A stretch of DNA of 59,190 bases. It comes from Acidiluteibacter ferrifornacis (GTDB taxonomy: Bacteria; Bacteroidota; Bacteroidia; Flavobacteriales_E; Vicingaceae). This document shows positions 1 through 59,190 of the stretch, in pieces; the stretch's first letter is position 1; every line of letters starts with the position of its first letter. The notes under the pieces were generated by a model. It searched no databases, was not told where the DNA came from, and was given only the letters and a program-made list of their open reading frames with translations. Location of the stretch: NCBI RefSeq assembly GCF_009909615.1, contig NZ_WWNE01000014.1, positions 454-59,643 on the forward strand, written 5' to 3'. Position numbers and translations under genes: made by a program.

Positions 1-4
1 GAAA

Positions 5-142
5 TGAAACTTTAGAGAGACGGAGAAGTTCCGATTTTAAGAGGAAATCACTCCGCCGAAGTTAAGATTTAGGAAGAGGGGGAATTTATTTTTTTCAAAG
101 ACTTGACCTTTTGTTTCATTTTGGGTCAAGCCAAAAGAAAAA
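5..142. repeat. 138-bp direct repeat, copy 1
   Basis: Positions 5-142 recur at 2189-2326 in the same orientation with two mismatches that I can see (at 12 and 67). The unit contains a purine-rich block, a T-run and a 7-bp inverted repeat (CTTGACC at 102-108, GGTCAAG at 124-130). Together the two copies bracket the first gene of the window. It has no coding potential that I can recognise. It resembles the noncoding dispersed repeats common between Bacteroidota genes. Whether it is mobile cannot be judged from two copies. Confidence 0.9.
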
Positions 143-258
143 AATGCATTTATAAATCACAATGTATTTAATTAAAAAAGTGTAATAATTACAAGTACTA
201 GAAACACCAAAACAAAGAATCAGCCAACAATTGATTATCAACTCCAAATACTAAACCC

Positions 259-2031
259 ATGAAAAATCTCAAAAAATACATTACAAGAATAAACCTCCAA
301 TTATTATTAATTTTTTTATTGCCTACTATAGCCACCGCCCAAGGCGGTTGGCAGTGGGCAACTAACTATGGGGGAGATAGGAACCCACCTTATGAGACTG
401 TGAAAAGTCTACAAACGGATCAATGGGGGAATATCTACATTGCAGGAACTATAACAGACATTTACCAGCGGGATAGTGCAGGAAATGTGCTTTACGATAG
501 CAACTTTTTTCCATTGCTACACAATTACGGCAAAGAAGACATTTGGGTAGCGAAGTATAGCCCTACCGGCAAGAGCCTTTGGCATGAATATGCTGGAAGT
601 GGAAACCCTGATGTTATCTATGCTTCAATAACTGATAAAATTGGGAATACTTTTATCGCCGGCAGGTTAAGCTATAATTCCTTTCGATTGCCACATACTT
701 TTAACAAAAAAAGAATTTCAAATGACAGTCTTACAACTTTTATTGCTAAATTAGATTCTTCTGGAAAGTTGCTGTGGCACAAGCCATTTGGGTTTGATTC
801 TATTAATAATATCAGACTTACAATGGCTAACATTGGAGTATCAATAAACAAATACAATCAGCTAGTATTCTTTATTAATTCAGATTCTAGAAAATTGATT
901 TTCAATGTAGACACCATTGATGAGGGTTGGCATGCTGTTAAGTTGGACTTGAATGGTAGTTTCATTCAATCGAAGCGATTGCCTTTTAAAGATTACCAAA
1001 ATAGCCCATCTAATTTAAAAACAAATATTGACGCGAATGGCAATTATTATTTTCATGGTTCTTTTCAAAGAGATACGCTTTTTCTATTGAATGACACTAT
1101 TGTGCGAGATGGGCAAAATGTCGCCAATGGCATTGTATTGGCGATAGATTCCAATGCCCATTACAAATGGAGCTTTGTGAGTAATAATAGTTACGATCCA
1201 ATTACAAGTGGAAAGGTTCTTGGGGATACCATATTTACTTCCATTAATGTAACTTCTTTTCAGGTAGATACTGTTTCTTTTGGAAGTCATAAGTACAAAA
1301 CCAACACAAAAACTACTCAAGAAAGTGTATTGTTAATGTTGAATTCCAATAATGGGAATGTTATAGGATTAAAGCATAATTCAGGCACACAGAGCCAATA
1401 TTCAGTTAGCTATTCGGTTGCTGCCAATAAAGATTTTATGGCAATTGGCGGGAAGTTTGACAAAAAAATGACTTTTTCTGGTACGACTAATTATATGGAG
1501 AGTGTGAGTAAAAGTAGTGGGTTTACCAACTCCGATAACTATTTTGCATTATTCGATCGGCAGGGCAACTTTATCTGCGAAGATTTTTTATACACCTTTG
1601 GTTCTGTTGATGGCATTCAGCAAATTACATTTGTAGATTCCACTATTTATGTGGCTGGTTTTTTTAGCGATACCTTGTATGTGAATGGAGATACATTAAT
1701 TGCAGCAGGAGGAAATGATATCTTCTTAGCTCGTTATGATTTGCCTTGCGGCAAAGGCATACCAGTAGGCATAAAAAACAAGTACATTCCTGCAGAAAAT
1801 GGCGTATTGGTGTATCCCAATCCTGCTGCTGAATTCACTAACCTGATCGGAAAACCAATCAGCAACACGGCACAGTTATTAGACATAAAAGGGCGAGTAG
1901 TAAAAAGCTTTTCATTAGATGTAAATCTAATTCAACAACAAATTCCATTAGATGAAATAGAGCCCGGGATTTATTTCTTAACCATTGTTGGCAATAAAGA
2001 AAAGCAAGTGTTGAAGATTGTGAAGAAGTGA
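259..2031 (+). CDS. T9SS-secreted SBBP/beta-propeller-like surface protein
   Basis: Exported protein of 590 residues. It has an N-terminal signal peptide (hydrophobic LLLIFLLPTIATAQ, residues 15-28). A long repetitive middle has motifs such as WGNIYIAGT and GNTFIAGR, spaced like SBBP/beta-propeller blades. The last ~75 residues form a T9SS type A sorting domain (VYPNPAAEF, then GRVVKSF, then GIYFLTIVGN and a basic end). The family is expected to cross the outer membrane through the type IX system and be anchored or released. No catalytic motif is visible, so the function is unknown; adhesion or a structural surface role is possible. It stands alone between the two copies of a 138-bp direct repeat. 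Confidence 0.85.
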   Translation: MKNLKKYITRINLQLLLIFLLPTIATAQGGWQWATNYGGDRNPPYETVKSLQTDQWGNIYIAGTITDIYQRDSAGNVLYDSNFFPLLHNYGKEDIWVAKYSPTGKSLWHEYAGSGNPDVIYASITDKIGNTFIAGRLSYNSFRLPHTFNKKRISNDSLTTFIAKLDSSGKLLWHKPFGFDSINNIRLTMANIGVSINKYNQLVFFINSDSRKLIFNVDTIDEGWHAVKLDLNGSFIQSKRLPFKDYQNSPSNLKTNIDANGNYYFHGSFQRDTLFLLNDTIVRDGQNVANGIVLAIDSNAHYKWSFVSNNSYDPITSGKVLGDTIFTSINVTSFQVDTVSFGSHKYKTNTKTTQESVLLMLNSNNGNVIGLKHNSGTQSQYSVSYSVAANKDFMAIGGKFDKKMTFSGTTNYMESVSKSSGFTNSDNYFALFDRQGNFICEDFLYTFGSVDGIQQITFVDSTIYVAGFFSDTLYVNGDTLIAAGGNDIFLARYDLPCGKGIPVGIKNKYIPAENGVLVYPNPAAEFTNLIGKPISNTAQLLDIKGRVVKSFSLDVNLIQQQIPLDEIEPGIYFLTIVGNKEKQVLKIVKK

Positions 2032-2125
2032 ATGGGATAATGAATCAATGCGTTAATTAGTCAATTTTTAATGGTTGAATTAATGAATTCAATTCCCATA
2101 CCTTTGTTATCCATAGTTTATTAAG

Positions 2126-2151
2126 TTTACATTGAGCGTAGCCGAAATGAA
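2126..2151 (+). repeat. Short dispersed TGAGC/CGAA repeat, copy 1
   Basis: The core TTGAGCGTAGCCGAAATGAA lies here. Related copies occur inverted at 2362-2388 and direct at 55233-55259, with the shared pattern TTTAC..TGAGC..AG.CGAA.TGAA. All copies are intergenic. Confidence 0.75.
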
Positions 2152-2188
2152 GCGACTGTCCTTGAAAGAAATGAATTAGAACTCAAAG

Positions 2189-2326
2189 TGAAACTATAGA
2201 GAGACGGAGAAGTTCCGATTTTAAGAGGAAATCACTCCGCCGAAGTTAAGTTTTAGGAAGAGGGGGAATTTATTTTTTTCAAAGACTTGACCTTTTGTTT
2301 CATTTTGGGTCAAGCCAAAAGAAAAA
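2189..2326. repeat. 138-bp direct repeat, copy 2
   Basis: Second copy of the element at 5-142, offset by exactly 2184 bp with no indel and two substitutions. The near identity outside any gene points to recent duplication or to an actively maintained dispersed element. Confidence 0.9.
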
Positions 2327-2361
2327 GGAGTAAAAACAACTTTATTTTTATTTGTCCAACA

Positions 2362-2388
2362 TTTCACTTCGACTCTGCTCAGTGTAAA
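2362..2388 (-). repeat. Short dispersed TGAGC/CGAA repeat, copy 2 (inverted)
   Basis: The reverse complement reads TTTACACTGAGCAGAGTCGA followed by AGTGAAA. It matches 2126-2151 in inverted orientation about 210 bp away, so the pair could fold into a large imperfect stem-loop in a transcript crossing the spacer. Confidence 0.75.
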
Positions 2389-2612
2389 CATCTCGCTCAA
2401 TGTGACAAATAAAAAGAATACTCAGCTAACGATAAACCTCCGAGGGATCACGCTCAAGGGTTAAATTGAGGGATAATCAATAAAAATTAAACCCACACCA
2501 ATTCAAAAAATATCTAAATAGAAGATATAATTCCTACCCATTTTTAGTTTTCAAAAAGCAGTGCTTTTATGTAACTTCAACTTTTCAATTGTAATTCATA
2601 AAATCACTGTTC

Positions 2613-5396
2613 ATGTCCGAAAAAAAGACACTCTATCTCCTTGATGCATTTGCACTTATTTACAGAGCCTATTTCGCATTTAGTCAAAATCAAATCATCA
2701 ACTCTAAAGGTCAGAATACATCAGCAATTTTGGGCTTCACTAATACACTATGGGATGTATTGCAGAACAACAATCCAACACACATCGCAGTAGTTTTTGA
2801 TACCGACAAACCTACTTCCAGACACATTGAGTACAAGGAATATAAAGCACAGCGTGAAGCAATGCCCGATGATATTCGTTCAGCGATTCCTTACATCAAA
2901 GAAATTATAGAAGGTTTTGACATCCCTATTTTATTTTCAGATGGTTTTGAAGCAGATGATGTAATTGGAACGTTGGCTAAAAAAGCTGAAAAAGAAGGCT
3001 ATACCACTTACATGATGACTCCTGATAAGGACTTTGGACAATTGGTTTCTGAAAACATATTTATGTACAAACCTGCTAGAATGGGAAACAAGGCAGAGAT
3101 TTGGGGAATTAAAGAAGTGTGTGAAAAGTTTGAAATTACTGAGCCCCTTCAGGTAATAGATTATTTGGGTATGTGCGGCGACGCAGTGGATAATATACCT
3201 GGGATACCTGGGGTTGGCGATAAAACAGCTAAAAAATTCTTAAAGCAGTATGGGAGTATTGAAAATTTACATGCTCACAGCCATGAATTAAAGGGTAAAA
3301 TGAGAGAGAAAGTAGAAGGCAGTATAGAGCAGGCACTACTTTCTAAAAAATTAGCAACGATTATTGTAGATGCCCCTGTCGAGTTTGACGAGAGCAAATT
3401 AATAAGAGGAGCTATGGATAAAGAAAAGTTGGGCGAAATTTTTTCAGAACTAGAGTTTAGGACGCTGGGTAAGCGAATACTTGGAGAGGAAGTGGTGGTT
3501 CAGCGAGCAACTACTGATGGTCAAATGGATTTGTTTGGTAGTGTCACTCAAGAAGAGATAGAATTGAATGCACCATCAGAATACGCCACCATAGAATCAA
3601 CTGATCACGCCTATATTTTTGCGGATAACGAATCGAAAATGCAAACTCTTTTGGAGGTTCTTTCTGAAGCTAATACCATCTGCTTTGATACGGAAACCAC
3701 TGGTTTAAATCCACAAGAAGCAGAATTGGTAGGGATTGCATTTTCTACCAAGAAAGGAGAAGGTTTTTATGTACCCATTTCTGCTGATTTTGAAACAGCT
3801 AAAAAGGAAGTGGCAATATTCAAACCTTTCTTTGCTGATGCAAAAAAACAGCTTGTAGCACAGAACTTGAAATACGATTTAGCCATTTTGAAACGCTATG
3901 ATGTCCAATTCAAAGGTTCTTTTTTCGATACTATGATTGCCCACTATTTGATTCAGCCCGATATGAAACACGGCATGGATTTTTTGGCGCAAACATATTT
4001 ACATTATGATCCAGTTTCTATAGAAACAATCATCGGTAAAAAAGGGAAAAATCAAAAAAGCATGCGTGATATTGATCCATCGGCTATAGCTGATTATGCT
4101 TGCGAGGATGCAGACATTACGCTGCAGTTAAAAGCACTTTTTGAACCACAAATTAAGAAGCTGAATCTTTCTAAGTTGTTTTATGATATTGAAATACCCT
4201 TAGTGGAAGTATTGGCAGATATGGAGAATGAAGGAATCAATCTTGATATAGCAGCTTTAAAAATATTTTCAGAAGAGTTAAAAGATGACCTTGCTCGATT
4301 GGAGCAGTCTATTTTTGACATGAGTGGCGAACAATTCAACGTAGATTCTCCAAAACAGTTGGGAGAAGTTCTGTTTGAGAAAATGGCAATCACCGAAAAG
4401 GCGAAGAAAACCAAAACAGGACAGTATTCTACATCTGAAGATACCCTATCTAAATTGGCTGATAAGCACGAAATTGTGGGAGTTATTTTAGAGTATCGTT
4501 CATTAAAGAAGTTAAAATCAACTTATGTAGATGCTTTACCAGAGTTGGTAAATCCGCACACACATAGACTGCACACCAATTATATGCAAACGGTGGCAGC
4601 TACAGGTAGATTGAGTTCTACGAACCCTAACTTGCAAAACATTCCTATTCGAACAGAAAAGGGCCGTGAAATAAGAAAAGCATTCATTCCTAGAAATGAT
4701 GACTATACTTTGTTAGCAGCGGATTATTCTCAAATAGAATTACGGATTATCGCAGCTTTGAGTAAAGATGAAAGTATGATTCAAGCGTTTCAGAGTGGAG
4801 ATGATATTCACGCTGCAACAGCTTCAAAAGTTTTTGAAGTGGACATCAAAGATGTTACTCGAGAGATGAGAAGTAAAGCCAAAATGGTCAACTTTGGAAT
4901 AATATATGGCATTTCTGCCTTTGGGTTATCTCAGCGTTTAAATATATCTAGGGGTGAGGCAGCAGAGATAATCGAAAGTTATTTCAATAAATACCCGAGT
5001 ATTAAAGCCTATATGGATAATGCGATCGAAACCGCTCGAGAAAAAGGCTATGTAGAAACCATTATGGAACGTCGCAGGTACTTGACAGACATCAACGCGA
5101 AGAACGCTGTGGTGAGAGGTTTTGCAGAAAGAAACGCCATTAATGCACCTATTCAAGGTTCAGCAGCTGACATTATAAAAATTGCCATGATAAATATTCA
5201 TAAAGCATTTAATGCGAATAATTTTAAATCAAAATTATTGTTGCAAGTGCATGATGAATTGGTCTTTGATGTACTTAAAGAAGAATTGGAAACCATCAAA
5301 CCTATCGTGAAAAAGGAAATGGAAAATGCGGTAAAACTCAATGTGCCTTTGACCGTAGAAATGAATAATTCGATTAACTGGTTAGAAGCACATTAA
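2613..5396 (+). CDS. polA: DNA polymerase I
   Basis: Full-length family A polymerase of 927 residues for Okazaki-fragment processing and gap-filling repair. Residues 1-290 form the 5' nuclease, with the FEADDVIGTL metal site and the helix-hairpin-helix GIPGVGDKTA. About 330-510 is a 3'-5' exonuclease with intact acidic residues: DTETTG (D359, E361), NLKYD and YACEDAD. About 550-927 is the polymerase: motif A DYSQIELRI (D704), the O-helix RSKAKMVNFGIIYG and motif C VHDELVF (D881). All three activities therefore look functional. The ATG start is the only sensible one. Two small exported-protein genes follow on the same strand. Confidence 0.98.
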   Translation: MSEKKTLYLLDAFALIYRAYFAFSQNQIINSKGQNTSAILGFTNTLWDVLQNNNPTHIAVVFDTDKPTSRHIEYKEYKAQREAMPDDIRSAIPYIKEIIEGFDIPILFSDGFEADDVIGTLAKKAEKEGYTTYMMTPDKDFGQLVSENIFMYKPARMGNKAEIWGIKEVCEKFEITEPLQVIDYLGMCGDAVDNIPGIPGVGDKTAKKFLKQYGSIENLHAHSHELKGKMREKVEGSIEQALLSKKLATIIVDAPVEFDESKLIRGAMDKEKLGEIFSELEFRTLGKRILGEEVVVQRATTDGQMDLFGSVTQEEIELNAPSEYATIESTDHAYIFADNESKMQTLLEVLSEANTICFDTETTGLNPQEAELVGIAFSTKKGEGFYVPISADFETAKKEVAIFKPFFADAKKQLVAQNLKYDLAILKRYDVQFKGSFFDTMIAHYLIQPDMKHGMDFLAQTYLHYDPVSIETIIGKKGKNQKSMRDIDPSAIADYACEDADITLQLKALFEPQIKKLNLSKLFYDIEIPLVEVLADMENEGINLDIAALKIFSEELKDDLARLEQSIFDMSGEQFNVDSPKQLGEVLFEKMAITEKAKKTKTGQYSTSEDTLSKLADKHEIVGVILEYRSLKKLKSTYVDALPELVNPHTHRLHTNYMQTVAATGRLSSTNPNLQNIPIRTEKGREIRKAFIPRNDDYTLLAADYSQIELRIIAALSKDESMIQAFQSGDDIHAATASKVFEVDIKDVTREMRSKAKMVNFGIIYGISAFGLSQRLNISRGEAAEIIESYFNKYPSIKAYMDNAIETAREKGYVETIMERRRYLTDINAKNAVVRGFAERNAINAPIQGSAADIIKIAMINIHKAFNANNFKSKLLLQVHDELVFDVLKEELETIKPIVKKEMENAVKLNVPLTVEMNNSINWLEAH

Positions 5397-5448
5397 ATTG
5401 GAACTTCAATAAGATTTATTATATTTAGTTCTTTAAAACTCAGAGAAA

Positions 5449-6324
5449 ATGAAGAAACTCTTGATTGTTTTTATCTCCTTCTCCTCATTAGCAGCATGTG
5501 TCACTAAGCACGAAGAAAAAAAGGAAGTTCTAGATGATCCTGTATTAATAGAAGCAGAAGTTAGTATTAAGGAACTTTTTTATGCAGTCCCTTCACCGAT
5601 GGAATTGAGTACTTTATTCAAAAAGGCCGGTTTGCAGTTTGAAAAATCATACTTACTTTCTCACGAAGAGATGAGTCATTATCACGAGTCTGAAAAAATG
5701 GCCTTGATTTTAGGTGTATATGGGGCAGACTTAAGCTACTCCAGTATTTTTAAACGAACACAAGAAGCCATGGTTTACATGTCCGTTTGCAAAGATCTAT
5801 CAGAAAACTTAGGAATTGGCACAGGTTTCAACGAAAAAATGGTGATGCGATTGGAGTCTAACATAGAAAATAAAGACTCTATAATTTCCATTATAGCTGC
5901 TTCGTTTTTAGACATGGACAACTACCTGAAAGAAAACAAACAAAGTGAAAATGCTACATTGGTAGTTATAGGAGGTTGGATTGAAGGTATCTATCTTGGT
6001 ACCTCAATGATACAGACTAGCGAAAGCAATCAAGAAATAAAAGAGGTAATTAGAGACCAATATGGATCTTTAAAGAGCTTAATAAAATTAGCAAACAGCC
6101 AGACCTACACTAGTCAAACTCAAATTGCTATGCTTTTGGCTAAGCTGGAGTCTGTTTTCAAAACTATACAACCAACATCCGCTAGCTCGGGAACAATGCA
6201 GCAAGAAGGAGAATTATTAGTTTTAAAACAGACAAAAATCCAAGAGCAAGAAATTGATGATACGGCTTTCGAAGAAATCAATGAACAAATAAAAATAATT
6301 AGAAACACGATTATTCAACATTAA
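5449..6324 (+). CDS. Putative lipoprotein, unknown function
   Basis: Protein of 291 residues with a lipoprotein signal: MKKLLIVFISFSSLAAC, Cys17 after LAA. It is predicted to be lipid-anchored in the cell envelope. The mature part is mostly charged and helical, with no catalytic motif or domain that I recognise. It begins 52 bp after polA and is followed after 11 bp by another small exported protein, so the three may be cotranscribed. The pairing of the two small genes is more likely to be functional than their link to polA. Confidence 0.8.
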   Translation: MKKLLIVFISFSSLAACVTKHEEKKEVLDDPVLIEAEVSIKELFYAVPSPMELSTLFKKAGLQFEKSYLLSHEEMSHYHESEKMALILGVYGADLSYSSIFKRTQEAMVYMSVCKDLSENLGIGTGFNEKMVMRLESNIENKDSIISIIAASFLDMDNYLKENKQSENATLVVIGGWIEGIYLGTSMIQTSESNQEIKEVIRDQYGSLKSLIKLANSQTYTSQTQIAMLLAKLESVFKTIQPTSASSGTMQQEGELLVLKQTKIQEQEIDDTAFEEINEQIKIIRNTIIQH

Positions 6325-6335
6325 TTTAAACGGTT

Positions 6336-6761
6336 ATGAAGAAATTATTAATCATTGCTTTATTGCTTTCTTCATCGTTACTAACCTTTTCTCAGTGTAA
6401 GTCATTTACTAAAAAGAATTGTCTGCCGGCGCTTCAACCTTTTATCTCAAACGGACAAATGAATGCAGCTAAATTAGCTCCTGGAGAATCTGCGGAACTG
6501 CAGATTTCTTTTTCTAAAGGATTAAAATATAGGTTGCTATTGTGTACTTCAGATTTTTTGGGAGAGGTGGAAATGATTATCCTAGATCAGAATAAGAATA
6601 AACTGTTTAATGATCAGGTTGAAAAAAATACCTCCTTTTGGGACTTTAAGGCAGAAGCTAGTCAAGTATTAACTATTCAAGTTAAAGCGCCTGAGAATAC
6701 ATCAGAAAACGAATTAATGGGGTTAGGGTGTGTCACTATCATGAGTGGCTTTCAAGAATAG
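6336..6761 (+). CDS. Small exported protein, unknown function
   Basis: Protein of 141 residues with a signal peptide (MKKLLIIALLLSSSLLTFSQ). The mature part is compact and beta-rich, with four cysteines (in SQCKS, KNCLP, LLCTS, GCVTI) that could form two disulfides in the periplasm. A T9SS sorting domain is absent, so it is expected to stay periplasmic. It lies 11 bp downstream of the lipoprotein gene and is followed by a strong terminator. I do not recognise a family. Confidence 0.75.
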   Translation: MKKLLIIALLLSSSLLTFSQCKSFTKKNCLPALQPFISNGQMNAAKLAPGESAELQISFSKGLKYRLLLCTSDFLGEVEMIILDQNKNKLFNDQVEKNTSFWDFKAEASQVLTIQVKAPENTSENELMGLGCVTIMSGFQE

Positions 6762-6801
6762 CGCTCTTTCTTTAAATCTAACAATAGATAGTAAAACGAA
6801 A

Positions 6802-6830
6802 AAAAGGAGTTCAAATTTTGAACTCCTTTT
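6802..6830. terminator. Bidirectional intrinsic terminator
   Basis: A 12-bp perfect stem, AAAAGGAGTTCA / TGAACTCCTTTT, has a short AT loop and A/T tracts on both sides. It sits between the convergent genes ending at 6761 (+) and 6859 (-) and can serve both. Confidence 0.9.
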
Positions 6831-6858
6831 ACATTATACTACAGTTATTCTGTCAACC

Positions 6859-9009
6859 TTATTGTACGATGAGCTTTTTCACTAAACGTTCACCATTAAT
6901 TTCTATTGTCATTAAATAAACACCGGAATGGACATTTGAAGTATTTATATCAAATCGTTGTTGTCCACTGGTTAATAGAGTATTGTCAACAATTGTCTGA
7001 ACTCTCTTACCTGTTAAATCGGTAAGGAATATAGTTGAGATAGACGATTGATCTAGAAAAAACTTCAAGGTTGTCTGAGAATTCGATGGATTTGGGAATA
7101 AATTCAGTTGCAAACGGTTGGAGGCTTGCTCTTCAATTCCTACAGGAACGCCATAAATTCTAATATCATCAATATATGCATTGTTACCGTCTGCTGAGTT
7201 AAACTTAAATCTAAAGCGAACATCTGATTGCCCGTTTAAACCACCTTGAAAGGTGAAAACCTTTAACGTAGTCCATTGAGATGCAGCATTAGGTGTAAAG
7301 TCGGCTTGAGATATTCCATTTGAACCTGCCATTTCGCTAGTCAGGAAGGTCCATCTATTTTGCCATGTTTCTCCACAGTCTATTGATGTTTGTATTTCCA
7401 ATTCATCAGCTGACAAACTTGATCGTCTCTGATAGGCCATTTTAAAATCTAATTGTGGGGAATTTACATTTGACATATCTATACTTGGAGTTGTAAAAGA
7501 TTCTATTTCTCCACTAACTTGAGTAAAAGTAGTTCCATTTTTGGCATTGTTCTCCAATTTCATGGAAGAGGAGCTGTTGTGTCCTACGTTTCCTACTCTA
7601 GTCCATCTAGTGGTTCCTGTTGGGTTTTCAACCGCAAATTCTTGAAAAACACGAATTGAAGATTCAAAGCCCTCAGAGTAGGTTAATCCATCATAATTGG
7701 TAGCATTAGGGTCTAAAACAAAGACTTTTTGAGATAAGAACTGTGAGGAACTGCCTTGCGCATTCGACACCGTGAAAGTCACATCATAAGTTCCTACAGT
7801 GTTGTAAACCACTGTTGGAAAAGTATCTGTTGAAGTAGATGGAGTAGCTCCATTAAATGTCCAATTGTATGAAGTTGGAACACCATTATAGGAGAAGTTG
7901 TCAGTGAATTGAACAGTATCACCTACACAAGCATAAACTAGACTTTTGGGGCTTTCCATGTATGCGATAGGAGCACAGGGCTGAGTTACATATCCATCAT
8001 TTGTCCCTGTTGCAATTAGATTGGAAGCAGAAACTAAATTTTGTAACCAAGGATAACTTGCAGAAGACAATGTAGCTCGCATTACCGCTACTTGACCTTC
8101 GGTAAACATGTATTGGCAATCATCATAACTCATGTAGTTTTCCATTTGATCCGGTACATTTGTTGTAAAAGCGGATGGTCCAGAAGCATCATTGGAGCAA
8201 GTGTTGTTTGAAGTATTACATCCAAAAGTTTCATTTGCTGCAGGTGGAGTGTCACAAATTCTGTCACCACTACTTGAGCAATTCGATCCACAGCCACTTT
8301 GAAAAGTGTGAAGTAAATTGAAGCAATGCCCCATTTCGTGAGTTACTGTTCTACCATTTCCACCTTGAGCAGTTCCAATACCTCCCCATTCGTCATGTCT
8401 AACTACGATACCATAAGTATTCAAAGAAGCAGAAGTAGTTGAAAATGGAAATTGTGCATACCCTAATGTGGTACCAGTTCCACCACTAGAAGCAATAGAG
8501 TTCACTAACCATACATTGAAATATTTGTTTTCATCCCATTGAGCTAATGCCTTAACTTCATTTCTTCTATTAAATGTTAGCATTGAGTTCACTCTTGTGA
8601 CACCCTCAGTACATTGTCCATTAGGATCGATCTTCGCCAAACGAAATTCAATATCAGCTCTACCTGATAAATTTGCGAATACGGGTCGAATTAAATTGGT
8701 GTCGGCATTCAACTTATTGAAATCGACATTGATTTTATCTATTCCGTCTTGAATTTGAGCTAGTGAAATGTTCCCTCTTTCATTACTATGAATAACATGA
8801 ACGACAACAGGGATTATTATTTTGGGAGCTTTATTTCCACTTGGAGCAATTTGTGCCTCTTCGTATATTTTTTGTAACTGTTTTCTGCCAGCAGGGTCTT
8901 GCATCATTTGCTCGTATACAGAATGATCTGTTCCACATTTTTGGGCACTAGTCGGGTGAAAAGCAAATCCTAAAAATGTAACCGCTACTATTTTAATTAA
9001 TTTTCTCAT
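6859..9009 (-). CDS. Secreted M43-family zinc metalloprotease with PKD and T9SS domains
   Basis: Extracellular protease of 716 residues. A signal peptide is followed by a pappalysin-like (M43) catalytic domain at about 65-330. Its zinc site is HEMGHCFNLLH (H224, E225, H228, H234), and a Met-turn follows in ENYMSYDDC. A PKD-type Ig-like domain follows at about 350-430 (VGDTVQFTDNFSY to VGTYDVTFTVSN). A jelly-roll region with YIDDIRIYGV comes next, and then a T9SS sorting domain (LNLFPNPSN...GVYLMTIEINGERL). Probable roles are degradation of extracellular protein or processing of surface proteins. It lies 14 bp downstream of a paralog of the same architecture. Confidence 0.93.
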   Translation of the reverse strand: MRKLIKIVAVTFLGFAFHPTSAQKCGTDHSVYEQMMQDPAGRKQLQKIYEEAQIAPSGNKAPKIIIPVVVHVIHSNERGNISLAQIQDGIDKINVDFNKLNADTNLIRPVFANLSGRADIEFRLAKIDPNGQCTEGVTRVNSMLTFNRRNEVKALAQWDENKYFNVWLVNSIASSGGTGTTLGYAQFPFSTTSASLNTYGIVVRHDEWGGIGTAQGGNGRTVTHEMGHCFNLLHTFQSGCGSNCSSSGDRICDTPPAANETFGCNTSNNTCSNDASGPSAFTTNVPDQMENYMSYDDCQYMFTEGQVAVMRATLSSASYPWLQNLVSASNLIATGTNDGYVTQPCAPIAYMESPKSLVYACVGDTVQFTDNFSYNGVPTSYNWTFNGATPSTSTDTFPTVVYNTVGTYDVTFTVSNAQGSSSQFLSQKVFVLDPNATNYDGLTYSEGFESSIRVFQEFAVENPTGTTRWTRVGNVGHNSSSSMKLENNAKNGTTFTQVSGEIESFTTPSIDMSNVNSPQLDFKMAYQRRSSLSADELEIQTSIDCGETWQNRWTFLTSEMAGSNGISQADFTPNAASQWTTLKVFTFQGGLNGQSDVRFRFKFNSADGNNAYIDDIRIYGVPVGIEEQASNRLQLNLFPNPSNSQTTLKFFLDQSSISTIFLTDLTGKRVQTIVDNTLLTSGQQRFDINTSNVHSGVYLMTIEINGERLVKKLIVQ

Positions 9010-9023
9010 TTTTACTTGTTTAA

Positions 9024-11093
9024 TTATTTGATCAATAGTTTTTTATTGATCCACTTATTGTCAATTTTCATTCTTATTAAATACATACCACTTGTCAAAC
9101 CCTTTGTAGCTATTGCTGTTTGGAATGGTCCAGCTTTAATATTGCTACTTTCAAATTCAGAAATTTTTACACCCTCTATACTATATACCTCAAAGTATAA
9201 TTTAGCAATGTCTTGATTAGCTATTAAACTAACTGTTACATCCCCGGAGGATACTGGATTTGGGAAAATAGAAACGCTTCCTGACGCGATACTATTGCTA
9301 TTGAGCCCAACTTTTGTGCCAGACACATTGAAATCGTCTAGATAAAAATTATTTCCGTCAGAACCTTTAAATTCAATTTTGAATCGTACGTTGTTACTGA
9401 AGTTAATAGAAGGAAGTGATATGGTGTATGTGACCCACTCTGATGGACCTGATGGGACAAATACACCAGTTGTTGGTGCAGCTGTTGCCATCAAATTTCC
9501 TACAAAACCAATTCTTGGAGACCATGTTTTACCACAATCAGTAGACGAATAGATGTTGAATTCATCATTACTATTACCATCTATTGTAGAGTAGGCATAA
9601 TAAAATCTAAGCTTTGGGCTACTTAAAACGGATAAATCAAACGATGGAGTGATGAAGGAAACATTTTGATAGGAGACGTTGTCTGCTCGATTGTTGAAAT
9701 AAATGCAATTAGACCCTGTGATTGCAGCGCTATTGAACACCTCAAACTTCCCATTACTGAACCCATCTTGAAAAATGTATTTTTCTGTTAAGAAATTCGG
9801 ATCTTCAAATGATTCTGTGAAAGAAGTTGTAATGGTATCCGCAACATTCGATAATACCCTCACCATATTTGTTTTTGAAACCGATTTAGAGATAGAACCT
9901 TTTTGTACATTTAATGAAGCTCCATATTGTCCTGGTTGGCTGTAAGATACTTCTGGGTTTCGCATTGTACTATTAGAAGGAGTTCCGCCAATAAGACTCC
10001 AATCCCATGTGTCTGGTGTGTGGTAGGAACGGTCAGCAAAAATGACTGTATCACCAACACAAACCATTTTTTGATCAACATTAAAATCCGCTGCACATAA
10101 TTGTTGAGGTAATCCTATTCCTGCTGCAGCTAGGTTGGCTGCCGACCATAAATTATTTCTACCTGCAACAGAACTGGTCATTGTAGCTCTCATTCTAGTT
10201 CCTTGGCCGGCAGTAAACATTCTGGAACAATAACTATATTCCATGTAGTTTTGAACATTATCCAATGAACCGCAAGTAGTCCCTGATAAATTACAACTCT
10301 CCCAACCGATTGTATTTGGTGTGTCTGCAATGCCATCATCAGAATTACAATTGCTTTGATCGGCAGGGTCATTAGTGCTACCCCATAAATGTGGTAAATC
10401 TAAGTAGTGTCCAATTTCATGAGTTAGTGTTCTTGATCTTCCAGGCACGCTTGTTCCAATGCTGCCAACATAGTTGTTCAGTACAACAATTCCATCAATT
10501 GAAGGATTAAAAACAGTACTTGACGGATAATAGGCATATCCTGCAGCTCCACTACTAATCACTTTTACTACCCATACATTTAAATATTTGTCTCTAGGCC
10601 ATTGATTCAATTTTGAAGCATTAGTTCCGCTATTGGTTTCGCTGGTATAAATTCGATCAATGCCGTTTGTGCAATTGCCATTTGGATCTAATGTAGGTAA
10701 TGCCACTTGAATTTCCATGTCAGCTGCAATTCCTTTAAAAGCAGGGACAATTGAAGTGGTATCTTTATTCATTTTTCTAAAATCTTCATTGATACCTCTC
10801 ACGCAGTCATAAATCTGCTCGTCTGTGATATTCTCCGGACCATCTTGATGCAGAACATGAAACACAATCGGAATAGTGTAAACCGTACCTGCTTTTTCTT
10901 TATTTTGTTTTTCAAAATTAGCGGCATGTTCTAGCAATTCTTCTTTTGCTTTATGAATAGCGGCAGCTTCTTCTGGGTGTTCTTTAATATATAGCTCGTT
11001 CATTTCATCTGTAGAGCATGGCCTAACAGATTGAGAATTAGCATTTATGGAAGCTACTAAAGCTAAAAATGCGATGAATACTTTTTTTATCAT
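9024..11093 (-). CDS. Secreted M43-family zinc metalloprotease (paralog) with T9SS domain
   Basis: Protein of 689 residues with the same order of parts as its downstream neighbour: signal peptide, M43 catalytic domain with HEIGHYLDLPHLWG (H225, E226, H229, H235) and Met-turn QNYMEYSYC, PKD-like segment (VGDTVIFADRSYHTPDTWDW), carbohydrate-binding-like jelly roll with FYLDDFNVSG, and T9SS domain (VSIFPNPVSSG...GMYLIRMKID). Tandem duplication followed by divergence is the simplest origin. The start lies 1 bp after the SDR stop, which implies translational coupling in a minus-strand operon. Substrate is unknown. Confidence 0.93.
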   Translation of the reverse strand: MIKKVFIAFLALVASINANSQSVRPCSTDEMNELYIKEHPEEAAAIHKAKEELLEHAANFEKQNKEKAGTVYTIPIVFHVLHQDGPENITDEQIYDCVRGINEDFRKMNKDTTSIVPAFKGIAADMEIQVALPTLDPNGNCTNGIDRIYTSETNSGTNASKLNQWPRDKYLNVWVVKVISSGAAGYAYYPSSTVFNPSIDGIVVLNNYVGSIGTSVPGRSRTLTHEIGHYLDLPHLWGSTNDPADQSNCNSDDGIADTPNTIGWESCNLSGTTCGSLDNVQNYMEYSYCSRMFTAGQGTRMRATMTSSVAGRNNLWSAANLAAAGIGLPQQLCAADFNVDQKMVCVGDTVIFADRSYHTPDTWDWSLIGGTPSNSTMRNPEVSYSQPGQYGASLNVQKGSISKSVSKTNMVRVLSNVADTITTSFTESFEDPNFLTEKYIFQDGFSNGKFEVFNSAAITGSNCIYFNNRADNVSYQNVSFITPSFDLSVLSSPKLRFYYAYSTIDGNSNDEFNIYSSTDCGKTWSPRIGFVGNLMATAAPTTGVFVPSGPSEWVTYTISLPSINFSNNVRFKIEFKGSDGNNFYLDDFNVSGTKVGLNSNSIASGSVSIFPNPVSSGDVTVSLIANQDIAKLYFEVYSIEGVKISEFESSNIKAGPFQTAIATKGLTSGMYLIRMKIDNKWINKKLLIK

Positions 11094-11094
11094 T

Positions 11095-11820
11095 TTAATA
11101 ATCTCTTAATGAACAAATAACATTTTCTTTGTCGAAAAGGAGGTGCAAATTACTAATTATTTTCCCCGCGGTTTGTTGTGCAGATTGCAATTCACCATTT
11201 TGTTTATATAATTTAAACTGTTCCACAGCCGAGAAATCAGAAGAGTTGGACTCACGTATTTCGGCTTGCATCTCAGTATCAATTACTCCAGGAGAAAGAG
11301 CAATCACCCTTATTCTTTTATAGACGTACGAAATTAAATTTTGTTCGGCTTGCATAACTTCCGAAAACATATTCAGCCCACTTTTAGTAGAGCAGTATGC
11401 AGCCCAACCATCGATTGGCTTTTTTCCAGCTCCACTACTTATGTTGATAATCATTCGTTTGCACTCCAACTGTTGGAATTGTTTTATAAAATGATTGCTC
11501 AACACTATGGGAGATGTAAGGTTTACTTGGATGTTTCTAGAAACTTCTTCAGCAGAAAATGTCCCTATTTTTTTGATGGGATTGAGCATTCCTGCATTAT
11601 TGATCAATAAAATTTCTTCAGCATCACTTAATTGTGGGAAAGTAAAACTGTTTACCATTTCTGGATTGGATAAATCCAATGGGTGATGGGTATAGTTTTC
11701 ATGTTGAATTGTGCAAGTTCTGGCTATTCCAATTACTTGTGTATTGGATTGCTCTAAAAAAAGTTCAGCAAGAGCTTTTCCCAAACCCTTGCTGCTTCCA
11801 GTTATAAATATATACTTCAT
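11095..11820 (-). CDS. Short-chain dehydrogenase/reductase
   Basis: Classical SDR of 241 residues with an NAD(P)-binding TGSSKGLG at the N-terminus, LINNAG (about 72-77), and catalytic S128/S129, Y142 and K146 (YCSTK). Overall it is closest in style to the YueD / sepiapterin-reductase-like SDRs, but the substrate cannot be read from sequence. It is packed between a KtrA-like gene (1 bp gap) and an M43 protease gene (1 bp gap), so it is likely cotranscribed with them, although no common pathway is obvious. Confidence 0.9.
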   Translation of the reverse strand: MKYIFITGSSKGLGKALAELFLEQSNTQVIGIARTCTIQHENYTHHPLDLSNPEMVNSFTFPQLSDAEEILLINNAGMLNPIKKIGTFSAEEVSRNIQVNLTSPIVLSNHFIKQFQQLECKRMIINISSGAGKKPIDGWAAYCSTKSGLNMFSEVMQAEQNLISYVYKRIRVIALSPGVIDTEMQAEIRESNSSDFSAVEQFKLYKQNGELQSAQQTAGKIISNLHLLFDKENVICSLRDY

Positions 11821-11821
11821 T

Positions 11822-12520
11822 CTATTGATTTATGTCTATAAATCGCCCGATATCTTTCGTGGTGCCGAATACTACGATAGTGTCAGTTTCATAAATAATT
11901 GTCTCAGGGGTAGGTACTCCGATAATGTGCTGATCAAAAATATTTTCGCCTTCCTCAGACTTTACTTCATACTCTCGTTTAATAGTAACCAAGTTTAGCT
12001 TGTACTTTCCTCTTAAGTCGATGTCTTGAAGTGATCTATTCAAAACCCCTTTAGGCGCCTTAACCTCGGCAATTTCATAATCATCAGGTAATTGCAATAC
12101 TGAAACCACTGATGGATTCATTAATCGCTCTGCTACTACTTTCCCTACTTCGTCTTCTGGAGATAGAATTTCTTCAACTCCCATTTTCTCTAGAATACGA
12201 CGTTGTTGTGCATCGTTTGCACGAGAAATAATTCGCTTTACTTTCAACTCTTGGCAGTAAACAGTGGACAGTAACAAGGCCTCAAAATCTTCACCAATAC
12301 AAATGATCACTGCGTCTACATCTTGAATATTTTGGGCCATCAAGGCTTTCTTATCCGTAGCATCCATACAAATAGCAAGGGCTACATCATCAGAAATATC
12401 TTCAATATTACTCTCACTATTGTCAATCGCAATTACTTCAGCTCCTCTTTCAGAGAGTTTTTTAGCTATGACATTTCCAAACTGCCCCAATCCTATTACG
12501 GCAAAACGACTATTCTTCAT
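11822..12520 (-). CDS. ktrA: KtrA/TrkA-type potassium channel RCK regulatory subunit
   Basis: Cytoplasmic regulator of 232 residues. The N-terminal Rossmann RCK_N domain begins VIGLGQFGNVIAKKL, with an acidic residue after strand 2 (IAIDNSE) as in NAD/ATP-binding RCKs. The RCK_C domain spans about 140-220. Such proteins gate a KtrB/TrkH potassium-translocating membrane subunit. None is present in this window, so the partner must be encoded elsewhere. It follows the trans-sulfuration gene by 9 bp. Confidence 0.9.
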   Translation of the reverse strand: MKNSRFAVIGLGQFGNVIAKKLSERGAEVIAIDNSESNIEDISDDVALAICMDATDKKALMAQNIQDVDAVIICIGEDFEALLLSTVYCQELKVKRIISRANDAQQRRILEKMGVEEILSPEDEVGKVVAERLMNPSVVSVLQLPDDYEIAEVKAPKGVLNRSLQDIDLRGKYKLNLVTIKREYEVKSEEGENIFDQHIIGVPTPETIIYETDTIVVFGTTKDIGRFIDINQ

Positions 12521-12529
12521 CGGTAACGA

Positions 12530-13690
12530 TTATATTAAACTTAATGAGTTTTCGATATCTGATAATAAATCATCAATATCTTCTACTCCTACACTCATGC
12601 GAATTAATGATTCTACTACTCCAATTTTTTCACGCTCTTCTTTCGGAATTGCAGCATGCGTCATTGTAGCAGGATGACACAACAATGATTCTACTCCTCC
12701 TAAAGATTCGGCTAAAGTAAATACTTTACAATTGGATAAGAATGTAAACGCATCATCTTTTTTATTTCCCTTGATGGTAAATGAGATCATTCCACCAAAA
12801 TCACTCATTTGCGCCTTGGCAATTTTATGACCTGGGTGATCTTCAAACCCAGGCCAATAGACCTTATCTACTTTGGGGTGATTTTTTAAATAGTAAGCCA
12901 CCGCTTTCCCATTTTCACAATGGCGCTGCATCCTTAAATGTAGCGTTTTAATACCCCTTAAGACCAAAAAACTATCCATTGGCCCACAAATGGCACCTGA
13001 ACTTTTTTGAATAAAATACAATTGATCAGCAATTCTCTCATCATTGGTTATTAAGGCACCCATTACAACATCTGAATGACCACCAATATATTTAGTAACG
13101 GAATGCATCACTATGTCCGCACCTAAGTCAAGTGGATTTTGTAAATAAGGAGAAGCAAATGTATTGTCAACGACTAGTGTTAATTGATATTTTTTAGAAA
13201 TTTTTGCAGCGGCACCAATATCGAGAATACTCATCATGGGATTGGTAGGAGTTTCTACCCAAAGTATTTTTGTCTGTTCAGTAACGTGTTTTTCGACTTC
13301 ACTCATTTCACTCATGCTGATGAAGGTGAATTTGATTCCAAATTGAGCATATATTTTTGTAAAAAGGCGATAAGAACCTCCATACAAATCATTAGTGGAC
13401 AACACTTCATCTCCGGGTTGTAACATTTTTAGAACAGCATCAATAGCTGCCATCCCACTTCCAAAACAGAATCCAAACTTTCCATTCTCAAGAGCAGCTA
13501 TATTTTGTTCCAATGCGCTACGAGTAGGATTTCCGGATCTCGAGTATTCAAAACCTTTATGAATACCGGGTGCTTCTTGATGATAAGTAGAGGTTTGATA
13601 AATTGGTGTCATTACAGCACCAGTAGCTGAATCAGGTTCTAATCCAGCATGAATTGCTTTTGTCCCAAATTTCATATCCTTACTCTCCAT
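12530..13690 (-). CDS. Trans-sulfuration PLP enzyme (cystathionine gamma-synthase/lyase family)
   Basis: Cys/Met-metabolism PLP enzyme of 386 residues. The PLP lysine is K200 in HSVTKYIGGHSD. SRSGNPTR and GSGMAAIDA are the usual cofactor and substrate loops, and VESLLCHPATMTHA is the C-terminal signature. Members make or cleave cystathionine. Cystathionine gamma-synthase, beta-lyase and gamma-lyase cannot be separated reliably by eye, so no symbol is given. ATG 13690 was taken, but the second Met (13675) is an equally good start. It is the first gene of a five-gene minus-strand run ending with two secreted proteases. Confidence 0.93.
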   Translation of the reverse strand: MESKDMKFGTKAIHAGLEPDSATGAVMTPIYQTSTYHQEAPGIHKGFEYSRSGNPTRSALEQNIAALENGKFGFCFGSGMAAIDAVLKMLQPGDEVLSTNDLYGGSYRLFTKIYAQFGIKFTFISMSEMSEVEKHVTEQTKILWVETPTNPMMSILDIGAAAKISKKYQLTLVVDNTFASPYLQNPLDLGADIVMHSVTKYIGGHSDVVMGALITNDERIADQLYFIQKSSGAICGPMDSFLVLRGIKTLHLRMQRHCENGKAVAYYLKNHPKVDKVYWPGFEDHPGHKIAKAQMSDFGGMISFTIKGNKKDDAFTFLSNCKVFTLAESLGGVESLLCHPATMTHAAIPKEEREKIGVVESLIRMSVGVEDIDDLLSDIENSLSLI

Positions 13691-13786
13691 ATTGTAGTCA
13701 CCGAATTTAAAAATTCTATATAATAGACTTCGAAGTTAATCAATTTTCAAGCCTTCAAATCCAATTTAAGGTAATATTAACAAGGG

Positions 13787-14827
13787 TTAAGAATGCGTTT
13801 TTTTGATCCACTTTGGTAAAATAATCGCTCCAATAAATAAGTAGGGGTAATAGCTAATTAATCGCCACACTAAAGCCAAGGCAGCGATCAATCCTATAGG
13901 AATAAAGTCGCGAAGAAATCCTGAGAATGCCAATTCGGCAATACCCGCACCACCGGGTGTAGGGCTAATGAGCATAATGACCCACATCACTAATTGTCTA
14001 CCGTAAATTAATAAATGATCAGTGACTGGAATAAAAGCCAATATGATAAAGTTGACCACCCAATATCTTGCAGTCCATGAAACTAAAGTAGCACCAAACG
14101 ACTTTATCCAAAACCGTTTGGGTTTTCCTTTTAGTTCTTTTGAAGTTACAATGATTTCGTCTCCTGTTTCGGCTGCTGAGGATCTCCACTTTCGCAAAAA
14201 CGGCAATTTGAAAATTTGCAATAAAATCCATTTAAACCCTCTTGGACGAAAAAAGATGGCGTAAGTAATGACACTCGTTAAAAAAACAATGAATAAGTAT
14301 CCAACAATAAAAATTCCTGCAGTGCCTAAAGTTACTCCAAATATCGTTTTTTCCATCTCTACCGGAAAGAGATTAGAATAACCGACGGCTAGAATAATGA
14401 TGGGAACCATCAGAATGTAAAACAATTCATCCAACATAGCTGAAGTCATTACTACAGCAGTAGATCTACCAATCTTGACTCCTTCTTTATTGACAATATA
14501 TACTGCCACTGCTGAACCTCCCACAACAGAAGGCGTAATCGCTGAGGCAAATTCCCAAAGCATAATGGTATCAAAACTGTTTCGCCAACTTATTTGATAA
14601 TCTGTCAAAACCCGAATTCGATACATATAAGCTAGGTCTCGAATGGCCATCATGATTACAGCAACAATAATCCAAAAAGTAGAATACCACGTCCATTGAA
14701 CGGCTTCAAAAGCTTTGATATCGAAACTATCAACCACCTGATAAGTAGCTACACTCACCCCCAAGAGTATGGCGATTGCGATACGACCAGGAGAAAATAA
14801 TTTAAGTGCTTTTGGACTTTCGGCCAT
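13787..14827 (-). CDS. Lysylphosphatidylglycerol synthase TM-region/flippase-like membrane protein (UPF0104)
   Basis: Inner-membrane protein of 346 residues with about eight hydrophobic helices and the family signature SPTPGGAGIAELAF near residue 300. It matches the transmembrane half of MprF/AglD proteins and lacks the cytosolic aminoacyltransferase half. Stand-alone members are usually thought to move lipids or isoprenoid-linked molecules, but the substrate here is unknown. It is transcribed divergently from the ArsC-like gene. Confidence 0.88.
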   Translation of the reverse strand: MAESPKALKLFSPGRIAIAILLGVSVATYQVVDSFDIKAFEAVQWTWYSTFWIIVAVIMMAIRDLAYMYRIRVLTDYQISWRNSFDTIMLWEFASAITPSVVGGSAVAVYIVNKEGVKIGRSTAVVMTSAMLDELFYILMVPIIILAVGYSNLFPVEMEKTIFGVTLGTAGIFIVGYLFIVFLTSVITYAIFFRPRGFKWILLQIFKLPFLRKWRSSAAETGDEIIVTSKELKGKPKRFWIKSFGATLVSWTARYWVVNFIILAFIPVTDHLLIYGRQLVMWVIMLISPTPGGAGIAELAFSGFLRDFIPIGLIAALALVWRLISYYPYLFIGAIILPKWIKKTHS

Positions 14828-14855
14828 TTGGTTCGATATGTTTCAAATTAGAACT

Positions 14856-14863
14856 TTACTTTT
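14856..14863 (+). promoter_or_regulatory. Candidate -7 box for the ArsC-like/EamA pair
   Basis: TACTTTTG matches the Bacteroidota -7 consensus TAnnTTTG, 35 bp before the ATG at 14899. No good -33 TTG is seen at 17-23 bp upstream, so the call rests on one element. Confidence 0.5.
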
Positions 14864-14898
14864 GCAACTCAAAGGAACTAAAACTCTTCTTTTAAGCC

Positions 14899-15255
14899 AT
14901 GAAAAAAGTCTACTATCTTCCGTCTTGCAATACGTGTGTTAAAATAATCAAGCAATTAAATCTTTCTGATAGATTTGAACTGATTGATATCAAAACTAAT
15001 AAAATTACCGCCGAAGAGTTAGAAGAAATGAAAAATTTAAGTGGCAGTTATGAAAGTTTATTTAGCCGTCGTGCCATAAAATACAAAGCACTTGGTTTAA
15101 AGGACAAGGTCTTATCTGAAGAAGACTATAAAAATTACATTCTGGAAGAATACACTTTTTTAAAGCGCCCAGTTATTCTGTTCGAAGATCAAATTTTCGT
15201 TGGAAATGCTGCTAAAAATGTAGCAGCTGCAGATGCCGCTATCAATAACAAATGA
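14899..15255 (+). CDS. ArsC/Spx-family thioredoxin-fold protein
   Basis: Protein of 118 residues of the arsenate reductase/Spx/YffB family. The N-terminal redox motif is C10-N-T-C13 (LPSCNTC), followed by FSRRAIKYK and RPVILFEDQIFVGN typical of the fold. The CxxC arrangement and absence of arsenic genes nearby favour a general thiol-redox or YffB-like role over arsenate reduction. The stop overlaps the next start by 4 bp (ATGA), so it is translationally coupled to an EamA transporter. Confidence 0.88.
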   Translation: MKKVYYLPSCNTCVKIIKQLNLSDRFELIDIKTNKITAEELEEMKNLSGSYESLFSRRAIKYKALGLKDKVLSEEDYKNYILEEYTFLKRPVILFEDQIFVGNAAKNVAAADAAINNK

Positions 15256-16148
15256 TAAATAAAACTGTAAAAGCTCACCTTGCATTATTAGGTGCCAACC
15301 TAATTTATGGGGTCAATTACTCTATTGCCAAGTTAGTGATGCCTGAATTTATTGAACCTTTTGGCTTTATATTTTGCAGAGTTTTAGGTGCCCTCCTCTT
15401 GTTTTGGGGATTGACCGTTTTCATGAAAGGTGAAAAAATAGAACGCAAAGATTATTGGCGATTATTTATTTGTGGAGCATTTGGTGTTGCAGGAAACCAA
15501 TTGAGTTTCTTTTACGGATTAAATATCACATCCCCCATAAACGCTGCTATCATCATGACATGCAATCCTGTATTGGTATTAATTATGTCATCCATCATTT
15601 TGAAAGAGCGCATTAATGGATTGAAGTTAGGAGGAATTTTTATGGGATTAACGGGTGCTGTTGGATTAATTTTATTCAACAAAAGTTTAACTATTAGCAC
15701 AGACACTATCATAGGAGACCTATTCATTTTTATAAATGCTACTTCTTATGCCATTTATTTAGTGATGGTAAAACCTTTAATGAAAAAGTATGAACCTTTA
15801 ACTGTGATTAAATGGGTCTTCCTTTTTGGTTTTCTTTTTGTTTTTCCTTTTGGATTCAATCAATTCAAGGCAATTGAATGGAGTACTTTTACCACTAATA
15901 CATGGTTAGCGTTTAGTTTCGTAGTGGTGGCCACAACGTTTTTTGCCTATTTGTTTAACATTTATGCATTAAAATCTGTGAATCCTTCTGTTGTTAGTAT
16001 TTATATATACTCTCAACCCATAGTAGCCACGATGGTCGCCTTATTTATTGGACAGGATGAATTGAATTTTTTGAAGTTGTTTAGTGCACTGTTAATCTTT
16101 GTAGGGGTTTATTTAGTCAGCCATAAACCTAAAATGAAGAGCACCTAA
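15252..16148 (+). CDS. EamA-family (DMT) transporter
   Basis: Inner-membrane protein of 298 residues with ten predicted hydrophobic helices in two EamA repeats (N-half NLIYGVNYSIAKL, C-half ending LFIGQDELNFLKLFSALLIF). Members export metabolites such as amino acids or their analogues, and the substrate is not predictable. Its start overlaps the ArsC-like stop by 4 bp. A second EamA gene of separate origin lies at 54020-54937. Confidence 0.93.
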   Translation: MINKTVKAHLALLGANLIYGVNYSIAKLVMPEFIEPFGFIFCRVLGALLLFWGLTVFMKGEKIERKDYWRLFICGAFGVAGNQLSFFYGLNITSPINAAIIMTCNPVLVLIMSSIILKERINGLKLGGIFMGLTGAVGLILFNKSLTISTDTIIGDLFIFINATSYAIYLVMVKPLMKKYEPLTVIKWVFLFGFLFVFPFGFNQFKAIEWSTFTTNTWLAFSFVVVATTFFAYLFNIYALKSVNPSVVSIYIYSQPIVATMVALFIGQDELNFLKLFSALLIFVGVYLVSHKPKMKST

Positions 16149-16161
16149 TAGTGCTAAGTAA

Positions 16162-16416
16162 TTAAAATTGAACTTTTTCTTTAATTACTTTTCCTTCGTC
16201 TATAATGTATAAGATATAAATTCCTTTAGGAAGATTTGAAACATCTATTTTTTCTGTGCCTTTGATGTGTCCAGATTTAAGAATAGAGCCACTTAAATCA
16301 CAGATATCAAATAATGCATCTTCAGAATTTGTTGAATAGTTTATTTCCAACCAGCCCTCTTTATATTGAGCGATTGGAGCATTTGGATTTTGGTTGGTCA
16401 CTTGGTCGGTTTGCAC
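16162..16416 (-). CDS. Orphan T9SS-sorting-domain-like peptide (possible remnant)
   Basis: An 84-residue ORF that looks like only the end of a T9SS substrate: ALFDICDLSGSILKSG, then DVSNLPKGIYILYIIDEGK and a terminal basic KVQF. It lacks a signal peptide and starts at a GTG. The frame is open for only 12 codons further upstream, to a TAA at 16453-16455. It is probably a decayed 3' end of a lost surface-protein gene, though a short real protein cannot be excluded. It converges on the EamA gene with a 13-bp gap. Confidence 0.5.
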   Translation of the reverse strand: MQTDQVTNQNPNAPIAQYKEGWLEINYSTNSEDALFDICDLSGSILKSGHIKGTEKIDVSNLPKGIYILYIIDEGKVIKEKVQF

Positions 16417-16613
16417 TAGGATTTTTTTATTACACCTTAAATCTACGTAAATTATTAGTTTATAGGATGTCTATATTTATGTAAATTCGACCAATTGTGC
16501 ATATTGCTATATCTATTAAACAAATCAATAGATGAATAAAAGTTCATTTTTTATTCAAAATCAGATTTTAATAATTTAACCCCTCAAATCAACAAAAGCG
16601 CATCCCAAAATGT

Positions 16614-16621
16614 TACTTTTG
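16614..16621 (+). promoter_or_regulatory. Candidate -7 box of ispG
   Basis: TACTTTTG fits TAnnTTTG. The implied transcription start lies near 16627, downstream of the in-frame GTG at 16624 and 20 bp before ATG 16648. This favours the ATG as the true ispG start. Confidence 0.55.
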
Positions 16622-16647
16622 ATGTGCTATTTTTTTGCAATTCTAAT

Positions 16648-18591
16648 ATGAGCAACTATCTTCCATCCAATCATTATTATGTAAAAAGCTTAACACAGTT
16701 TAATCGAGTTCCTAGTCGAGAAGTAACGATTGGTGAGGTGCCATTAGGTGGAACTAATCCTATTCGTATTCAATCGATGACGACAACGGATACTATGGAC
16801 ACTGAAAAAACTGTGGCGCAGTCTATTCGAATGATAGAAGCTGGGTGTGAATATGTAAGAATTACGGCACCAAGTAAAAAGGAGGCTGAAAACCTGAGAG
16901 CAATAAAAGAGGCTCTTCGTGCTAAAGGTCATAAAACACCTTTGGTGGCAGACATTCACTTTACTCCTAATGCTGCAGAAATAGCTGCTCGAATAATTGA
17001 AAAAGTAAGGGTTAATCCAGGTAACTATGCCGATAAAAAGAAGTTCGAAAACATCGATTATACGGATGAAACCTACCAAAAGGAACTTGAAAGAATAGAA
17101 GAACGTTTTACTCCTTTAGTAAAAATTTGTAAGGAAGAAAATGTGGCGATGAGAATTGGAACCAATCATGGTTCGCTTTCAGACAGAATACTTAGCAGAT
17201 ACGGAGATACACCAGTGGGAATGGTAGAGTCTGCGTTAGAATTTTTAAGGATTTGCGAAAAGCATGACTTTAAAAATATTGTGTTATCTATGAAAGCAAG
17301 CAATACTCAAGTGATGGTTCAAGCCTATCGACTTTTGCTTATAAAAATGGCAGAAGAAGGCATGAATTACCCACTTCACCTAGGAGTAACAGAAGCTGGT
17401 GACGGGGAAGATGGGCGAATAAAGTCAGCCGTAGGAATTGGAACATTATTGGAAGACGGTATTGGTGACACCATAAGAGTTTCATTGACAGAAGAGCCTG
17501 AAGCAGAAATTCCTGTGGCAAAAGCTCTGGCAGAGCGCTACGAGAAAAGAAAAAATCATAAACCAATTCCACCTATTTCGATTAATCCAATTAACCCATA
17601 TGAGTATAAAAGACGGGCTTCAAGAGAAGTAGTCAATATTGGTGGAAAGCATCATCCTATTGTGTTCGGAGATCTTAGTGGCCGTGAAAAAATAACTGCT
17701 GCCAGTCTCTTTCCTTTTGGTTACAATTATTCTGTTTCATTAGACAAATACACTATTTCTGATTTAGCATGTGACTATATTTTTATCGGAAATAATACCG
17801 TTGATTTCGAAATTCCTGGGACCCTTGGTTTGGTTACATCGGCTAAAAATTGGCAAAAACAAACCGATAAACCACGACTTTATCCATTGTTTAGTGTAGA
17901 CGATTATTTAGAGACAGATTTTCATTCTCCTCAACTAAATTTCATCAACGCCAGAATAGAAGAACTTTCAGAGCTTTTCATGGAAACACTAGAGAATGAT
18001 CCGACTGCAGTGTTGGTTATTGAAACAGATAACGAACACGGAATGGCGGAGCAACGACGAATGTTTATCGAACTGATAAATAATGAATGCTCGACTCCTG
18101 TTATAATCAAACGTAGCTACAATGATTTAACTGATGATAAATTCCAATTGTATTCAGCTACAGATTTTGGTGCTTTGTTGATTGATGGTTTAGGAGATGG
18201 TATATGGATTGACGCCAACAATTGTGGTTCCAAGCAGTTTATGAATTCTACAGCATTTGGAATTCTACAAGCAACTAGAACTCGAATCTCAAAAACAGAA
18301 TATATTTCATGCCCTTCTTGCGGACGAACATTATTCGATTTGCAAGAAACGACCGCTAAAATTAGAGCTAAAACCAATCACCTAAAGGGTGTAAAAATTG
18401 GCATCATGGGCTGTATAGTAAACGGTCCAGGCGAAATGGCTGATGCCGATTATGGATATGTAGGAACAGGTCCAGGAAAAATCACCTTGTACAAAGAGAA
18501 AGAAGTGGTTCGTAAGAACGTACCTGAATTAGAAGCAGTAGATGCGTTGATTGATTTAATCAAACAGCATGGCGATTGGGTGGAGATTTAA
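16648..18591 (+). CDS. ispG: 4-hydroxy-3-methylbut-2-enyl diphosphate synthase (large form)
   Basis: IspG/GcpE converts methylerythritol cyclodiphosphate to HMBPP in the non-mevalonate isoprenoid pathway, using a 4Fe-4S cluster. With the ATG start it has 647 residues. The N-terminal TIM barrel runs to about 280 (IRIQSMTTTDTMDTEKTVAQ). A large insert domain (~290-540) is typical of the Bacteroidota, chlamydial and plant form and absent from the shorter E. coli type. The C-terminal cluster domain has CPSC (C555, C558), GIMGC (C589) and VNGPGE. A longer frame opens at GTG 16624, but that codon precedes the probable transcription start. Confidence 0.96.
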   Translation: MSNYLPSNHYYVKSLTQFNRVPSREVTIGEVPLGGTNPIRIQSMTTTDTMDTEKTVAQSIRMIEAGCEYVRITAPSKKEAENLRAIKEALRAKGHKTPLVADIHFTPNAAEIAARIIEKVRVNPGNYADKKKFENIDYTDETYQKELERIEERFTPLVKICKEENVAMRIGTNHGSLSDRILSRYGDTPVGMVESALEFLRICEKHDFKNIVLSMKASNTQVMVQAYRLLLIKMAEEGMNYPLHLGVTEAGDGEDGRIKSAVGIGTLLEDGIGDTIRVSLTEEPEAEIPVAKALAERYEKRKNHKPIPPISINPINPYEYKRRASREVVNIGGKHHPIVFGDLSGREKITAASLFPFGYNYSVSLDKYTISDLACDYIFIGNNTVDFEIPGTLGLVTSAKNWQKQTDKPRLYPLFSVDDYLETDFHSPQLNFINARIEELSELFMETLENDPTAVLVIETDNEHGMAEQRRMFIELINNECSTPVIIKRSYNDLTDDKFQLYSATDFGALLIDGLGDGIWIDANNCGSKQFMNSTAFGILQATRTRISKTEYISCPSCGRTLFDLQETTAKIRAKTNHLKGVKIGIMGCIVNGPGEMADADYGYVGTGPGKITLYKEKEVVRKNVPELEAVDALIDLIKQHGDWVEI

Positions 18592-18907
18592 TTTGCTAAT
18601 TATTAATTAATTGCTCAGTAATATTAAATTCAACGTTCAAAAATAGACATTGAATCCATTAGAATTCAATCAGTCAATTGATCAATATTCAATTCGTCAA
18701 TAAATGCATTGGTTAACTCGCTTACTGGCGAGCTTGTAAGTCAATTTAGCAATGATGTAATACTTCGTATTATTTATTGGCAATGATTTAATCTGCCAAT
18801 AAGTCGATTGGATAATAGAACAATATTCAACCAGTTAATTTTCCGTTATAGAAATTGCGGAGCAATTTTAATCAACCATTTACAACTAATAATTATGGTT
18901 ATTAGAA
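18592..18907. other. Hairpin-rich noncoding spacer
   Basis: This 316-bp gap lies between the convergent ispG and DUF3109 genes and has no credible ORF. Three small hairpins follow one another: CTCGC/GCGAG at 18717-18732, TAATAC/GTATTA with loop TTC at 18758-18772, and AAATTGC/GCAATTT with loop GGA at 18852-18868. The surrounding sequence is made of related AT-rich words. None has a proper U-tract, so terminator function is uncertain. Confidence 0.6.
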
Positions 18908-19519
18908 TTATATCTCGTCTCCATTTTCAAATTCTATTTTACCGTCTTTTTCGTCGGTTAACAATTTGTCCACTTCTTCGAGTTGCTGATAGAATGCAGC
19001 GCCATATTTAGTAGTCAGCGGCCCTTTTAGAAATCGGAATACTTTAACATCGAGCTTACTTCCACATTCGCAAGCGGGCTTACAGATGTCCCATTGGTGA
19101 TAGTTCAATGATTGATGGTACTTTAGTTTTCCAATTCTAATGGGATATAAACTGCATGATTCTGGTTTTTTCCATGTTGTTAATCCTTGATTAAAGCCTT
19201 CTTCTAGTCCACATTTTGCAGTACCGCTTTTATCAAAAATAGTATAAGCACATTCCTTACCTTCTACCAGCGGAGTCACATACTCTCCATCATAATCAAC
19301 CACAAAAGGACCATCCTTCTCAATAGCTGCTATTCCATCTGGTCTCAATAAATGTTTTACCTGCTCGTAAGCTTCAGAAATTTTATCGACCTCATCAGCT
19401 TCTACAGGCGCACCTGAGTCGCCCTCCACACAGCAAGCGCCTTTGCAAGCGTTTAAATCACACACAAATTTCTTCTCAAAAAGCTCCTCAGAGAGCAGGA
19501 TGTCATCTACCATTATCAT
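18908..19519 (-). CDS. DUF3109-family cysteine-rich protein
   Basis: Protein of 203 residues with a cysteine pattern typical of DUF3109: CDLNACKGACC near the N-terminus, then AYTIFDKSGTAKCGLE, SCSLYPIRIG and WDICKPACECG. The many conserved cysteines suggest a bound metal or Fe-S cluster in the cytosol, but no biochemical role is established for the family. The ORF begins MIM, so the second Met is an alternative start. It is transcribed divergently from glyS. Confidence 0.85.
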   Translation of the reverse strand: MIMVDDILLSEELFEKKFVCDLNACKGACCVEGDSGAPVEADEVDKISEAYEQVKHLLRPDGIAAIEKDGPFVVDYDGEYVTPLVEGKECAYTIFDKSGTAKCGLEEGFNQGLTTWKKPESCSLYPIRIGKLKYHQSLNYHQWDICKPACECGSKLDVKVFRFLKGPLTTKYGAAFYQQLEEVDKLLTDEKDGKIEFENGDEI

Positions 19520-19587
19520 ACGGCAAATTTAATAGATTTTATTGTGCCAAAACCTACTAGAAATTAGTGCAATTTTGATTTATCCAT

Positions 19588-19595
19588 TACTTTTG
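19588..19595 (+). promoter_or_regulatory. -7 box abutting the glyS start
   Basis: TACTTTTG fits TAnnTTTG and ends only 4 bp (CGCC) before the glyS ATG. A transcript initiated a few bases downstream would begin at or next to the AUG, so glyS may be leaderless. No convincing -33 element is visible. Confidence 0.5.
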
Positions 19596-19599
19596 CGCC

Positions 19600-21141
19600 A
19601 TGGCAAATACGAATGAAGATTTATTTAAAAACATCATTGGTCATGCGAAAGAGTATGGCTACGTTTTTCAATCGAGTGAAATATATGATGGACTAAGTGC
19701 CGTTTATGACTATGGTCAGAATGGCGTAGAGTTGAAGAAAAATTTGCGCGAATATTGGTGGAAAGCCATGGTGCAGATGCATGAAAATATTGTAGGAATT
19801 GATGCTGCTATTTTTATGCATCCAACTACATGGAAAGCTTCTGGTCATACCGATGCATTCAACGATCCATTAATTGACAATAAAACTTCTAAGAAGCGCT
19901 ATCGTGCTGATGTTTTGATTGAAGATTGGGTAGAAAAAATCCGTCAGAAAATCGATAAAGAAGTGACTAAAGCTGAAAAACGTTTTGGAGAAGCTTTTAA
20001 TAAAGAAGAGTTTTTAGCAACAAATCAACGAGTGTTAGCAAACCAAGCTAAAATAGACGAAGTAGAAAACCGGTTTAAAACAGCTATGGAAAATGAAGAC
20101 TTGGCTGATGTTAAGCAACTCATCATCGATCTGGAAATAGCTGACCCGATTAGTGGATCTAAAGACTGGACGGATGTGCGTCAGTTTAACCTGATGTTTT
20201 CTACTGAAATGGGTTCAACTGCGGAAGGTGCAAACAAGATTTATTTACGTCCAGAAACGGCACAAGGGATTTTTGTAAACTTCTTAAACGTTCAAAAAAC
20301 CGGCAGAATGAAAATTCCTTTTGGGATTGCACAAATCGGTAAAGCGTTTAGAAATGAAATAGTTGCTCGCCAGTTTATTTTCAGAATGCGTGAGTTTGAG
20401 CAAATGGAATTACAATTTTTCGTTCGACCTGGCGAAGAAATGAAATGGTACGACTACTGGAAAGAAGAGCGAATTAAATGGCATAAAGCAATTGGAATCG
20501 CACAAGAAAACTACCGCTTTCACGATCACTTAAAACTGGCACATTATGCCAATGCTGCTTCCGATATTGAATACAATTTTCCATTTGGTTTTAAAGAGTT
20601 AGAAGGAATTCATTCTCGTACTGATTTCGATTTGAAGCAACATGAAATTCACTCAGGTAAAAAATTACAATACTTTGATCCGGAAATTAATGAAAGCTAT
20701 GTGCCTTACGTGATTGAGACTTCAATTGGATTGGATCGTTTGTTTTTAAGTATCCTTTCAGATTCGTATAAAGAAGAGCAATTGGAAGATGGAAGTTCAA
20801 GGGTTGTGCTAAAAATTCCTGCATTTTTAGCGCCTACGAAAGTGGCGGTATTGCCATTGACAAAGAAAGATGGATTGCCAGAGAAAGCGAGAGAAATCTT
20901 AGATGAATTGAAGTTGGACATGACTTGCCAATACGATGAGAAAAACGCGATTGGGAAGCGCTATAGAATTCACGATGCAAACGGAACTCCATTTGCCATT
21001 ACAGTTGACCACCAAACATTGGAAGACAACACGGTAACTGTTAGAGACAGAGATACCATGGAGCAAGAGCGCATGCCAATTGCTGAATTGGCTGCATTTT
21101 TAGACAAGAAAGTAAATATGAAATATGTATTGAGGAGGTAA
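19600..21141 (+). CDS. glyS: Glycyl-tRNA synthetase, alpha2 type
   Basis: Class II synthetase of 513 residues that charges tRNA-Gly with glycine. It is the single-chain homodimeric form. The N-terminus has SSEIYDGLSAVYDYG. Class II motif 2 is QIGKAFRNEI after RPETAQGIFVNF, and motif 3 lies around IETSIGLDRLFLS. The C-terminal anticodon-binding domain starts near residue 410 (FLAPTKVAVLPLTK). The length is normal for the family. It is monocistronic with its own terminator. Confidence 0.97.
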   Translation: MANTNEDLFKNIIGHAKEYGYVFQSSEIYDGLSAVYDYGQNGVELKKNLREYWWKAMVQMHENIVGIDAAIFMHPTTWKASGHTDAFNDPLIDNKTSKKRYRADVLIEDWVEKIRQKIDKEVTKAEKRFGEAFNKEEFLATNQRVLANQAKIDEVENRFKTAMENEDLADVKQLIIDLEIADPISGSKDWTDVRQFNLMFSTEMGSTAEGANKIYLRPETAQGIFVNFLNVQKTGRMKIPFGIAQIGKAFRNEIVARQFIFRMREFEQMELQFFVRPGEEMKWYDYWKEERIKWHKAIGIAQENYRFHDHLKLAHYANAASDIEYNFPFGFKELEGIHSRTDFDLKQHEIHSGKKLQYFDPEINESYVPYVIETSIGLDRLFLSILSDSYKEEQLEDGSSRVVLKIPAFLAPTKVAVLPLTKKDGLPEKAREILDELKLDMTCQYDEKNAIGKRYRIHDANGTPFAITVDHQTLEDNTVTVRDRDTMEQERMPIAELAAFLDKKVNMKYVLRR

Positions 21142-21160
21142 TTCTCGTTGCACAAAATCC

Positions 21161-21194
21161 AAAACGCCCTTTTGATTTTCAGAAGGGCGTTTTT
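21161..21194 (+). terminator. Intrinsic terminator of glyS
   Basis: The stem AAAACGCCCTT / AAGGGCGTTTT with an 11-nt loop is followed by a short T-run, 19 bp after the glyS stop. Confidence 0.9.
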
Positions 21195-21240
21195 AAGATA
21201 TTTCTTTTATATAATTTGAAATCATTCTGGGCAAAAAAGA

Positions 21241-21269
21241 AAAACCCCAAGTAAAATACTTGAGGTTTT
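21241..21269 (-). terminator. Intrinsic terminator of the beta-helix T9SS gene
   Basis: AAAACCCCAAGTA / TACTTGAGGTTTT is a 13-bp stem with one mismatch and an AAA loop. Read on the minus strand it follows the stop of the gene at 21334 and ends in a T-run. Confidence 0.8.
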
Positions 21270-21333
21270 AGTTTGAGGCCTTACTTATAAAATTTCACAA
21301 ATGGCTAACTATAAATCATTTTCAGTTTTATAG

Positions 21334-22851
21334 TTACAGCTTTATAAATTTTTTAGTGCCTACACCTTCTTTACTACTTAAAGAAATAAAGTAATAACCT
21401 GGCATTAATCCGTTAAGTGAAATAGTAGCATTCTTTCCGCGTAGCATTTCACTTTTAACTTTTGCACCCCTAAGGTTGTGAATGGCGATTACAACTTCAC
21501 CATCAAAATCTTGCGACACCTTTAAGAAATCTTGCGCTGGGTTTGGATAAAGCTGAAAACGATTATCTAAATTCATATCCGAAAGCCCAGTAGTAACACC
21601 TCTCTCATAAGCACCAATGGCTATAGTTCCGTTTACATAATCCATACGATCTTCTCCTGCCAAATCGTAAGCAGTCCAAGTTGAAAGATATGAAGCCGTA
21701 TCTCCTTGAGTGGAGTAACTAGTTGTAGGTCTAAAGTCGCCTGCAGCGTAGTTTGCAAAAGGAGAAGCAGTGTTTACAATACTACCTGTTAAATTGTTTA
21801 ATTCAACCCAATCTCCGCCATTGTTTTTACAGTTGGTATCTATATACTTTGTATAAGTGAGCGCATTGTTATTCATGACAATACTGTCTAAATTTTCATT
21901 GTCAAAAAATAGGTTGTTGTCCATGTCCACAGTAACGTCTGAATTAAAGTTGTTGGCTCTTTCTACAACAAACAAGGTTTTATAGAAATTATCTTCATCA
22001 TTTTTATTGCTAATAAAAGTGTTGTTGGTGTATTGAATGTGGAACTCATCTGTAGACAAATTTGTAAATCTACCACCGATTCCACCACCTGAAGTTACGT
22101 CAAGAATAATATCGTTGTTTTCAAACAGGTTATTGGTAAAGGTTGCATAACTGTCATTCTGGTAGCTATAGGTAACTCTAAACTCAAGTAAATAACTTGT
22201 ATAACTGCGGTTGTTTCTAAAGATACAATTAGAAACCTCTAAAACAGGATCTTTGTAGCTTGTATAGAAATTAAATGCCGCTTGACTGTATTGAATGTTG
22301 TTTTCAAAAATACAGTTGTACATACGGATTCCTTTCTGGTAAACTCCCGGATAATCAGTACCAACTCCGCCACCTGTAGTGCTTGAGCTGTTTGCATCTG
22401 AAATCGTTAAACCATCTAAAAGAACAACTTCATCACCATTCGAGGAAGAAGCTGGGTCGAGTGGATTTATTCTAATTACGCGATTAGCATTGTCGAGTGT
22501 ATTATATGTAGAGTCATCTCCGTTTATGTCTCCACTTAACCTAGTTTCATGTATAGATGGATTACGTTGAGAAAGCGAAGTTTCAGTTCCATTAAAACCA
22601 CCGTAGAGCTTTTCCCCATGGCGAATGTGAAAATAAGTCGATTTTGAAGATGGCGTATAGGTTCCCTCAGCAATCCAAATGTGTGCGCCTGTTACCGTGT
22701 TGTTGTCTAATGCGGTTTCTAGGCTAGTGTAGGCACTTAACCAAGAAATTCCATTGTTAAAACCTGTAGCGTCTTTATCTACATAGATGATGGTTTGTGC
22801 ACTCAAGTAACTACTTCCCAAAAGGGCAAGACTTAGTAAAATTCGTTTCAT
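21334..22851 (-). CDS. T9SS-secreted right-handed beta-helix surface protein
   Basis: Protein of 505 residues. A signal peptide (MKRILLSLALLGSSYLSAQ) is followed by a parallel beta-helix with the opening typical of polymorphic-outer-membrane-like proteins (IYVDKDATGFNNGISW, WIAEGTYTPS). Asn-rich coils follow (NCIFENN, NCIFRNN, NNLFENN, NNTFISN, DNNLFFDN), and a T9SS sorting domain (FQLYPNPAQDFL...GYYFISLSSKEG) closes the chain. Beta-helices of this type often bind or cut polysaccharide, but no lyase residues could be assigned. It lies downstream of a LytTR regulator gene. Confidence 0.88.
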   Translation of the reverse strand: MKRILLSLALLGSSYLSAQTIIYVDKDATGFNNGISWLSAYTSLETALDNNTVTGAHIWIAEGTYTPSSKSTYFHIRHGEKLYGGFNGTETSLSQRNPSIHETRLSGDINGDDSTYNTLDNANRVIRINPLDPASSSNGDEVVLLDGLTISDANSSSTTGGGVGTDYPGVYQKGIRMYNCIFENNIQYSQAAFNFYTSYKDPVLEVSNCIFRNNRSYTSYLLEFRVTYSYQNDSYATFTNNLFENNDIILDVTSGGGIGGRFTNLSTDEFHIQYTNNTFISNKNDEDNFYKTLFVVERANNFNSDVTVDMDNNLFFDNENLDSIVMNNNALTYTKYIDTNCKNNGGDWVELNNLTGSIVNTASPFANYAAGDFRPTTSYSTQGDTASYLSTWTAYDLAGEDRMDYVNGTIAIGAYERGVTTGLSDMNLDNRFQLYPNPAQDFLKVSQDFDGEVVIAIHNLRGAKVKSEMLRGKNATISLNGLMPGYYFISLSSKEGVGTKKFIKL

Positions 22852-22957
22852 TTTTTTGATTTTTGGAATTAATTAAAGTTTTACGCAAACTTAATTCCAT
22901 CAGAGAAGCTCTAGAAATAGCTTTGAGGAAGTGCAAATTTTATTTGAGGAAGTGCAT

Positions 22958-23698
22958 TTATAAGCGAACCATCTCGTAGAATTCTTTTGCCTTTTGACGC
23001 GATACTTTTGCTTCAATTCCTTGCGATAAATGAACAGTGCGATTGGTCTTGTTGACACTTTGAATGTAATTCAAATTGACCATCCAAGATTTCTGGCAAC
23101 GATAGAAAAATAGGTCTTCTTTTAGTTCTTCTTCCAGTTGAGCTATGTTTTTACTTGCCGTATATTGTTTATTGGTAGTATGTATGACAGAGTATGCAGA
23201 TTGTGCTTCAATGGCTATAATATCAGATTTTTTGAGCAGAACACGCTCTCCTCTATTCATTACCTTTATGGTATTTCTAAAAGAGGTGTTGATGTGATTA
23301 ACTTGCGTTTGAGTCATTTTGAATTGCTGCTTTTCAGCAAGTTTCAGCGCCACTTGTTTTAACCTACCTACATCTATGGGTTTTAATAAATAATCAATGG
23401 CAGAAATTTCAAACGCCTTGATGGCGTATTTGTCATAAGCGGTGCAAAACACAATATCAAAAGTAATTTCGTCAAAAAAATCTACAATTTCATAACCAGC
23501 ATGCTCGGGCATTTCAACATCCAGAAATACAACATCTATCGGGTTTACTTTGAGGTAGTCTACCCCTTTATGTAAAACATTACAAGCGTGAACAACCTCT
23601 ATATTTGGACAAAACCGTGAAAGTAACAACGTTAGATTTTCACGTGCACTTGCTTCGTCATCAATTATTAAAGCGCGTATAGATTTCATTGATTTCAA
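22958..23698 (-). CDS. LytTR-family response regulator
   Basis: Response regulator of 246 residues. The receiver domain (1-125) has acidic IIDDE and phospho-acceptor D60 (VVFLDVEMPEHAGYE), with the conserved Lys in YLLKPID. The LytTR DNA-binding domain spans about 145-245 (VLLKKSDIIAIEAQSAYSVI, FYRCQKSWMVNLNYI). It is encoded 56 bp after the LytS-like kinase, its evident partner. Targets are unknown; the adjacent surface-protein gene is a possible one. Confidence 0.93.
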   Translation of the reverse strand: MKSMKSIRALIIDDEASARENLTLLLSRFCPNIEVVHACNVLHKGVDYLKVNPIDVVFLDVEMPEHAGYEIVDFFDEITFDIVFCTAYDKYAIKAFEISAIDYLLKPIDVGRLKQVALKLAEKQQFKMTQTQVNHINTSFRNTIKVMNRGERVLLKKSDIIAIEAQSAYSVIHTTNKQYTASKNIAQLEEELKEDLFFYRCQKSWMVNLNYIQSVNKTNRTVHLSQGIEAKVSRQKAKEFYEMVRL

Positions 23699-23754
23699 AT
23701 AAACAAGTTGTTTTTCTGTATTTAAAATATTCTTTAGGAATGGCTATGATTATT

Positions 23755-25836
23755 TTAGGAATGGTCAAAAAGAGGGATTTTGACCGTTACTCGAGTTCCT
23801 AAAACTTGATCGCCTTTTTTTAAGTCTTCGTAAACAACCCCTATTGTAGTTTTGAGTTTTTCCTGCATTAACTCTAGTCTTTTTTGGATAGCGCTGATGG
23901 CGTATGATTTATGGTTTGTATTGCGCATTTGGTTGATTTTATTGGAAGCCTCACGACCGATACCATTGTCTTCAATGATACAGGTAAGTGTATCTGAAAT
24001 CAATATATCAACCTTTAGTTTTCTGTTGGTTTCTTTATGAAATAGCCCGTGCTTTAATGCGTTTTCAACGAACGGTTGAATCAGCATCGGAGGGATTAAC
24101 TTTTTAGGAAATTGACTTGGGGTATTGATGTCATAGTTAAAGTCGTCTCTAAATCGCAGTTTCTCTAGTCTTAAATACGTCTCAAGAGTTTCTATTTCTT
24201 TTTCAATTGGAATAAACTCTTGTTCCGAGGCATTAAGGGTTTCGCGAATCAACATCGCAAATTTGTTAATGTAGTCGTAAGAACTGTCCACATCTCCATG
24301 CAATACTAATGTTTGGATAGAGTTAAGCGCGTTGAAGATAAAATGCGGGTTCATTTGGGCCTGTAATGCTTTGAGGTTTGAAGCTAAAATCTTATCGTGA
24401 TTGCGAAGTTCTAATTCATGGTAAGCTTCATTTAGTTGTTCTTTTTGATTTTTAATCGTTTGAAGTCTGAAATAATTGATTATCAAGGCAAGACTAATTA
24501 ATGCTAGAATAATTGCAACGGCCCAAATCACAATACTTTGTCGGGTTTCACGTTCTGCAGCAACGGCTAATTCCGCTTCATGTTTGGTTCTTTCTAAAAG
24601 TTGCTGTTTTTCGTAATCGTATTGAATGGCCTGCTTTAAGGCTTCGTTTTTCAACGAAACATTCTTGATACTATCATTTAGAGTAGTGTATTCAAGCATA
24701 TATTTATAGGCTGAATCCAATTGACCCACTGCGGCATAAACTTCGGCTAAGTCTCTCGATGTTCGGCTTAGCAAGCTTTGGAATTCGTGGGATTTTGAAA
24801 TTTTATAGCCAATTAGGGCATGATGTTTTGCTTCTGCATAATTTGTAGCTTTATAGGCTACACGGCTCAAATTACTATGCGCCATAATAGCATCTTCTGG
24901 TTGTCGGTTTTCAGAAGCAATTTTTAGCATTTCTTGAAAAAACAAACGCGCAGAATCCAACTCATTTTCATACATCGCGATATTTCCTAAAATATTAAAT
25001 CCGTTGCCTTTGGCATTTTCATGACCTGATTCATCTAAGATTTTCATCCCTATTCGGCTTAATATCTTCGCACTGTCTAGTTGATAATTTTCGTAATAAT
25101 CTGTAGCTATTGAGGTGTATGCAAAACCTTCAATACGTTTTTGGTTTGAAGCACGAGCCGCATTAATAGCCAATTTATAATACTTTTTGCCCAAGGTAAA
25201 ATTTTGGAGTTGACCATGTAAATCACCCAAGCTTACCGCTACATTAGCAATGGCAAGTGAATCATTGCTTGCTTCGGCAATTTTTAGAGCTTTGTTGTAT
25301 ACATCAATGGCTTTGCGCATATCGCCTTTGAGCTCGTATATCATAGCAAGTGCATCATAAATGAGACTCTCACCTTGTGGATGATTTCCACGTTTAAAAT
25401 AGGAAAGGGCTTTGAGGTAATAAACAGTAGCAGAATCGGTATTGCCAACTAAATCAAATTGATAACCAATACCACCATTCCCACTGCCTTGATAATAGAG
25501 AAGCCTGCGCCATTCTGCTGACCCAGAGTCTGCTTGTGCCACCAAATCAGTAGCTTTATGAAGCATGTAAAGATTGTAGCGGGGCCAAAGGTCATCGTTC
25601 CAGCAAGCATCTACTAATGCTTCAATAATTGACAGTTTGCTGGTGTCATGGATAGCTGCATGATAGTTTTTTACTGTTTCAATAACTAGACTAGAATCAT
25701 CTGCTGAAAGCACTATTTCATTCAAGGAATCAACAAGAAAATACGCTGAATTTGAAAAATCAATTTGTGCCTTGCCGATACTAACAGAGAATACCATAAA
25801 AGCAAGGACGGTTATTCTATTTATTATTCGCCACAA
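23755..25836 (-). CDS. TPR-containing LytS/YehU-type sensor histidine kinase
   Basis: Membrane sensor of 693 residues. It has a signal peptide and a long periplasmic TPR region (about 120-400: repeats such as GDMRKAIDVYNKALKIAEAS). One transmembrane helix follows at about 435-455 (SIVIWAVAIILALISLALII). A short coiled coil leads to the His_kinase domain, with phospho-acceptor H498 in QMNPHFIFNALNSIQ and the ATP site IPPMLIQPFVENALKHGL and DNGIGR. The TPR part probably senses peptide or protein partners. It is encoded immediately upstream of its LytTR regulator. Confidence 0.94.
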   Translation of the reverse strand: MWRIINRITVLAFMVFSVSIGKAQIDFSNSAYFLVDSLNEIVLSADDSSLVIETVKNYHAAIHDTSKLSIIEALVDACWNDDLWPRYNLYMLHKATDLVAQADSGSAEWRRLLYYQGSGNGGIGYQFDLVGNTDSATVYYLKALSYFKRGNHPQGESLIYDALAMIYELKGDMRKAIDVYNKALKIAEASNDSLAIANVAVSLGDLHGQLQNFTLGKKYYKLAINAARASNQKRIEGFAYTSIATDYYENYQLDSAKILSRIGMKILDESGHENAKGNGFNILGNIAMYENELDSARLFFQEMLKIASENRQPEDAIMAHSNLSRVAYKATNYAEAKHHALIGYKISKSHEFQSLLSRTSRDLAEVYAAVGQLDSAYKYMLEYTTLNDSIKNVSLKNEALKQAIQYDYEKQQLLERTKHEAELAVAAERETRQSIVIWAVAIILALISLALIINYFRLQTIKNQKEQLNEAYHELELRNHDKILASNLKALQAQMNPHFIFNALNSIQTLVLHGDVDSSYDYINKFAMLIRETLNASEQEFIPIEKEIETLETYLRLEKLRFRDDFNYDINTPSQFPKKLIPPMLIQPFVENALKHGLFHKETNRKLKVDILISDTLTCIIEDNGIGREASNKINQMRNTNHKSYAISAIQKRLELMQEKLKTTIGVVYEDLKKGDQVLGTRVTVKIPLFDHS

Positions 25837-25997
25837 AACTTTAAAAAAATGAATAAAAGTAAAGAATTGTGTGTTATTTGCCTCTCAAAATTTTACTTTA
25901 TGGAGTCAGTATTCGTGTAAATAGTGGGCTTTACGGTATGGTAGACATAAAACATAATTGATCATAAAGTTATTCTATCAAGGTTTCTTTAAAGTAT

Positions 25998-26053
25998 TAA
26001 CGGCTTGGCTATGCGCAGTGTCCCGTAGGGTATGCACTATAGCCATTGTTGGC
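25998..26053 (-). repeat. attC-like hairpin at the 3' end of darG
   Basis: Read on the minus strand it has the layout of an integron attC site. GCCAAC (R''-like, 26053-26048) is followed by spacer AA. TGGCTAT (L''-like), a variable middle with its own hairpin (AGTG/CACT and CCC/GGG), and ATAGCCA (L'-like) come next, then AGCC and GTTA (R'-like, 26001-25998). The L arms pair over 7 bp. The site overlaps the last codons and stop of darG. The strict consensus RYYYAAC/GTTRRRY is not fully met. Confidence 0.55.
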
Positions 26054-27065
26054 GGTAGTATTCTTTCAATCTCTTGTGTGCCACATCAATATGAAAGGGT
26101 TTCATAATTTCTTTTTTTCGCTCCGTCCATTCTCCAATTTTAGCAACTATTTCCTCTGTACTTTTAATGTTTTCATTTTGAGAAACGTAATCAACAGTTG
26201 CAAGAAGCTCTAATCCATATGGAGACTCGAAACCTTCGATTAGTTCCCTTGTCTTTTTAAGTCGTTCGAGTTGATTACTATCTAATTCTTTTTGAGCATA
26301 AGTTGAAACTTTATCAAAATGATTAATAGTGACAGTTGAGCTTGGCTTAGTTTCTTCATGCTTAAAATTGAGGTAATATCCGTTAAGATACTTCAGTAAA
26401 TGTTGAAGTCGGTTAGAATAAGGCCCGTAATGTCCTTTTTCATATTGTAAATTTAAAGGCTCTCCTATTCTTTGCAGAAAATAAGCGATTTTTTGAGCAA
26501 CTAATAAGTTTATTGAATAACCTAATACTTGGTAGTCTTTTAATGCGTAAAGAAGCATTGCTCTTGCAGGTGTTAAGGCAATTTCTTTTTTTACAGGAAC
26601 TGTTTGGTTATTGAAGCCTGGTTCATAAATGACCACTTCAATATCATTATTAATATTTTGTAATTCATTAATAATTATTGGTTTAACTTCGTTCCAATTC
26701 AGTCCTCCATTTCCACATCCCAAAGGAGGTATTGCAATTGATTTTATCTCATTAGTTTTAATTGTCTCCACTAATTCTTTCATTCCACTTTTTACAAAAT
26801 CAATTTTTGAACGCCCTTTCCAATGTTCTTTAGTGGGAAAATTTATAATAAATTTTGGCATTAATTGTCCTGTATTAGTTGTGAACATTGTGCCAACAGT
26901 AAATTCTTTATTGTCACAAGCTTCTTTATACAGCTTATAATTTAGTGGAAATGCTTTTTTGAATGCTAAAGCAATTCCTTTGCCCATTACACCAACTGTG
27001 TTTACTGTATTTACTAAAGCTTCAACATCAGCCTTTAAAATATTTCCTTTTGTGAATCGTATCAT
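26037..27065 (-). CDS. darG: DarG: macrodomain antitoxin (DNA ADP-ribosylglycohydrolase)
   Basis: Antitoxin of 342 residues. The N-terminal macrodomain (about 1-150) has TKGNILKADVEALVNTVNT, VGVMGKGIALAFK and IAIPPLGCGNGGLNW, which form the ADP-ribose pocket. DarG family macrodomains remove ADP-ribose from thymidine in DNA. The C-terminal region (about 160-342: RAMLLYALKDYQVLGYSINL, YEKGHYGPYSNRLQHLLKYL) matches the DarG domain that binds and neutralises DarT. It is translated 1 bp after darT. Its stop codon lies inside an attC-like hairpin. DarTG systems act as toxin-antitoxin and anti-phage modules. Confidence 0.95.
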   Translation of the reverse strand: MIRFTKGNILKADVEALVNTVNTVGVMGKGIALAFKKAFPLNYKLYKEACDNKEFTVGTMFTTNTGQLMPKFIINFPTKEHWKGRSKIDFVKSGMKELVETIKTNEIKSIAIPPLGCGNGGLNWNEVKPIIINELQNINNDIEVVIYEPGFNNQTVPVKKEIALTPARAMLLYALKDYQVLGYSINLLVAQKIAYFLQRIGEPLNLQYEKGHYGPYSNRLQHLLKYLNGYYLNFKHEETKPSSTVTINHFDKVSTYAQKELDSNQLERLKKTRELIEGFESPYGLELLATVDYVSQNENIKSTEEIVAKIGEWTERKKEIMKPFHIDVAHKRLKEYYRQQWL

Positions 27066-27066
27066 C

Positions 27067-27702
27067 TTAATAGTAATAATTTGGTTTCACAACTACATTA
27101 CAACTAATGTTATTAGCTGCAAGTTTAGTTAAAACAATTGATTTAGCATTTTCATTATAAACAACTATTGCAAGTATCATTGAAAAGGTCAATTCGTTGT
27201 GAATTAAGAATTCTGCTTGCTTCTTCCTTTTTCGGTCAGGGTCTTCTTCTGTATCATTCCACCTTATAAGATTCACGGTTTTCCAATCTACTTCTTTTAA
27301 ATCAGTTTCTTGCTTGAAAAATTGAGACAAATGGTGATATCCATGACCATCCGTAAAAACAAAGTCTGAATTGTTGTTTTTTACAGTTTCGAAATTTGTA
27401 ATCAAATAGACTATATCTTCTGGAGGACGCTTGGTAACATTGTTGTATCCATTTTGAATATTAAAAAGCATTGGAGACCTCGCACCAAAATAAAACGCAA
27501 CGTAATCTGAGAAGTCTACATTTGGCACAATTGGTATCTGCCTGGATTTTCTTCTCTGTATCAACGAAGAATCGCCAATTCCAATAAAATTAGAATCACT
27601 ATCAGGAGAATTTGGGCAACTAATTTTTTGAGACTTAAAAATGAAGTCTAGATTATTAATATGCGTTATTCGATACAAGTATATAGTATCTGGAATTTTC
27701 AT
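27067..27702 (-). CDS. darT: DarT: DNA ADP-ribosyltransferase toxin
   Basis: Toxin of 211 residues of the DarT (DUF4433) family, which uses NAD+ to ADP-ribosylate thymidine in single-stranded DNA. Visible family marks are the N-terminal YRITHINNLDFIF, arginines R50/R51 in SLIQRRKSRQIP, DYVAFYFGARSPMLF, TDGHGYHH, and the catalytic Glu, probably E164 in KKQAEFLIHNEL (compare E160 of Thermus DarT). All appear intact, so the toxin is likely active and held by DarG. It is the first gene of the pair, the usual order for DarTG. Confidence 0.95.
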   Translation of the reverse strand: MKIPDTIYLYRITHINNLDFIFKSQKISCPNSPDSDSNFIGIGDSSLIQRRKSRQIPIVPNVDFSDYVAFYFGARSPMLFNIQNGYNNVTKRPPEDIVYLITNFETVKNNNSDFVFTDGHGYHHLSQFFKQETDLKEVDWKTVNLIRWNDTEEDPDRKRKKQAEFLIHNELTFSMILAIVVYNENAKSIVLTKLAANNISCNVVVKPNYYY

Positions 27703-27919
27703 TCGTTCTATGTTATTACAGCCAACATTCTAATAAAGCGAAAAGTACATTTATTCACCTTATATGTCCAAGTTAAATTTATTTATATAAACGGCTAAAA
27801 ACAAACTATTATTTACCGTTTACAATCGAGCAGCCTTATGGTAATTAATGGACTTAGCAGAAGTTTCATTTTTAACTTTTTTGACTAAAAAAAGGGCAAG
27901 TAATTTTAAGAAAATCGAC

Positions 27920-28738
27920 CTATTCCTTAACCAACTTTTGTTGATGAATCAATTCCTGACTTTCATTAAACAATTGAATCAAATAAACTCCTTTGACTAA
28001 AGCAGCAACTGAAATTTGTTGATTGCTTACCGCTCCAGATTGAATTGCTTTACCTTGCAAATCAGTAATTACGTAATTATAAAAGCTAGGCTTTGAAATA
28101 CGCACCTCATCTTTTACTGGGTTTGGATAAAGTTCAATATTAGATTGGCTTGTCTCTTCATTTAATTCAGTAGTGATGGGGTATTCAATCACAAAATACA
28201 GTTGATTGGCTGTACTTATATCATTCCACTGACCTGCTACTCCTAATGGCCAATTGTTAATGGCCAGCCCTAATCCATCTTGGTTATTATTAAAATCATC
28301 TGGTTCATTTCCCCAATTGGTGAATGCACCATTTACAGGCATTCCATTGGCTTTGCCTTGCCAAAATGGAGACGTTGACCCTTGGTTATCGCCATCCCAC
28401 ACCCACGAACCTTCGGAAGCAATATCATTTCCGCCCAACCACAAATAAGATGCTCCCCCACCATCAGGGGCTACTGTTTGGCTAGCCGTAATACCAGCTT
28501 GGTTCACAAAATAATACACACTATCTTGTTCCAACTGAGAGGTAATTTCTGCCAAAAATCCATTCCTACTTACTGCACAGGCAGCAGCAGTAGTCCAATT
28601 GAGCTTTTGTTTAATAACCTCGTAGTTTTTTCCCTGAATAGTAAATGCATAGATATTATTAGAAGAAATTGAACATTGTGCAAAAGCACTACCTGCGCTA
28701 AAAATTGTTATGAATATAAAGGCTAATTTTTTTATCAT
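27920..28738 (-). CDS. T9SS-secreted C-type-lectin-like protein
   Basis: Protein of 272 residues with a signal peptide (MIKKLAFIFITIFSAGSAFAQ). A C-type-lectin fold follows at about 28-190: NGFLAEITSQLEQDSVYYFV, YLWLGGNDIASEGSWVW, TNWGNEPDDFNNNQD and GQWNDIS, with the WND calcium/sugar motif kept. A T9SS sorting domain closes it (IELYPNPVKDEVR...GVYLIQLFNESQ). Binding of glycans or glycoproteins at the cell surface is the likely role. It lies 9 bp downstream of a TonB-C-domain protein gene. Confidence 0.9.
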   Translation of the reverse strand: MIKKLAFIFITIFSAGSAFAQCSISSNNIYAFTIQGKNYEVIKQKLNWTTAAACAVSRNGFLAEITSQLEQDSVYYFVNQAGITASQTVAPDGGGASYLWLGGNDIASEGSWVWDGDNQGSTSPFWQGKANGMPVNGAFTNWGNEPDDFNNNQDGLGLAINNWPLGVAGQWNDISTANQLYFVIEYPITTELNEETSQSNIELYPNPVKDEVRISKPSFYNYVITDLQGKAIQSGAVSNQQISVAALVKGVYLIQLFNESQELIHQQKLVKE

Positions 28739-28747
28739 TTTAAACTA

Positions 28748-29146
28748 TTAATTAAATCTGACTACAAAATTCATGATCACATCAACTGCTTTTCCTCTTT
28801 GAAATCCTGGTTTCCATGTTGTCATGCTATTGATAATCGTAATGGCAACATTATTGGTTTCATCCGAAAGGCCTCTTAAAATATTTGCATTGGTGACTTT
28901 TCCTTCTGAATCAATGGTAACATTTACAAATACATTCCCTTTTTCTGTAACGCCGGATGCTTCAGCTTTTTGTTCAATGTAATTCATCACTTTTTGAGTA
29001 CTTTCTTCTTGCGTTGTCGCTCCATCAAATAAGGGCATTTGTTCTACAATTGTAAATGTTTGTTCAATTTCCTCAGGTACATTACTTTGACAGAATGAGG
29101 AGAAGGCAAGTAATATGATTACTAACAGAATCCCAATTTTTTTCAT
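28748..29146 (-). CDS. TonB C-terminal-domain exported protein
   Basis: Protein of 132 residues. A signal peptide or N-anchor (MKKIGILLVIILLAFSSFCQ) is followed by one TonB C-terminal domain (VNVTIDSEGKVTNANILRGL, MTTWKPGFQRGKAVDVIMNF). It lacks the proline-rich periplasmic spacer of true energy-transducing TonB, so it is probably a stand-alone TonB-like domain protein of unknown partner, common in this phylum. It is coupled to the downstream lectin-like gene. Confidence 0.85.
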   Translation of the reverse strand: MKKIGILLVIILLAFSSFCQSNVPEEIEQTFTIVEQMPLFDGATTQEESTQKVMNYIEQKAEASGVTEKGNVFVNVTIDSEGKVTNANILRGLSDETNNVAITIINSMTTWKPGFQRGKAVDVIMNFVVRFN

Positions 29147-29150
29147 ATGC

Positions 29151-29158
29151 TAAATATA
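29151..29158 (-). promoter_or_regulatory. Candidate -7 box abutting the TonB-domain gene start
   Basis: On the minus strand TATATTTA, followed by G, lies 4 bp before the ATG at 29146. This is the same spacing as at glyS and thiL, consistent with a leaderless or near-leaderless transcript. The final base departs from TAnnTTTG. Confidence 0.35.
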
Positions 29159-29274
29159 TGTTTTTTGTTTATTTAAGCGTTGAACTGTTTTTACATAAAT
29201 TGACCATTTATGCTACAGTAATTCTCTGAACATAAATTTTACTATCTTCAAACCTCAATTTAATTGTATTTATA

Positions 29275-30084
29275 ATGCTTCGAAATCTTATCAGCAATAC
29301 TAAAGATCAATCAAAATCAGGGTTTCGCTATCGTGGTGATGGAAATACCAGATTGGAAAACCTGACCGATGCTGTTTTTGCTTTTTCAGTAACCTTGTTA
29401 GTGATTTCATCTGAAGTGCCAAAAACTTATGTAGAGCTTGAAGCATCTATGTATGGTTTTGTTGGCTTTATTGCTTGTACAATGATGTTGTTCGGAATTT
29501 GGAATTCACACAATGAATTCTTTTTGAGATATGGCTTGACCGATAAACTGACCAAAACGCTCAATTTCTTATTTCTCTTTTTGCTGTTATTTTATATCTA
29601 TCCGTTAAAATATCTCTTCTCTTTTATCGGCACACTTTTCTATTTAAGGATAAAAATGGCGTTGGGAGACCAATCTGAGGCGCTTCTTATAAAAATGAAC
29701 GAATTGTCTGCATCAAATATGGAGGTCGAACAATGGACAGATCTAATGGTACGGTTTGGAGTAGGTATATTTTGTATTTACACGATATTCTTTGCATTTT
29801 ATAGAAATGCATTGAAAAAGAGGGAACAATTGCAGTTGAATGATTTAGAAATTCATGAAACTAAAACGTACATGCATTGCTACCTTTTTGTCATGGCCGT
29901 AAGTGTAATTTCTATTTTAGTTGTATTACTTTTTGGAGGGGATTATTCTCATGTTTCAGGCCTTATTTATGTTTCGATTGCCATCTTCACTCCAATCTAT
30001 AAAAAAAGAAGAAATAGGTTGTATGTAAAGGCATCAGAAAGAGCTGCGGAGGAAAAAACAGAGGAAGATGAGCGTAAAGCCTAA
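29275..30084 (+). CDS. TMEM175-family (DUF1211) potassium channel-like membrane protein
   Basis: Membrane protein of 269 residues. The N-terminal RLENLTDAVFAFSVTLLVI is the helix-1 signature that lines the pore in bacterial TMEM175 channels, in the LTD rather than the FSD variant. Further hydrophobic helices lie at about 66-85, 105-125, 160-180 and 200-245, with a charged C-terminal tail. Family members conduct K+ as oligomers. Its stop overlaps that of the convergent T9SS gene by 4 bp. Confidence 0.85.
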   Translation: MLRNLISNTKDQSKSGFRYRGDGNTRLENLTDAVFAFSVTLLVISSEVPKTYVELEASMYGFVGFIACTMMLFGIWNSHNEFFLRYGLTDKLTKTLNFLFLFLLLFYIYPLKYLFSFIGTLFYLRIKMALGDQSEALLIKMNELSASNMEVEQWTDLMVRFGVGIFCIYTIFFAFYRNALKKREQLQLNDLEIHETKTYMHCYLFVMAVSVISILVVLLFGGDYSHVSGLIYVSIAIFTPIYKKRRNRLYVKASERAAEEKTEEDERKA

Positions 30085-31304
30085 TATTTTACGATTCGAT
30101 GAAATTGATCTTTTAAACGAAGAAAATAAATACCATTCGATTGGAAGGATAAATCTATTTTAGTTTCAGTACTTAAATTCTGAATATTTATCTGTCCTGT
30201 TATATCCTCACCAATAATCGAGAAAACTCTTATTTCATTAAGATCAACAATAGTCGATGGAAAGTAGAAAATGCCTTTAGACGGGTTTGGGTATAGCTTA
30301 ATAGTTTGAGTTGCATCAATTTCTATTGTTTCTATTGTAGAGCAAGAAAATTTTCCATTAAAGTCGGTTTGTTTCAATCGGTAGTATTTAGTTTTTTCTG
30401 GAGAATTAATATCTAAATGTGTGTATTCCTGAGTGACAACTGAATTTCCTGCGCCTTTTATTCTTGAGACAATTTGCCAATTTATTAAGTCAGTTGATTT
30501 TTCTATAGTAAAATAGTCATTATTGACTTCTGAAAGGGTTATCCATTTAATCAAGATATAATTATCAATCGTTTGTGAAATTTCAAATAGATGTAGTTCA
30601 ATTGGTAATGCTGATCCAGAAAAGGACGGGGGAACATCTGAAGGGAAATCAGGTGCATTTCCATCATTGGACTGATCTCCAGCTCCATCGTCAGTTGTCC
30701 AGTTTATAGGTAAGCCAATTAATGCAGCACAAGCACTGACAGTAGAATTACAAATACTTAGTCCGGTATAAACCATCACGTCGGGATCACCTAAGATAGT
30801 TGTTGCAGAAACCAAATCTATTAATCCAGTGCCTAATAATGTTCCATCACTCAATGTAAATCCCGAGTTGGTGATTGCTGATAGAAATTTAGTTGGTGTG
30901 ACGTCATCGGAACCCAAGTAGGCATATAGTACTTCGTCTGCTGCATTTAAGTTAATTTCCCCTGAGATTGACCCTACTGAGGCTCCATAATTAAGATCAG
31001 CATCATCAGATGTGCTATTAAAATTTACTACGGTGCCTGCTGGTACTACACTGCCGCCCGTAGACCATGTTATCTCACCTTCAGTTGTATTTATAAATGC
31101 CCCTCCCAACCCAATCACCGAGCCATTCCATTCATTATCTGAGAAGTAAATAGTAGAACTAGAGGGAATATCAATTAAAGAGACTATTGCAAACCCATCT
31201 GTTCCATCAGCATTGAACCCAACAAACATAATGGTCCCTTCTACCAACTGAGCACTGGTACTTGAATAAAACATCAAAGAAAAAAGGAAGCTTAAAATTC
31301 TCAT
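30081..31304 (-). CDS. T9SS-secreted surface protein
   Basis: Protein of 407 residues with a signal peptide (MRILSFLFSLMFYSSTSAQ). The beta-rich N-terminal domain has a lamin-tail-domain-like pattern seen in Bacteroidota (IMFVGFNADGTDGFAIVSL, STIYFSDNEWNG). A second part resembles a fibronectin-like strand set before the C-terminus (LPIELHLFEISQTIDN, YYRLKQTDFNGKFS). A T9SS sorting domain ends it (IKLYPNPSKGIFYFP...GIYFLRLKDQ). No enzymatic motif is visible. Convergent with the TMEM175 gene. Confidence 0.85.
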   Translation of the reverse strand: MRILSFLFSLMFYSSTSAQLVEGTIMFVGFNADGTDGFAIVSLIDIPSSSTIYFSDNEWNGSVIGLGGAFINTTEGEITWSTGGSVVPAGTVVNFNSTSDDADLNYGASVGSISGEINLNAADEVLYAYLGSDDVTPTKFLSAITNSGFTLSDGTLLGTGLIDLVSATTILGDPDVMVYTGLSICNSTVSACAALIGLPINWTTDDGAGDQSNDGNAPDFPSDVPPSFSGSALPIELHLFEISQTIDNYILIKWITLSEVNNDYFTIEKSTDLINWQIVSRIKGAGNSVVTQEYTHLDINSPEKTKYYRLKQTDFNGKFSCSTIETIEIDATQTIKLYPNPSKGIFYFPSTIVDLNEIRVFSIIGEDITGQINIQNLSTETKIDLSFQSNGIYFLRLKDQFHRIVKY

Positions 31305-31402
31305 CCTTTTAAAGTTATGAAAAAATTATGAAAATTTAACAAAAGTCAGATAAATACTTTAATCGACTGATAATTATCATTTAACTGTAATAGTGTCCTT
31401 TT

Positions 31403-31410
31403 TATCTTTA
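31403..31410 (+). promoter_or_regulatory. Candidate -7 box of the CoA-transferase gene
   Basis: TATCTTTA lies 15 bp before ATG 31426 and downstream of the alternative GTG at 31393. This supports the ATG as the start. The last base deviates from TAnnTTTG, and a 10-bp palindrome GATAATTATC lies nearby, at about 31370-31379. Confidence 0.4.
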
Positions 31411-31425
31411 CAAAAACAAAAAAAC

Positions 31426-32697
31426 ATGTCTAATAAACTTGCTGAAATAATTAAGAATATCACTAGAGATCAGCGTATTTTCATTCAAGGTGCTGCAATG
31501 ACGCCGAAGTTTTTGGTCGATGCGATGTGTCAAGATTACAAACGAATGTCGAATATTGAGATTATACATTTACATACTGAAGGGGAAGCGCTATACACTC
31601 AGGATCCTTATCGGGACACTTTTCACATCAATAGTTTTTTCGTTGGAGGAAATGTTCGAAACTGTATTAATCTGGGTTTTGGCGGATATATCCCTATTTT
31701 TCTGAGTGAAGTTCATTTATTGTTCCAACGAAATAAGTTGCCAATTGATGTGGCATTGATTCAAGTTTCACCGCCAGATAAGCATGGGTATTGTTCGCTA
31801 GGCAGCTCTGTTGATGTAACTTTAGCGGCTATCGAATCTGCCAAAGTGGTTATTGCTCAAATTAATGAGAATGTTCCAAGAACACACGGAGACGGGATAA
31901 TTCACATTAGCCAAATCAATTATAGTGTATATCATAATCATCCTATATATCAAGCAACCACAAAGTCAGCGACAGTAATAGAAGAGCAAATTGGGAAACA
32001 TGTAGCCAGTCTAGTGGAAGATGGGGCAACCTTACAGATGGGTATTGGTGGAATTCCAAATGTCGTTTTGGCGAACCTGACCAATCACAAAGATTTGGGA
32101 ATTCACACTGAAATGTTCTCAGATGGAATTTTACCCTTAATAAAATCGGGTGTTATCAATGGAAAATATAAAAAACTAAAACCGGGAAAAATTGTCAGTT
32201 GCTTTGCCATGGGAACTCAGGAGTTGTATGATTTCATGGATGACAATCCTTCGGTGCATATGAAAGAAGCTTCATACACCAATAATACCGGATTGATACG
32301 AATGAATCCCAAAGTAACAGCGATTAATTCAGCAATAGAAATTGACTTAACAGGACAGATTTGCGCTGACACTATTGGGCAATACCAATATTCTGGTGTG
32401 GGTGGACAAATGGACTTTATTCGAGGAGCATCATTATCTGAGGGAGGGAAGGCCATTATTGCATTACCTTCTATTACAAAAAGTGGAGTCAGCAAGATTG
32501 TTCCGTTCCTGAAGGAAGGAGCAGGAGTGACAACTACACGTGCTCATGTTCATTATATCGCCACCGAATACGGCGTAGTAGACTTATTCGGGTTGAACTT
32601 AAAACAGCGCGCAAATGCGTTAATTTCAATCGCACACCCTGACCACAGAGAAGCACTCGATAGAGCGGCTTTTGAACGATTCAATGAAAAGTTCTAA
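31426..32697 (+). CDS. Acetyl-CoA hydrolase/CoA-transferase family protein
   Basis: Protein of 423 residues with the two-domain fold of the acetyl-CoA hydrolase / 4-hydroxybutyrate CoA-transferase family. Marks are the N-terminal FIQGAAMTPKFLVDAMCQ, LIQVSPPDKHGYCSLG, MGIGGIPNVVLANL, HTEMFSDGILPLI, and SGVGGQMDFIRGA, which precedes the CoA-binding loop. It likely moves CoA between acetate and another short carboxylate, and the exact substrate is not readable. A longer frame begins at GTG 31393 but lies upstream of the probable -7 box. Confidence 0.92.
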   Translation: MSNKLAEIIKNITRDQRIFIQGAAMTPKFLVDAMCQDYKRMSNIEIIHLHTEGEALYTQDPYRDTFHINSFFVGGNVRNCINLGFGGYIPIFLSEVHLLFQRNKLPIDVALIQVSPPDKHGYCSLGSSVDVTLAAIESAKVVIAQINENVPRTHGDGIIHISQINYSVYHNHPIYQATTKSATVIEEQIGKHVASLVEDGATLQMGIGGIPNVVLANLTNHKDLGIHTEMFSDGILPLIKSGVINGKYKKLKPGKIVSCFAMGTQELYDFMDDNPSVHMKEASYTNNTGLIRMNPKVTAINSAIEIDLTGQICADTIGQYQYSGVGGQMDFIRGASLSEGGKAIIALPSITKSGVSKIVPFLKEGAGVTTTRAHVHYIATEYGVVDLFGLNLKQRANALISIAHPDHREALDRAAFERFNEKF

Positions 32698-32700
32698 AAC

Positions 32701-33663
32701 TTACTTACCGTGAAATTCAGTTTTAGGCAATTGCTCAACTGCTTTCAAGAATCGAGCAAACCAGGCCATGGCTTCCGCATTCGACTCCTTTTTGTGTTTC
32801 GAAATCCCATGATCGTCGCCTTCATAAACAATCAAGCGGTAAGGAATTCTGTACCTCTCAAACTCTAAAGCTAAAGTGAGACTTTGATTAGGCTTGACTC
32901 TCCAGTCTGAACCTCCATGCATCAACAATACCGGCGTTGTCTTTGAAAATTGATCGACCCAATAAATGGCAGAACGCTTCTTTAACTCTTGTTCTTTGTT
33001 CTCCTCATAGTTTGGGATCAACTCGGCATAGACAGATGCTTCCATTACAGGGCGATCTTTTATCAATTCAATATGATCTGTGACTCCACCACCGACAACA
33101 ACAGCTTTAATGTTATTCATTTTGGCCATTGCCATATACGTCATCATGCCACCTCTACTCCAGCCATACATCCCAATTTTTGAGGTGTCCGCTTTTTCTA
33201 ATTCAGCTAGAACGTTTGGTAAAACAATTACATCATTTACATCAGCACCGCCAAATTCCTCGGTTCCTTCGCCTCCTGCATTTCCTCTATACTGGCTCGC
33301 AATGACAACATATCCTTCTTTGGCTATGCTACTAAAAAAGCGAATTATTCCACTAGCATTCCAAGCCCCAAAATCTCGATTACCACCACGATTAAAAATG
33401 ATACATGGGTATTTCCCTTCTGCTTTCGGCTGAATTACGTAGGCCTTTACTTTCAACCCATCACTTAAATAAGTCAATTCATTAATTTCAATGCTATCCA
33501 AATAATTGTAAGCAGCACTTTTTGCTTTTAAATCATGATAAATAGGATATTGAATAATATCTACCGATTGATTTTCAACAATTATTGACTGATTCGATTG
33601 CGCATGACATCCTAAACCGAATATTAGAATAATTCCTTGAAGAAATATTAGGATATACCTCAT
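32701..33663 (-). CDS. Prolyl-oligopeptidase-like alpha/beta hydrolase lipoprotein
   Basis: Protein of 320 residues with a lipoprotein-type signal (IILIFGLGC, Cys19), so it is probably envelope-anchored. It has an S9-like alpha/beta-hydrolase domain. The nucleophile is S169 in MYGWSRGGMMTY, the probable acid is the Asp in LLMHGGSDWRV, and the His lies in YEGDDHGISKH. The short length and absence of a propeller suggest an esterase or dipeptidase-like hydrolase. It converges on the CoA-transferase gene. Confidence 0.9.
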   Translation of the reverse strand: MRYILIFLQGIILIFGLGCHAQSNQSIIVENQSVDIIQYPIYHDLKAKSAAYNYLDSIEINELTYLSDGLKVKAYVIQPKAEGKYPCIIFNRGGNRDFGAWNASGIIRFFSSIAKEGYVVIASQYRGNAGGEGTEEFGGADVNDVIVLPNVLAELEKADTSKIGMYGWSRGGMMTYMAMAKMNNIKAVVVGGGVTDHIELIKDRPVMEASVYAELIPNYEENKEQELKKRSAIYWVDQFSKTTPVLLMHGGSDWRVKPNQSLTLALEFERYRIPYRLIVYEGDDHGISKHKKESNAEAMAWFARFLKAVEQLPKTEFHGK

Positions 33664-33690
33664 AGCTGATAAAGATAACCTATTCGCATA

Positions 33691-33720
33691 AAAAAAGGAA
33701 CCTCAAACTGAGGCTCCTTT
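33691..33720 (-). terminator. Intrinsic terminator after the 33757-34239 lipoprotein gene
   Basis: On the minus strand AAAGGAGCCTCA / TGAGGTTCCTTT forms a stem with one internal mismatch and loop GTT, running into a T-tract. It separates this gene from the hydrolase downstream. Confidence 0.85.
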
Positions 33721-33756
33721 ACTATTTATGAAAACAAAATTATTGAAATATTGCCT

Positions 33757-34239
33757 TTACTTCACATTCGAAAATTTTCCATCGGTTATCAACTTCCCAC
33801 TATTGGTTGTTCCATTAAACGTTCCCGTTACGCCCGTTCCCGCAGGATCAAACGCTGTAATAGTGACCTTACCCGAAACCGCTTCGCCAACTCCAGAACT
33901 AGCTGAATAATACTCTATATTTGCTGTACCAACTGCACCTGTTGTGTCGATTGTGTAATCACCTACTGCACTGCCATAAATATCAAGCTCAACTTGCTCA
34001 AACGTACCTGCACTGCCATTCTCCCAATAAATTCGATTTCTACCATTTGCTAATGCCTTAAAAGTGGCATTTCCAGATTTCTGTACACCATCATAAACCA
34101 TACAAAAGTTACCTGTTGCACATGTGTTAGTTATAGGGGTATTCTCCTCTTTGTCATCATCGTCGTCTTTACACCCTATAAAAGAAACAGCGCTACCAAT
34201 TATTGCTATGACTAGAATTCTTCTTAACATACTTCTCAT
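33757..34239 (-). CDS. Small lipoprotein, DUF6252-like
   Basis: Protein of 160 residues with a lipoprotein signal (LVIAIIGSAVSFIGC, Cys23) and then an acidic linker of five aspartates. The beta-rich body ends in GKVTITAFDP and GVTGTFNGTTNSGK, which resembles the C-terminus of DUF6252-type lipoproteins. This resemblance is by eye and weak. No enzyme motif is present. It is divergently transcribed from the DUF2202 gene and has its own terminator. Confidence 0.75.
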   Translation of the reverse strand: MRSMLRRILVIAIIGSAVSFIGCKDDDDDKEENTPITNTCATGNFCMVYDGVQKSGNATFKALANGRNRIYWENGSAGTFEQVELDIYGSAVGDYTIDTTGAVGTANIEYYSASSGVGEAVSGKVTITAFDPAGTGVTGTFNGTTNSGKLITDGKFSNVK

Positions 34240-34391
34240 AATTACTATTTTAAGTTTTTATCAAAGGTTATAAAAGACAACAATATGTTTCTATAAGGGA
34301 AACAACGTATTTTAATCTGAAAGTAACAAAAGTAACTGTGGATATGGGAGATACCCTTTAACTTTATAGTCTAACTTAAAACTCCATAACA

Positions 34392-35036
34392 ATGAAAAAG
34401 TCAAATTTTAAAACGCTTGGGTGGTTCGCAGTTCTTCTTTTCGGAGCCGCAATATTTACAGGTTGTTCTGATGATGATGAGAACACCGATCAAATAATTA
34501 CCCAAAACCCTATTACAGGTGAGCAGATAAACGATCAAGATAAAGCAGCTCTTCAATTTATGCTAGAAGAAGAAAAACTTGCTAGAGATACCTACTTCTA
34601 TTTGGATAGTGTTTGGTCTATTAATCAATTTTCCAATATCAAGTACAGCGAACAAGACCATATGAATGCTGTAGAAGGATTGTTAAAGAGTTATGATATT
34701 CCTTATAAAATAGAACCTATGGGAGTGTTTCAAGATACTTTACTACAAAGCCTATACAATCAGTTTGTTACCGATGGTGTGCAGAATAAAATCAATGCAC
34801 TGACTATAGGTGCAACTATTGAAGAATTGGACATCTTGGATTTAAGAAACTTCATCTCCAAAACCAACAATCAAAATCTGATTGCCGTCTTTGCAAATTT
34901 AGAATGCGGTTCAAAAAATCACCTTAGAGCATTTATAAAACGGTTACACAAGGAAGGAGGTAGCTATACTCCTCAATACCTTTCACAAAGTGAGTATGAT
35001 ATAATAATTAACGGAAGCAATGCTCCTTGTAATTAA
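34392..35036 (+). CDS. DUF2202 ferritin-like lipoprotein
   Basis: Protein of 214 residues with a lipobox (AAIFTGC, Cys25) followed by an acidic spacer. The helical DUF2202 domain begins LQFMLEEEKLARDTYFYL. SEQDHMNAVEGLL and LECGSKNHLRAFIKRL supply Glu/His positions that can coordinate a di-metal site as in ferritin-like proteins. Function in the family is not established; envelope metal binding is likely. A very strong terminator begins inside its stop region. Confidence 0.87.
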   Translation: MKKSNFKTLGWFAVLLFGAAIFTGCSDDDENTDQIITQNPITGEQINDQDKAALQFMLEEEKLARDTYFYLDSVWSINQFSNIKYSEQDHMNAVEGLLKSYDIPYKIEPMGVFQDTLLQSLYNQFVTDGVQNKINALTIGATIEELDILDLRNFISKTNNQNLIAVFANLECGSKNHLRAFIKRLHKEGGSYTPQYLSQSEYDIIINGSNAPCN

Positions 35037-35071
35037 GTAAAAAGCCGAGCGTAGCTCGGCTTTTTACTTAA
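35033..35071. terminator. Long perfect bidirectional terminator
   Basis: An 18-bp perfect stem (TTAAGTAAAAAGCCGAGC and its complement) has a GTA loop and A/T tracts on both sides. It contains the stop codon of the DUF2202 gene and faces the convergent M16 peptidase gene. Confidence 0.95.
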
Positions 35072-35087
35072 TTTATAATTGCGGTTG

Positions 35088-38024
35088 TTAGTAGCCAAAA
35101 ACTTGTTCTAAAGTTAAATAAGTAACTGGGCCGTATTTCTCTAGTTCCTTGATGTCTAATCCGCTTTTCTTACCAATCACCATGATGTTATATTTACTAT
35201 CCTTAATGTATTGTTCATGGAATGCTTTTAAGTCGGCCATCGTCATATTAGGAACGGCCTCATAGACGTCCTTACGTATGTCATAATCTAACCCTCTTTT
35301 TTGGGCAGTTTCAAAATTCCAAAGTTTAGAAAATTTAGTGATTCGTTCAGTTCTTATTTTCTCCAATGCGGCTTTTTTCGCCAATTCAAAACTTTTTTCT
35401 GATTCTGGCATGTTGTTCAACAAATCTGTCATTCCTGCCATTGCTTCCTTTAATTTATCTGCTTGAGCACCGATGTAAGCCATAACATAATGAGCTTTGG
35501 CAGAATCCCCTGGTGAACGATAAACGGAATAAACAGAGTAGGCTAAGGCTTTAGATTCTCGCATTTCTTGGAATACAATAGAACCCATTCCACCACCGAA
35601 ATATTCATTATAGATAGCAGCTGCAGCGACTGTTTTTGGATTATACAATTCCTTTTTAGAAAGCATCATAATTTCTGCTTGCTTCATATCATAATCCACC
35701 ACAAATACTTTCGTCTTTTCATTGTCGATCTCTACAAAATCTTTGCTTGCTGGTATTGGCTTCAATGTTTGAGGCGTATTGTGATTCTTTTTTAATGAAG
35801 CTATCAATTCATCTTGTTCCATAGGCCCGTAATACAGCACTCTGTGCTCATAACTATTTAAACTGTGAATCATGTCAGTCAATTCACTTGAAGTTAAAGC
35901 ATTCAATTCTTTTTCCGACAGAATGTTTGTGAATGGAGAGTTAGATCCGTATTGGGCGTATGCGGATAATCCACCAAATAAAATGGTTCCTTTTGATAAT
36001 TTATCATCTGCTCTTTCTTTTAGAATATCATTAACTAAGTTTTTTAAAGGCGCTTCTTCTGGTTTTGCGTCTGCTAATAAATGCTCAAACAATTGAACGC
36101 CAGCCTCGAAATTTTCGGTTAAGCCTGATAAGGATACGTATACCTTTTCGTCAGAGGCGGATGCTTGAAAATTGCACCCAATTTTGTAAAACTCTTGTTG
36201 AATTTCTGAAGGAGAATACTTTGAAGTTCCTAAAAATGGTAGATAATCCAATGCTAAATCAATTTTGATATTATTGTTTTTACCCATGTCAAAGACATAA
36301 TACAGGTTAAATAAATCATTATTGGAATTTTTGACAGATCTCACTTTTATGCCATTATCTAACTTCGCCTGATTGATATCTTGGTCATAATCGAGGAATC
36401 GTGGTTGAATATCATCAAATTTCATAGCAGAGATATCTTTCAAGAATGGAGAGGCATCGTCTCTATTGACTTGAACAGGAGTGATTTTTGGTTTTACTAC
36501 CTCTTGAGTAGATTCATCTTTACCTGTTCTTTTATAAACCACTACATAATTATCGTTGTAGTTTGTTTTAGCGAAATTAACAACATCCTCTTTAGTATAT
36601 TTTTTTAATACCTCAATATCATTTACTTGTTCTTTCCAATCACGTTTTTGAATAAATGCATCCACCATCATACTGGTTCTACCCCAGTTTTCATCTAATT
36701 GTCTTATTCTACTAATTTTTAAATCATTAATACACGCCTCCAATAACCAATCAGGGAATGCACCTGCTTTCAAACTATCCATCTGAGACAATAGTAGATC
36801 TTTCACTTCTTCTAAAGTTTGTCCTTGTTTGGGTGAACCATTTAAGATATGAGAAGAGTAATCAGACAAGATGTAAGTAAATGAGCTTGCATTTAAGACT
36901 TTCTGTTGTTGATTTAAATTCAAATCGATTAAGCCTGCAGTTCGATTAGCTAAAATCATGTCACATAATTGAATCAACTCTGAGGCTTTACTTCCCACAC
37001 CGTCAAATCTATAACCCATGTACAAAAACTCGGCATCTGGTCCTTTTTCTTCTTTTACCACCACAGTGTTTAATGGAGATTCTTTGATAACTTCAAAGGT
37101 TGGAACTACCTTGGATTCCATTCCTCCGAATTTGGCTTTTATTTGCTCAAAAACCATATCTGGATCAAAGTCTCCAGACATGCAAATGGCCATATTATTG
37201 GGAACATAGTATGTATTGAAATATTTTTTGATCTCTGTAAGAGAGGGATTTTTTAAATGGTCAATGGTTCCTATGGTTGTTTGTTGACCATATTGATGAT
37301 TGGGGTACAACCCATCAAATAAAGCGGTAAATGTTTTGCTAAAATCGCTATCTAAGCTGCGATTTTTTTCTTCATAAACAGCTTCTAATTCAGTATGAAA
37401 CAATCGAAGTTGTGGGTTTCTAAAACGTTCGGCTTCTAATGTTAACCATTTCTCGATTTGATTTGTAGGTATGTCATTAATGTATACAGTTTGTTCGAAG
37501 GAAGTGTATGCATTAGTTCCTTTAGCACCCATTTCTGAAACCATTTTATCATATTCATTGGCAATTGCAAATGTTGATGCAACTTGAGAAATACTGTCTA
37601 TTTGAGCATATAAAACAGTTCTAGCTTCTTCATCTCTTGTATTTCGGTATACTTCATATAGGCTGTCTATTTGATCTAGTAATGGGCCTTCTTGTGAAAA
37701 GTTTGACGTACCATACTGGTCTGTTCCTTTAAACAACATATGCTCTAGATAGTGCGCTAATCCGGTCGCGGTCGCAGGATCATTTTTGCTACCTGCCCTA
37801 ACTGCGATAGACGTTTGAACTCGAGGGGCTTCCTCATTTACTGAAAGATACACTTTTAATCCATTGTCTAAAGTATAGATTCGAGTGTTCGTTGGATCAT
37901 TTTCAATAGTTTCATAGGCTGGGTTTTGACTAGAACTGGTTTTCTCAGCACTATCTCCGCAAGAGGTAGTTATTGTTATCCCAAAGGATACTGCAAAGAG
38001 TAAAAAGTAATTTCTGATTTTCAT
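35088..38024 (-). CDS. M16-family zinc metallopeptidase, lipoprotein
   Basis: Peptidase of 978 residues with two M16 halves in one chain. The lipoprotein signal ends ITTSC (Cys22). The N-half carries the inverted zinc motif HYLEH (H91, E94, H95) and a downstream glutamate in ELEAVYEEKNRS. The C-half has the inactive-type fold (about 540-978: AKLDNGIKVRSV, YNEYFGGGMGSIVFQEMRES). M16 enzymes degrade peptides inside a closed chamber. Location is probably periplasmic, tethered to a membrane. It is monocistronic. Confidence 0.95.
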   Translation of the reverse strand: MKIRNYFLLFAVSFGITITTSCGDSAEKTSSSQNPAYETIENDPTNTRIYTLDNGLKVYLSVNEEAPRVQTSIAVRAGSKNDPATATGLAHYLEHMLFKGTDQYGTSNFSQEGPLLDQIDSLYEVYRNTRDEEARTVLYAQIDSISQVASTFAIANEYDKMVSEMGAKGTNAYTSFEQTVYINDIPTNQIEKWLTLEAERFRNPQLRLFHTELEAVYEEKNRSLDSDFSKTFTALFDGLYPNHQYGQQTTIGTIDHLKNPSLTEIKKYFNTYYVPNNMAICMSGDFDPDMVFEQIKAKFGGMESKVVPTFEVIKESPLNTVVVKEEKGPDAEFLYMGYRFDGVGSKASELIQLCDMILANRTAGLIDLNLNQQQKVLNASSFTYILSDYSSHILNGSPKQGQTLEEVKDLLLSQMDSLKAGAFPDWLLEACINDLKISRIRQLDENWGRTSMMVDAFIQKRDWKEQVNDIEVLKKYTKEDVVNFAKTNYNDNYVVVYKRTGKDESTQEVVKPKITPVQVNRDDASPFLKDISAMKFDDIQPRFLDYDQDINQAKLDNGIKVRSVKNSNNDLFNLYYVFDMGKNNNIKIDLALDYLPFLGTSKYSPSEIQQEFYKIGCNFQASASDEKVYVSLSGLTENFEAGVQLFEHLLADAKPEEAPLKNLVNDILKERADDKLSKGTILFGGLSAYAQYGSNSPFTNILSEKELNALTSSELTDMIHSLNSYEHRVLYYGPMEQDELIASLKKNHNTPQTLKPIPASKDFVEIDNEKTKVFVVDYDMKQAEIMMLSKKELYNPKTVAAAAIYNEYFGGGMGSIVFQEMRESKALAYSVYSVYRSPGDSAKAHYVMAYIGAQADKLKEAMAGMTDLLNNMPESEKSFELAKKAALEKIRTERITKFSKLWNFETAQKRGLDYDIRKDVYEAVPNMTMADLKAFHEQYIKDSKYNIMVIGKKSGLDIKELEKYGPVTYLTLEQVFGY

Positions 38025-38152
38025 GGTATTAGATTTGCTTGATTGAAAGGAAATGCTAATTTAAAAAAAGAAAGTGGTTTAAAAAGTAGTTTCGGTAGAA
38101 CGGTTAAACTTATGGATAAAAGGAAATTATATCAATTCTGAAAGTTGTGATT

Positions 38153-40249
38153 TTAAAACTTCACATTCATCAAGCAAACATCATCAATTTGTTCTACACC
38201 CTCTTTCCAAATATCGAATCGACGGCCTAGCTCATCACTAATTTTTGAAGATTCTAAGTGGTTTAATTCTAACAAGTATTGTTTGAATGCACTGTATTTT
38301 AGTTTCTTTCCTTTAGGTCCACCAAATTGGTCTGCATAGCCATCAGAGAACAAATAAATAGAATCCCCTTCTTGTAAATCAAATTCATGAGTTGTGTAAA
38401 GAACTCTAGTAATGTATTTTCCAATCGGCTGTTTGTCTGCTTTGGTTTCTAGCAGTTCTCCGTTTCTTATTATGTATAAAGGGTTATAGGCTCCCGCATA
38501 ACTTAACTTGCTTCCTTTATCCCAAACACATAGGGAAATATCCATGCCATCACTTACTTCGGAATTATTCTTGGTTAACGATAATTCAACCAATTCGGTA
38601 AGAGTATCTAATATTTTACCTGGTTCGCGTAGTTTATATTCATTGATGCACCTATTCAATGCATTGTTTCCAAACACACTTAACATGGCACCCGGAACAC
38701 CATGACCGGTGCAATCTGCTACTGCGAAAAATACTAAATCATCTACTTCTTCCATCCAATAGAAATCACCTGATACTATGTCTTTTGGTCGATAAAGAAC
38801 AGCACTATCTTTAAACAACTGCACCATCGTTTTCTCTGATGGTAAAGTGGCATTTTGCAGTCGTTTTGCATAGAGAATACTGTTTAATATTTCTTCATTT
38901 TGAACTTGCAACACCTCATTTTTCTCTCGAATTTCTTGAGTTCTTTCCTTGACTTGCTGCTCCAGCTCTTCCGTTTGTTTGTTTTTTAGAAAGTTTATCT
39001 CTTCTAATCTTTTAAAAGCTTGCTCTTGTGCTTCTACTTTCTCATTTTGTGTTTTTCTATATCTCCCTGCCATGGCCAATGATAGGAAGGTTAATTCAAT
39101 GGCTGAGCTAATTTTTAAGGCATTAGTTGCTAAAAATTCACTTTTGATGATGTTCACATTTGCAGTAATAAAAACGACGGCACCAAGGCTCAGTGAGACA
39201 AATGCAATAGCAACGGCCACTTCAGGTTTATTTCCTTCTTTGTATTTAAAGTAAAGTCCGAAAAGGAAATAAATGACAACTATAAAAGACAATCCGTTTA
39301 ATATGGGAAATATAGTGGCATATATCATTCCTGTGGTTAAGCTTAGCAGTAAAGAAACTAAGGTAAGTATGATGAATACATTATAGCCTTTAAAATACCT
39401 TTTGTGCCGCTGGAATTTACCCAAGTATTCTCTTACATAATATAACATGGAGATGAGGGATAGTGCTGCGAATAAAAGAATGGCATGATTACCTAACCAC
39501 GGTAACCCCGGCCATAAATACTGAAAAGCGAAACCATCTAATGAAAATTGAAAAAGACCTAATAGGAAAACGTAGCTAACAAAGTAGAAGTAGATTCTTT
39601 CCTTTAGTGCAATACCAAAAAAGGTAAAAAGGATAAAAACCAGTAAGAAAAGACCATAATAAAGGCCTAGCAAAAAGTTCTCTTTGATGGAGAACTGCGT
39701 AAATGCATCAATTCTCCATAAATGAATGGGAAGTTTTAAAATTTCTCCATCACTTGTCGTTTTTACAACTAGTTTATATTGAGTCTGAGGGGGAAAGTTG
39801 ATCGGGAAAATAAATCTTCTATCTTGATAAGGCCGAGTATTGAATGTAAAGTCATCACCCGTTTCAAAGGACTCAATTAACTGATTAGACTGATTTAGAA
39901 TGTACAAATTCACTTTGTTAGTAAGTGGTCTAGCTAATTCTACATAAAAGCTTTGTTCCAGTGAAGATCTATTCTTTAAATCTAATAACATCCAGTAGCT
40001 AGACCTAGTAAAATCTAGGTAAGGAATTTCATTCTCAGGAGTGAATCCAGTCGATTTTATACTATCATTAGCCAAAACTGATGCAAAAGAGTAGGAGTGT
40101 TCACTATCTGGGATGATTACTGAATAAGGGGCTAAATGCTCAGATGATGAAACTGTACTAACATCAAAAATACTGTCAGATTGGGCATGTAGTTTTGTTG
40201 AGCCCAAAACAATAAGTACTATTATAAGCCAAAAGGGGCATTGCTTCAT
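38153..40249 (-). CDS. 7TM-DISM receptor with SpoIIE-type PP2C phosphatase
   Basis: Membrane signalling protein of 698 residues. The parts are a signal peptide, an extracytoplasmic 7TMR-DISMED2 sensing domain (about 30-170: RSSYWMLLDLKNRSS, RRFIFPINFPPQTQYK), and a 7TM-DISM block (about 190-395). A coiled coil (about 405-450, QVKERTQEIREKNEVLQVQN) leads to a SpoIIE phosphatase (about 455-698) with RPKDIVSGDFYW, VADCTGHGVPGA and LFSDGYADQFGG. Acidic metal residues are kept, so it should dephosphorylate Ser/Thr, classically on STAS-domain anti-sigma antagonists. Four STAS-like genes lie about 1.2 kb away. Confidence 0.94.
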   Translation of the reverse strand: MKQCPFWLIIVLIVLGSTKLHAQSDSIFDVSTVSSSEHLAPYSVIIPDSEHSYSFASVLANDSIKSTGFTPENEIPYLDFTRSSYWMLLDLKNRSSLEQSFYVELARPLTNKVNLYILNQSNQLIESFETGDDFTFNTRPYQDRRFIFPINFPPQTQYKLVVKTTSDGEILKLPIHLWRIDAFTQFSIKENFLLGLYYGLFLLVFILFTFFGIALKERIYFYFVSYVFLLGLFQFSLDGFAFQYLWPGLPWLGNHAILLFAALSLISMLYYVREYLGKFQRHKRYFKGYNVFIILTLVSLLLSLTTGMIYATIFPILNGLSFIVVIYFLFGLYFKYKEGNKPEVAVAIAFVSLSLGAVVFITANVNIIKSEFLATNALKISSAIELTFLSLAMAGRYRKTQNEKVEAQEQAFKRLEEINFLKNKQTEELEQQVKERTQEIREKNEVLQVQNEEILNSILYAKRLQNATLPSEKTMVQLFKDSAVLYRPKDIVSGDFYWMEEVDDLVFFAVADCTGHGVPGAMLSVFGNNALNRCINEYKLREPGKILDTLTELVELSLTKNNSEVSDGMDISLCVWDKGSKLSYAGAYNPLYIIRNGELLETKADKQPIGKYITRVLYTTHEFDLQEGDSIYLFSDGYADQFGGPKGKKLKYSAFKQYLLELNHLESSKISDELGRRFDIWKEGVEQIDDVCLMNVKF

Positions 40250-40411
40250 AAAGCTAAAGTTACATTCTTTTAGTAGTTAAAAAAAGGAAGTACAAAAGTA
40301 TGGCATTGAATCTACGCAGTTAGTTTTTGCTAACAAAAAAAGAGGGGTTTTGTTTAGCAGAATAATAATTGGTCACCACTTATAAAGGCCGGATTCAAAA
40401 ATAAATTGTGG

Positions 40412-41326
40412 TTACCTTTTTTCTAAAAAATTTTCTGCAATCATACACCTTACACTACCTCCTCCTACTTTCTCTATGGTAGGGATATGACCAATGATTA
40501 AATCTGATTCGGTAGTCAGTTTTTCTATTTGATCTGCATTTAGGCTGGCGTATGCTGACGAAGAAATGACTATGAATTTTTGATGGTCTTTATTTTTCAA
40601 CTGAATGCAATTTCCTGCAAAAGAATTCATTTGATGATAGGAGATGTCAATCAGTGTCTTTTTTGCTTTTTTGAAATTGGCAATTATTGCTTTTCTCTCC
40701 ATTGGATTTAAGATGGTACTCATGCATGCTAATGCATAATCATCTCCTATACACATCATCACATTTGTATGGTAAATGGCTTTCCCAAATTCATCAAATG
40801 CATGAAAACAGGTACAGTCATATTGCATATTTTTCGCCCAGGCTTGGACTAAATCTTGATTAGTCCGACTTGATATCGCTGCAAAAACGTGTCGATGATT
40901 ATGATCCAATACCATGCTTCCCGTTCCTTCTATAAATTTACCCTCTTTTTCGGTAGCGCTTAGGTCATTAAAGCTGCTAAAAATAAAAGAGCTATACAGT
41001 TGTTCAATCAGTTCTGCACGTCTTTCTACACGTCTATTTACGGCTTCTAAAGGGTAAATAAATACACTTCCATCTTCATGTGTGCTGATCCAATTGTTTA
41101 AAAAAATAGCATCAGGTTTTGGTGGGTCTAAACTATCTTCAAGAACCAATACGTCTATTCCGACGGCTCTTATTTTTTCAACCAATTGCTCAAACTCATA
41201 CGCTACTGCTGAGTATTCTACTTTTACGTTTTGCTGGAAAGAGTTCGAGTCAGCAGTTAACGGGTTGTATCCAAAGTTTTTTGGACGAAGCATTATAATC
41301 GAAGAAGCTGGGTAAATTTCTGACAT
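40412..41326 (-). CDS. CtlX-like guanidino-group hydrolase (arginine deiminase superfamily)
   Basis: Protein of 304 residues from ATG 41326. It belongs to the pentein-fold amidinohydrolase family often named CtlX (citrulline utilisation). MLRPKNFGYNPLTADSN opens the fold, DAIFLNNWISTHEDG gives the substrate Asp/Asn loop, HRHVFAAISSRTN the His, and GGGSVRCMIAENF the catalytic Cys near the C-terminus. Activity on arginine, citrulline or a related guanidino/ureido compound is likely but not proven. A longer frame from 41365 starts upstream of the probable -7 box and is not preferred. Confidence 0.88.
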   Translation of the reverse strand: MSEIYPASSIIMLRPKNFGYNPLTADSNSFQQNVKVEYSAVAYEFEQLVEKIRAVGIDVLVLEDSLDPPKPDAIFLNNWISTHEDGSVFIYPLEAVNRRVERRAELIEQLYSSFIFSSFNDLSATEKEGKFIEGTGSMVLDHNHRHVFAAISSRTNQDLVQAWAKNMQYDCTCFHAFDEFGKAIYHTNVMMCIGDDYALACMSTILNPMERKAIIANFKKAKKTLIDISYHQMNSFAGNCIQLKNKDHQKFIVISSSAYASLNADQIEKLTTESDLIIGHIPTIEKVGGGSVRCMIAENFLEKR

Positions 41327-41347
41327 AATGAAAGTTTTGATAAGTTG

Positions 41348-41355
41348 CAAAGTTA
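41348..41355 (-). promoter_or_regulatory. -7 box of the CtlX-like gene
   Basis: Minus-strand TAACTTTG fits TAnnTTTG exactly and lies 21 bp before ATG 41326. It falls inside the longer open frame from 41365, which argues for the shorter protein. Confidence 0.55.
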
Positions 41356-41460
41356 GTTCATGCAAATGAACCCTAAGCGATGCTCTTCCTGAAAGTTTAT
41401 TCCAACGGGAAAAAAAAGAATTTATTTTTTAGTAAACTTTATATACATTAGTGAGAACCT

Positions 41461-41881
41461 ATGATTAAACACCCAACTCACCAAAACAAATTGATTACAA
41501 GGCAGGAGGTCGTAAACTTATCTTTTGCTAGACTGTTTTTCATCGAAGAATTCAATATAGTTGAGGTCGAATATCAAGCCCATTCTACAATTGATACTGA
41601 AGAGGCTTTAGCAATTGTGGCTGCAATTTATCAATTTAATAAAGGGGAAAAAAGGTACTTTCTGATTAATGCCACTCAAGAGTTTATTAATCTGACTGCA
41701 GATGCCATCAACTTATGCTCGTGAACAAACTAAACAACAGTATGCAATTAAAATGGCAATTTTCGTGAACAGTTTGGCATATAGAATTATTGGTAATTTT
41801 TTTATTAGATATGATCGTCCACCTGCTCCTGCTCGAATTTTCAATAATAGAAAAAGAGCCATAGAATGGTTATTCGAATAA
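41461..41881 (+). pseudogene. STAS-like tandem paralog 1, frameshifted
   Basis: First of four tandem homologs. The frame opens at 41461 and stops early at 41722-41724. After 41706 the rest of the protein continues in another frame to TAA 41879-41881 (TKQQYAIKMAIFVNSLAYRI, then NFFIRYDRPPAPARIFNNRK). Adding two bases between 41706 and 41707 would restore the A-R-S-T block seen in copies 3 and 4. It is therefore a 2-bp deletion, a sequencing error, or a recoding site; a deletion is the simplest reading. The split family domain is otherwise complete. Confidence 0.85.
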
Positions 41882-41969
41882 GAGTGAAAGATTTTTTCAA
41901 CGAATTAAGTTGAAAGTCATTAAAATTAATATTCCAAAACTATTCTTTTAGTAATTTGGGTTTTAGCTT

Positions 41970-42392
41970 ATGACTGATGAGAAAATAAATATATTCGATG
42001 TTGATTCGAGGACGTTAGTAAAAGACTTAACTTTTGCGAGGTTGTATTATATCAATGAAATTGATCTTTTTGAAGTGGAGTATCAAGCCAATTGTTTAAT
42101 AGATCAAAAAGAAGCAATGCAAATCATTCAAGCCAATCGTGAGTTTAACAATAGCTCAAATAGATTGGCGATGGCTACTGCAACAAAGGAATATTTTAAT
42201 ATGACTTCCGAAGCTAGGGTCATTTTCTCTGAGCAAATGAAGCTTGATGTTGGATTTCAAAAAATGGCTCTAGTTGTAAATAATCTAGCCTACCGTATTT
42301 TATCTAACTTTTTTATTCGCTTCAATAGACCTGTGGTGCCAACTAAGGTGTTTAATAGTAGAAAGAAAGCACTGGATTGGTTGCTTGAGTAA
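41970..42392 (+). CDS. STAS-like small protein, tandem paralog 2
   Basis: Protein of 140 residues without signal peptide or membrane helix. It shares with its neighbours LVKDLTFAR, FEVEYQAN, ATKEYFNMTSEAR, KMALVVNNLAYRI, NFFIRFNRPVVPTKVF and a final KALDWLLE. The alternating short strands and helices resemble the flavobacterial STAS/SEC14-like (DUF7793-type) proteins; that assignment is by eye. Most similar to copy 4. It has its own upstream AT-rich leader, so the copies are not obviously one operon. Function unknown. Confidence 0.8.
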   Translation: MTDEKINIFDVDSRTLVKDLTFARLYYINEIDLFEVEYQANCLIDQKEAMQIIQANREFNNSSNRLAMATATKEYFNMTSEARVIFSEQMKLDVGFQKMALVVNNLAYRILSNFFIRFNRPVVPTKVFNSRKKALDWLLE

Positions 42393-42458
42393 TTTTTCCA
42401 ATCAATCTATGTGGCTTGATTTTAAGTAGTTTGTTTTTTTATATCTTAGTTACCGAAT

Positions 42459-42887
42459 ATGAAAAATGAAATAATTGATAAATACTCAATTGACTCCTCT
42501 ATATTGGTGAAAGATATAGGAATTGCAAAATTCTACTTTAATAAAGAACTCAATATTCTTGAGATTGAATATCAAGCAAACGTTAATATCGGAAAGGAGG
42601 AGGTTATGGAAGTTCTTTTAACTAGAGCTGAGATTGTTAAAGGGAGTAGAGTTTTGGTTCTTGTTTCAATTACTAAAGAGTTCATCAATTTTACTGATGA
42701 GGCTAGATCTACTTTTGTTAATGAACAAAAAAAGGATGCTACTGCATTTAAAATGGCATTACTTATTAAAGGGTTAGCGGATAAGATCGTGGCCAACTTT
42801 TTTATTCGCTACAACAAACCTATTGTTCCTACAAAGATTTTTAGTAAAAGAGAAAAGGCTATTGCTTGGCTTCTCGAGGAACAATAA
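42459..42887 (+). CDS. STAS-like small protein, tandem paralog 3
   Basis: Protein of 142 residues and the most divergent of the set. It keeps LVKDIGIAKFYF, LEIEYQAN, ITKEFINFTDEARSTF, KMALLIKGLADKIVANFF, NKPIVPTKIF and AIAWLLEEQ. In place of AYRI found in the others it has ADKI. A Ser/Thr at the usual STAS phosphorylation loop cannot be placed with confidence. It lies 66 bp after copy 2, preceded by a TATATCTTAG -7-like element. Confidence 0.8.
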   Translation: MKNEIIDKYSIDSSILVKDIGIAKFYFNKELNILEIEYQANVNIGKEEVMEVLLTRAEIVKGSRVLVLVSITKEFINFTDEARSTFVNEQKKDATAFKMALLIKGLADKIVANFFIRYNKPIVPTKIFSKREKAIAWLLEEQ

Positions 42888-42945
42888 TCTCAATTTTATT
42901 CTTGAATGATTTGAATAGTTGGAGAATTTGTAATTTAGGTACCTA

Positions 42946-43374
42946 ATGAAATTTAGTGAGCAGCCAACTATATACACTACCGATAGTAGGATATTAGTCA
43001 AGGATTTAACCTTTGCCAAAATCTATTATTTTGCTGATTTAGATTTATTAGAGGTTGAGTATCAGGCAAACTTTTTGGTTGATAGAAATGAAGCGTTATT
43101 AGTTATGGAGCATTCTCGTCAATTTAGAAATGGAAGCAATAAATATACAATGATAACAGCTACGCAAGACTTCTTTAACATGACTCCTGAGGCTAGGTCT
43201 ACATTTGCAGCGGAAATGAAAACAGGATTCAAGCTTCAAAAGATGGCAATATTGGTAAACAGTTTAGCATATCGTATTATGGCTAATTTTTTCATCAGAT
43301 TTGACAAGCCACCTGTACCTACAAAGCTATTTAACTCCAGAAAAGAGGCGATCGATTGGTTACTCAAGAATTAA
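42946..43374 (+). CDS. STAS-like small protein, tandem paralog 4
   Basis: Protein of 142 residues: LVKDLTFAKIYYF, LEVEYQANFLVDRNEALLVM, ITATQDFFNMTPEARSTF, KMAILVNSLAYRIMANFF, KPPVPTKLFNSRKEAIDWLL. It is nearest to copy 2. The 3' end overlaps the convergent PrsW-like gene by 11 bp. All four copies have the conserved C-terminal block (NFFIR..P..P...F..R..AI.WL), probably the functional or dimer surface. Confidence 0.8.
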   Translation: MKFSEQPTIYTTDSRILVKDLTFAKIYYFADLDLLEVEYQANFLVDRNEALLVMEHSRQFRNGSNKYTMITATQDFFNMTPEARSTFAAEMKTGFKLQKMAILVNSLAYRIMANFFIRFDKPPVPTKLFNSRKEAIDWLLKN

Positions 43375-44803
43375 ATCCGCTTCTTTCCTTTATATAACCC
43401 CAACTTCTGAATTTGAAATTACGGATAGTGAGTTTTGGTTCATCTACTTTTTTAAGGTCTATAATATCCATGATAGCTACAATTGGATACTTTTTGTTAA
43501 TAGACTTTATGCCTCTTCGTTTTGGTTTTAAAGCAATTAACTTGGAAGGCCCAAATTCGTTATGTTCGTACAAACTAACAATATATACTGCTTCTTGATT
43601 TCTTAAAAATATCTTTTTTTGGATACAGGCTAAGCTTCGCTTTGCCGCTGTAGGTTTGGTTCTGTTCAGTTCTATCAACTGAAAGTATTCTTGAAAAAAT
43701 GCGCTAACTTTTGTTTCATTAAAAGAGTCGCCATTGAATCGAATGGCCCATCGGTTATATTTACCATTAATAGATTCTCGATAGACGATTCTAAAAGGTA
43801 ATTCAATAGATAAGTTTTCCCATTGGTGTTGAATCAATTGAAATCGGCTCATCCGAATAGAAGTAACTAATACAATAAAACCTATCACTAGTAGTGGAGT
43901 TCCTATACTATTTAATGCGGTACTGAAGCTACTGGTATAGGAAAGTAATGAAAATTGTATAATAAAAATGATGAAGTAATATCCGATCAACCTACTCGCA
44001 ATCTTATTCGGATTGATGACCAACTTATGATCAAAAAAGTGGGAGTTATTAAGGGCATTATTGATGATTGTGGCAAAAGTGGAAAGGCCAAATAAAAAGA
44101 ATAAAATGGTAATGATGATTCCTATTCCTGTGCTAATTCCGGTGTACATTAACCAAAAGTCGTAGAAACCGTGCGCAAGAGAGGCATAAATGAAGAATAG
44201 AATTAACTCAAGCTTCTTGTTTTTCCCTTTCTGGTATTTATATCGAATAATACCATAAGCGATTAGGGCCGTAAAAAACATATGTCCGACACTTGAAAGA
44301 ATTGCTCTTCCACTAATAATTTGAGGTCCGTGGCGGTAAAAGTACATGACATTTTCAAAAGCGGAAAAACCTAACGCTGCCACACAGATGTATGCGATAA
44401 AGTCAATAGGCTCATTTACTTCCTTTTTAAACAATTTGTAAAAAATTAAAAAAGGAATCAGCTTAGCGAATTCTTCTAACATTCCAATTTGAATGGTACA
44501 GTAAAGGAAGTCGTTGATAAAATTGCCATTTAGGCTCCATCCGAGTGAATCAATAAAGAGATTGTGCAATCCAAAAACAATGGAAACAGAAGCTCCACCT
44601 AGTATAAAAATTAGGATAAAATACTTGAGGTCCTCCTTTTCGTAAATGTCAATTAATCGGTAGTAATCTACCCAAATCCAAGCGATAAAAAGAGCAACTA
44701 ATGAGTAGATGAGTATCATATTCAGTCCAACTGTTTTGTTGGATGAAGATAAATATATTCTACCTAATGAAGTTGAGGGAAATGGAAATTTGCTTGTATC
44801 CAT
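43364..44803 (-). CDS. PrsW-family intramembrane metalloprotease
   Basis: Membrane protein of up to 479 residues. About eight hydrophobic helices at 30-320 hold the PrsW active-site motifs: MLEEFAKLIPF (E110, E111), GFSAFENVMYF (E150), VGHMFFTAL (H174) and LAHGFYDFW (H211, D215). A soluble C-terminal region of about 160 residues has no recognised domain. PrsW of Bacillus cleaves an anti-sigma factor, so a signalling role is plausible. The N-terminal 28 residues are doubtful: a start at Met29 (44719) sits better against the membrane domain and avoids repeat-like sequence at 44806. Confidence 0.85.
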   Translation of the reverse strand: MDTSKFPFPSTSLGRIYLSSSNKTVGLNMILIYSLVALFIAWIWVDYYRLIDIYEKEDLKYFILIFILGGASVSIVFGLHNLFIDSLGWSLNGNFINDFLYCTIQIGMLEEFAKLIPFLIFYKLFKKEVNEPIDFIAYICVAALGFSAFENVMYFYRHGPQIISGRAILSSVGHMFFTALIAYGIIRYKYQKGKNKKLELILFFIYASLAHGFYDFWLMYTGISTGIGIIITILFFLFGLSTFATIINNALNNSHFFDHKLVINPNKIASRLIGYYFIIFIIQFSLLSYTSSFSTALNSIGTPLLVIGFIVLVTSIRMSRFQLIQHQWENLSIELPFRIVYRESINGKYNRWAIRFNGDSFNETKVSAFFQEYFQLIELNRTKPTAAKRSLACIQKKIFLRNQEAVYIVSLYEHNEFGPSKLIALKPKRRGIKSINKKYPIVAIMDIIDLKKVDEPKLTIRNFKFRSWGYIKERSGFNS

Positions 44804-44805
44804 TT

Positions 44806-44960
44806 ACCACAAAGAGACAGAGGCTTCATAGAGTATTAAAAAATCACAATCTGATGGCTTTCGGATCTAACTGCCTGCTTCTTTCTTTTAACAGCGCAGC
44901 GGTCTACTTTTATTTTTTTACCACAAAGAACACAAAGCTTTTCGCAAAGAGCACAAAGCC
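44806..44960 (+). repeat. Degenerate CACAAAG dispersed repeat region
   Basis: ACCACAAAGAGACAGAGG (44806) and a longer block at 44921-44960 (CCACAAAGAACACAAAGC followed by TTTTCGCAAAGAGCACAAAG) are related to each other. The longer block matches 55132-55170 in inverted orientation. This is noncoding and of a type common in Bacteroidota intergenic DNA. Confidence 0.7.
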
Positions 44961-45011
44961 AATTTAACTGAGAGCTAAATTCAACTACTGAATAATTGAC
45001 TTATTAATATA

Positions 45012-45524
45012 TTATATCCTTGGCTTCTTATAAAGCGGAACTGTACTGCAGGGCTCGCCGTACATAATGGCTTTTGCAAAGGGGAGTAATTTGTTGGTCA
45101 ATGAAACATAAGCCGATTCAGGAACGGCTTTATCTCCACAACCTTTGATGACAATTCTGACATCTTTGTATTGAGAAAAATCGATTTGATTGAGTTGCTC
45201 TTCGTAAAGCACTTGGTTCATGTATTCTACTGAACCGAAGAAAACACGTTTTGCATGTGGTTGCAATGCAATAGACAATAGCATATAGGCCCAAGTGGGA
45301 ATGATAGCATCTACCGAACAATGAATGGCCACTAGCTTATCTTTGTAAACGGACCAATCATTCGTTTTTATAAATTCTCGAAAGTCTTTTTCTTTAAGTG
45401 CTATTTCTTGCCACAAATTTTGTTTGATATCATAGGCCACACGCTCTCCATCCACATAGTAATCTTCTAAGTTGAGGGTGATAATTCCGCTTTTCGCGAC
45501 TCTATTGATAATCTCTTCTGCCAT
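45012..45524 (-). CDS. DUF2480-family protein, last gene of the suf operon
   Basis: Protein of 170 residues of the Bacteroidota-specific DUF2480 family (ITLNLEDYYVDGERVAYDI, DAIIPTWAYMLLSIALQPHA, IVIKGCGDKAVPESAYVSL). Two Cys in the C-terminal half (KGCGDK and GEPCST) could bind a cluster or metal. It lies 4 bp after the SufT-like gene and is presumed cotranscribed with suf, which suggests a role in Fe-S biogenesis that is not yet defined. Confidence 0.9.
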   Translation of the reverse strand: MAEEIINRVAKSGIITLNLEDYYVDGERVAYDIKQNLWQEIALKEKDFREFIKTNDWSVYKDKLVAIHCSVDAIIPTWAYMLLSIALQPHAKRVFFGSVEYMNQVLYEEQLNQIDFSQYKDVRIVIKGCGDKAVPESAYVSLTNKLLPFAKAIMYGEPCSTVPLYKKPRI

Positions 45525-45528
45525 AATT

Positions 45529-45861
45529 TTATAAGAATCCCAATTCTAATTTTGCTTCTTCACTCATCATATCTTTATCCCATGTAGGTTCCCAAACGAT
45601 GTTCACCTTAGCACTTTTTACCGACCATAAATCGCCAGTTTTCTGCTCTACTTCATTCGGCATAGATTCTGCAACTGGACAGTTTGGAGAAGTCAACGTC
45701 ATTTCTATATTTACGTTAAACTCATTATCTACTTTCACTTCGTAGATTAATCCTAACTCATAAATATTTACAGGTATTTCGGGATCGTAGATAGTCTTAA
45801 GTACTTCTATCACTTGATCCTCTACTTGCTTTGGCGTAATGTCCGTTTTATTCTTTTCCAT
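45529..45861 (-). CDS. sufT: SufT/MIP18 (DUF59) Fe-S maturation protein
   Basis: Protein of 110 residues with the DUF59 core DPEIPVNIYELGLIYEV and TSPNCPVAESMP, whose Cys is the conserved one in the family. SufT-like proteins assist assembly or delivery of Fe-S clusters to client proteins. It begins 1 bp after sufE and ends 4 bp before the DUF2480 gene. Confidence 0.93.
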   Translation of the reverse strand: MEKNKTDITPKQVEDQVIEVLKTIYDPEIPVNIYELGLIYEVKVDNEFNVNIEMTLTSPNCPVAESMPNEVEQKTGDLWSVKSAKVNIVWEPTWDKDMMSEEAKLELGFL

Positions 45862-45862
45862 T

Positions 45863-46288
45863 TTAATTTTCAGTTTTCGCTTTGTATCCCAGGGCCAACA
45901 ATTTCATTTTTTTCACCATGCTTACTAATCCGTTAGATCGAGTAGGTGATAAGTGTTCTTTTAATCCAATTTGGTCGATAAAGTACAATTCGTTTTTAAG
46001 GATTTCATCTGGTGTTTGATCAGAAACTACACGAATCAACAAGGCAATGATACCTTTCGTAATTATGGCATCACTATCTGCTGTGAAAACAATTTTACCA
46101 TCCACTAATTGCCCATCTAACCACACTTGGCTCTGACATCCTTTAATGATGTTGTCTTCCGTTTTTTTGCTCTCATCTATTATTGGTAATTCCTTGCCTA
46201 AACTGATGATATACTCGTATTTATCCATCCAATCCGAAAAGATAGAGAATTCATCAATTATTTCGTCTTGTCGTTCTTTAATCGTCAT
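45863..46288 (-). CDS. sufE: Cysteine desulfuration protein SufE
   Basis: Sulfur-acceptor protein of 141 residues. The persulfide-carrying Cys is C51 in IIKGCQSQVWLDG, the same number as in E. coli SufE. It takes sulfur from SufS and passes it to the SufBCD scaffold. Its start codon overlaps the sufS stop by 1 bp. Confidence 0.96.
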   Translation of the reverse strand: MTIKERQDEIIDEFSIFSDWMDKYEYIISLGKELPIIDESKKTEDNIIKGCQSQVWLDGQLVDGKIVFTADSDAIITKGIIALLIRVVSDQTPDEILKNELYFIDQIGLKEHLSPTRSNGLVSMVKKMKLLALGYKAKTEN

Positions 46289-47508
46289 TATCGTAACATT
46301 TTGATGGCTCTATTCAGCGCCACAATCATTTTGTCTACTTCTTCTTTGGTATTGTATATCGCAAAGGAAGCGCGTATCGTTCCCGGAATTTTAAACCAAT
46401 CCATCAATGGCTGTGTACAATGATGTCCAGTTCTTACCGCAATTCCCATTTGATCTAAAATTACACCTACATCAAATGGATGAGTTCCATCTACTAAAAA
46501 GGAAATAACACTCGCTTTGTTGGCTGCTTCGCCGATGATTCTTAGCCCTTCAATTTTCTTCAATTCCGCCGTAGCGTATGCTAACAGTTCGGTTTCGTGT
46601 TGGTGAATGGCTTCCCAATCCAACTCGTTCAGAAAATCAAACGTAGCACTTAATGCTACACCTGCTGCTATATTCGGGGTTCCAGCTTCAAATTTATGAG
46701 GCAACTCATTGTAGGTTGTTTTTTCAAACGTCACCGTTTTAATCATGTCGCCACCACCTTGGTAAGGAGGCATTTTATTCAATAAATGTTCTTTGCCATA
46801 TAGCATTCCAATCCCGGTAGGACCAAACATTTTATGAGCTGAGAAAACAAAAAAGTCACAGTCCCACGCTTGAACATCTATTTTCATATGCGGTACAGAC
46901 TGTGCTCCATCTACTGCTACCAATACATCATGGGCATGGGCAAAATCAATAATTTCTTGAATAGGGTTGATGGTTCCCAATGCATTCGAGATGTGAACAA
47001 TTGAAATCAATTTGGTTTTTTCATTCACCATTGCCTTCAACTCATCCAATAACAATTCGCCCTTTTCATTGATTGGAGCGATTCTCAACTTTGCTTTTCG
47101 CTCATCGCAAATCATCTGCCACGGCACAATGTTCGAGTGGTGCTCCATGGTGGAGATAATCACTTCGTCGCCTTCATTCAAAAAGGTTCTTCCGAAAGAT
47201 CCTGCTAATAAATTGATGCTATCAGTTGTTCCTTTCGTGAAAATTATTTCCTCGCTCTTGGCTGCATTGAAATAAGCTTGAGCCTTCGTTCTCGCTGCTT
47301 CAAATGCCGTTGTTGCTTCTTGGCTTAACGAATGCACTCCGCGATGGATATTCGCATTCTGAAAGCTATAATAGTTGTTTAACGCATCAATCATTACTTG
47401 CGGTTTCTGCGCAGTAGCTCCATTGTCAAAATAAATCAATGGCTGCCCATTCACTTTTCTGCTAAGAATAGGAAACTGACTTCGTAATACTTCGATGTTA
47501 AAACTCAT
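46288..47508 (-). CDS. sufS: Cysteine desulfurase SufS
   Basis: PLP enzyme of 406 residues that removes sulfur from cysteine. PLP lysine K226 (FSAHKMFGP) and catalytic C364 (RTGHHCTQP) have the same numbering as E. coli SufS, as do the histidines of STMEHHSN. It lies 2 bp after sufD and overlaps sufE, so the desulfurase and its acceptor are translationally coupled. Confidence 0.97.
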   Translation of the reverse strand: MSFNIEVLRSQFPILSRKVNGQPLIYFDNGATAQKPQVMIDALNNYYSFQNANIHRGVHSLSQEATTAFEAARTKAQAYFNAAKSEEIIFTKGTTDSINLLAGSFGRTFLNEGDEVIISTMEHHSNIVPWQMICDERKAKLRIAPINEKGELLLDELKAMVNEKTKLISIVHISNALGTINPIQEIIDFAHAHDVLVAVDGAQSVPHMKIDVQAWDCDFFVFSAHKMFGPTGIGMLYGKEHLLNKMPPYQGGGDMIKTVTFEKTTYNELPHKFEAGTPNIAAGVALSATFDFLNELDWEAIHQHETELLAYATAELKKIEGLRIIGEAANKASVISFLVDGTHPFDVGVILDQMGIAVRTGHHCTQPLMDWFKIPGTIRASFAIYNTKEEVDKMIVALNRAIKMLR

Positions 47509-47510
47509 CT

Positions 47511-48803
47511 TTATTTTTTTAAACCGTTCTCGATTTTTTCTTCAATCAATTGTCGGAATGATTCGATTCCTACATGTTCTAACACATCAGCTGCAAAAGC
47601 GTTCAACAATAATCGAATGGCACTGTCTTCTGACAATCCTCTAGCTCTCAAATAAAAGATCGCTTCTTCGTCCAATTGTCCGATGGTAGAACCGTGACTA
47701 CATTTTACATCATCTGCATAAATCTCTAACTCAGGCTTAGAGTTAATCGTTGCATCATCAGAAAGTAATACATTGTTATTCGCTTGGAAAGCATTGGTTT
47801 TTTGCGCATCTCTGTGCACCATAACTTTACCGTTAAATACAGCGGTTGCTTTATCGTCGATTACACCTCTATACAATTCATGAGATTCACAATGAGGAAC
47901 CAAATGATCTACTCTCGTGTGGTTATCTACCAATTGCTTTTCTTTCGGAAGGTAAAATCCATTCAAAGAAGTATATCCATTTTCTCCCGCGACAGCGATG
48001 TTTAAGTTATTTCTAACAATATCACCGTTGAAAGTAAAGGTGTTGATGGTAAAGTTTCCGCTTTTCTCTTGCTGCACTTGATCCGTCGCAATGTGGAAAG
48101 AAGTTCCGTCTTCTTCTTGCAGTTTATTAAATTCTAAGTAAGAATTTTCTGCTGCAAAGCATTCGTTTACTGCATTTGTAAATGATTTTCCACCATTTAA
48201 ATTGTGGTAGCTTGTCACTACTTTCCCTTCACTAAATGCTTCACCAATGATTAAGTTTCTTGGGTTGGTAATGATTTGATCTCCTTCCACTAAATTCAAA
48301 ATGTGAATAGGTTGATCAGCTTTTTGTTTTTTTGCAAAGTGAATAAATGCACCATCTTGATGGAAAGCGGTGTTGATATTTGCAAAAATTTCATCAGTTG
48401 GAAGGTACTTTGAGAAGTATGCATTGAATAGGTCTGCATGCTTTTCTTTAGCTTCAGATAATGCACAAGCGATAACACCTTCTTGAGAAGTAATTGTTGA
48501 GATATCAGCTCGGTAAAATCCATTTACAAAAACCATTACGTTTTTTTCCATTCCTTCTATTAAAAAAGGAGTGATGTCAATTGTTGTAGTGCTTTCTGCT
48601 ATTTTGTATTCCGCTTTTACGATGCGGTTGATTCTTGTATATTTCCAATATTCAGTCTTCGAAGTAGGAAATTCCAATCCCTCAATTCTTTTAGTTGCCT
48701 CATTTCTGGCTGCTTTTGAAGCTTCCGTGTCAAAATGAAAATCCTGCACACCAAAAGTCGATAGAAATTGTTCCTTTACGTTCATAGTTGCTATTTCGCT
48801 CAT
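47511..48803 (-). CDS. sufD: Fe-S scaffold subunit SufD
   Basis: Protein of 430 residues of the SufBD family with a right-handed beta-helix core. Visible marks are RIEGLEFPTSKTEYWKYTRI near the N-terminus and the C-terminal block KCSHGSTIGQLDEEAIFYLR, ARGLSEDSAIRLL. It partners SufB and SufC in the scaffold. It begins 24 bp after sufC. Confidence 0.96.
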   Translation of the reverse strand: MSEIATMNVKEQFLSTFGVQDFHFDTEASKAARNEATKRIEGLEFPTSKTEYWKYTRINRIVKAEYKIAESTTTIDITPFLIEGMEKNVMVFVNGFYRADISTITSQEGVIACALSEAKEKHADLFNAYFSKYLPTDEIFANINTAFHQDGAFIHFAKKQKADQPIHILNLVEGDQIITNPRNLIIGEAFSEGKVVTSYHNLNGGKSFTNAVNECFAAENSYLEFNKLQEEDGTSFHIATDQVQQEKSGNFTINTFTFNGDIVRNNLNIAVAGENGYTSLNGFYLPKEKQLVDNHTRVDHLVPHCESHELYRGVIDDKATAVFNGKVMVHRDAQKTNAFQANNNVLLSDDATINSKPELEIYADDVKCSHGSTIGQLDEEAIFYLRARGLSEDSAIRLLLNAFAADVLEHVGIESFRQLIEEKIENGLKK

Positions 48804-48827
48804 TGTTTCCTTTTTGAGTGGTGTAGA

Positions 48828-49586
48828 TTAGGCTTCTATTACTTGGTCTTTCTTTAACCAATCGTAACCTTTTTCTTCTAGCTCCAACGCTAATTCTTTT
48901 GGTCCAGATTTGATAATTTTTCCGTTGTACAATACATGGACGAAATCAGGAACAATATAATCCAATAGACGCTGGTAGTGAGTAATAACAATACTTGCAT
49001 TATCTGCTGATTTCAATTTGTTCACCCCGTTTGCAACAATACGCAAAGCATCAATATCTAAACCTGAATCTGTCTCATCTAGAATAGATAATTTCGGCTC
49101 TAACATCGCCATCTGGAAGATTTCATTTCTCTTTTTTTCTCCACCCGAAAAACCTTCGTTTACCGAACGAGAAGCCAACGAATTATCCAATTCTACTAAA
49201 GCAGACTTTTCTTTCACCAACTTCAAGAAATCTTTGGCAGGTATTGGTTCCTCACCTCTGTATTTTCTGATTTCGTTAATAGCCGTCTTTAAAAAGTTGA
49301 TGTTACTCACACCAGGAATCTCTACAGGATATTGAAATGCTAGGAATATTCCTTCTCTAGCTCTGTCTTCAGCACCTAAATCCAATAAATCTTTACCTTC
49401 AAAAGTTACTGAACCTTCAGTAATTTCATATTCTTCTCTTCCTGCCAAAACAGAAGCCAACGTACTTTTTCCTGATCCATTAGGACCCATAATTGCATGT
49501 ACTTCACCAGGCTTAACTTCTAAGTTAATCCCTTTTAAAATTGGCTGACCATCAATCGATGCGTGTAAGTTTTCTATCTTAATCAT
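48828..49586 (-). CDS. sufC: Fe-S assembly ATPase SufC
   Basis: ABC-type ATPase of 252 residues. The Walker A is GPNGSGKST (K40), the signature GFSGGEKKRNEI, and the Walker B LSILDETDSGLD has the Suf-specific DETDSGLD. The H-loop His is in VITHYQRLLDYI. It drives the conformational cycle of the SufBCD scaffold. It lies between sufB and sufD. Confidence 0.97.
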   Translation of the reverse strand: MIKIENLHASIDGQPILKGINLEVKPGEVHAIMGPNGSGKSTLASVLAGREEYEITEGSVTFEGKDLLDLGAEDRAREGIFLAFQYPVEIPGVSNINFLKTAINEIRKYRGEEPIPAKDFLKLVKEKSALVELDNSLASRSVNEGFSGGEKKRNEIFQMAMLEPKLSILDETDSGLDIDALRIVANGVNKLKSADNASIVITHYQRLLDYIVPDFVHVLYNGKIIKSGPKELALELEEKGYDWLKKDQVIEA

Positions 49587-49643
49587 TGTGTTTCTTTTTC
49601 TATAATATACCTCCTCTTTCGAGGAAAAATAAAGTCTTTTAAA

Positions 49644-51086
49644 TTATCCTACTGATCCTTCTAAGCTGATTTCTAATAATTTTTGAGCTTCTACAGCAAA
49701 TTCCATTGGTAATTGATTCAAAATTTCTTTACAGTAACCGTTTACAATTAATCCAATGGCAGTTTGCTCATCCATTCCTCTCTGCAAGCAATAGAAGATT
49801 TGGTCTTCACCAATTTTAGAAGTCGTTGCTTCGTGCTCCACTTTCGCCGTTTTGTTTCCTACTTCGATATAAGGGAACGTATGCGCTCCACACTTATCAC
49901 CCATCAATAAAGAATCACATTGCGTAAAGTTTCTAGCATTAGTCGCTTTTTTACCAATATTTACTAATCCACGGTAAGAGTTGTTGCTCACACCTGCCGA
50001 AATTCCTTTTGAGATAATCGTGCTCTTCGTGTTTTTCCCAACATGAATCATTTTAGATCCTGTATCTGCTTGCTGGTGGTTTGAGGTGACAGCTACCGAA
50101 TAAAATTCTCCGATAGAGTTATCTCCTTTCATTATACAACCAGGATATTTCCATGTCACTGCAGATCCAGTTTCTACCTGCGTCCAAGAAATTTTAGCGT
50201 TGGTTTCGCATAATCCTCTTTTGGTAACGAAGTTGTAGATTCCGCCTTTTCCCTCTTTGTTTCCTGGGTACCAGTTCTGAATGGTAGAATATTTAATCTC
50301 TGCATTATCTAATGCAACTAATTCTACTACTGCTGCATGTAATTGATTTTCATCACGCATCGGTGCAGTACAACCTTCCAAATAACTAACGTAACTACCT
50401 TCATCAGCAATTACTAAAGTTCGTTCAAACTGACCAGTATTGGCTTCGTTGATTCGGAAGTAAGTTGATAATTCCATTGGGCATCTTACGCCTTTGGGGA
50501 TGTAGCAAAATGAACCATCAGTAAATACTGCTGCATTCAAAGCTGCATAGAAATTATCTGTCTTTGGAACTACTGTTCCTAAATATTTACGCACTAAATC
50601 AGGGTGCTTTTGCACCGCTTCGCTGAACGAACAAAAGATGATGCCTAATTCGTATAATTTGTCTTGGAAAGTTGTTTTCACAGAAACAGAATCCATTACA
50701 ATATCCACCGCAACACCAGCTAGTTTTTTCTGCTCATCAATTGAGATTCCTAGTTTGTTGTACATTTCCAATAATTCTGGATCTGCATCATCTAAGCTGT
50801 CTAACTGCTTTTTTGGTTTCGGTGCTGAGTAATAGTGTAAGTCTTGAAAGTCAGGTTTTGGATAACTGATGTGTGCCCATTCTGGCTCAACCATTTCTTG
50901 CCACGCTTTCAATGCACTCAATCGGTACTCCAATAACCACTCTGGTTCGTTTTTCTTGGCAGAAATTAACCGAATGATGTCTTCATTTAGACCTTTTGGA
51001 GCCTTGTCTGATTCAATGTTGGTATAGAATCCGTACTTATACTCGCTGGAGGTTACCTCCGCTAATAATTCATCTTCTGATGCCAT
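49644..51086 (-). CDS. sufB: Fe-S scaffold subunit SufB
   Basis: Protein of 480 residues, normal for Suf[41 protein letters not shown] and [20 protein letters not shown] carry the scaffold core, and the C-terminus has [20 protein letters not shown]. With SufC and SufD it builds nascent clusters. It lies 21 bp after sufA and 57 bp before sufC. Confidence 0.97.
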
Positions 51087-51107
51087 AGTTCTTTGTTTTA
51101 TTTTGAA

Positions 51108-51434
51108 TTAAATAGAAAAGCTTTCGCCACAACCACAAGTTCGTGAGGCGTTTGGATTGCTAAAGCTGAATCCTTTACCATTTAGGCCACCAGAATATTC
51201 CAATTCAGTTCCCAATAAGTAAAGCATGCTTTTTTTGTCCACAACTACTTTTACACCATTGTCTTCAAATACTTTATCGTTGTCAGTTAATTCTGAGTCA
51301 AAATCTAGATTGTACATTAGGCCTGAGCATCCACCGCCCTTAACTCCTACGCGTACAAAACTACCCTCTGGCTTACCACTTTCGGCGAGCAAAGCAGTTA
51401 TTTTCTCTTTTGCGTTATCGTTTACTTTTATCAT
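51108..51434 (-). CDS. sufA: A-type Fe-S carrier (SufA/IscA/HesB)
   Basis: Protein of 108 residues with all three cluster-ligand cysteines of the A-type carriers: C36 in GGGCSGLMY, and C100 and C102 in the RTCGCGESF end. It receives clusters from the SufBCD scaffold and passes them to apo-proteins. It is the first gene of the operon, directly behind a -7 box and a long palindrome. Confidence 0.96.
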   Translation of the reverse strand: MIKVNDNAKEKITALLAESGKPEGSFVRVGVKGGGCSGLMYNLDFDSELTDNDKVFEDNGVKVVVDKKSMLYLLGTELEYSGGLNGKGFSFSNPNASRTCGCGESFSI

Positions 51435-51451
51435 TGCCTTAATATTTGCTG

Positions 51452-51459
51452 CAAAGTTA
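51452..51459 (-). promoter_or_regulatory. -7 box of the suf operon
   Basis: Minus-strand TAACTTTG fits TAnnTTTG exactly, 17 bp before the sufA ATG. The -33 region is occupied by the palindrome at 51468-51488. Confidence 0.7.
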
Positions 51460-51467
51460 GCTATCTT

Positions 51468-51488
51468 TATTTAGATTTAATCTAAATA
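51468..51488. promoter_or_regulatory. 21-bp palindromic operator over the suf promoter
   Basis: TATTTAGATT-T-AATCTAAATA is a perfect 10-bp inverted repeat around one base. It begins 8 bp upstream of the -7 box and so covers the -33 position. A bound protein would block RNA polymerase or be placed to contact it. The AT-rich TTTAGA..TCTAAA form resembles DtxR/MntR-type boxes more than the E. coli IscR site. The regulator is not encoded in this window. Confidence 0.75.
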
Positions 51489-51827
51489 GCCGTTAAAATA
51501 TACCACGAAGAGGGTATGTCCGACTGAGTAGATTTTTATAGTGATTAATGGTCTTCGCTTTTAGTTTTAGAACATTTTGATTGAAGGCGGAATTTTTAGT
51601 TGCAAAAAGATTTTTTTTGATTTCTTCGACATTTTTTTATGAAGAGTACTTCACAAAAGCTTTGGATGCTAAAGGCTTTAGTAGTCTTTGATAGAATTAT
51701 AGAATGGAAAACCTCCAAGGTGTACAAATCAGCATCCTACTCAACCTTGAAGGTTTGAGCGTTGCCGAGATTATAGTTTCCAAAAGCAATAATTTTTCCA
51801 AATAGGACATAGTTATTTCGGTATTAC
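51489..51827. other. Noncoding spacer between suf promoter and thiL
   Basis: About 340 bp with no credible ORF, terminator or RNA gene that I can see. There is no THI-box, so no TPP riboswitch is apparent ahead of thiL. Confidence 0.6.
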
Positions 51828-51835
51828 TAACTTTG
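51828..51835 (+). promoter_or_regulatory. -7 box abutting the thiL start
   Basis: TAACTTTG fits TAnnTTTG exactly and ends 4 bp (CCCC) before the thiL ATG, which implies a leaderless or near-leaderless mRNA. No clear -33 element was found. Confidence 0.5.
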
Positions 51836-51839
51836 CCCC

Positions 51840-52907
51840 ATGGAATTTGAAGACAAAAATAATGAGCCAACCCAATTGGGAGAATTGGGAGAGTTTGGTT
51901 TAATTAAACATTTAACACAGAATATTAAGTTACAGCAACCATCTACCGTTTATGGAGTGGGTGATGATGCTGCTATTATACAACCAACTGCAGATCATCA
52001 GACATTAGTGAGTACGGATATGTTGGTGGAAGGCGTACACTTTGATTTGTTGTATACTCCTTTAAAGCATTTAGGTTATAAAGCGGTGGTTGTTAATTTA
52101 TCTGATATTTATGCCATGAATGGATTTCCAAAGCAGATTACTGTTTCTTTGGCTGTTTCCAATCGCATGAGTGTAGAGGCATTGGAAGAGTTTTACGAAG
52201 GTGTGTTGTTGGCTTGCGACTTCTATGCAGTTGACTTAGTAGGAGGAGATACTACTTCTTCCAACTCAGGATTAGTGATTAGTGTAACTGCAATTGGTGA
52301 AGTAGCCAATGGAAAAGCTGTTAAGAGAAGTGGTGCTAAAGAGAATGATTTGATTTGTGTTTCTGGTGACTTGGGTGGAGCTTATATGGGCTTGCAGTTA
52401 TTGGAGCGTGAGAAAAGAATTTTTGAAGAAAATTCTCAAATTCAGCCTGACTTAGGAGGAAAAGATTACATCTTAGAGCGTCAAATTAAACCAGAAGCAC
52501 GTCACGATATTATTACGAAGTTAGAGGAGTTAGGTATTCTACCAACTGCTATGATGGATATTTCAGATGGCTTGTCATCTGAGATATTGCACATCTGTGA
52601 AAGTTCAGAAGTGGGTTGTGCACTGTACGAAGAGAAGTTGCCAATAGACCCAATGACAGTAACCACTGCTGAAGACTTTAACTTGGACCCTACGGTTTGC
52701 GCAATGAATGGTGGCGAAGATTATGAATTGATCTTCACTGTTCCAATCGAAGATCACGAAAAGATCAGAGGAATGGAAGGTATTTCTATAATCGGACACA
52801 TCACAGAAACGAACACCGGAAGGATGTTAATTACGAAAGGTGGAACAGCTCAACCAATTATGGCTCAAGGCTGGAATCCGATATTGAATAAGAACGACGA
52901 AGAATAA
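51840..52907 (+). CDS. thiL: Thiamine-monophosphate kinase
   Basis: Protein of 355 residues that phosphorylates thiamine monophosphate to thiamine diphosphate, the last step of cofactor synthesis. Family marks are VYGVGDDAAIIQ, VSTDMLVEGVHFDLL, VVNLSDIYAMNGFPKQITV, DLVGGDTTSSNSGLVISV, MDISDGLSSEI and MNGGEDYELIFTV. Length and metal-binding Asp residues are normal. It is monocistronic with a strong terminator, and no other thi gene is nearby. Confidence 0.96.
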   Translation: MEFEDKNNEPTQLGELGEFGLIKHLTQNIKLQQPSTVYGVGDDAAIIQPTADHQTLVSTDMLVEGVHFDLLYTPLKHLGYKAVVVNLSDIYAMNGFPKQITVSLAVSNRMSVEALEEFYEGVLLACDFYAVDLVGGDTTSSNSGLVISVTAIGEVANGKAVKRSGAKENDLICVSGDLGGAYMGLQLLEREKRIFEENSQIQPDLGGKDYILERQIKPEARHDIITKLEELGILPTAMMDISDGLSSEILHICESSEVGCALYEEKLPIDPMTVTTAEDFNLDPTVCAMNGGEDYELIFTVPIEDHEKIRGMEGISIIGHITETNTGRMLITKGGTAQPIMAQGWNPILNKNDEE

Positions 52908-52926
52908 GAACGAGATTTTAATAAAT

Positions 52927-52960
52927 AAAAAAGCAGCTACCGTGAGGTAGCTGCTTTTTT
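52927..52960. terminator. Bidirectional intrinsic terminator
   Basis: A 15-bp perfect stem AAAAAAGCAGCTACC / GGTAGCTGCTTTTTT with loop GTGA lies between the convergent thiL (+) and DUF4476 (-) genes. Confidence 0.95.
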
Positions 52961-52983
52961 AGGTTTAAAGGCTGAGATCAATT

Positions 52984-53931
52984 CTATTTTCCTTCCAAAA
53001 ACTCATTCAATTCGTTGATTGAACTAGAATAGGTAAAGGCATCGTTTACTTTATAGTAATTTCCTTTGTCTGTGGTCTTATCAAAAGCAGCTTTAGCAAA
53101 TTCTACTTTATTGTCTTCAAAATTAAAAAGGTTCATAATTTCAACCACCTGGTCGGTAGAAACACAATTGGCGCGCAACACCTGTTTCGCTAAAGTCATT
53201 TTATCTTCTGCAAATGATTTGCTGCCAATCGACTTCTTCGCACTTGCAAAATCATTCGTCGTCATTGGAGCACAAACTACTTCAAACTCTTCTTCCATTT
53301 CTTCAGTTGCGGTATAAGTAGGATTTATAGCATTTGTAGTTGTGGTGGTCGTTGTAGTAGAAGTAGTGGTAGTGCCAGAGACACTCTGCGTAACTCCTAC
53401 ACCTATATTATTCAAGTTGATATTTACATTCATATTTAGGCTCTCACCACTGTTCGTTGTGCCCGTTTCTGAACTGATTTTTTGCGATTCTATGGTGGTC
53501 GTTGTCGTTGTAATTTCTCCAGTATTTAAAACGATATCTTGATTTTTAGGAGCTGAAATGTCTTCAACGACTGGTGCTGGAATATAGTTTCTTTCAGGGG
53601 CTTTTTCAATATCTACGATGCTCATAGGCCGAATGACATATGCGCCCTTTTTATTTTTTTTCACTATAGCAGTTATTTCTTTATTGGGCTCTATCATAAA
53701 CCCTTTTTTGATTTCTCCAAGAACGGTTTTTTGGAAAGTAATTTTTACTTGGACGAAATCTGCTTTTATGCCATCATACACCGCCTTAGATTCGTTAAGA
53801 TTTTGAGCCAATGACCCATCAACTGTCATTTTAAAAGCTTCACCATCTTCTGTAAATACAATCAAGTTGGATTGTGCATAGTTGATGGTGTAAATAAGTG
53901 TTGCAACTACTATTAAAAGTATTTTTTTCAT
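52984..53931 (-). CDS. Exported DUF4476-domain protein with Thr-rich linker
   Basis: Protein of 315 residues with a signal peptide (MKKILLIVVATLIYTINYAQ). The N-terminal beta-rich part runs to about 110 (LIVFTEDGEAFKMTVDGSLA). A low-complexity linker has a run of Thr/Ser (TTTTSTTTTTTTT, about 187-199). The C-terminal DUF4476 domain (about 225-310: NDFASAKKSIGSKSFAEDKM, VVEIMNLFNFEDNKVEFAK) is helical and common in Bacteroidota. The Thr tract could be O-glycosylated, as is known for some exported proteins of this phylum, but that is inference. Confidence 0.87.
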   Translation of the reverse strand: MKKILLIVVATLIYTINYAQSNLIVFTEDGEAFKMTVDGSLAQNLNESKAVYDGIKADFVQVKITFQKTVLGEIKKGFMIEPNKEITAIVKKNKKGAYVIRPMSIVDIEKAPERNYIPAPVVEDISAPKNQDIVLNTGEITTTTTTIESQKISSETGTTNSGESLNMNVNINLNNIGVGVTQSVSGTTTTSTTTTTTTTNAINPTYTATEEMEEEFEVVCAPMTTNDFASAKKSIGSKSFAEDKMTLAKQVLRANCVSTDQVVEIMNLFNFEDNKVEFAKAAFDKTTDKGNYYKVNDAFTYSSSINELNEFLEGK

Positions 53932-54019
53932 ATTGTTATCGTGTTAGTTTCGAGCAATTTTACAAGAGTTGTACCAAAGAGGCAACGAAGATACTATTTT
54001 CTTAAAATTGTGTGAAAAC

Positions 54020-54937
54020 CTAATCAATCAAAGTAGGAGGAGTGGTATTCTTCCTCTTCAATCGTTTTTTAATCAACACATTCGCAAATAATGTAGATAG
54101 AATAATGATTGCTCCAGCATAAAACCCTGGAGACATTTGTTCATCTGCTCCGAAGATAAAGATGGCTAGAATTATACCATAAACTGGTTCTAAATTAATG
54201 GTTAAACTAACTGTAAACGGAGTCAATTCTTTCATCACTTCTACACTAACCACAAATGCAAAAGCGGTACAAACCACTGCTAGAATTAAAATGTAAAACC
54301 AATCGGAGGGACTTAACATGAAGTCACTCATGGGTGGAAATCCTTTGAAGAAAAGAAGGTAAGCAGTAACGGCTAAAAAACCACCACCCAATTCATACAA
54401 TGAAATTTTTTGTGAATCGTATTGCTTAGTTAATGTGCCATTAATTACGGTGAAAGTAGCAGCTAAAGCAGCCGAAATTAATCCTAAAATTAGTCCCAAT
54501 TTATTGTCCAGTTCAAACTTAAAAATGAAATATAGTCCAACGATGGCTGCGCCGCCCAAAATAACTTCATACCACAATAATTTGCGTTTGAACACAATGG
54601 GCTCCAGTAGAGAAGTAAACAAAGATGTAGAAGAAATAGCTGCTAACGTTATCGATACATTCGATTGGTTGATGGCCTCAAAAAAGAAAATCCAGTGTGC
54701 TGCAATGACAAAACCAGTTAATACAGTTTTCCAAACCCCACCTTTTTTCATGCGAAGGGTACTTTTATTAAAAGCAATATAAGCAGCCAGAATAATGGTA
54801 GCTATCCCCATTCTAAACCACACCAATAAGTCAGACTCTATTGTAATTAGCTTTCCTAAAATTGCAGTAAAACCAAAGATGAGCACAATCAAGTGCAGCA
54901 GAAGTATGTTTTTGTATTGAGCTAGTTTGGCTTTCAT
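54020..54937 (-). CDS. EamA-family (DMT) transporter
   Basis: Inner-membrane protein of 305 residues with ten hydrophobic helices in two EamA repeats (FGFTAILGKLITIESDLLVW; VTIDTAL-like first-half end ITLAAISSTSLFTSLLEPIV; second half SLTINLEPVYGIILAIFIFG). It is a different branch from the EamA gene at 15252-16148. Substrate unknown. A TATATTTA -7-like box lies about 20 bp upstream on the minus strand. Confidence 0.92.
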   Translation of the reverse strand: MKAKLAQYKNILLLHLIVLIFGFTAILGKLITIESDLLVWFRMGIATIILAAYIAFNKSTLRMKKGGVWKTVLTGFVIAAHWIFFFEAINQSNVSITLAAISSTSLFTSLLEPIVFKRKLLWYEVILGGAAIVGLYFIFKFELDNKLGLILGLISAALAATFTVINGTLTKQYDSQKISLYELGGGFLAVTAYLLFFKGFPPMSDFMLSPSDWFYILILAVVCTAFAFVVSVEVMKELTPFTVSLTINLEPVYGIILAIFIFGADEQMSPGFYAGAIIILSTLFANVLIKKRLKRKNTTPPTLID

Positions 54938-55131
54938 GGGATTAATAAAACAATGTGTAAATATAACAATGAATCAATTGAAAATTGCTTCGCAATTTTA
55001 CTACCCTTGAAATTAATTCCAATTTAAAGTGCATCTCGATACAACTTCGCTTAACAGCGAAATCACTCGATGTCCTTTAAATTAATCAGCCAAAATTGAA
55101 TAAAAGAAGTTGTGAAATCTATACTATTTTT

Positions 55132-55170
55132 CTTTGTGCCCTTTGCGAAATCTCCGCGTTCTTTGCGGTT
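55132..55170 (-). repeat. CACAAAG dispersed repeat, inverted copy
   Basis: The reverse complement starts ACCGCAAAGAACGCGGAG and ends TTTCGCAAAGGGCACAAAG. It aligns over its whole length with 44920-44958, with several substitutions and one indel. Confidence 0.7.
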
Positions 55171-55232
55171 ATTAATTACAAGTGAACAAAAGGGTATGAT
55201 TTCGGAGAAATCTTTAATTAACAATTAACCAT

Positions 55233-55259
55233 TTTTACGCTGAGCGGAGCCGAAGTGAA
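55233..55259 (+). repeat. Short dispersed TGAGC/CGAA repeat, copy 3
   Basis: TTTTACGCTGAGCGGAGCCG followed by AAGTGAA matches the elements at 2126-2151 and 2362-2388. It lies 4 bp beyond the 3' end of the agmatinase-family gene. Confidence 0.75.
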
Positions 55260-55262
55260 TAA

Positions 55263-56318
55263 TTAACCATTAGAAGACTTATATGTCAAATTACATAACT
55301 TGAACAACACCCTAGCGCCCACATTTTCATTCCAATCGTGGTCTTTAGCTGGGCTAACTTCACACAAATCAAAACCAATAATTTCCTTGTTAGATTCAGC
55401 CAATAGATTAATCAAATGGAACACTTCTTGAAATTGAAAACCACCCGCTACCGGAGTTCCTGTATTTGGGCAAAGTGTAGGATCTAATCCATCGATATCG
55501 AAACTGATGTACACTTTCTGTGGTAGATTCATGATGATTTCTCTGCATTCGTCTTCCCAAGTTTTGCCAGCATAATGTGCCGATTTTAAGTCCCAATCAA
55601 AGAAAGTTTTAATTCGGTTGGGGTTTGCTTCAATTAGCTCAACTTCCTCTGGGCAAATGTCTCTAATTCCGACTTGAACTAATTTCTTGACACTCTCAAT
55701 CTTCAATGCATTGTAGAAAATAGAAGCATGCGAAAATTCAAAACCCTCGTATGCTTTTCGCAAATCAGCGTGGGCGTCTACTTGTAGAATACCAAACTCA
55801 TGCTTTTCTGCTAATGCCTGCAAATAACCATAAGGTGTACTGTGATCGCCACCCAATAAACCAACTAATTTCCCTTGGTTCATCCAATGTGTTGTTCGCT
55901 CTTTTACCCAAGCATTCAATTCAGCGGAAGCTGCGTTGATTTTAGTTAAAACAGTTTGCATTTCTTCAGAATCGGAAAGTTGATTTCCTTCTTCTAAGAA
56001 TGTAATGTAACGTTCAGCATTTTTACGGAGTAGGGTGCTTTTTTGGGCAATATCGTCAGAGATGGATTCCATTGCAATGCCATATTTCCATGCATCCTTT
56101 AGGTATGGGTCGTAAAAATCCAATTGTAAAGAAGCATCTAAAATGGCTTTTGGTCCTTTGGCAGTGCCAGGGCTATAAGAAGTGGTGACATCCCAAGGAA
56201 TTGGGATAATCACCACTTTTGCATCTTCTAATGAATAGGGAAAACCGAAAATGTTTCCATTCTCAACAGCAACACTATTTGGATTAAAGTCCCCGTATTT
56301 TTCTTCCCAATTCATCAA
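55263..56318 (-). CDS. speB: Agmatinase/arginase-family ureohydrolase
   Basis: Manganese ureohydrolase of 351 residues with the three metal motifs of the family: LGGDHSTPYGYL, LQVDAHADLR and SFDIDGLDPTLCPNTGTPV. It lies 1 bp after the SpeD-SpeE fusion gene. That context favours agmatinase, which makes putrescine for the synthase. Arginase or formimidoylglutamase activity cannot be excluded from sequence, and no arginine decarboxylase is visible here. The symbol is therefore tentative. Confidence 0.88.
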   Translation of the reverse strand: MMNWEEKYGDFNPNSVAVENGNIFGFPYSLEDAKVVIIPIPWDVTTSYSPGTAKGPKAILDASLQLDFYDPYLKDAWKYGIAMESISDDIAQKSTLLRKNAERYITFLEEGNQLSDSEEMQTVLTKINAASAELNAWVKERTTHWMNQGKLVGLLGGDHSTPYGYLQALAEKHEFGILQVDAHADLRKAYEGFEFSHASIFYNALKIESVKKLVQVGIRDICPEEVELIEANPNRIKTFFDWDLKSAHYAGKTWEDECREIIMNLPQKVYISFDIDGLDPTLCPNTGTPVAGGFQFQEVFHLINLLAESNKEIIGFDLCEVSPAKDHDWNENVGARVLFKLCNLTYKSSNG

Positions 56319-56319
56319 T

Positions 56320-57603
56320 TTATGCGTTTAATTTTTTCTTGATAAAGGTTGGTAAAGCAAATGCAGCAGTATGAATTCCTTCGTTGTAGTAATTCAAGTT
56401 ATTACTTTCTGCAAATGCAGCAGATTTATCTGCATCAAAGTTTTTAGTCGGATGTGCACCACCTTTTGTAGCCATTTGGAAGCTCCAGATACCTGTAGGG
56501 TATGTTGGTATACTAAAAGTAAAGCAGTGAACAGCTTCTTTTCCAAAAACACCTTTCAATGCATGGTTCAATTCAACAAATACTTGCTCGTTGAACATTG
56601 GGGATTCACCTTGTGCAACTAAAATACCGTTGTCGTTCAATGCTTTGTTACAGTCTTGGTAGAATTTATTCGTGAATAAACCTTCAGCAGGACCAACAGG
56701 ATCAGAACCGTCAACAATAATGATATCATAAGAACCAGCCGCAGCATCTTCTACGAATTTGATTCCGTCACCTATGATTAAATCTAATTTTTCATGACCG
56801 AAAGCAGAAGATAATTGTGGTAAATGCAATTTAGACGCTTCAACAACTGCTTCGTCAATCTCTACCATGGTTACTTTTTCTACTGAACTGTGCTTTAATA
56901 ATTCACGAATAGTACCACCATCACCACCACCAATAACTAAGATGTTTTTTGCATTTCCGTGAGTCAACATTGCAGGGTGAGCAATCATTTCGTGGTAATG
57001 TGTTTCATCCTTTTCAGTACACATAATCATGTTGTCAATGGTCAACATTTTTCCGTATGCATAAGTGTCTAACACTTTTACTTTTTGGAAATCTGATTGC
57101 TTATCGAACAACACTTCTCCGGTGTATCGGATAGACAATGCTTGGTTATCATCCTTATCGGTAAACCATACATTTCTCGTATATTTTCCTGGGTTCTGAC
57201 GCTCTTTTGCTTCGCTTCTCATGGTCGACAAGTCGAAATCAATACGCTCTAACTGATCTACAGAACCTCTTCGCATTTCTAATGCAGAGTATGAAGTAGC
57301 TTCGAAAGCTTTCTTCAAGTAGTCAAACGATTTCCATGGGTTTACCTCGTCACCACAAGTAAATAAATCTACTGCAGCATACTGGTACTCAGGCCAGGTA
57401 TGTATCGCCAAGTGACTTTCTTGGATTACTACCACACCGCTCACACCATAAGGTGAAAAGTGGTGAAAAGTTGAATTAATTACAGTTGCACCGGCTGTTT
57501 CAGCAGCCGTAACCATACCATTTTCAATAGTAGAAACCTGGTTCATGATTTCTGGATTACAACCAAAAAATTCAACCAAGATGTGTCTTCCTAATGCGCT
57601 CAT
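56320..57603 (-). CDS. speDE: SpeD-SpeE fusion: AdoMet decarboxylase and spermidine synthase
   Basis: A single chain of 427 residues. The N-terminal domain (1-115) is a class 1B S-adenosylmethionine decarboxylase. E62-S63 in [18 protein letters not shown] is the self-cleavage site that yields the pyruvoyl group, with H68 and C83 matching Thermotoga SpeD numbering. The C-terminal domain (about 140-380) is spermidine synthase with [16 protein letters not shown] and [15 protein letters not shown]. It would decarboxylate AdoMet and transfer the aminopropyl group to putrescine. Because cleavage occurs at residue 62, the mature enzyme should be a small beta chain plus a long alpha-SpeE chain. Confidence 0.95.
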
Positions 57604-57645
57604 TTTAATTTAATTTCTAATGTATATTTAATTGTAAAAAGTTGG

Positions 57646-57674
57646 CAAAAATAGATTTTTAATCCAATTTGCAA
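57646..57674 (-). promoter_or_regulatory. Promoter of the polyamine operon
   Basis: On the minus strand TTG (57674-57672), an 18-bp spacer and TATTTTTG (57653-57646) form a full Bacteroidota -33/-7 pair, 42 bp before the speDE ATG. It is the best complete promoter in the window. Confidence 0.7.
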
Positions 57675-57677
57675 GCT

Positions 57678-58427
57678 TTATTTTATTTCATATAATATTG
57701 GTTTGCTCGGGCTCGCATCATTCTCAAAAGGAGCTATTTGCAAGTTTAATAAATATCGTCCATCTCGAACTTCATCTGAGACGAATACGAATTCAGTAAT
57801 CGTTTTCTGCGTATTTGGTGCAGATGGATAGTTCCAGAATAAATGATGAGAAGCTAATACTCCTTCGTCCATTTCTCGATCTACCGACGGTAAGTCAATT
57901 AACAAATGCTCAAATCCTTTATTCACCAAAAACTCCATGGCTTCCGCTGCTAAATATGGTGGATTAGTGGAACTGTAGTTTCTATGTCTTTTTTCTAATA
58001 AGTTGGGTAAAGTTCGGATGACAATCGCTTCCGCAGATTTTCCTTCCAATGCTTTTTCAACCTGACTTCTCGTAATCACTTCGTCTCCATTTGGCCATTT
58101 TTCAGGCTTTACACTAATCAATTCGGCTGTAAAAAAGAACGTTTTTAATGCATCGTTAACACTATAAAATTCTTTGCTGATATGACCAACACATTCGGTG
58201 TGGGTGCCGTGTCCATGTGGATTAAAAAATATATTGTTAAAATTCACAGAGCCGCCTAAAGCTACACTTCCTGTAAATTGTTCTGTTTGTACTGGTTCTA
58301 TAATTAATGGGTCTACATACCAAGCAGATGCAGCGTCTTTTGAGGCCTTGAGCGGCATGGAAATGTCAATTGGCTCTCCAAGATTGACAGAAAAGGATTT
58401 CCCTTTGTGTGTGATTTCTGCTAACAT
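57678..58427 (-). CDS. Cyclase-family (KynB-like) metal-dependent hydrolase
   Basis: Protein of 249 residues of the cyclase/kynurenine formamidase family. The metal motif is HGHGTHTECVGH, an HxGTHxE variant of the usual HxGTHxD. LLIDLPSVDREMDEGVLASH is the C-terminal active-site block. Substrate is uncertain, and no tryptophan-degradation genes are near. The gene is followed on the same strand by the speDE promoter. Upstream lies a remnant of hemW, a common neighbour of this family in flavobacteria. Confidence 0.87.
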   Translation of the reverse strand: MLAEITHKGKSFSVNLGEPIDISMPLKASKDAASAWYVDPLIIEPVQTEQFTGSVALGGSVNFNNIFFNPHGHGTHTECVGHISKEFYSVNDALKTFFFTAELISVKPEKWPNGDEVITRSQVEKALEGKSAEAIVIRTLPNLLEKRHRNYSSTNPPYLAAEAMEFLVNKGFEHLLIDLPSVDREMDEGVLASHHLFWNYPSAPNTQKTITEFVFVSDEVRDGRYLLNLQIAPFENDASPSKPILYEIK

Positions 58428-58742
58428 CCTCTTATTACCAATTAAGTTTTAAAATGACACACACACTTCCATTCATGATGTTTTTAAAACGTAGAATTGG
58501 TAAATGCCGAGCTTTTAACAAACGAGTATACTTAAGTTTATGCTGAGTATTTCAGCTTGATTTTGTGTTGATCGCTTTTGAAATGCACTATATTGGCTTG
58601 AGAAGAAGCTAAGTATACGACATTTTTTTTCGCCATCGGTATAAAGTTATAAAATTGATTTTAGATAGCGGGGAAACGGGGTAGAAAAATGAATTTTGTT
58701 TTGTAATAAAAGCTTTTGTGGCATTTTTTAGTAGTATCTATT
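58428..58742. other. Noncoding spacer
   Basis: About 315 bp of AT-rich DNA between the cyclase gene and the first REP-like palindrome. I see no ORF, hairpin with U-tract or RNA gene in it. Confidence 0.6.
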
Positions 58743-58767
58743 CACGCGATACAATCGCGCGGGAACC
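58743..58767 (+). repeat. REP-like palindrome, copy A
   Basis: CACGCGATACAATCGCGCGG followed by GAACC. The core CGCGAT-ACA-ATCGCG is a perfect 6-bp hairpin in GC-rich sequence that stands out from the AT-rich surroundings. An inverted copy with one mismatch over 24 bp lies at 59065-59088. Confidence 0.85.
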
Positions 58768-58787
58768 ATGAATTTTAAAAAGTATAG

Positions 58788-59058
58788 TTAATTCTTAACC
58801 CAAAAGCACTCCGAAATAACTGTATCCGCCACATTCATGCCTGCTGTAGAAAGCTTAAAGCCAATTGCTGTTTCTTCGATTAGATTATTAGAAATCTGTT
58901 GAATTTGTTCTTTGAGGTAGGACAATAATTCAGCTCCAAACCGTTCTTGAATTATATTAAAATCAACGCCCCAAGTGGTGCGAAGAGCAGTCATAATGTA
59001 TTCGTTGTACCGATCAGAAGAAGAAAGCTGTTCCTGCTCAAAGTAAAAGCCTTTTTCA
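58788..59058 (-). pseudogene. hemW: hemW 3' remnant (C-terminal domain only)
   Basis: About 90 residues match only the C-terminal end of HemW/HemN-type radical SAM proteins: LSSSDRYNEYIMTALRTTWG, FNIIQERFGAELL and a final LSTAGMNVADTVISECF. The radical SAM domain with its CxxxCxxC is absent. The frame continues upstream only into REP-like sequence (to a TTG at 59096), so similarity begins at about 59058, immediately after the REP. The remnant is bracketed by two inverted REP copies and is next to a transposase-like end. It is very probably nonfunctional. Confidence 0.8.
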
Positions 59059-59063
59059 GCCCC

Positions 59064-59088
59064 CGTTCCCGCGCGATTGCATCGCGTG
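59064..59088 (-). repeat. REP-like palindrome, copy B (inverted)
   Basis: The reverse complement reads CACGCGATGCAATCGCGCGG then GAACG, with 24 bp shared with copy A and one mismatch. It lies 18 bp after the stop of the transposase-like frame and directly against the hemW remnant. Confidence 0.85.
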
Positions 59089-59106
59089 CATATCAAATGT
59101 AGTCAT

Positions 59107-59190
59107 TTAGTATACATTCAATTCTGCAAGAATAATATTATCAATGAGTCCCTTTTCACCTGCATAATCTGCAGCACTGCTGTAGATATA
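59107..59190 (-). CDS. REP-associated tyrosine transposase-like protein, C-terminal fragment (runs off the window)
   Basis: The last 27 codons of an open frame that enters from the window edge: YSSAADYAGEKGLIDNIIL, then AELNVY and TAA. The YSSA..YAG.KGL pattern is typical of the C-terminus of REP-associated (IS200-like, Y1) transposases in Bacteroidota. A REP-like palindrome follows its stop by 18 bp, as expected for such genes. With so few residues the assignment is tentative, but the context supports it. Confidence 0.6.
   Translation of the reverse strand, partial: YIYSSAADYAGEKGLIDNIILAELNVY

What the first reader, a model, noticed from the sequence alone, without database searches (positions are those of the whole stretch)
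58743..59190. hemW broken at a REP palindrome beside a transposase end
Seen: a C-terminal HemW fragment lies between two inverted 24-bp GC-rich palindromes. A transposase-like C-terminus ends 18 bp before the nearer one, and hemW similarity begins right at that palindrome. The next gene is a cyclase-family gene, often adjacent to hemW in flavobacteria. Inference: a REP-associated tyrosine transposase unit inserted into hemW, or mediated a rearrangement there.
Basis: partly seen in the sequence, partly recalled or inferred. Interest (0 to 1): 0.65.

Follow-up and report, generated by a model that had tools for sequence, protein, structure and literature searches.

The report
Spare hemW tail beside REP transposase
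The gene that looked broken is intact on the neighbouring contig; what the window shows is a leftover second copy of its tail end next to a small palindrome-flanked transposase, which looks ordinary except for hints that such transposase units still move.

Summary
The window stops at the end of contig C11, inside a REP-associated tyrosine transposase (RAYT) gene. Contig C17 begins inside the same gene; judged from a relative, about 8 bases are missing between them. On C17, after two REP repeats, lies a complete 376-codon hemW.

The locus reads: cyclase, REP, hemW 3' fragment (last 90 codons), inverted REP, RAYT, REP, REP, intact hemW. A direct repeat of about 375 bp (one REP plus the hemW 3' end) lies on both sides of the RAYT.

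Near the REP the fragment is almost identical to the intact gene (3 differences in 126 bp). Further in it differs like another species' allele (24 in 144; dS about 0.97, dN about 0.07). That suggests recombination with diverged DNA rather than transposition into hemW.

The RAYT unit is 98% identical to one at the same locus in a congener (dS 0.02; cyclase 0.73, hemW 1.03), so it was exchanged recently. A third congener keeps a relic.

Sister-genus genomes carry miniature elements with REPs and RAYT gene starts, a hint of unit mobility.

The parts
57678..58427 (-). Putative cyclase (PF04199); the same gene precedes hemW in G001 (RAYT and two ORFs between) and G002 (one 90-codon ORF listed between)
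   Evidence: Pfam 65.3 bits
58428..58672 (.). Intergenic stretch upstream of the cyclase, 96% identical to G001; only a 25-bp match of it in G002
58673..58766 (+). REP unit A: about 70 bp upstream part plus palindrome 58743-58766; start of the left copy of the direct repeat (other copy L013 601-694)
58788..59060 (-). hemW 3' fragment (stop codon plus HemW residues 287-376), open frame, second partial copy; mosaic relative to the intact hemW
59061..59088 (-). Inverted REP, downstream end of the RAYT unit (CCCC + palindrome 59065-59088)
59107..59190 (-). C-terminal 27 codons and stop of the RAYT; the rest lies on contig C17 (L013 2-475, minus), followed by REP B (L013 525-597), REP A copy (601-694) and intact hemW (725-1855, minus)

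Best explanation
A REPtron (a RAYT gene between two inverted REP palindromes) sits between the cyclase gene and an intact hemW. The window's hemW piece is a surplus, partial second copy of the hemW 3' end. It was left when DNA carrying the RAYT unit was recombined into this intergenic region together with hemW sequence of a related, diverged lineage. Shown: the anatomy, the intact hemW, the direct repeat of about 375 bp around the RAYT, the mosaic divergence of the fragment, and the recent cross-species sharing of the RAYT unit. Inferred: the adjacency of the two contigs, and that import by homologous or microhomology recombination, with gene conversion of the REP-proximal 120-200 bp, made the duplication. 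The fragment itself most likely has no function.
For: Intact 376-codon hemW at L013 725-1855 (TIGR00539 294 bits against cut-off 205.4). Window 58673-59046 matches L013 601-982 in direct orientation on the other side of the RAYT, 346 of 382 columns. The two contig ends hold complementary parts of one RAYT unit that is continuous in G001, with 8 bases of G001 unmatched, and no second copy of the unit was found in either genome. Fragment against intact: 3 of 126 sites differ in the REP-proximal part and 24 of 144 in the distal part (Fisher p 6e-5 for a split chosen after seeing the data; 0 of 5000 permutations over 107 variable sites reach the best break signal); the distal part has dS about 0.97 and dN about 0.07. 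The proximal region is not conserved in general: G001 and G002 differ at 29 of those 126 sites. RAYT dS between G000 and G001 (158 codons) is 0.023, against 1.03 for hemW and 0.73 for the cyclase.
Against: The donor of the distal part is not found; only three genomes of the genus are held. Site patterns in the distal part still group the fragment with the resident hemW (9 sites against 3 and 3), so the source must be a sister lineage or an old duplicate. The distal dS rests on 48 codons. The break point is only loosely placed (58913 to 59004 by different counts). No junction shows a single clean mechanism.
Confidence: 0.6

Rival explanations
1. Old local tandem duplication of REP plus hemW 3' end in this lineage, with the RAYT unit inserted at the repeat junction; gene conversion later made the REP-proximal half identical again.
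For: The repeat is in direct orientation with the RAYT at the junction; fragment and intact hemW are closest to each other in the proximal part, and by 9 to 3 to 3 informative sites in the distal part.
Against: The distal part diverged with dN far below dS, and the intact copy carries more private changes there (7 synonymous, 2 not) than the fragment (2 and 2). A pseudogene drifting that long should have more, mostly non-synonymous, changes. Numbers are small.
Confidence: 0.2
2. The RAYT unit transposed into hemW, or inserted with staggered nicks about 375 bp apart that duplicated the target, and an intact hemW resulted from the duplication or from later recombination.
For: hemW similarity on the left stops within a few bases of the unit's CCCC plus palindrome end, and the unit boundaries shared with G001 coincide with the palindromes.
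Against: The right-hand side of the unit is not hemW sequence but a second REP A with its upstream flank; known IS200/IS605 members do not generate larger target duplications (PMC2817692, passage); the distal half of the fragment is too diverged to be a recent target duplication.
Confidence: 0.12
3. Assembly artefact or mixture of strains at a contig end.
For: The contig breaks inside the RAYT, 130 bp beyond the fragment.
Against: The fragment is continuous with the cyclase side and with the RAYT tail inside one contig; genome 99.93% complete and 0.12% contaminated; the order cyclase, hemW agrees with G001 and G002.
Confidence: 0.08

Closest known systems
REP-associated tyrosine transposase (RAYT / TnpAREP) and its REPtron; most like subclass 2.6 = RAYT group 5 of Bacteroidetes
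   Same: Passes NF047646; motifs NHIH and YIHQNP fit the subclass table of PMC6006769 (passages); flanked by two inverted palindromes, with two further copies elsewhere in the genome.
   Different: The table lists WQ where this protein has WR (FWRHD), though the paper says that region is not conserved in 2.6. Palindromes begin with GTTC rather than GTAG and are few (6 in G000, 6 in G001, 1 in G002). A direct repeat carrying a gene 3' end surrounds the unit.
REPIN / BIME (paired inverted REPs as miniature mobile DNA)
   Same: The fragment lies between two inverted REPs, as a REPIN spacer would.
   Different: The spacer is about 300 bp of hemW, this arrangement was found once in the genome, and its REP A belongs to a larger direct repeat.
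Elements that integrate in the 3' end of a housekeeping gene and leave a displaced 3' end (recalled, not searched)
   Same: Intact gene plus displaced 3' fragment on the far side of a mobile unit (layout only).
   Different: The only ORF of at least 80 codons listed in the unit is the RAYT; no search for an integrase or a core site was made.

Membership tests
RAYT (REP-associated tyrosine transposase) | Y1/HuH transposase domain and RAYT model score above cut-off | tested here: met
   PF01797 34.8 bits (cut-off 23) for G001 and 34.6 for the part held here; NF047646 89.8 bits in G001 and 84.5 for the 158-codon part in this genome, cut-off 80
RAYT (REP-associated tyrosine transposase) | HuH motif and catalytic tyrosine motif Y---NP | tested here: met
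   NHIH at residue 59 and YIHQNP at 145 of the G001 protein; both are seen in the 158 codons held here
RAYT (REP-associated tyrosine transposase) | Gene flanked by two inverted palindromic repeats | tested here: met
   59065-59088 and L013 574-597. Among relatives 13 of 24 tested loci have inverted repeats above 30 shuffles and 11 do not
RAYT (REP-associated tyrosine transposase) | Cognate REPs dispersed in many copies in the genome | tested here: inconclusive
   6 sites in G000, only 2 of them away from this locus (with 1 and 2 mismatches); 6 in G001; 1 in G002; control 0. Dispersed but not abundant
RAYT subclass 2.6 | NH[LIV]H, YIH[QN]NP, Bacteroidetes, atypical REPs | tested here: met
   motifs against the table in PMC6006769 (passages); no tree was built
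RAYT subclass 2.6 | WQ in the guide-recognition motif of the table | tested here: not met
   the protein has WR (FWRHD); [quoted passage not shown]
RAYT (REP-associated tyrosine transposase) | Cleaves single-stranded cognate REP | not testable with these tools
   needs biochemistry
HemW (radical SAM heme chaperone) | Full-length HemW model match with radical SAM domain | tested here: met
   intact copy only: TIGR00539 294 bits, PF04055 and PF06969
HemW (radical SAM heme chaperone) | Radical SAM domain in the window fragment | tested here: not met
   in Pfam the fragment matches only HemN_C; not a working hemW
IS200/IS605 insertion sequence | IS200 transposase model above cut-off | tested here: not met
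   NF033573 25.3 bits, cut-off 55

The most novel reading that the evidence does not exclude
The whole REP-RAYT-REP unit of the Bacteroidota type is still a moving transposable element, not a domesticated resident gene. This one has crossed recently between species. Relatives of it in a sister genus have shed miniature derivatives that keep the RAYT gene start next to or between REPs. At this locus the unit sits beside a hemW tail that could serve as a homology arm for entry at the hemW site.
Probability: 0.32. Interest if true: 0.6.

Novelty: new member of a known kind. Interest (0 to 1): 0.33.

Why it matters
By itself the locus is an ordinary REPtron with recombination debris, and it corrects a 'broken hemW' reading. 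[quoted passage not shown] A near-identical unit in two species whose neighbouring genes are far apart, plus miniature copies containing RAYT coding sequence, would make that question testable in Bacteroidota.

Tried and rejected
Rejected: hemW disrupted by insertion (an intact copy was found). Rejected: fragment as a simple recent copy of the resident gene (mosaic divergence).

Considered and not supported: that RAYTs generally pick up the 3' end of the neighbouring gene. In 30 RAYT loci scanned for repeats (at most six rows printed per locus), 4 (L133, L146, L147, L151) show a direct repeat of at least 100 bp with copies on both sides of the RAYT or one copy reaching into it. L146 looks like a tandem array by its offsets. 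None was studied further.

Inverted-repeat test of RAYT flanks: I gave it 25 of the 30 loci L128-L157 (left out: L129 and L149-L152); L157 had too short a flank; 13 of the 24 tested passed and 11 did not.

Led nowhere: Rfam on 57600-59190, no match up to E 1. Viral contigs: 8 pattern hits, none a relative. Plasmids: 6 records at E 1e-5, all below 60% identity to the RAYT. A search of 46 genomes of the order (400 were asked for) gave no near-identical unit outside G000 and G001; the next best is 67%. Of the 80 named loci fetched only the title and coordinates of L046 were used. Literature searches for RAYT with Bacteroidetes/MITE and RAYT with internal deletion listed no paper that, from title and abstract start, describes miniature elements with RAYT coding ends. 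Only the listed rows were seen, so this is no proof of absence.

Not resolved: whether the 96% identity of 58428-58672 with G001 means co-transfer with the RAYT or constraint.

Full report
What the window holds. The window is positions 454-59643 of contig C11, and 59643 is the last base of that contig. The final 450 bases contain, left to right: a palindrome at 58743-58766; a HemW C-terminal frame on the minus strand whose stop codon is at 58788-58790; the inverted palindrome at 59065-59088; and the C-terminus of a transposase, also on the minus strand, ending at 59107.

hemW is intact. Contig C17 begins inside a minus-strand ORF whose first 158 codons score 84.5 bits against the NCBIfam RAYT model (cut-off 80). 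After two REP repeats comes a complete 376-codon hemW at 725-1855, which scores 294 bits against the HemW model (cut-off 205.4). A protein search of the genome gives three matches: this gene, the window fragment (90% identical, HemW residues 287-376) and a distant radical SAM relative at 24%.

C11 and C17 are adjacent (inferred). In congener G001 (contig length and coordinates equal those of JAGYIE010000002.1, Vicingaceae bacterium M30B7) one continuous 188-codon RAYT lies between the same cyclase and hemW. Window 59060-59190 matches L126 1905-2035 (97.7%) and C17 1-596 matches L126 2044-2639 (98.3%). Eight bases of the relative are unmatched, and no second copy of the unit was found in either genome (40 of 65 and 40 of 63 first-look candidates were scored). 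The second congener, G002 (69% complete), has the cyclase and hemW with one listed 90-codon ORF between them.

Anatomy. The order is cyclase, REP A, hemW 3' fragment, inverted REP, RAYT, REP B, REP A copy, hemW. Window 58673-59046 and C17 601-982 are a direct repeat, 346 of 382 alignment columns identical. REP B on C17 belongs to the unit shared with G001; what follows it here (the REP A copy with its upstream flank) differs from what follows in G001.

History of the fragment. Against the intact gene it differs at 3 of 126 sites next to the REP but at 24 of 144 sites further in (Fisher p 6e-5, for a split chosen after seeing the data; the best break signal over 107 variable sites was not reached in 5000 permutations). 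The proximal region is freely variable between species (G001 against G002: 29 of 126), so constraint does not explain the near identity. The distal part has dS about 0.97 with dN about 0.07 (48 codons); in the same stretch fragment to G001 is 0.81, intact to G001 1.51 and G001 to G002 1.72. The whole-gene hemW dS between G000 and G001 is 1.03. The distal sequence thus seems to have diverged while it was part of a working gene. Polarised changes there are 2 synonymous and 2 non-synonymous on the fragment, and 7 and 2 on the intact gene. Against an outside origin, informative sites in the distal part still favour fragment plus intact (9) over the alternatives (3 and 3), so the source is a sister lineage or an old copy. 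Two scans put the break at 58954 and 59004, while the dense run of differences starts at 58913.

History of the RAYT. Between G000 and G001 the RAYT (158 codons compared) has dS 0.023 and dN 0.008, against cyclase dS 0.73, hemW 1.03 and a histidine kinase gene for which the method gave no finite value. The unit's boundaries of similarity coincide with the palindromes. It was therefore exchanged recently. Because both units lie at the same locus, homologous exchange is as good an explanation as transposition. G002 keeps only an inverted REP and the last bases of the RAYT, fused to the hemW end at a shared ATTCAATT, which suggests that an earlier unit at this locus was deleted there.

Mobility of such units. 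Of 41 genomes searched, 25 have a RAYT relative. Of 30 RAYT loci I tested 25 for flanking inverted repeats; one had too short a flank; 13 of 24 exceed 30 shuffles and 11 do not. In sister-genus genomes I found miniature elements with the start of a RAYT gene. G043: RAYT codons 1-57, whole at C204 and C319, at the very start of contig C225, and in two contig ends, C360 and C172, that overlap by 90 identical bases and are probably one copy split by the assembly; so about four copies. G024: codons 1-19 at C148, C11, C14, C225, C219 and C82; inverted REPs on both sides were seen for C11, C219 and C82, one for the other three. G041: one at C67. The three G043 copies compared are 96-97% alike over 262-267 bp and share nothing beyond the element, though C225 has a flank on one side only. 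In G024 the flanks are not all unrelated: those of C14 and C225 are 72-73% alike over 300-400 bp, and C11 shares 160 bp with C225 and 82 bp with C14. These are draft genomes, so the census is rough. The simplest reading is internally deleted derivatives of a whole RAYT unit; a unit of that layout is present in G041 (L234 755-1426).

Comparison with print. [quoted passage not shown] The protein here fits two of the three tabled motifs; the third (WQ) is WR here. PMC8266576 (passages) says there is no evidence of tnpAREP mobility. PMC3733652 and PMC3116915 were seen in passages only.

Verdict. The finding is a known kind of unit, a REPtron with a RAYT most like subclass 2.6, with recombination debris of hemW. 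The most likely mechanism is import or exchange of the RAYT region by recombination, leaving a mosaic second copy of the hemW 3' end. hemW function should be unaffected. The more interesting lead is mobility of the whole unit, which needs closed genomes and an assay.

Noticed in passing
L187-L192 (G024), L194, L195, L236-L238 (G043), L235 (G041): Miniature elements containing the start of a RAYT gene next to or between REP palindromes; look like internal-deletion derivatives of a whole RAYT unit. Some G024 flanks are related, and G043 C360/C172 are probably one split copy.
   Followed up: partly
window 58428-58672: Non-coding stretch upstream of the cyclase, 96% identical to G001 and mostly absent from G002, with a long-range GTATACTTA / TAAGTATAC dyad; 42-54 bp pieces recur at G000:C17:246175 and C22:25740. 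Possibly another repeat family or a structured RNA; no Rfam match.
   Followed up: partly
G000:C17:16251-16796, G000:C20:160870 and 167316, G000:C19:285358: A second, distant RAYT relative (41% identity) about 14 kb from hemW, and three partial RAYT matches elsewhere in the same genome.
   Followed up: no
L126 2652-3755 and 3876-4412: In G001 two ORFs without Pfam match lie between the RAYT unit and hemW; absent from the corresponding place in G000.
   Followed up: no
L127 4851-4909: G002 keeps an inverted REP and the tail of a RAYT fused to the hemW end at an 8-bp microhomology, a likely footprint of RAYT loss.
   Followed up: yes
L146 (G032:C108): A RAYT inside what looks like an array of roughly 127-bp repeats.
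   Followed up: no
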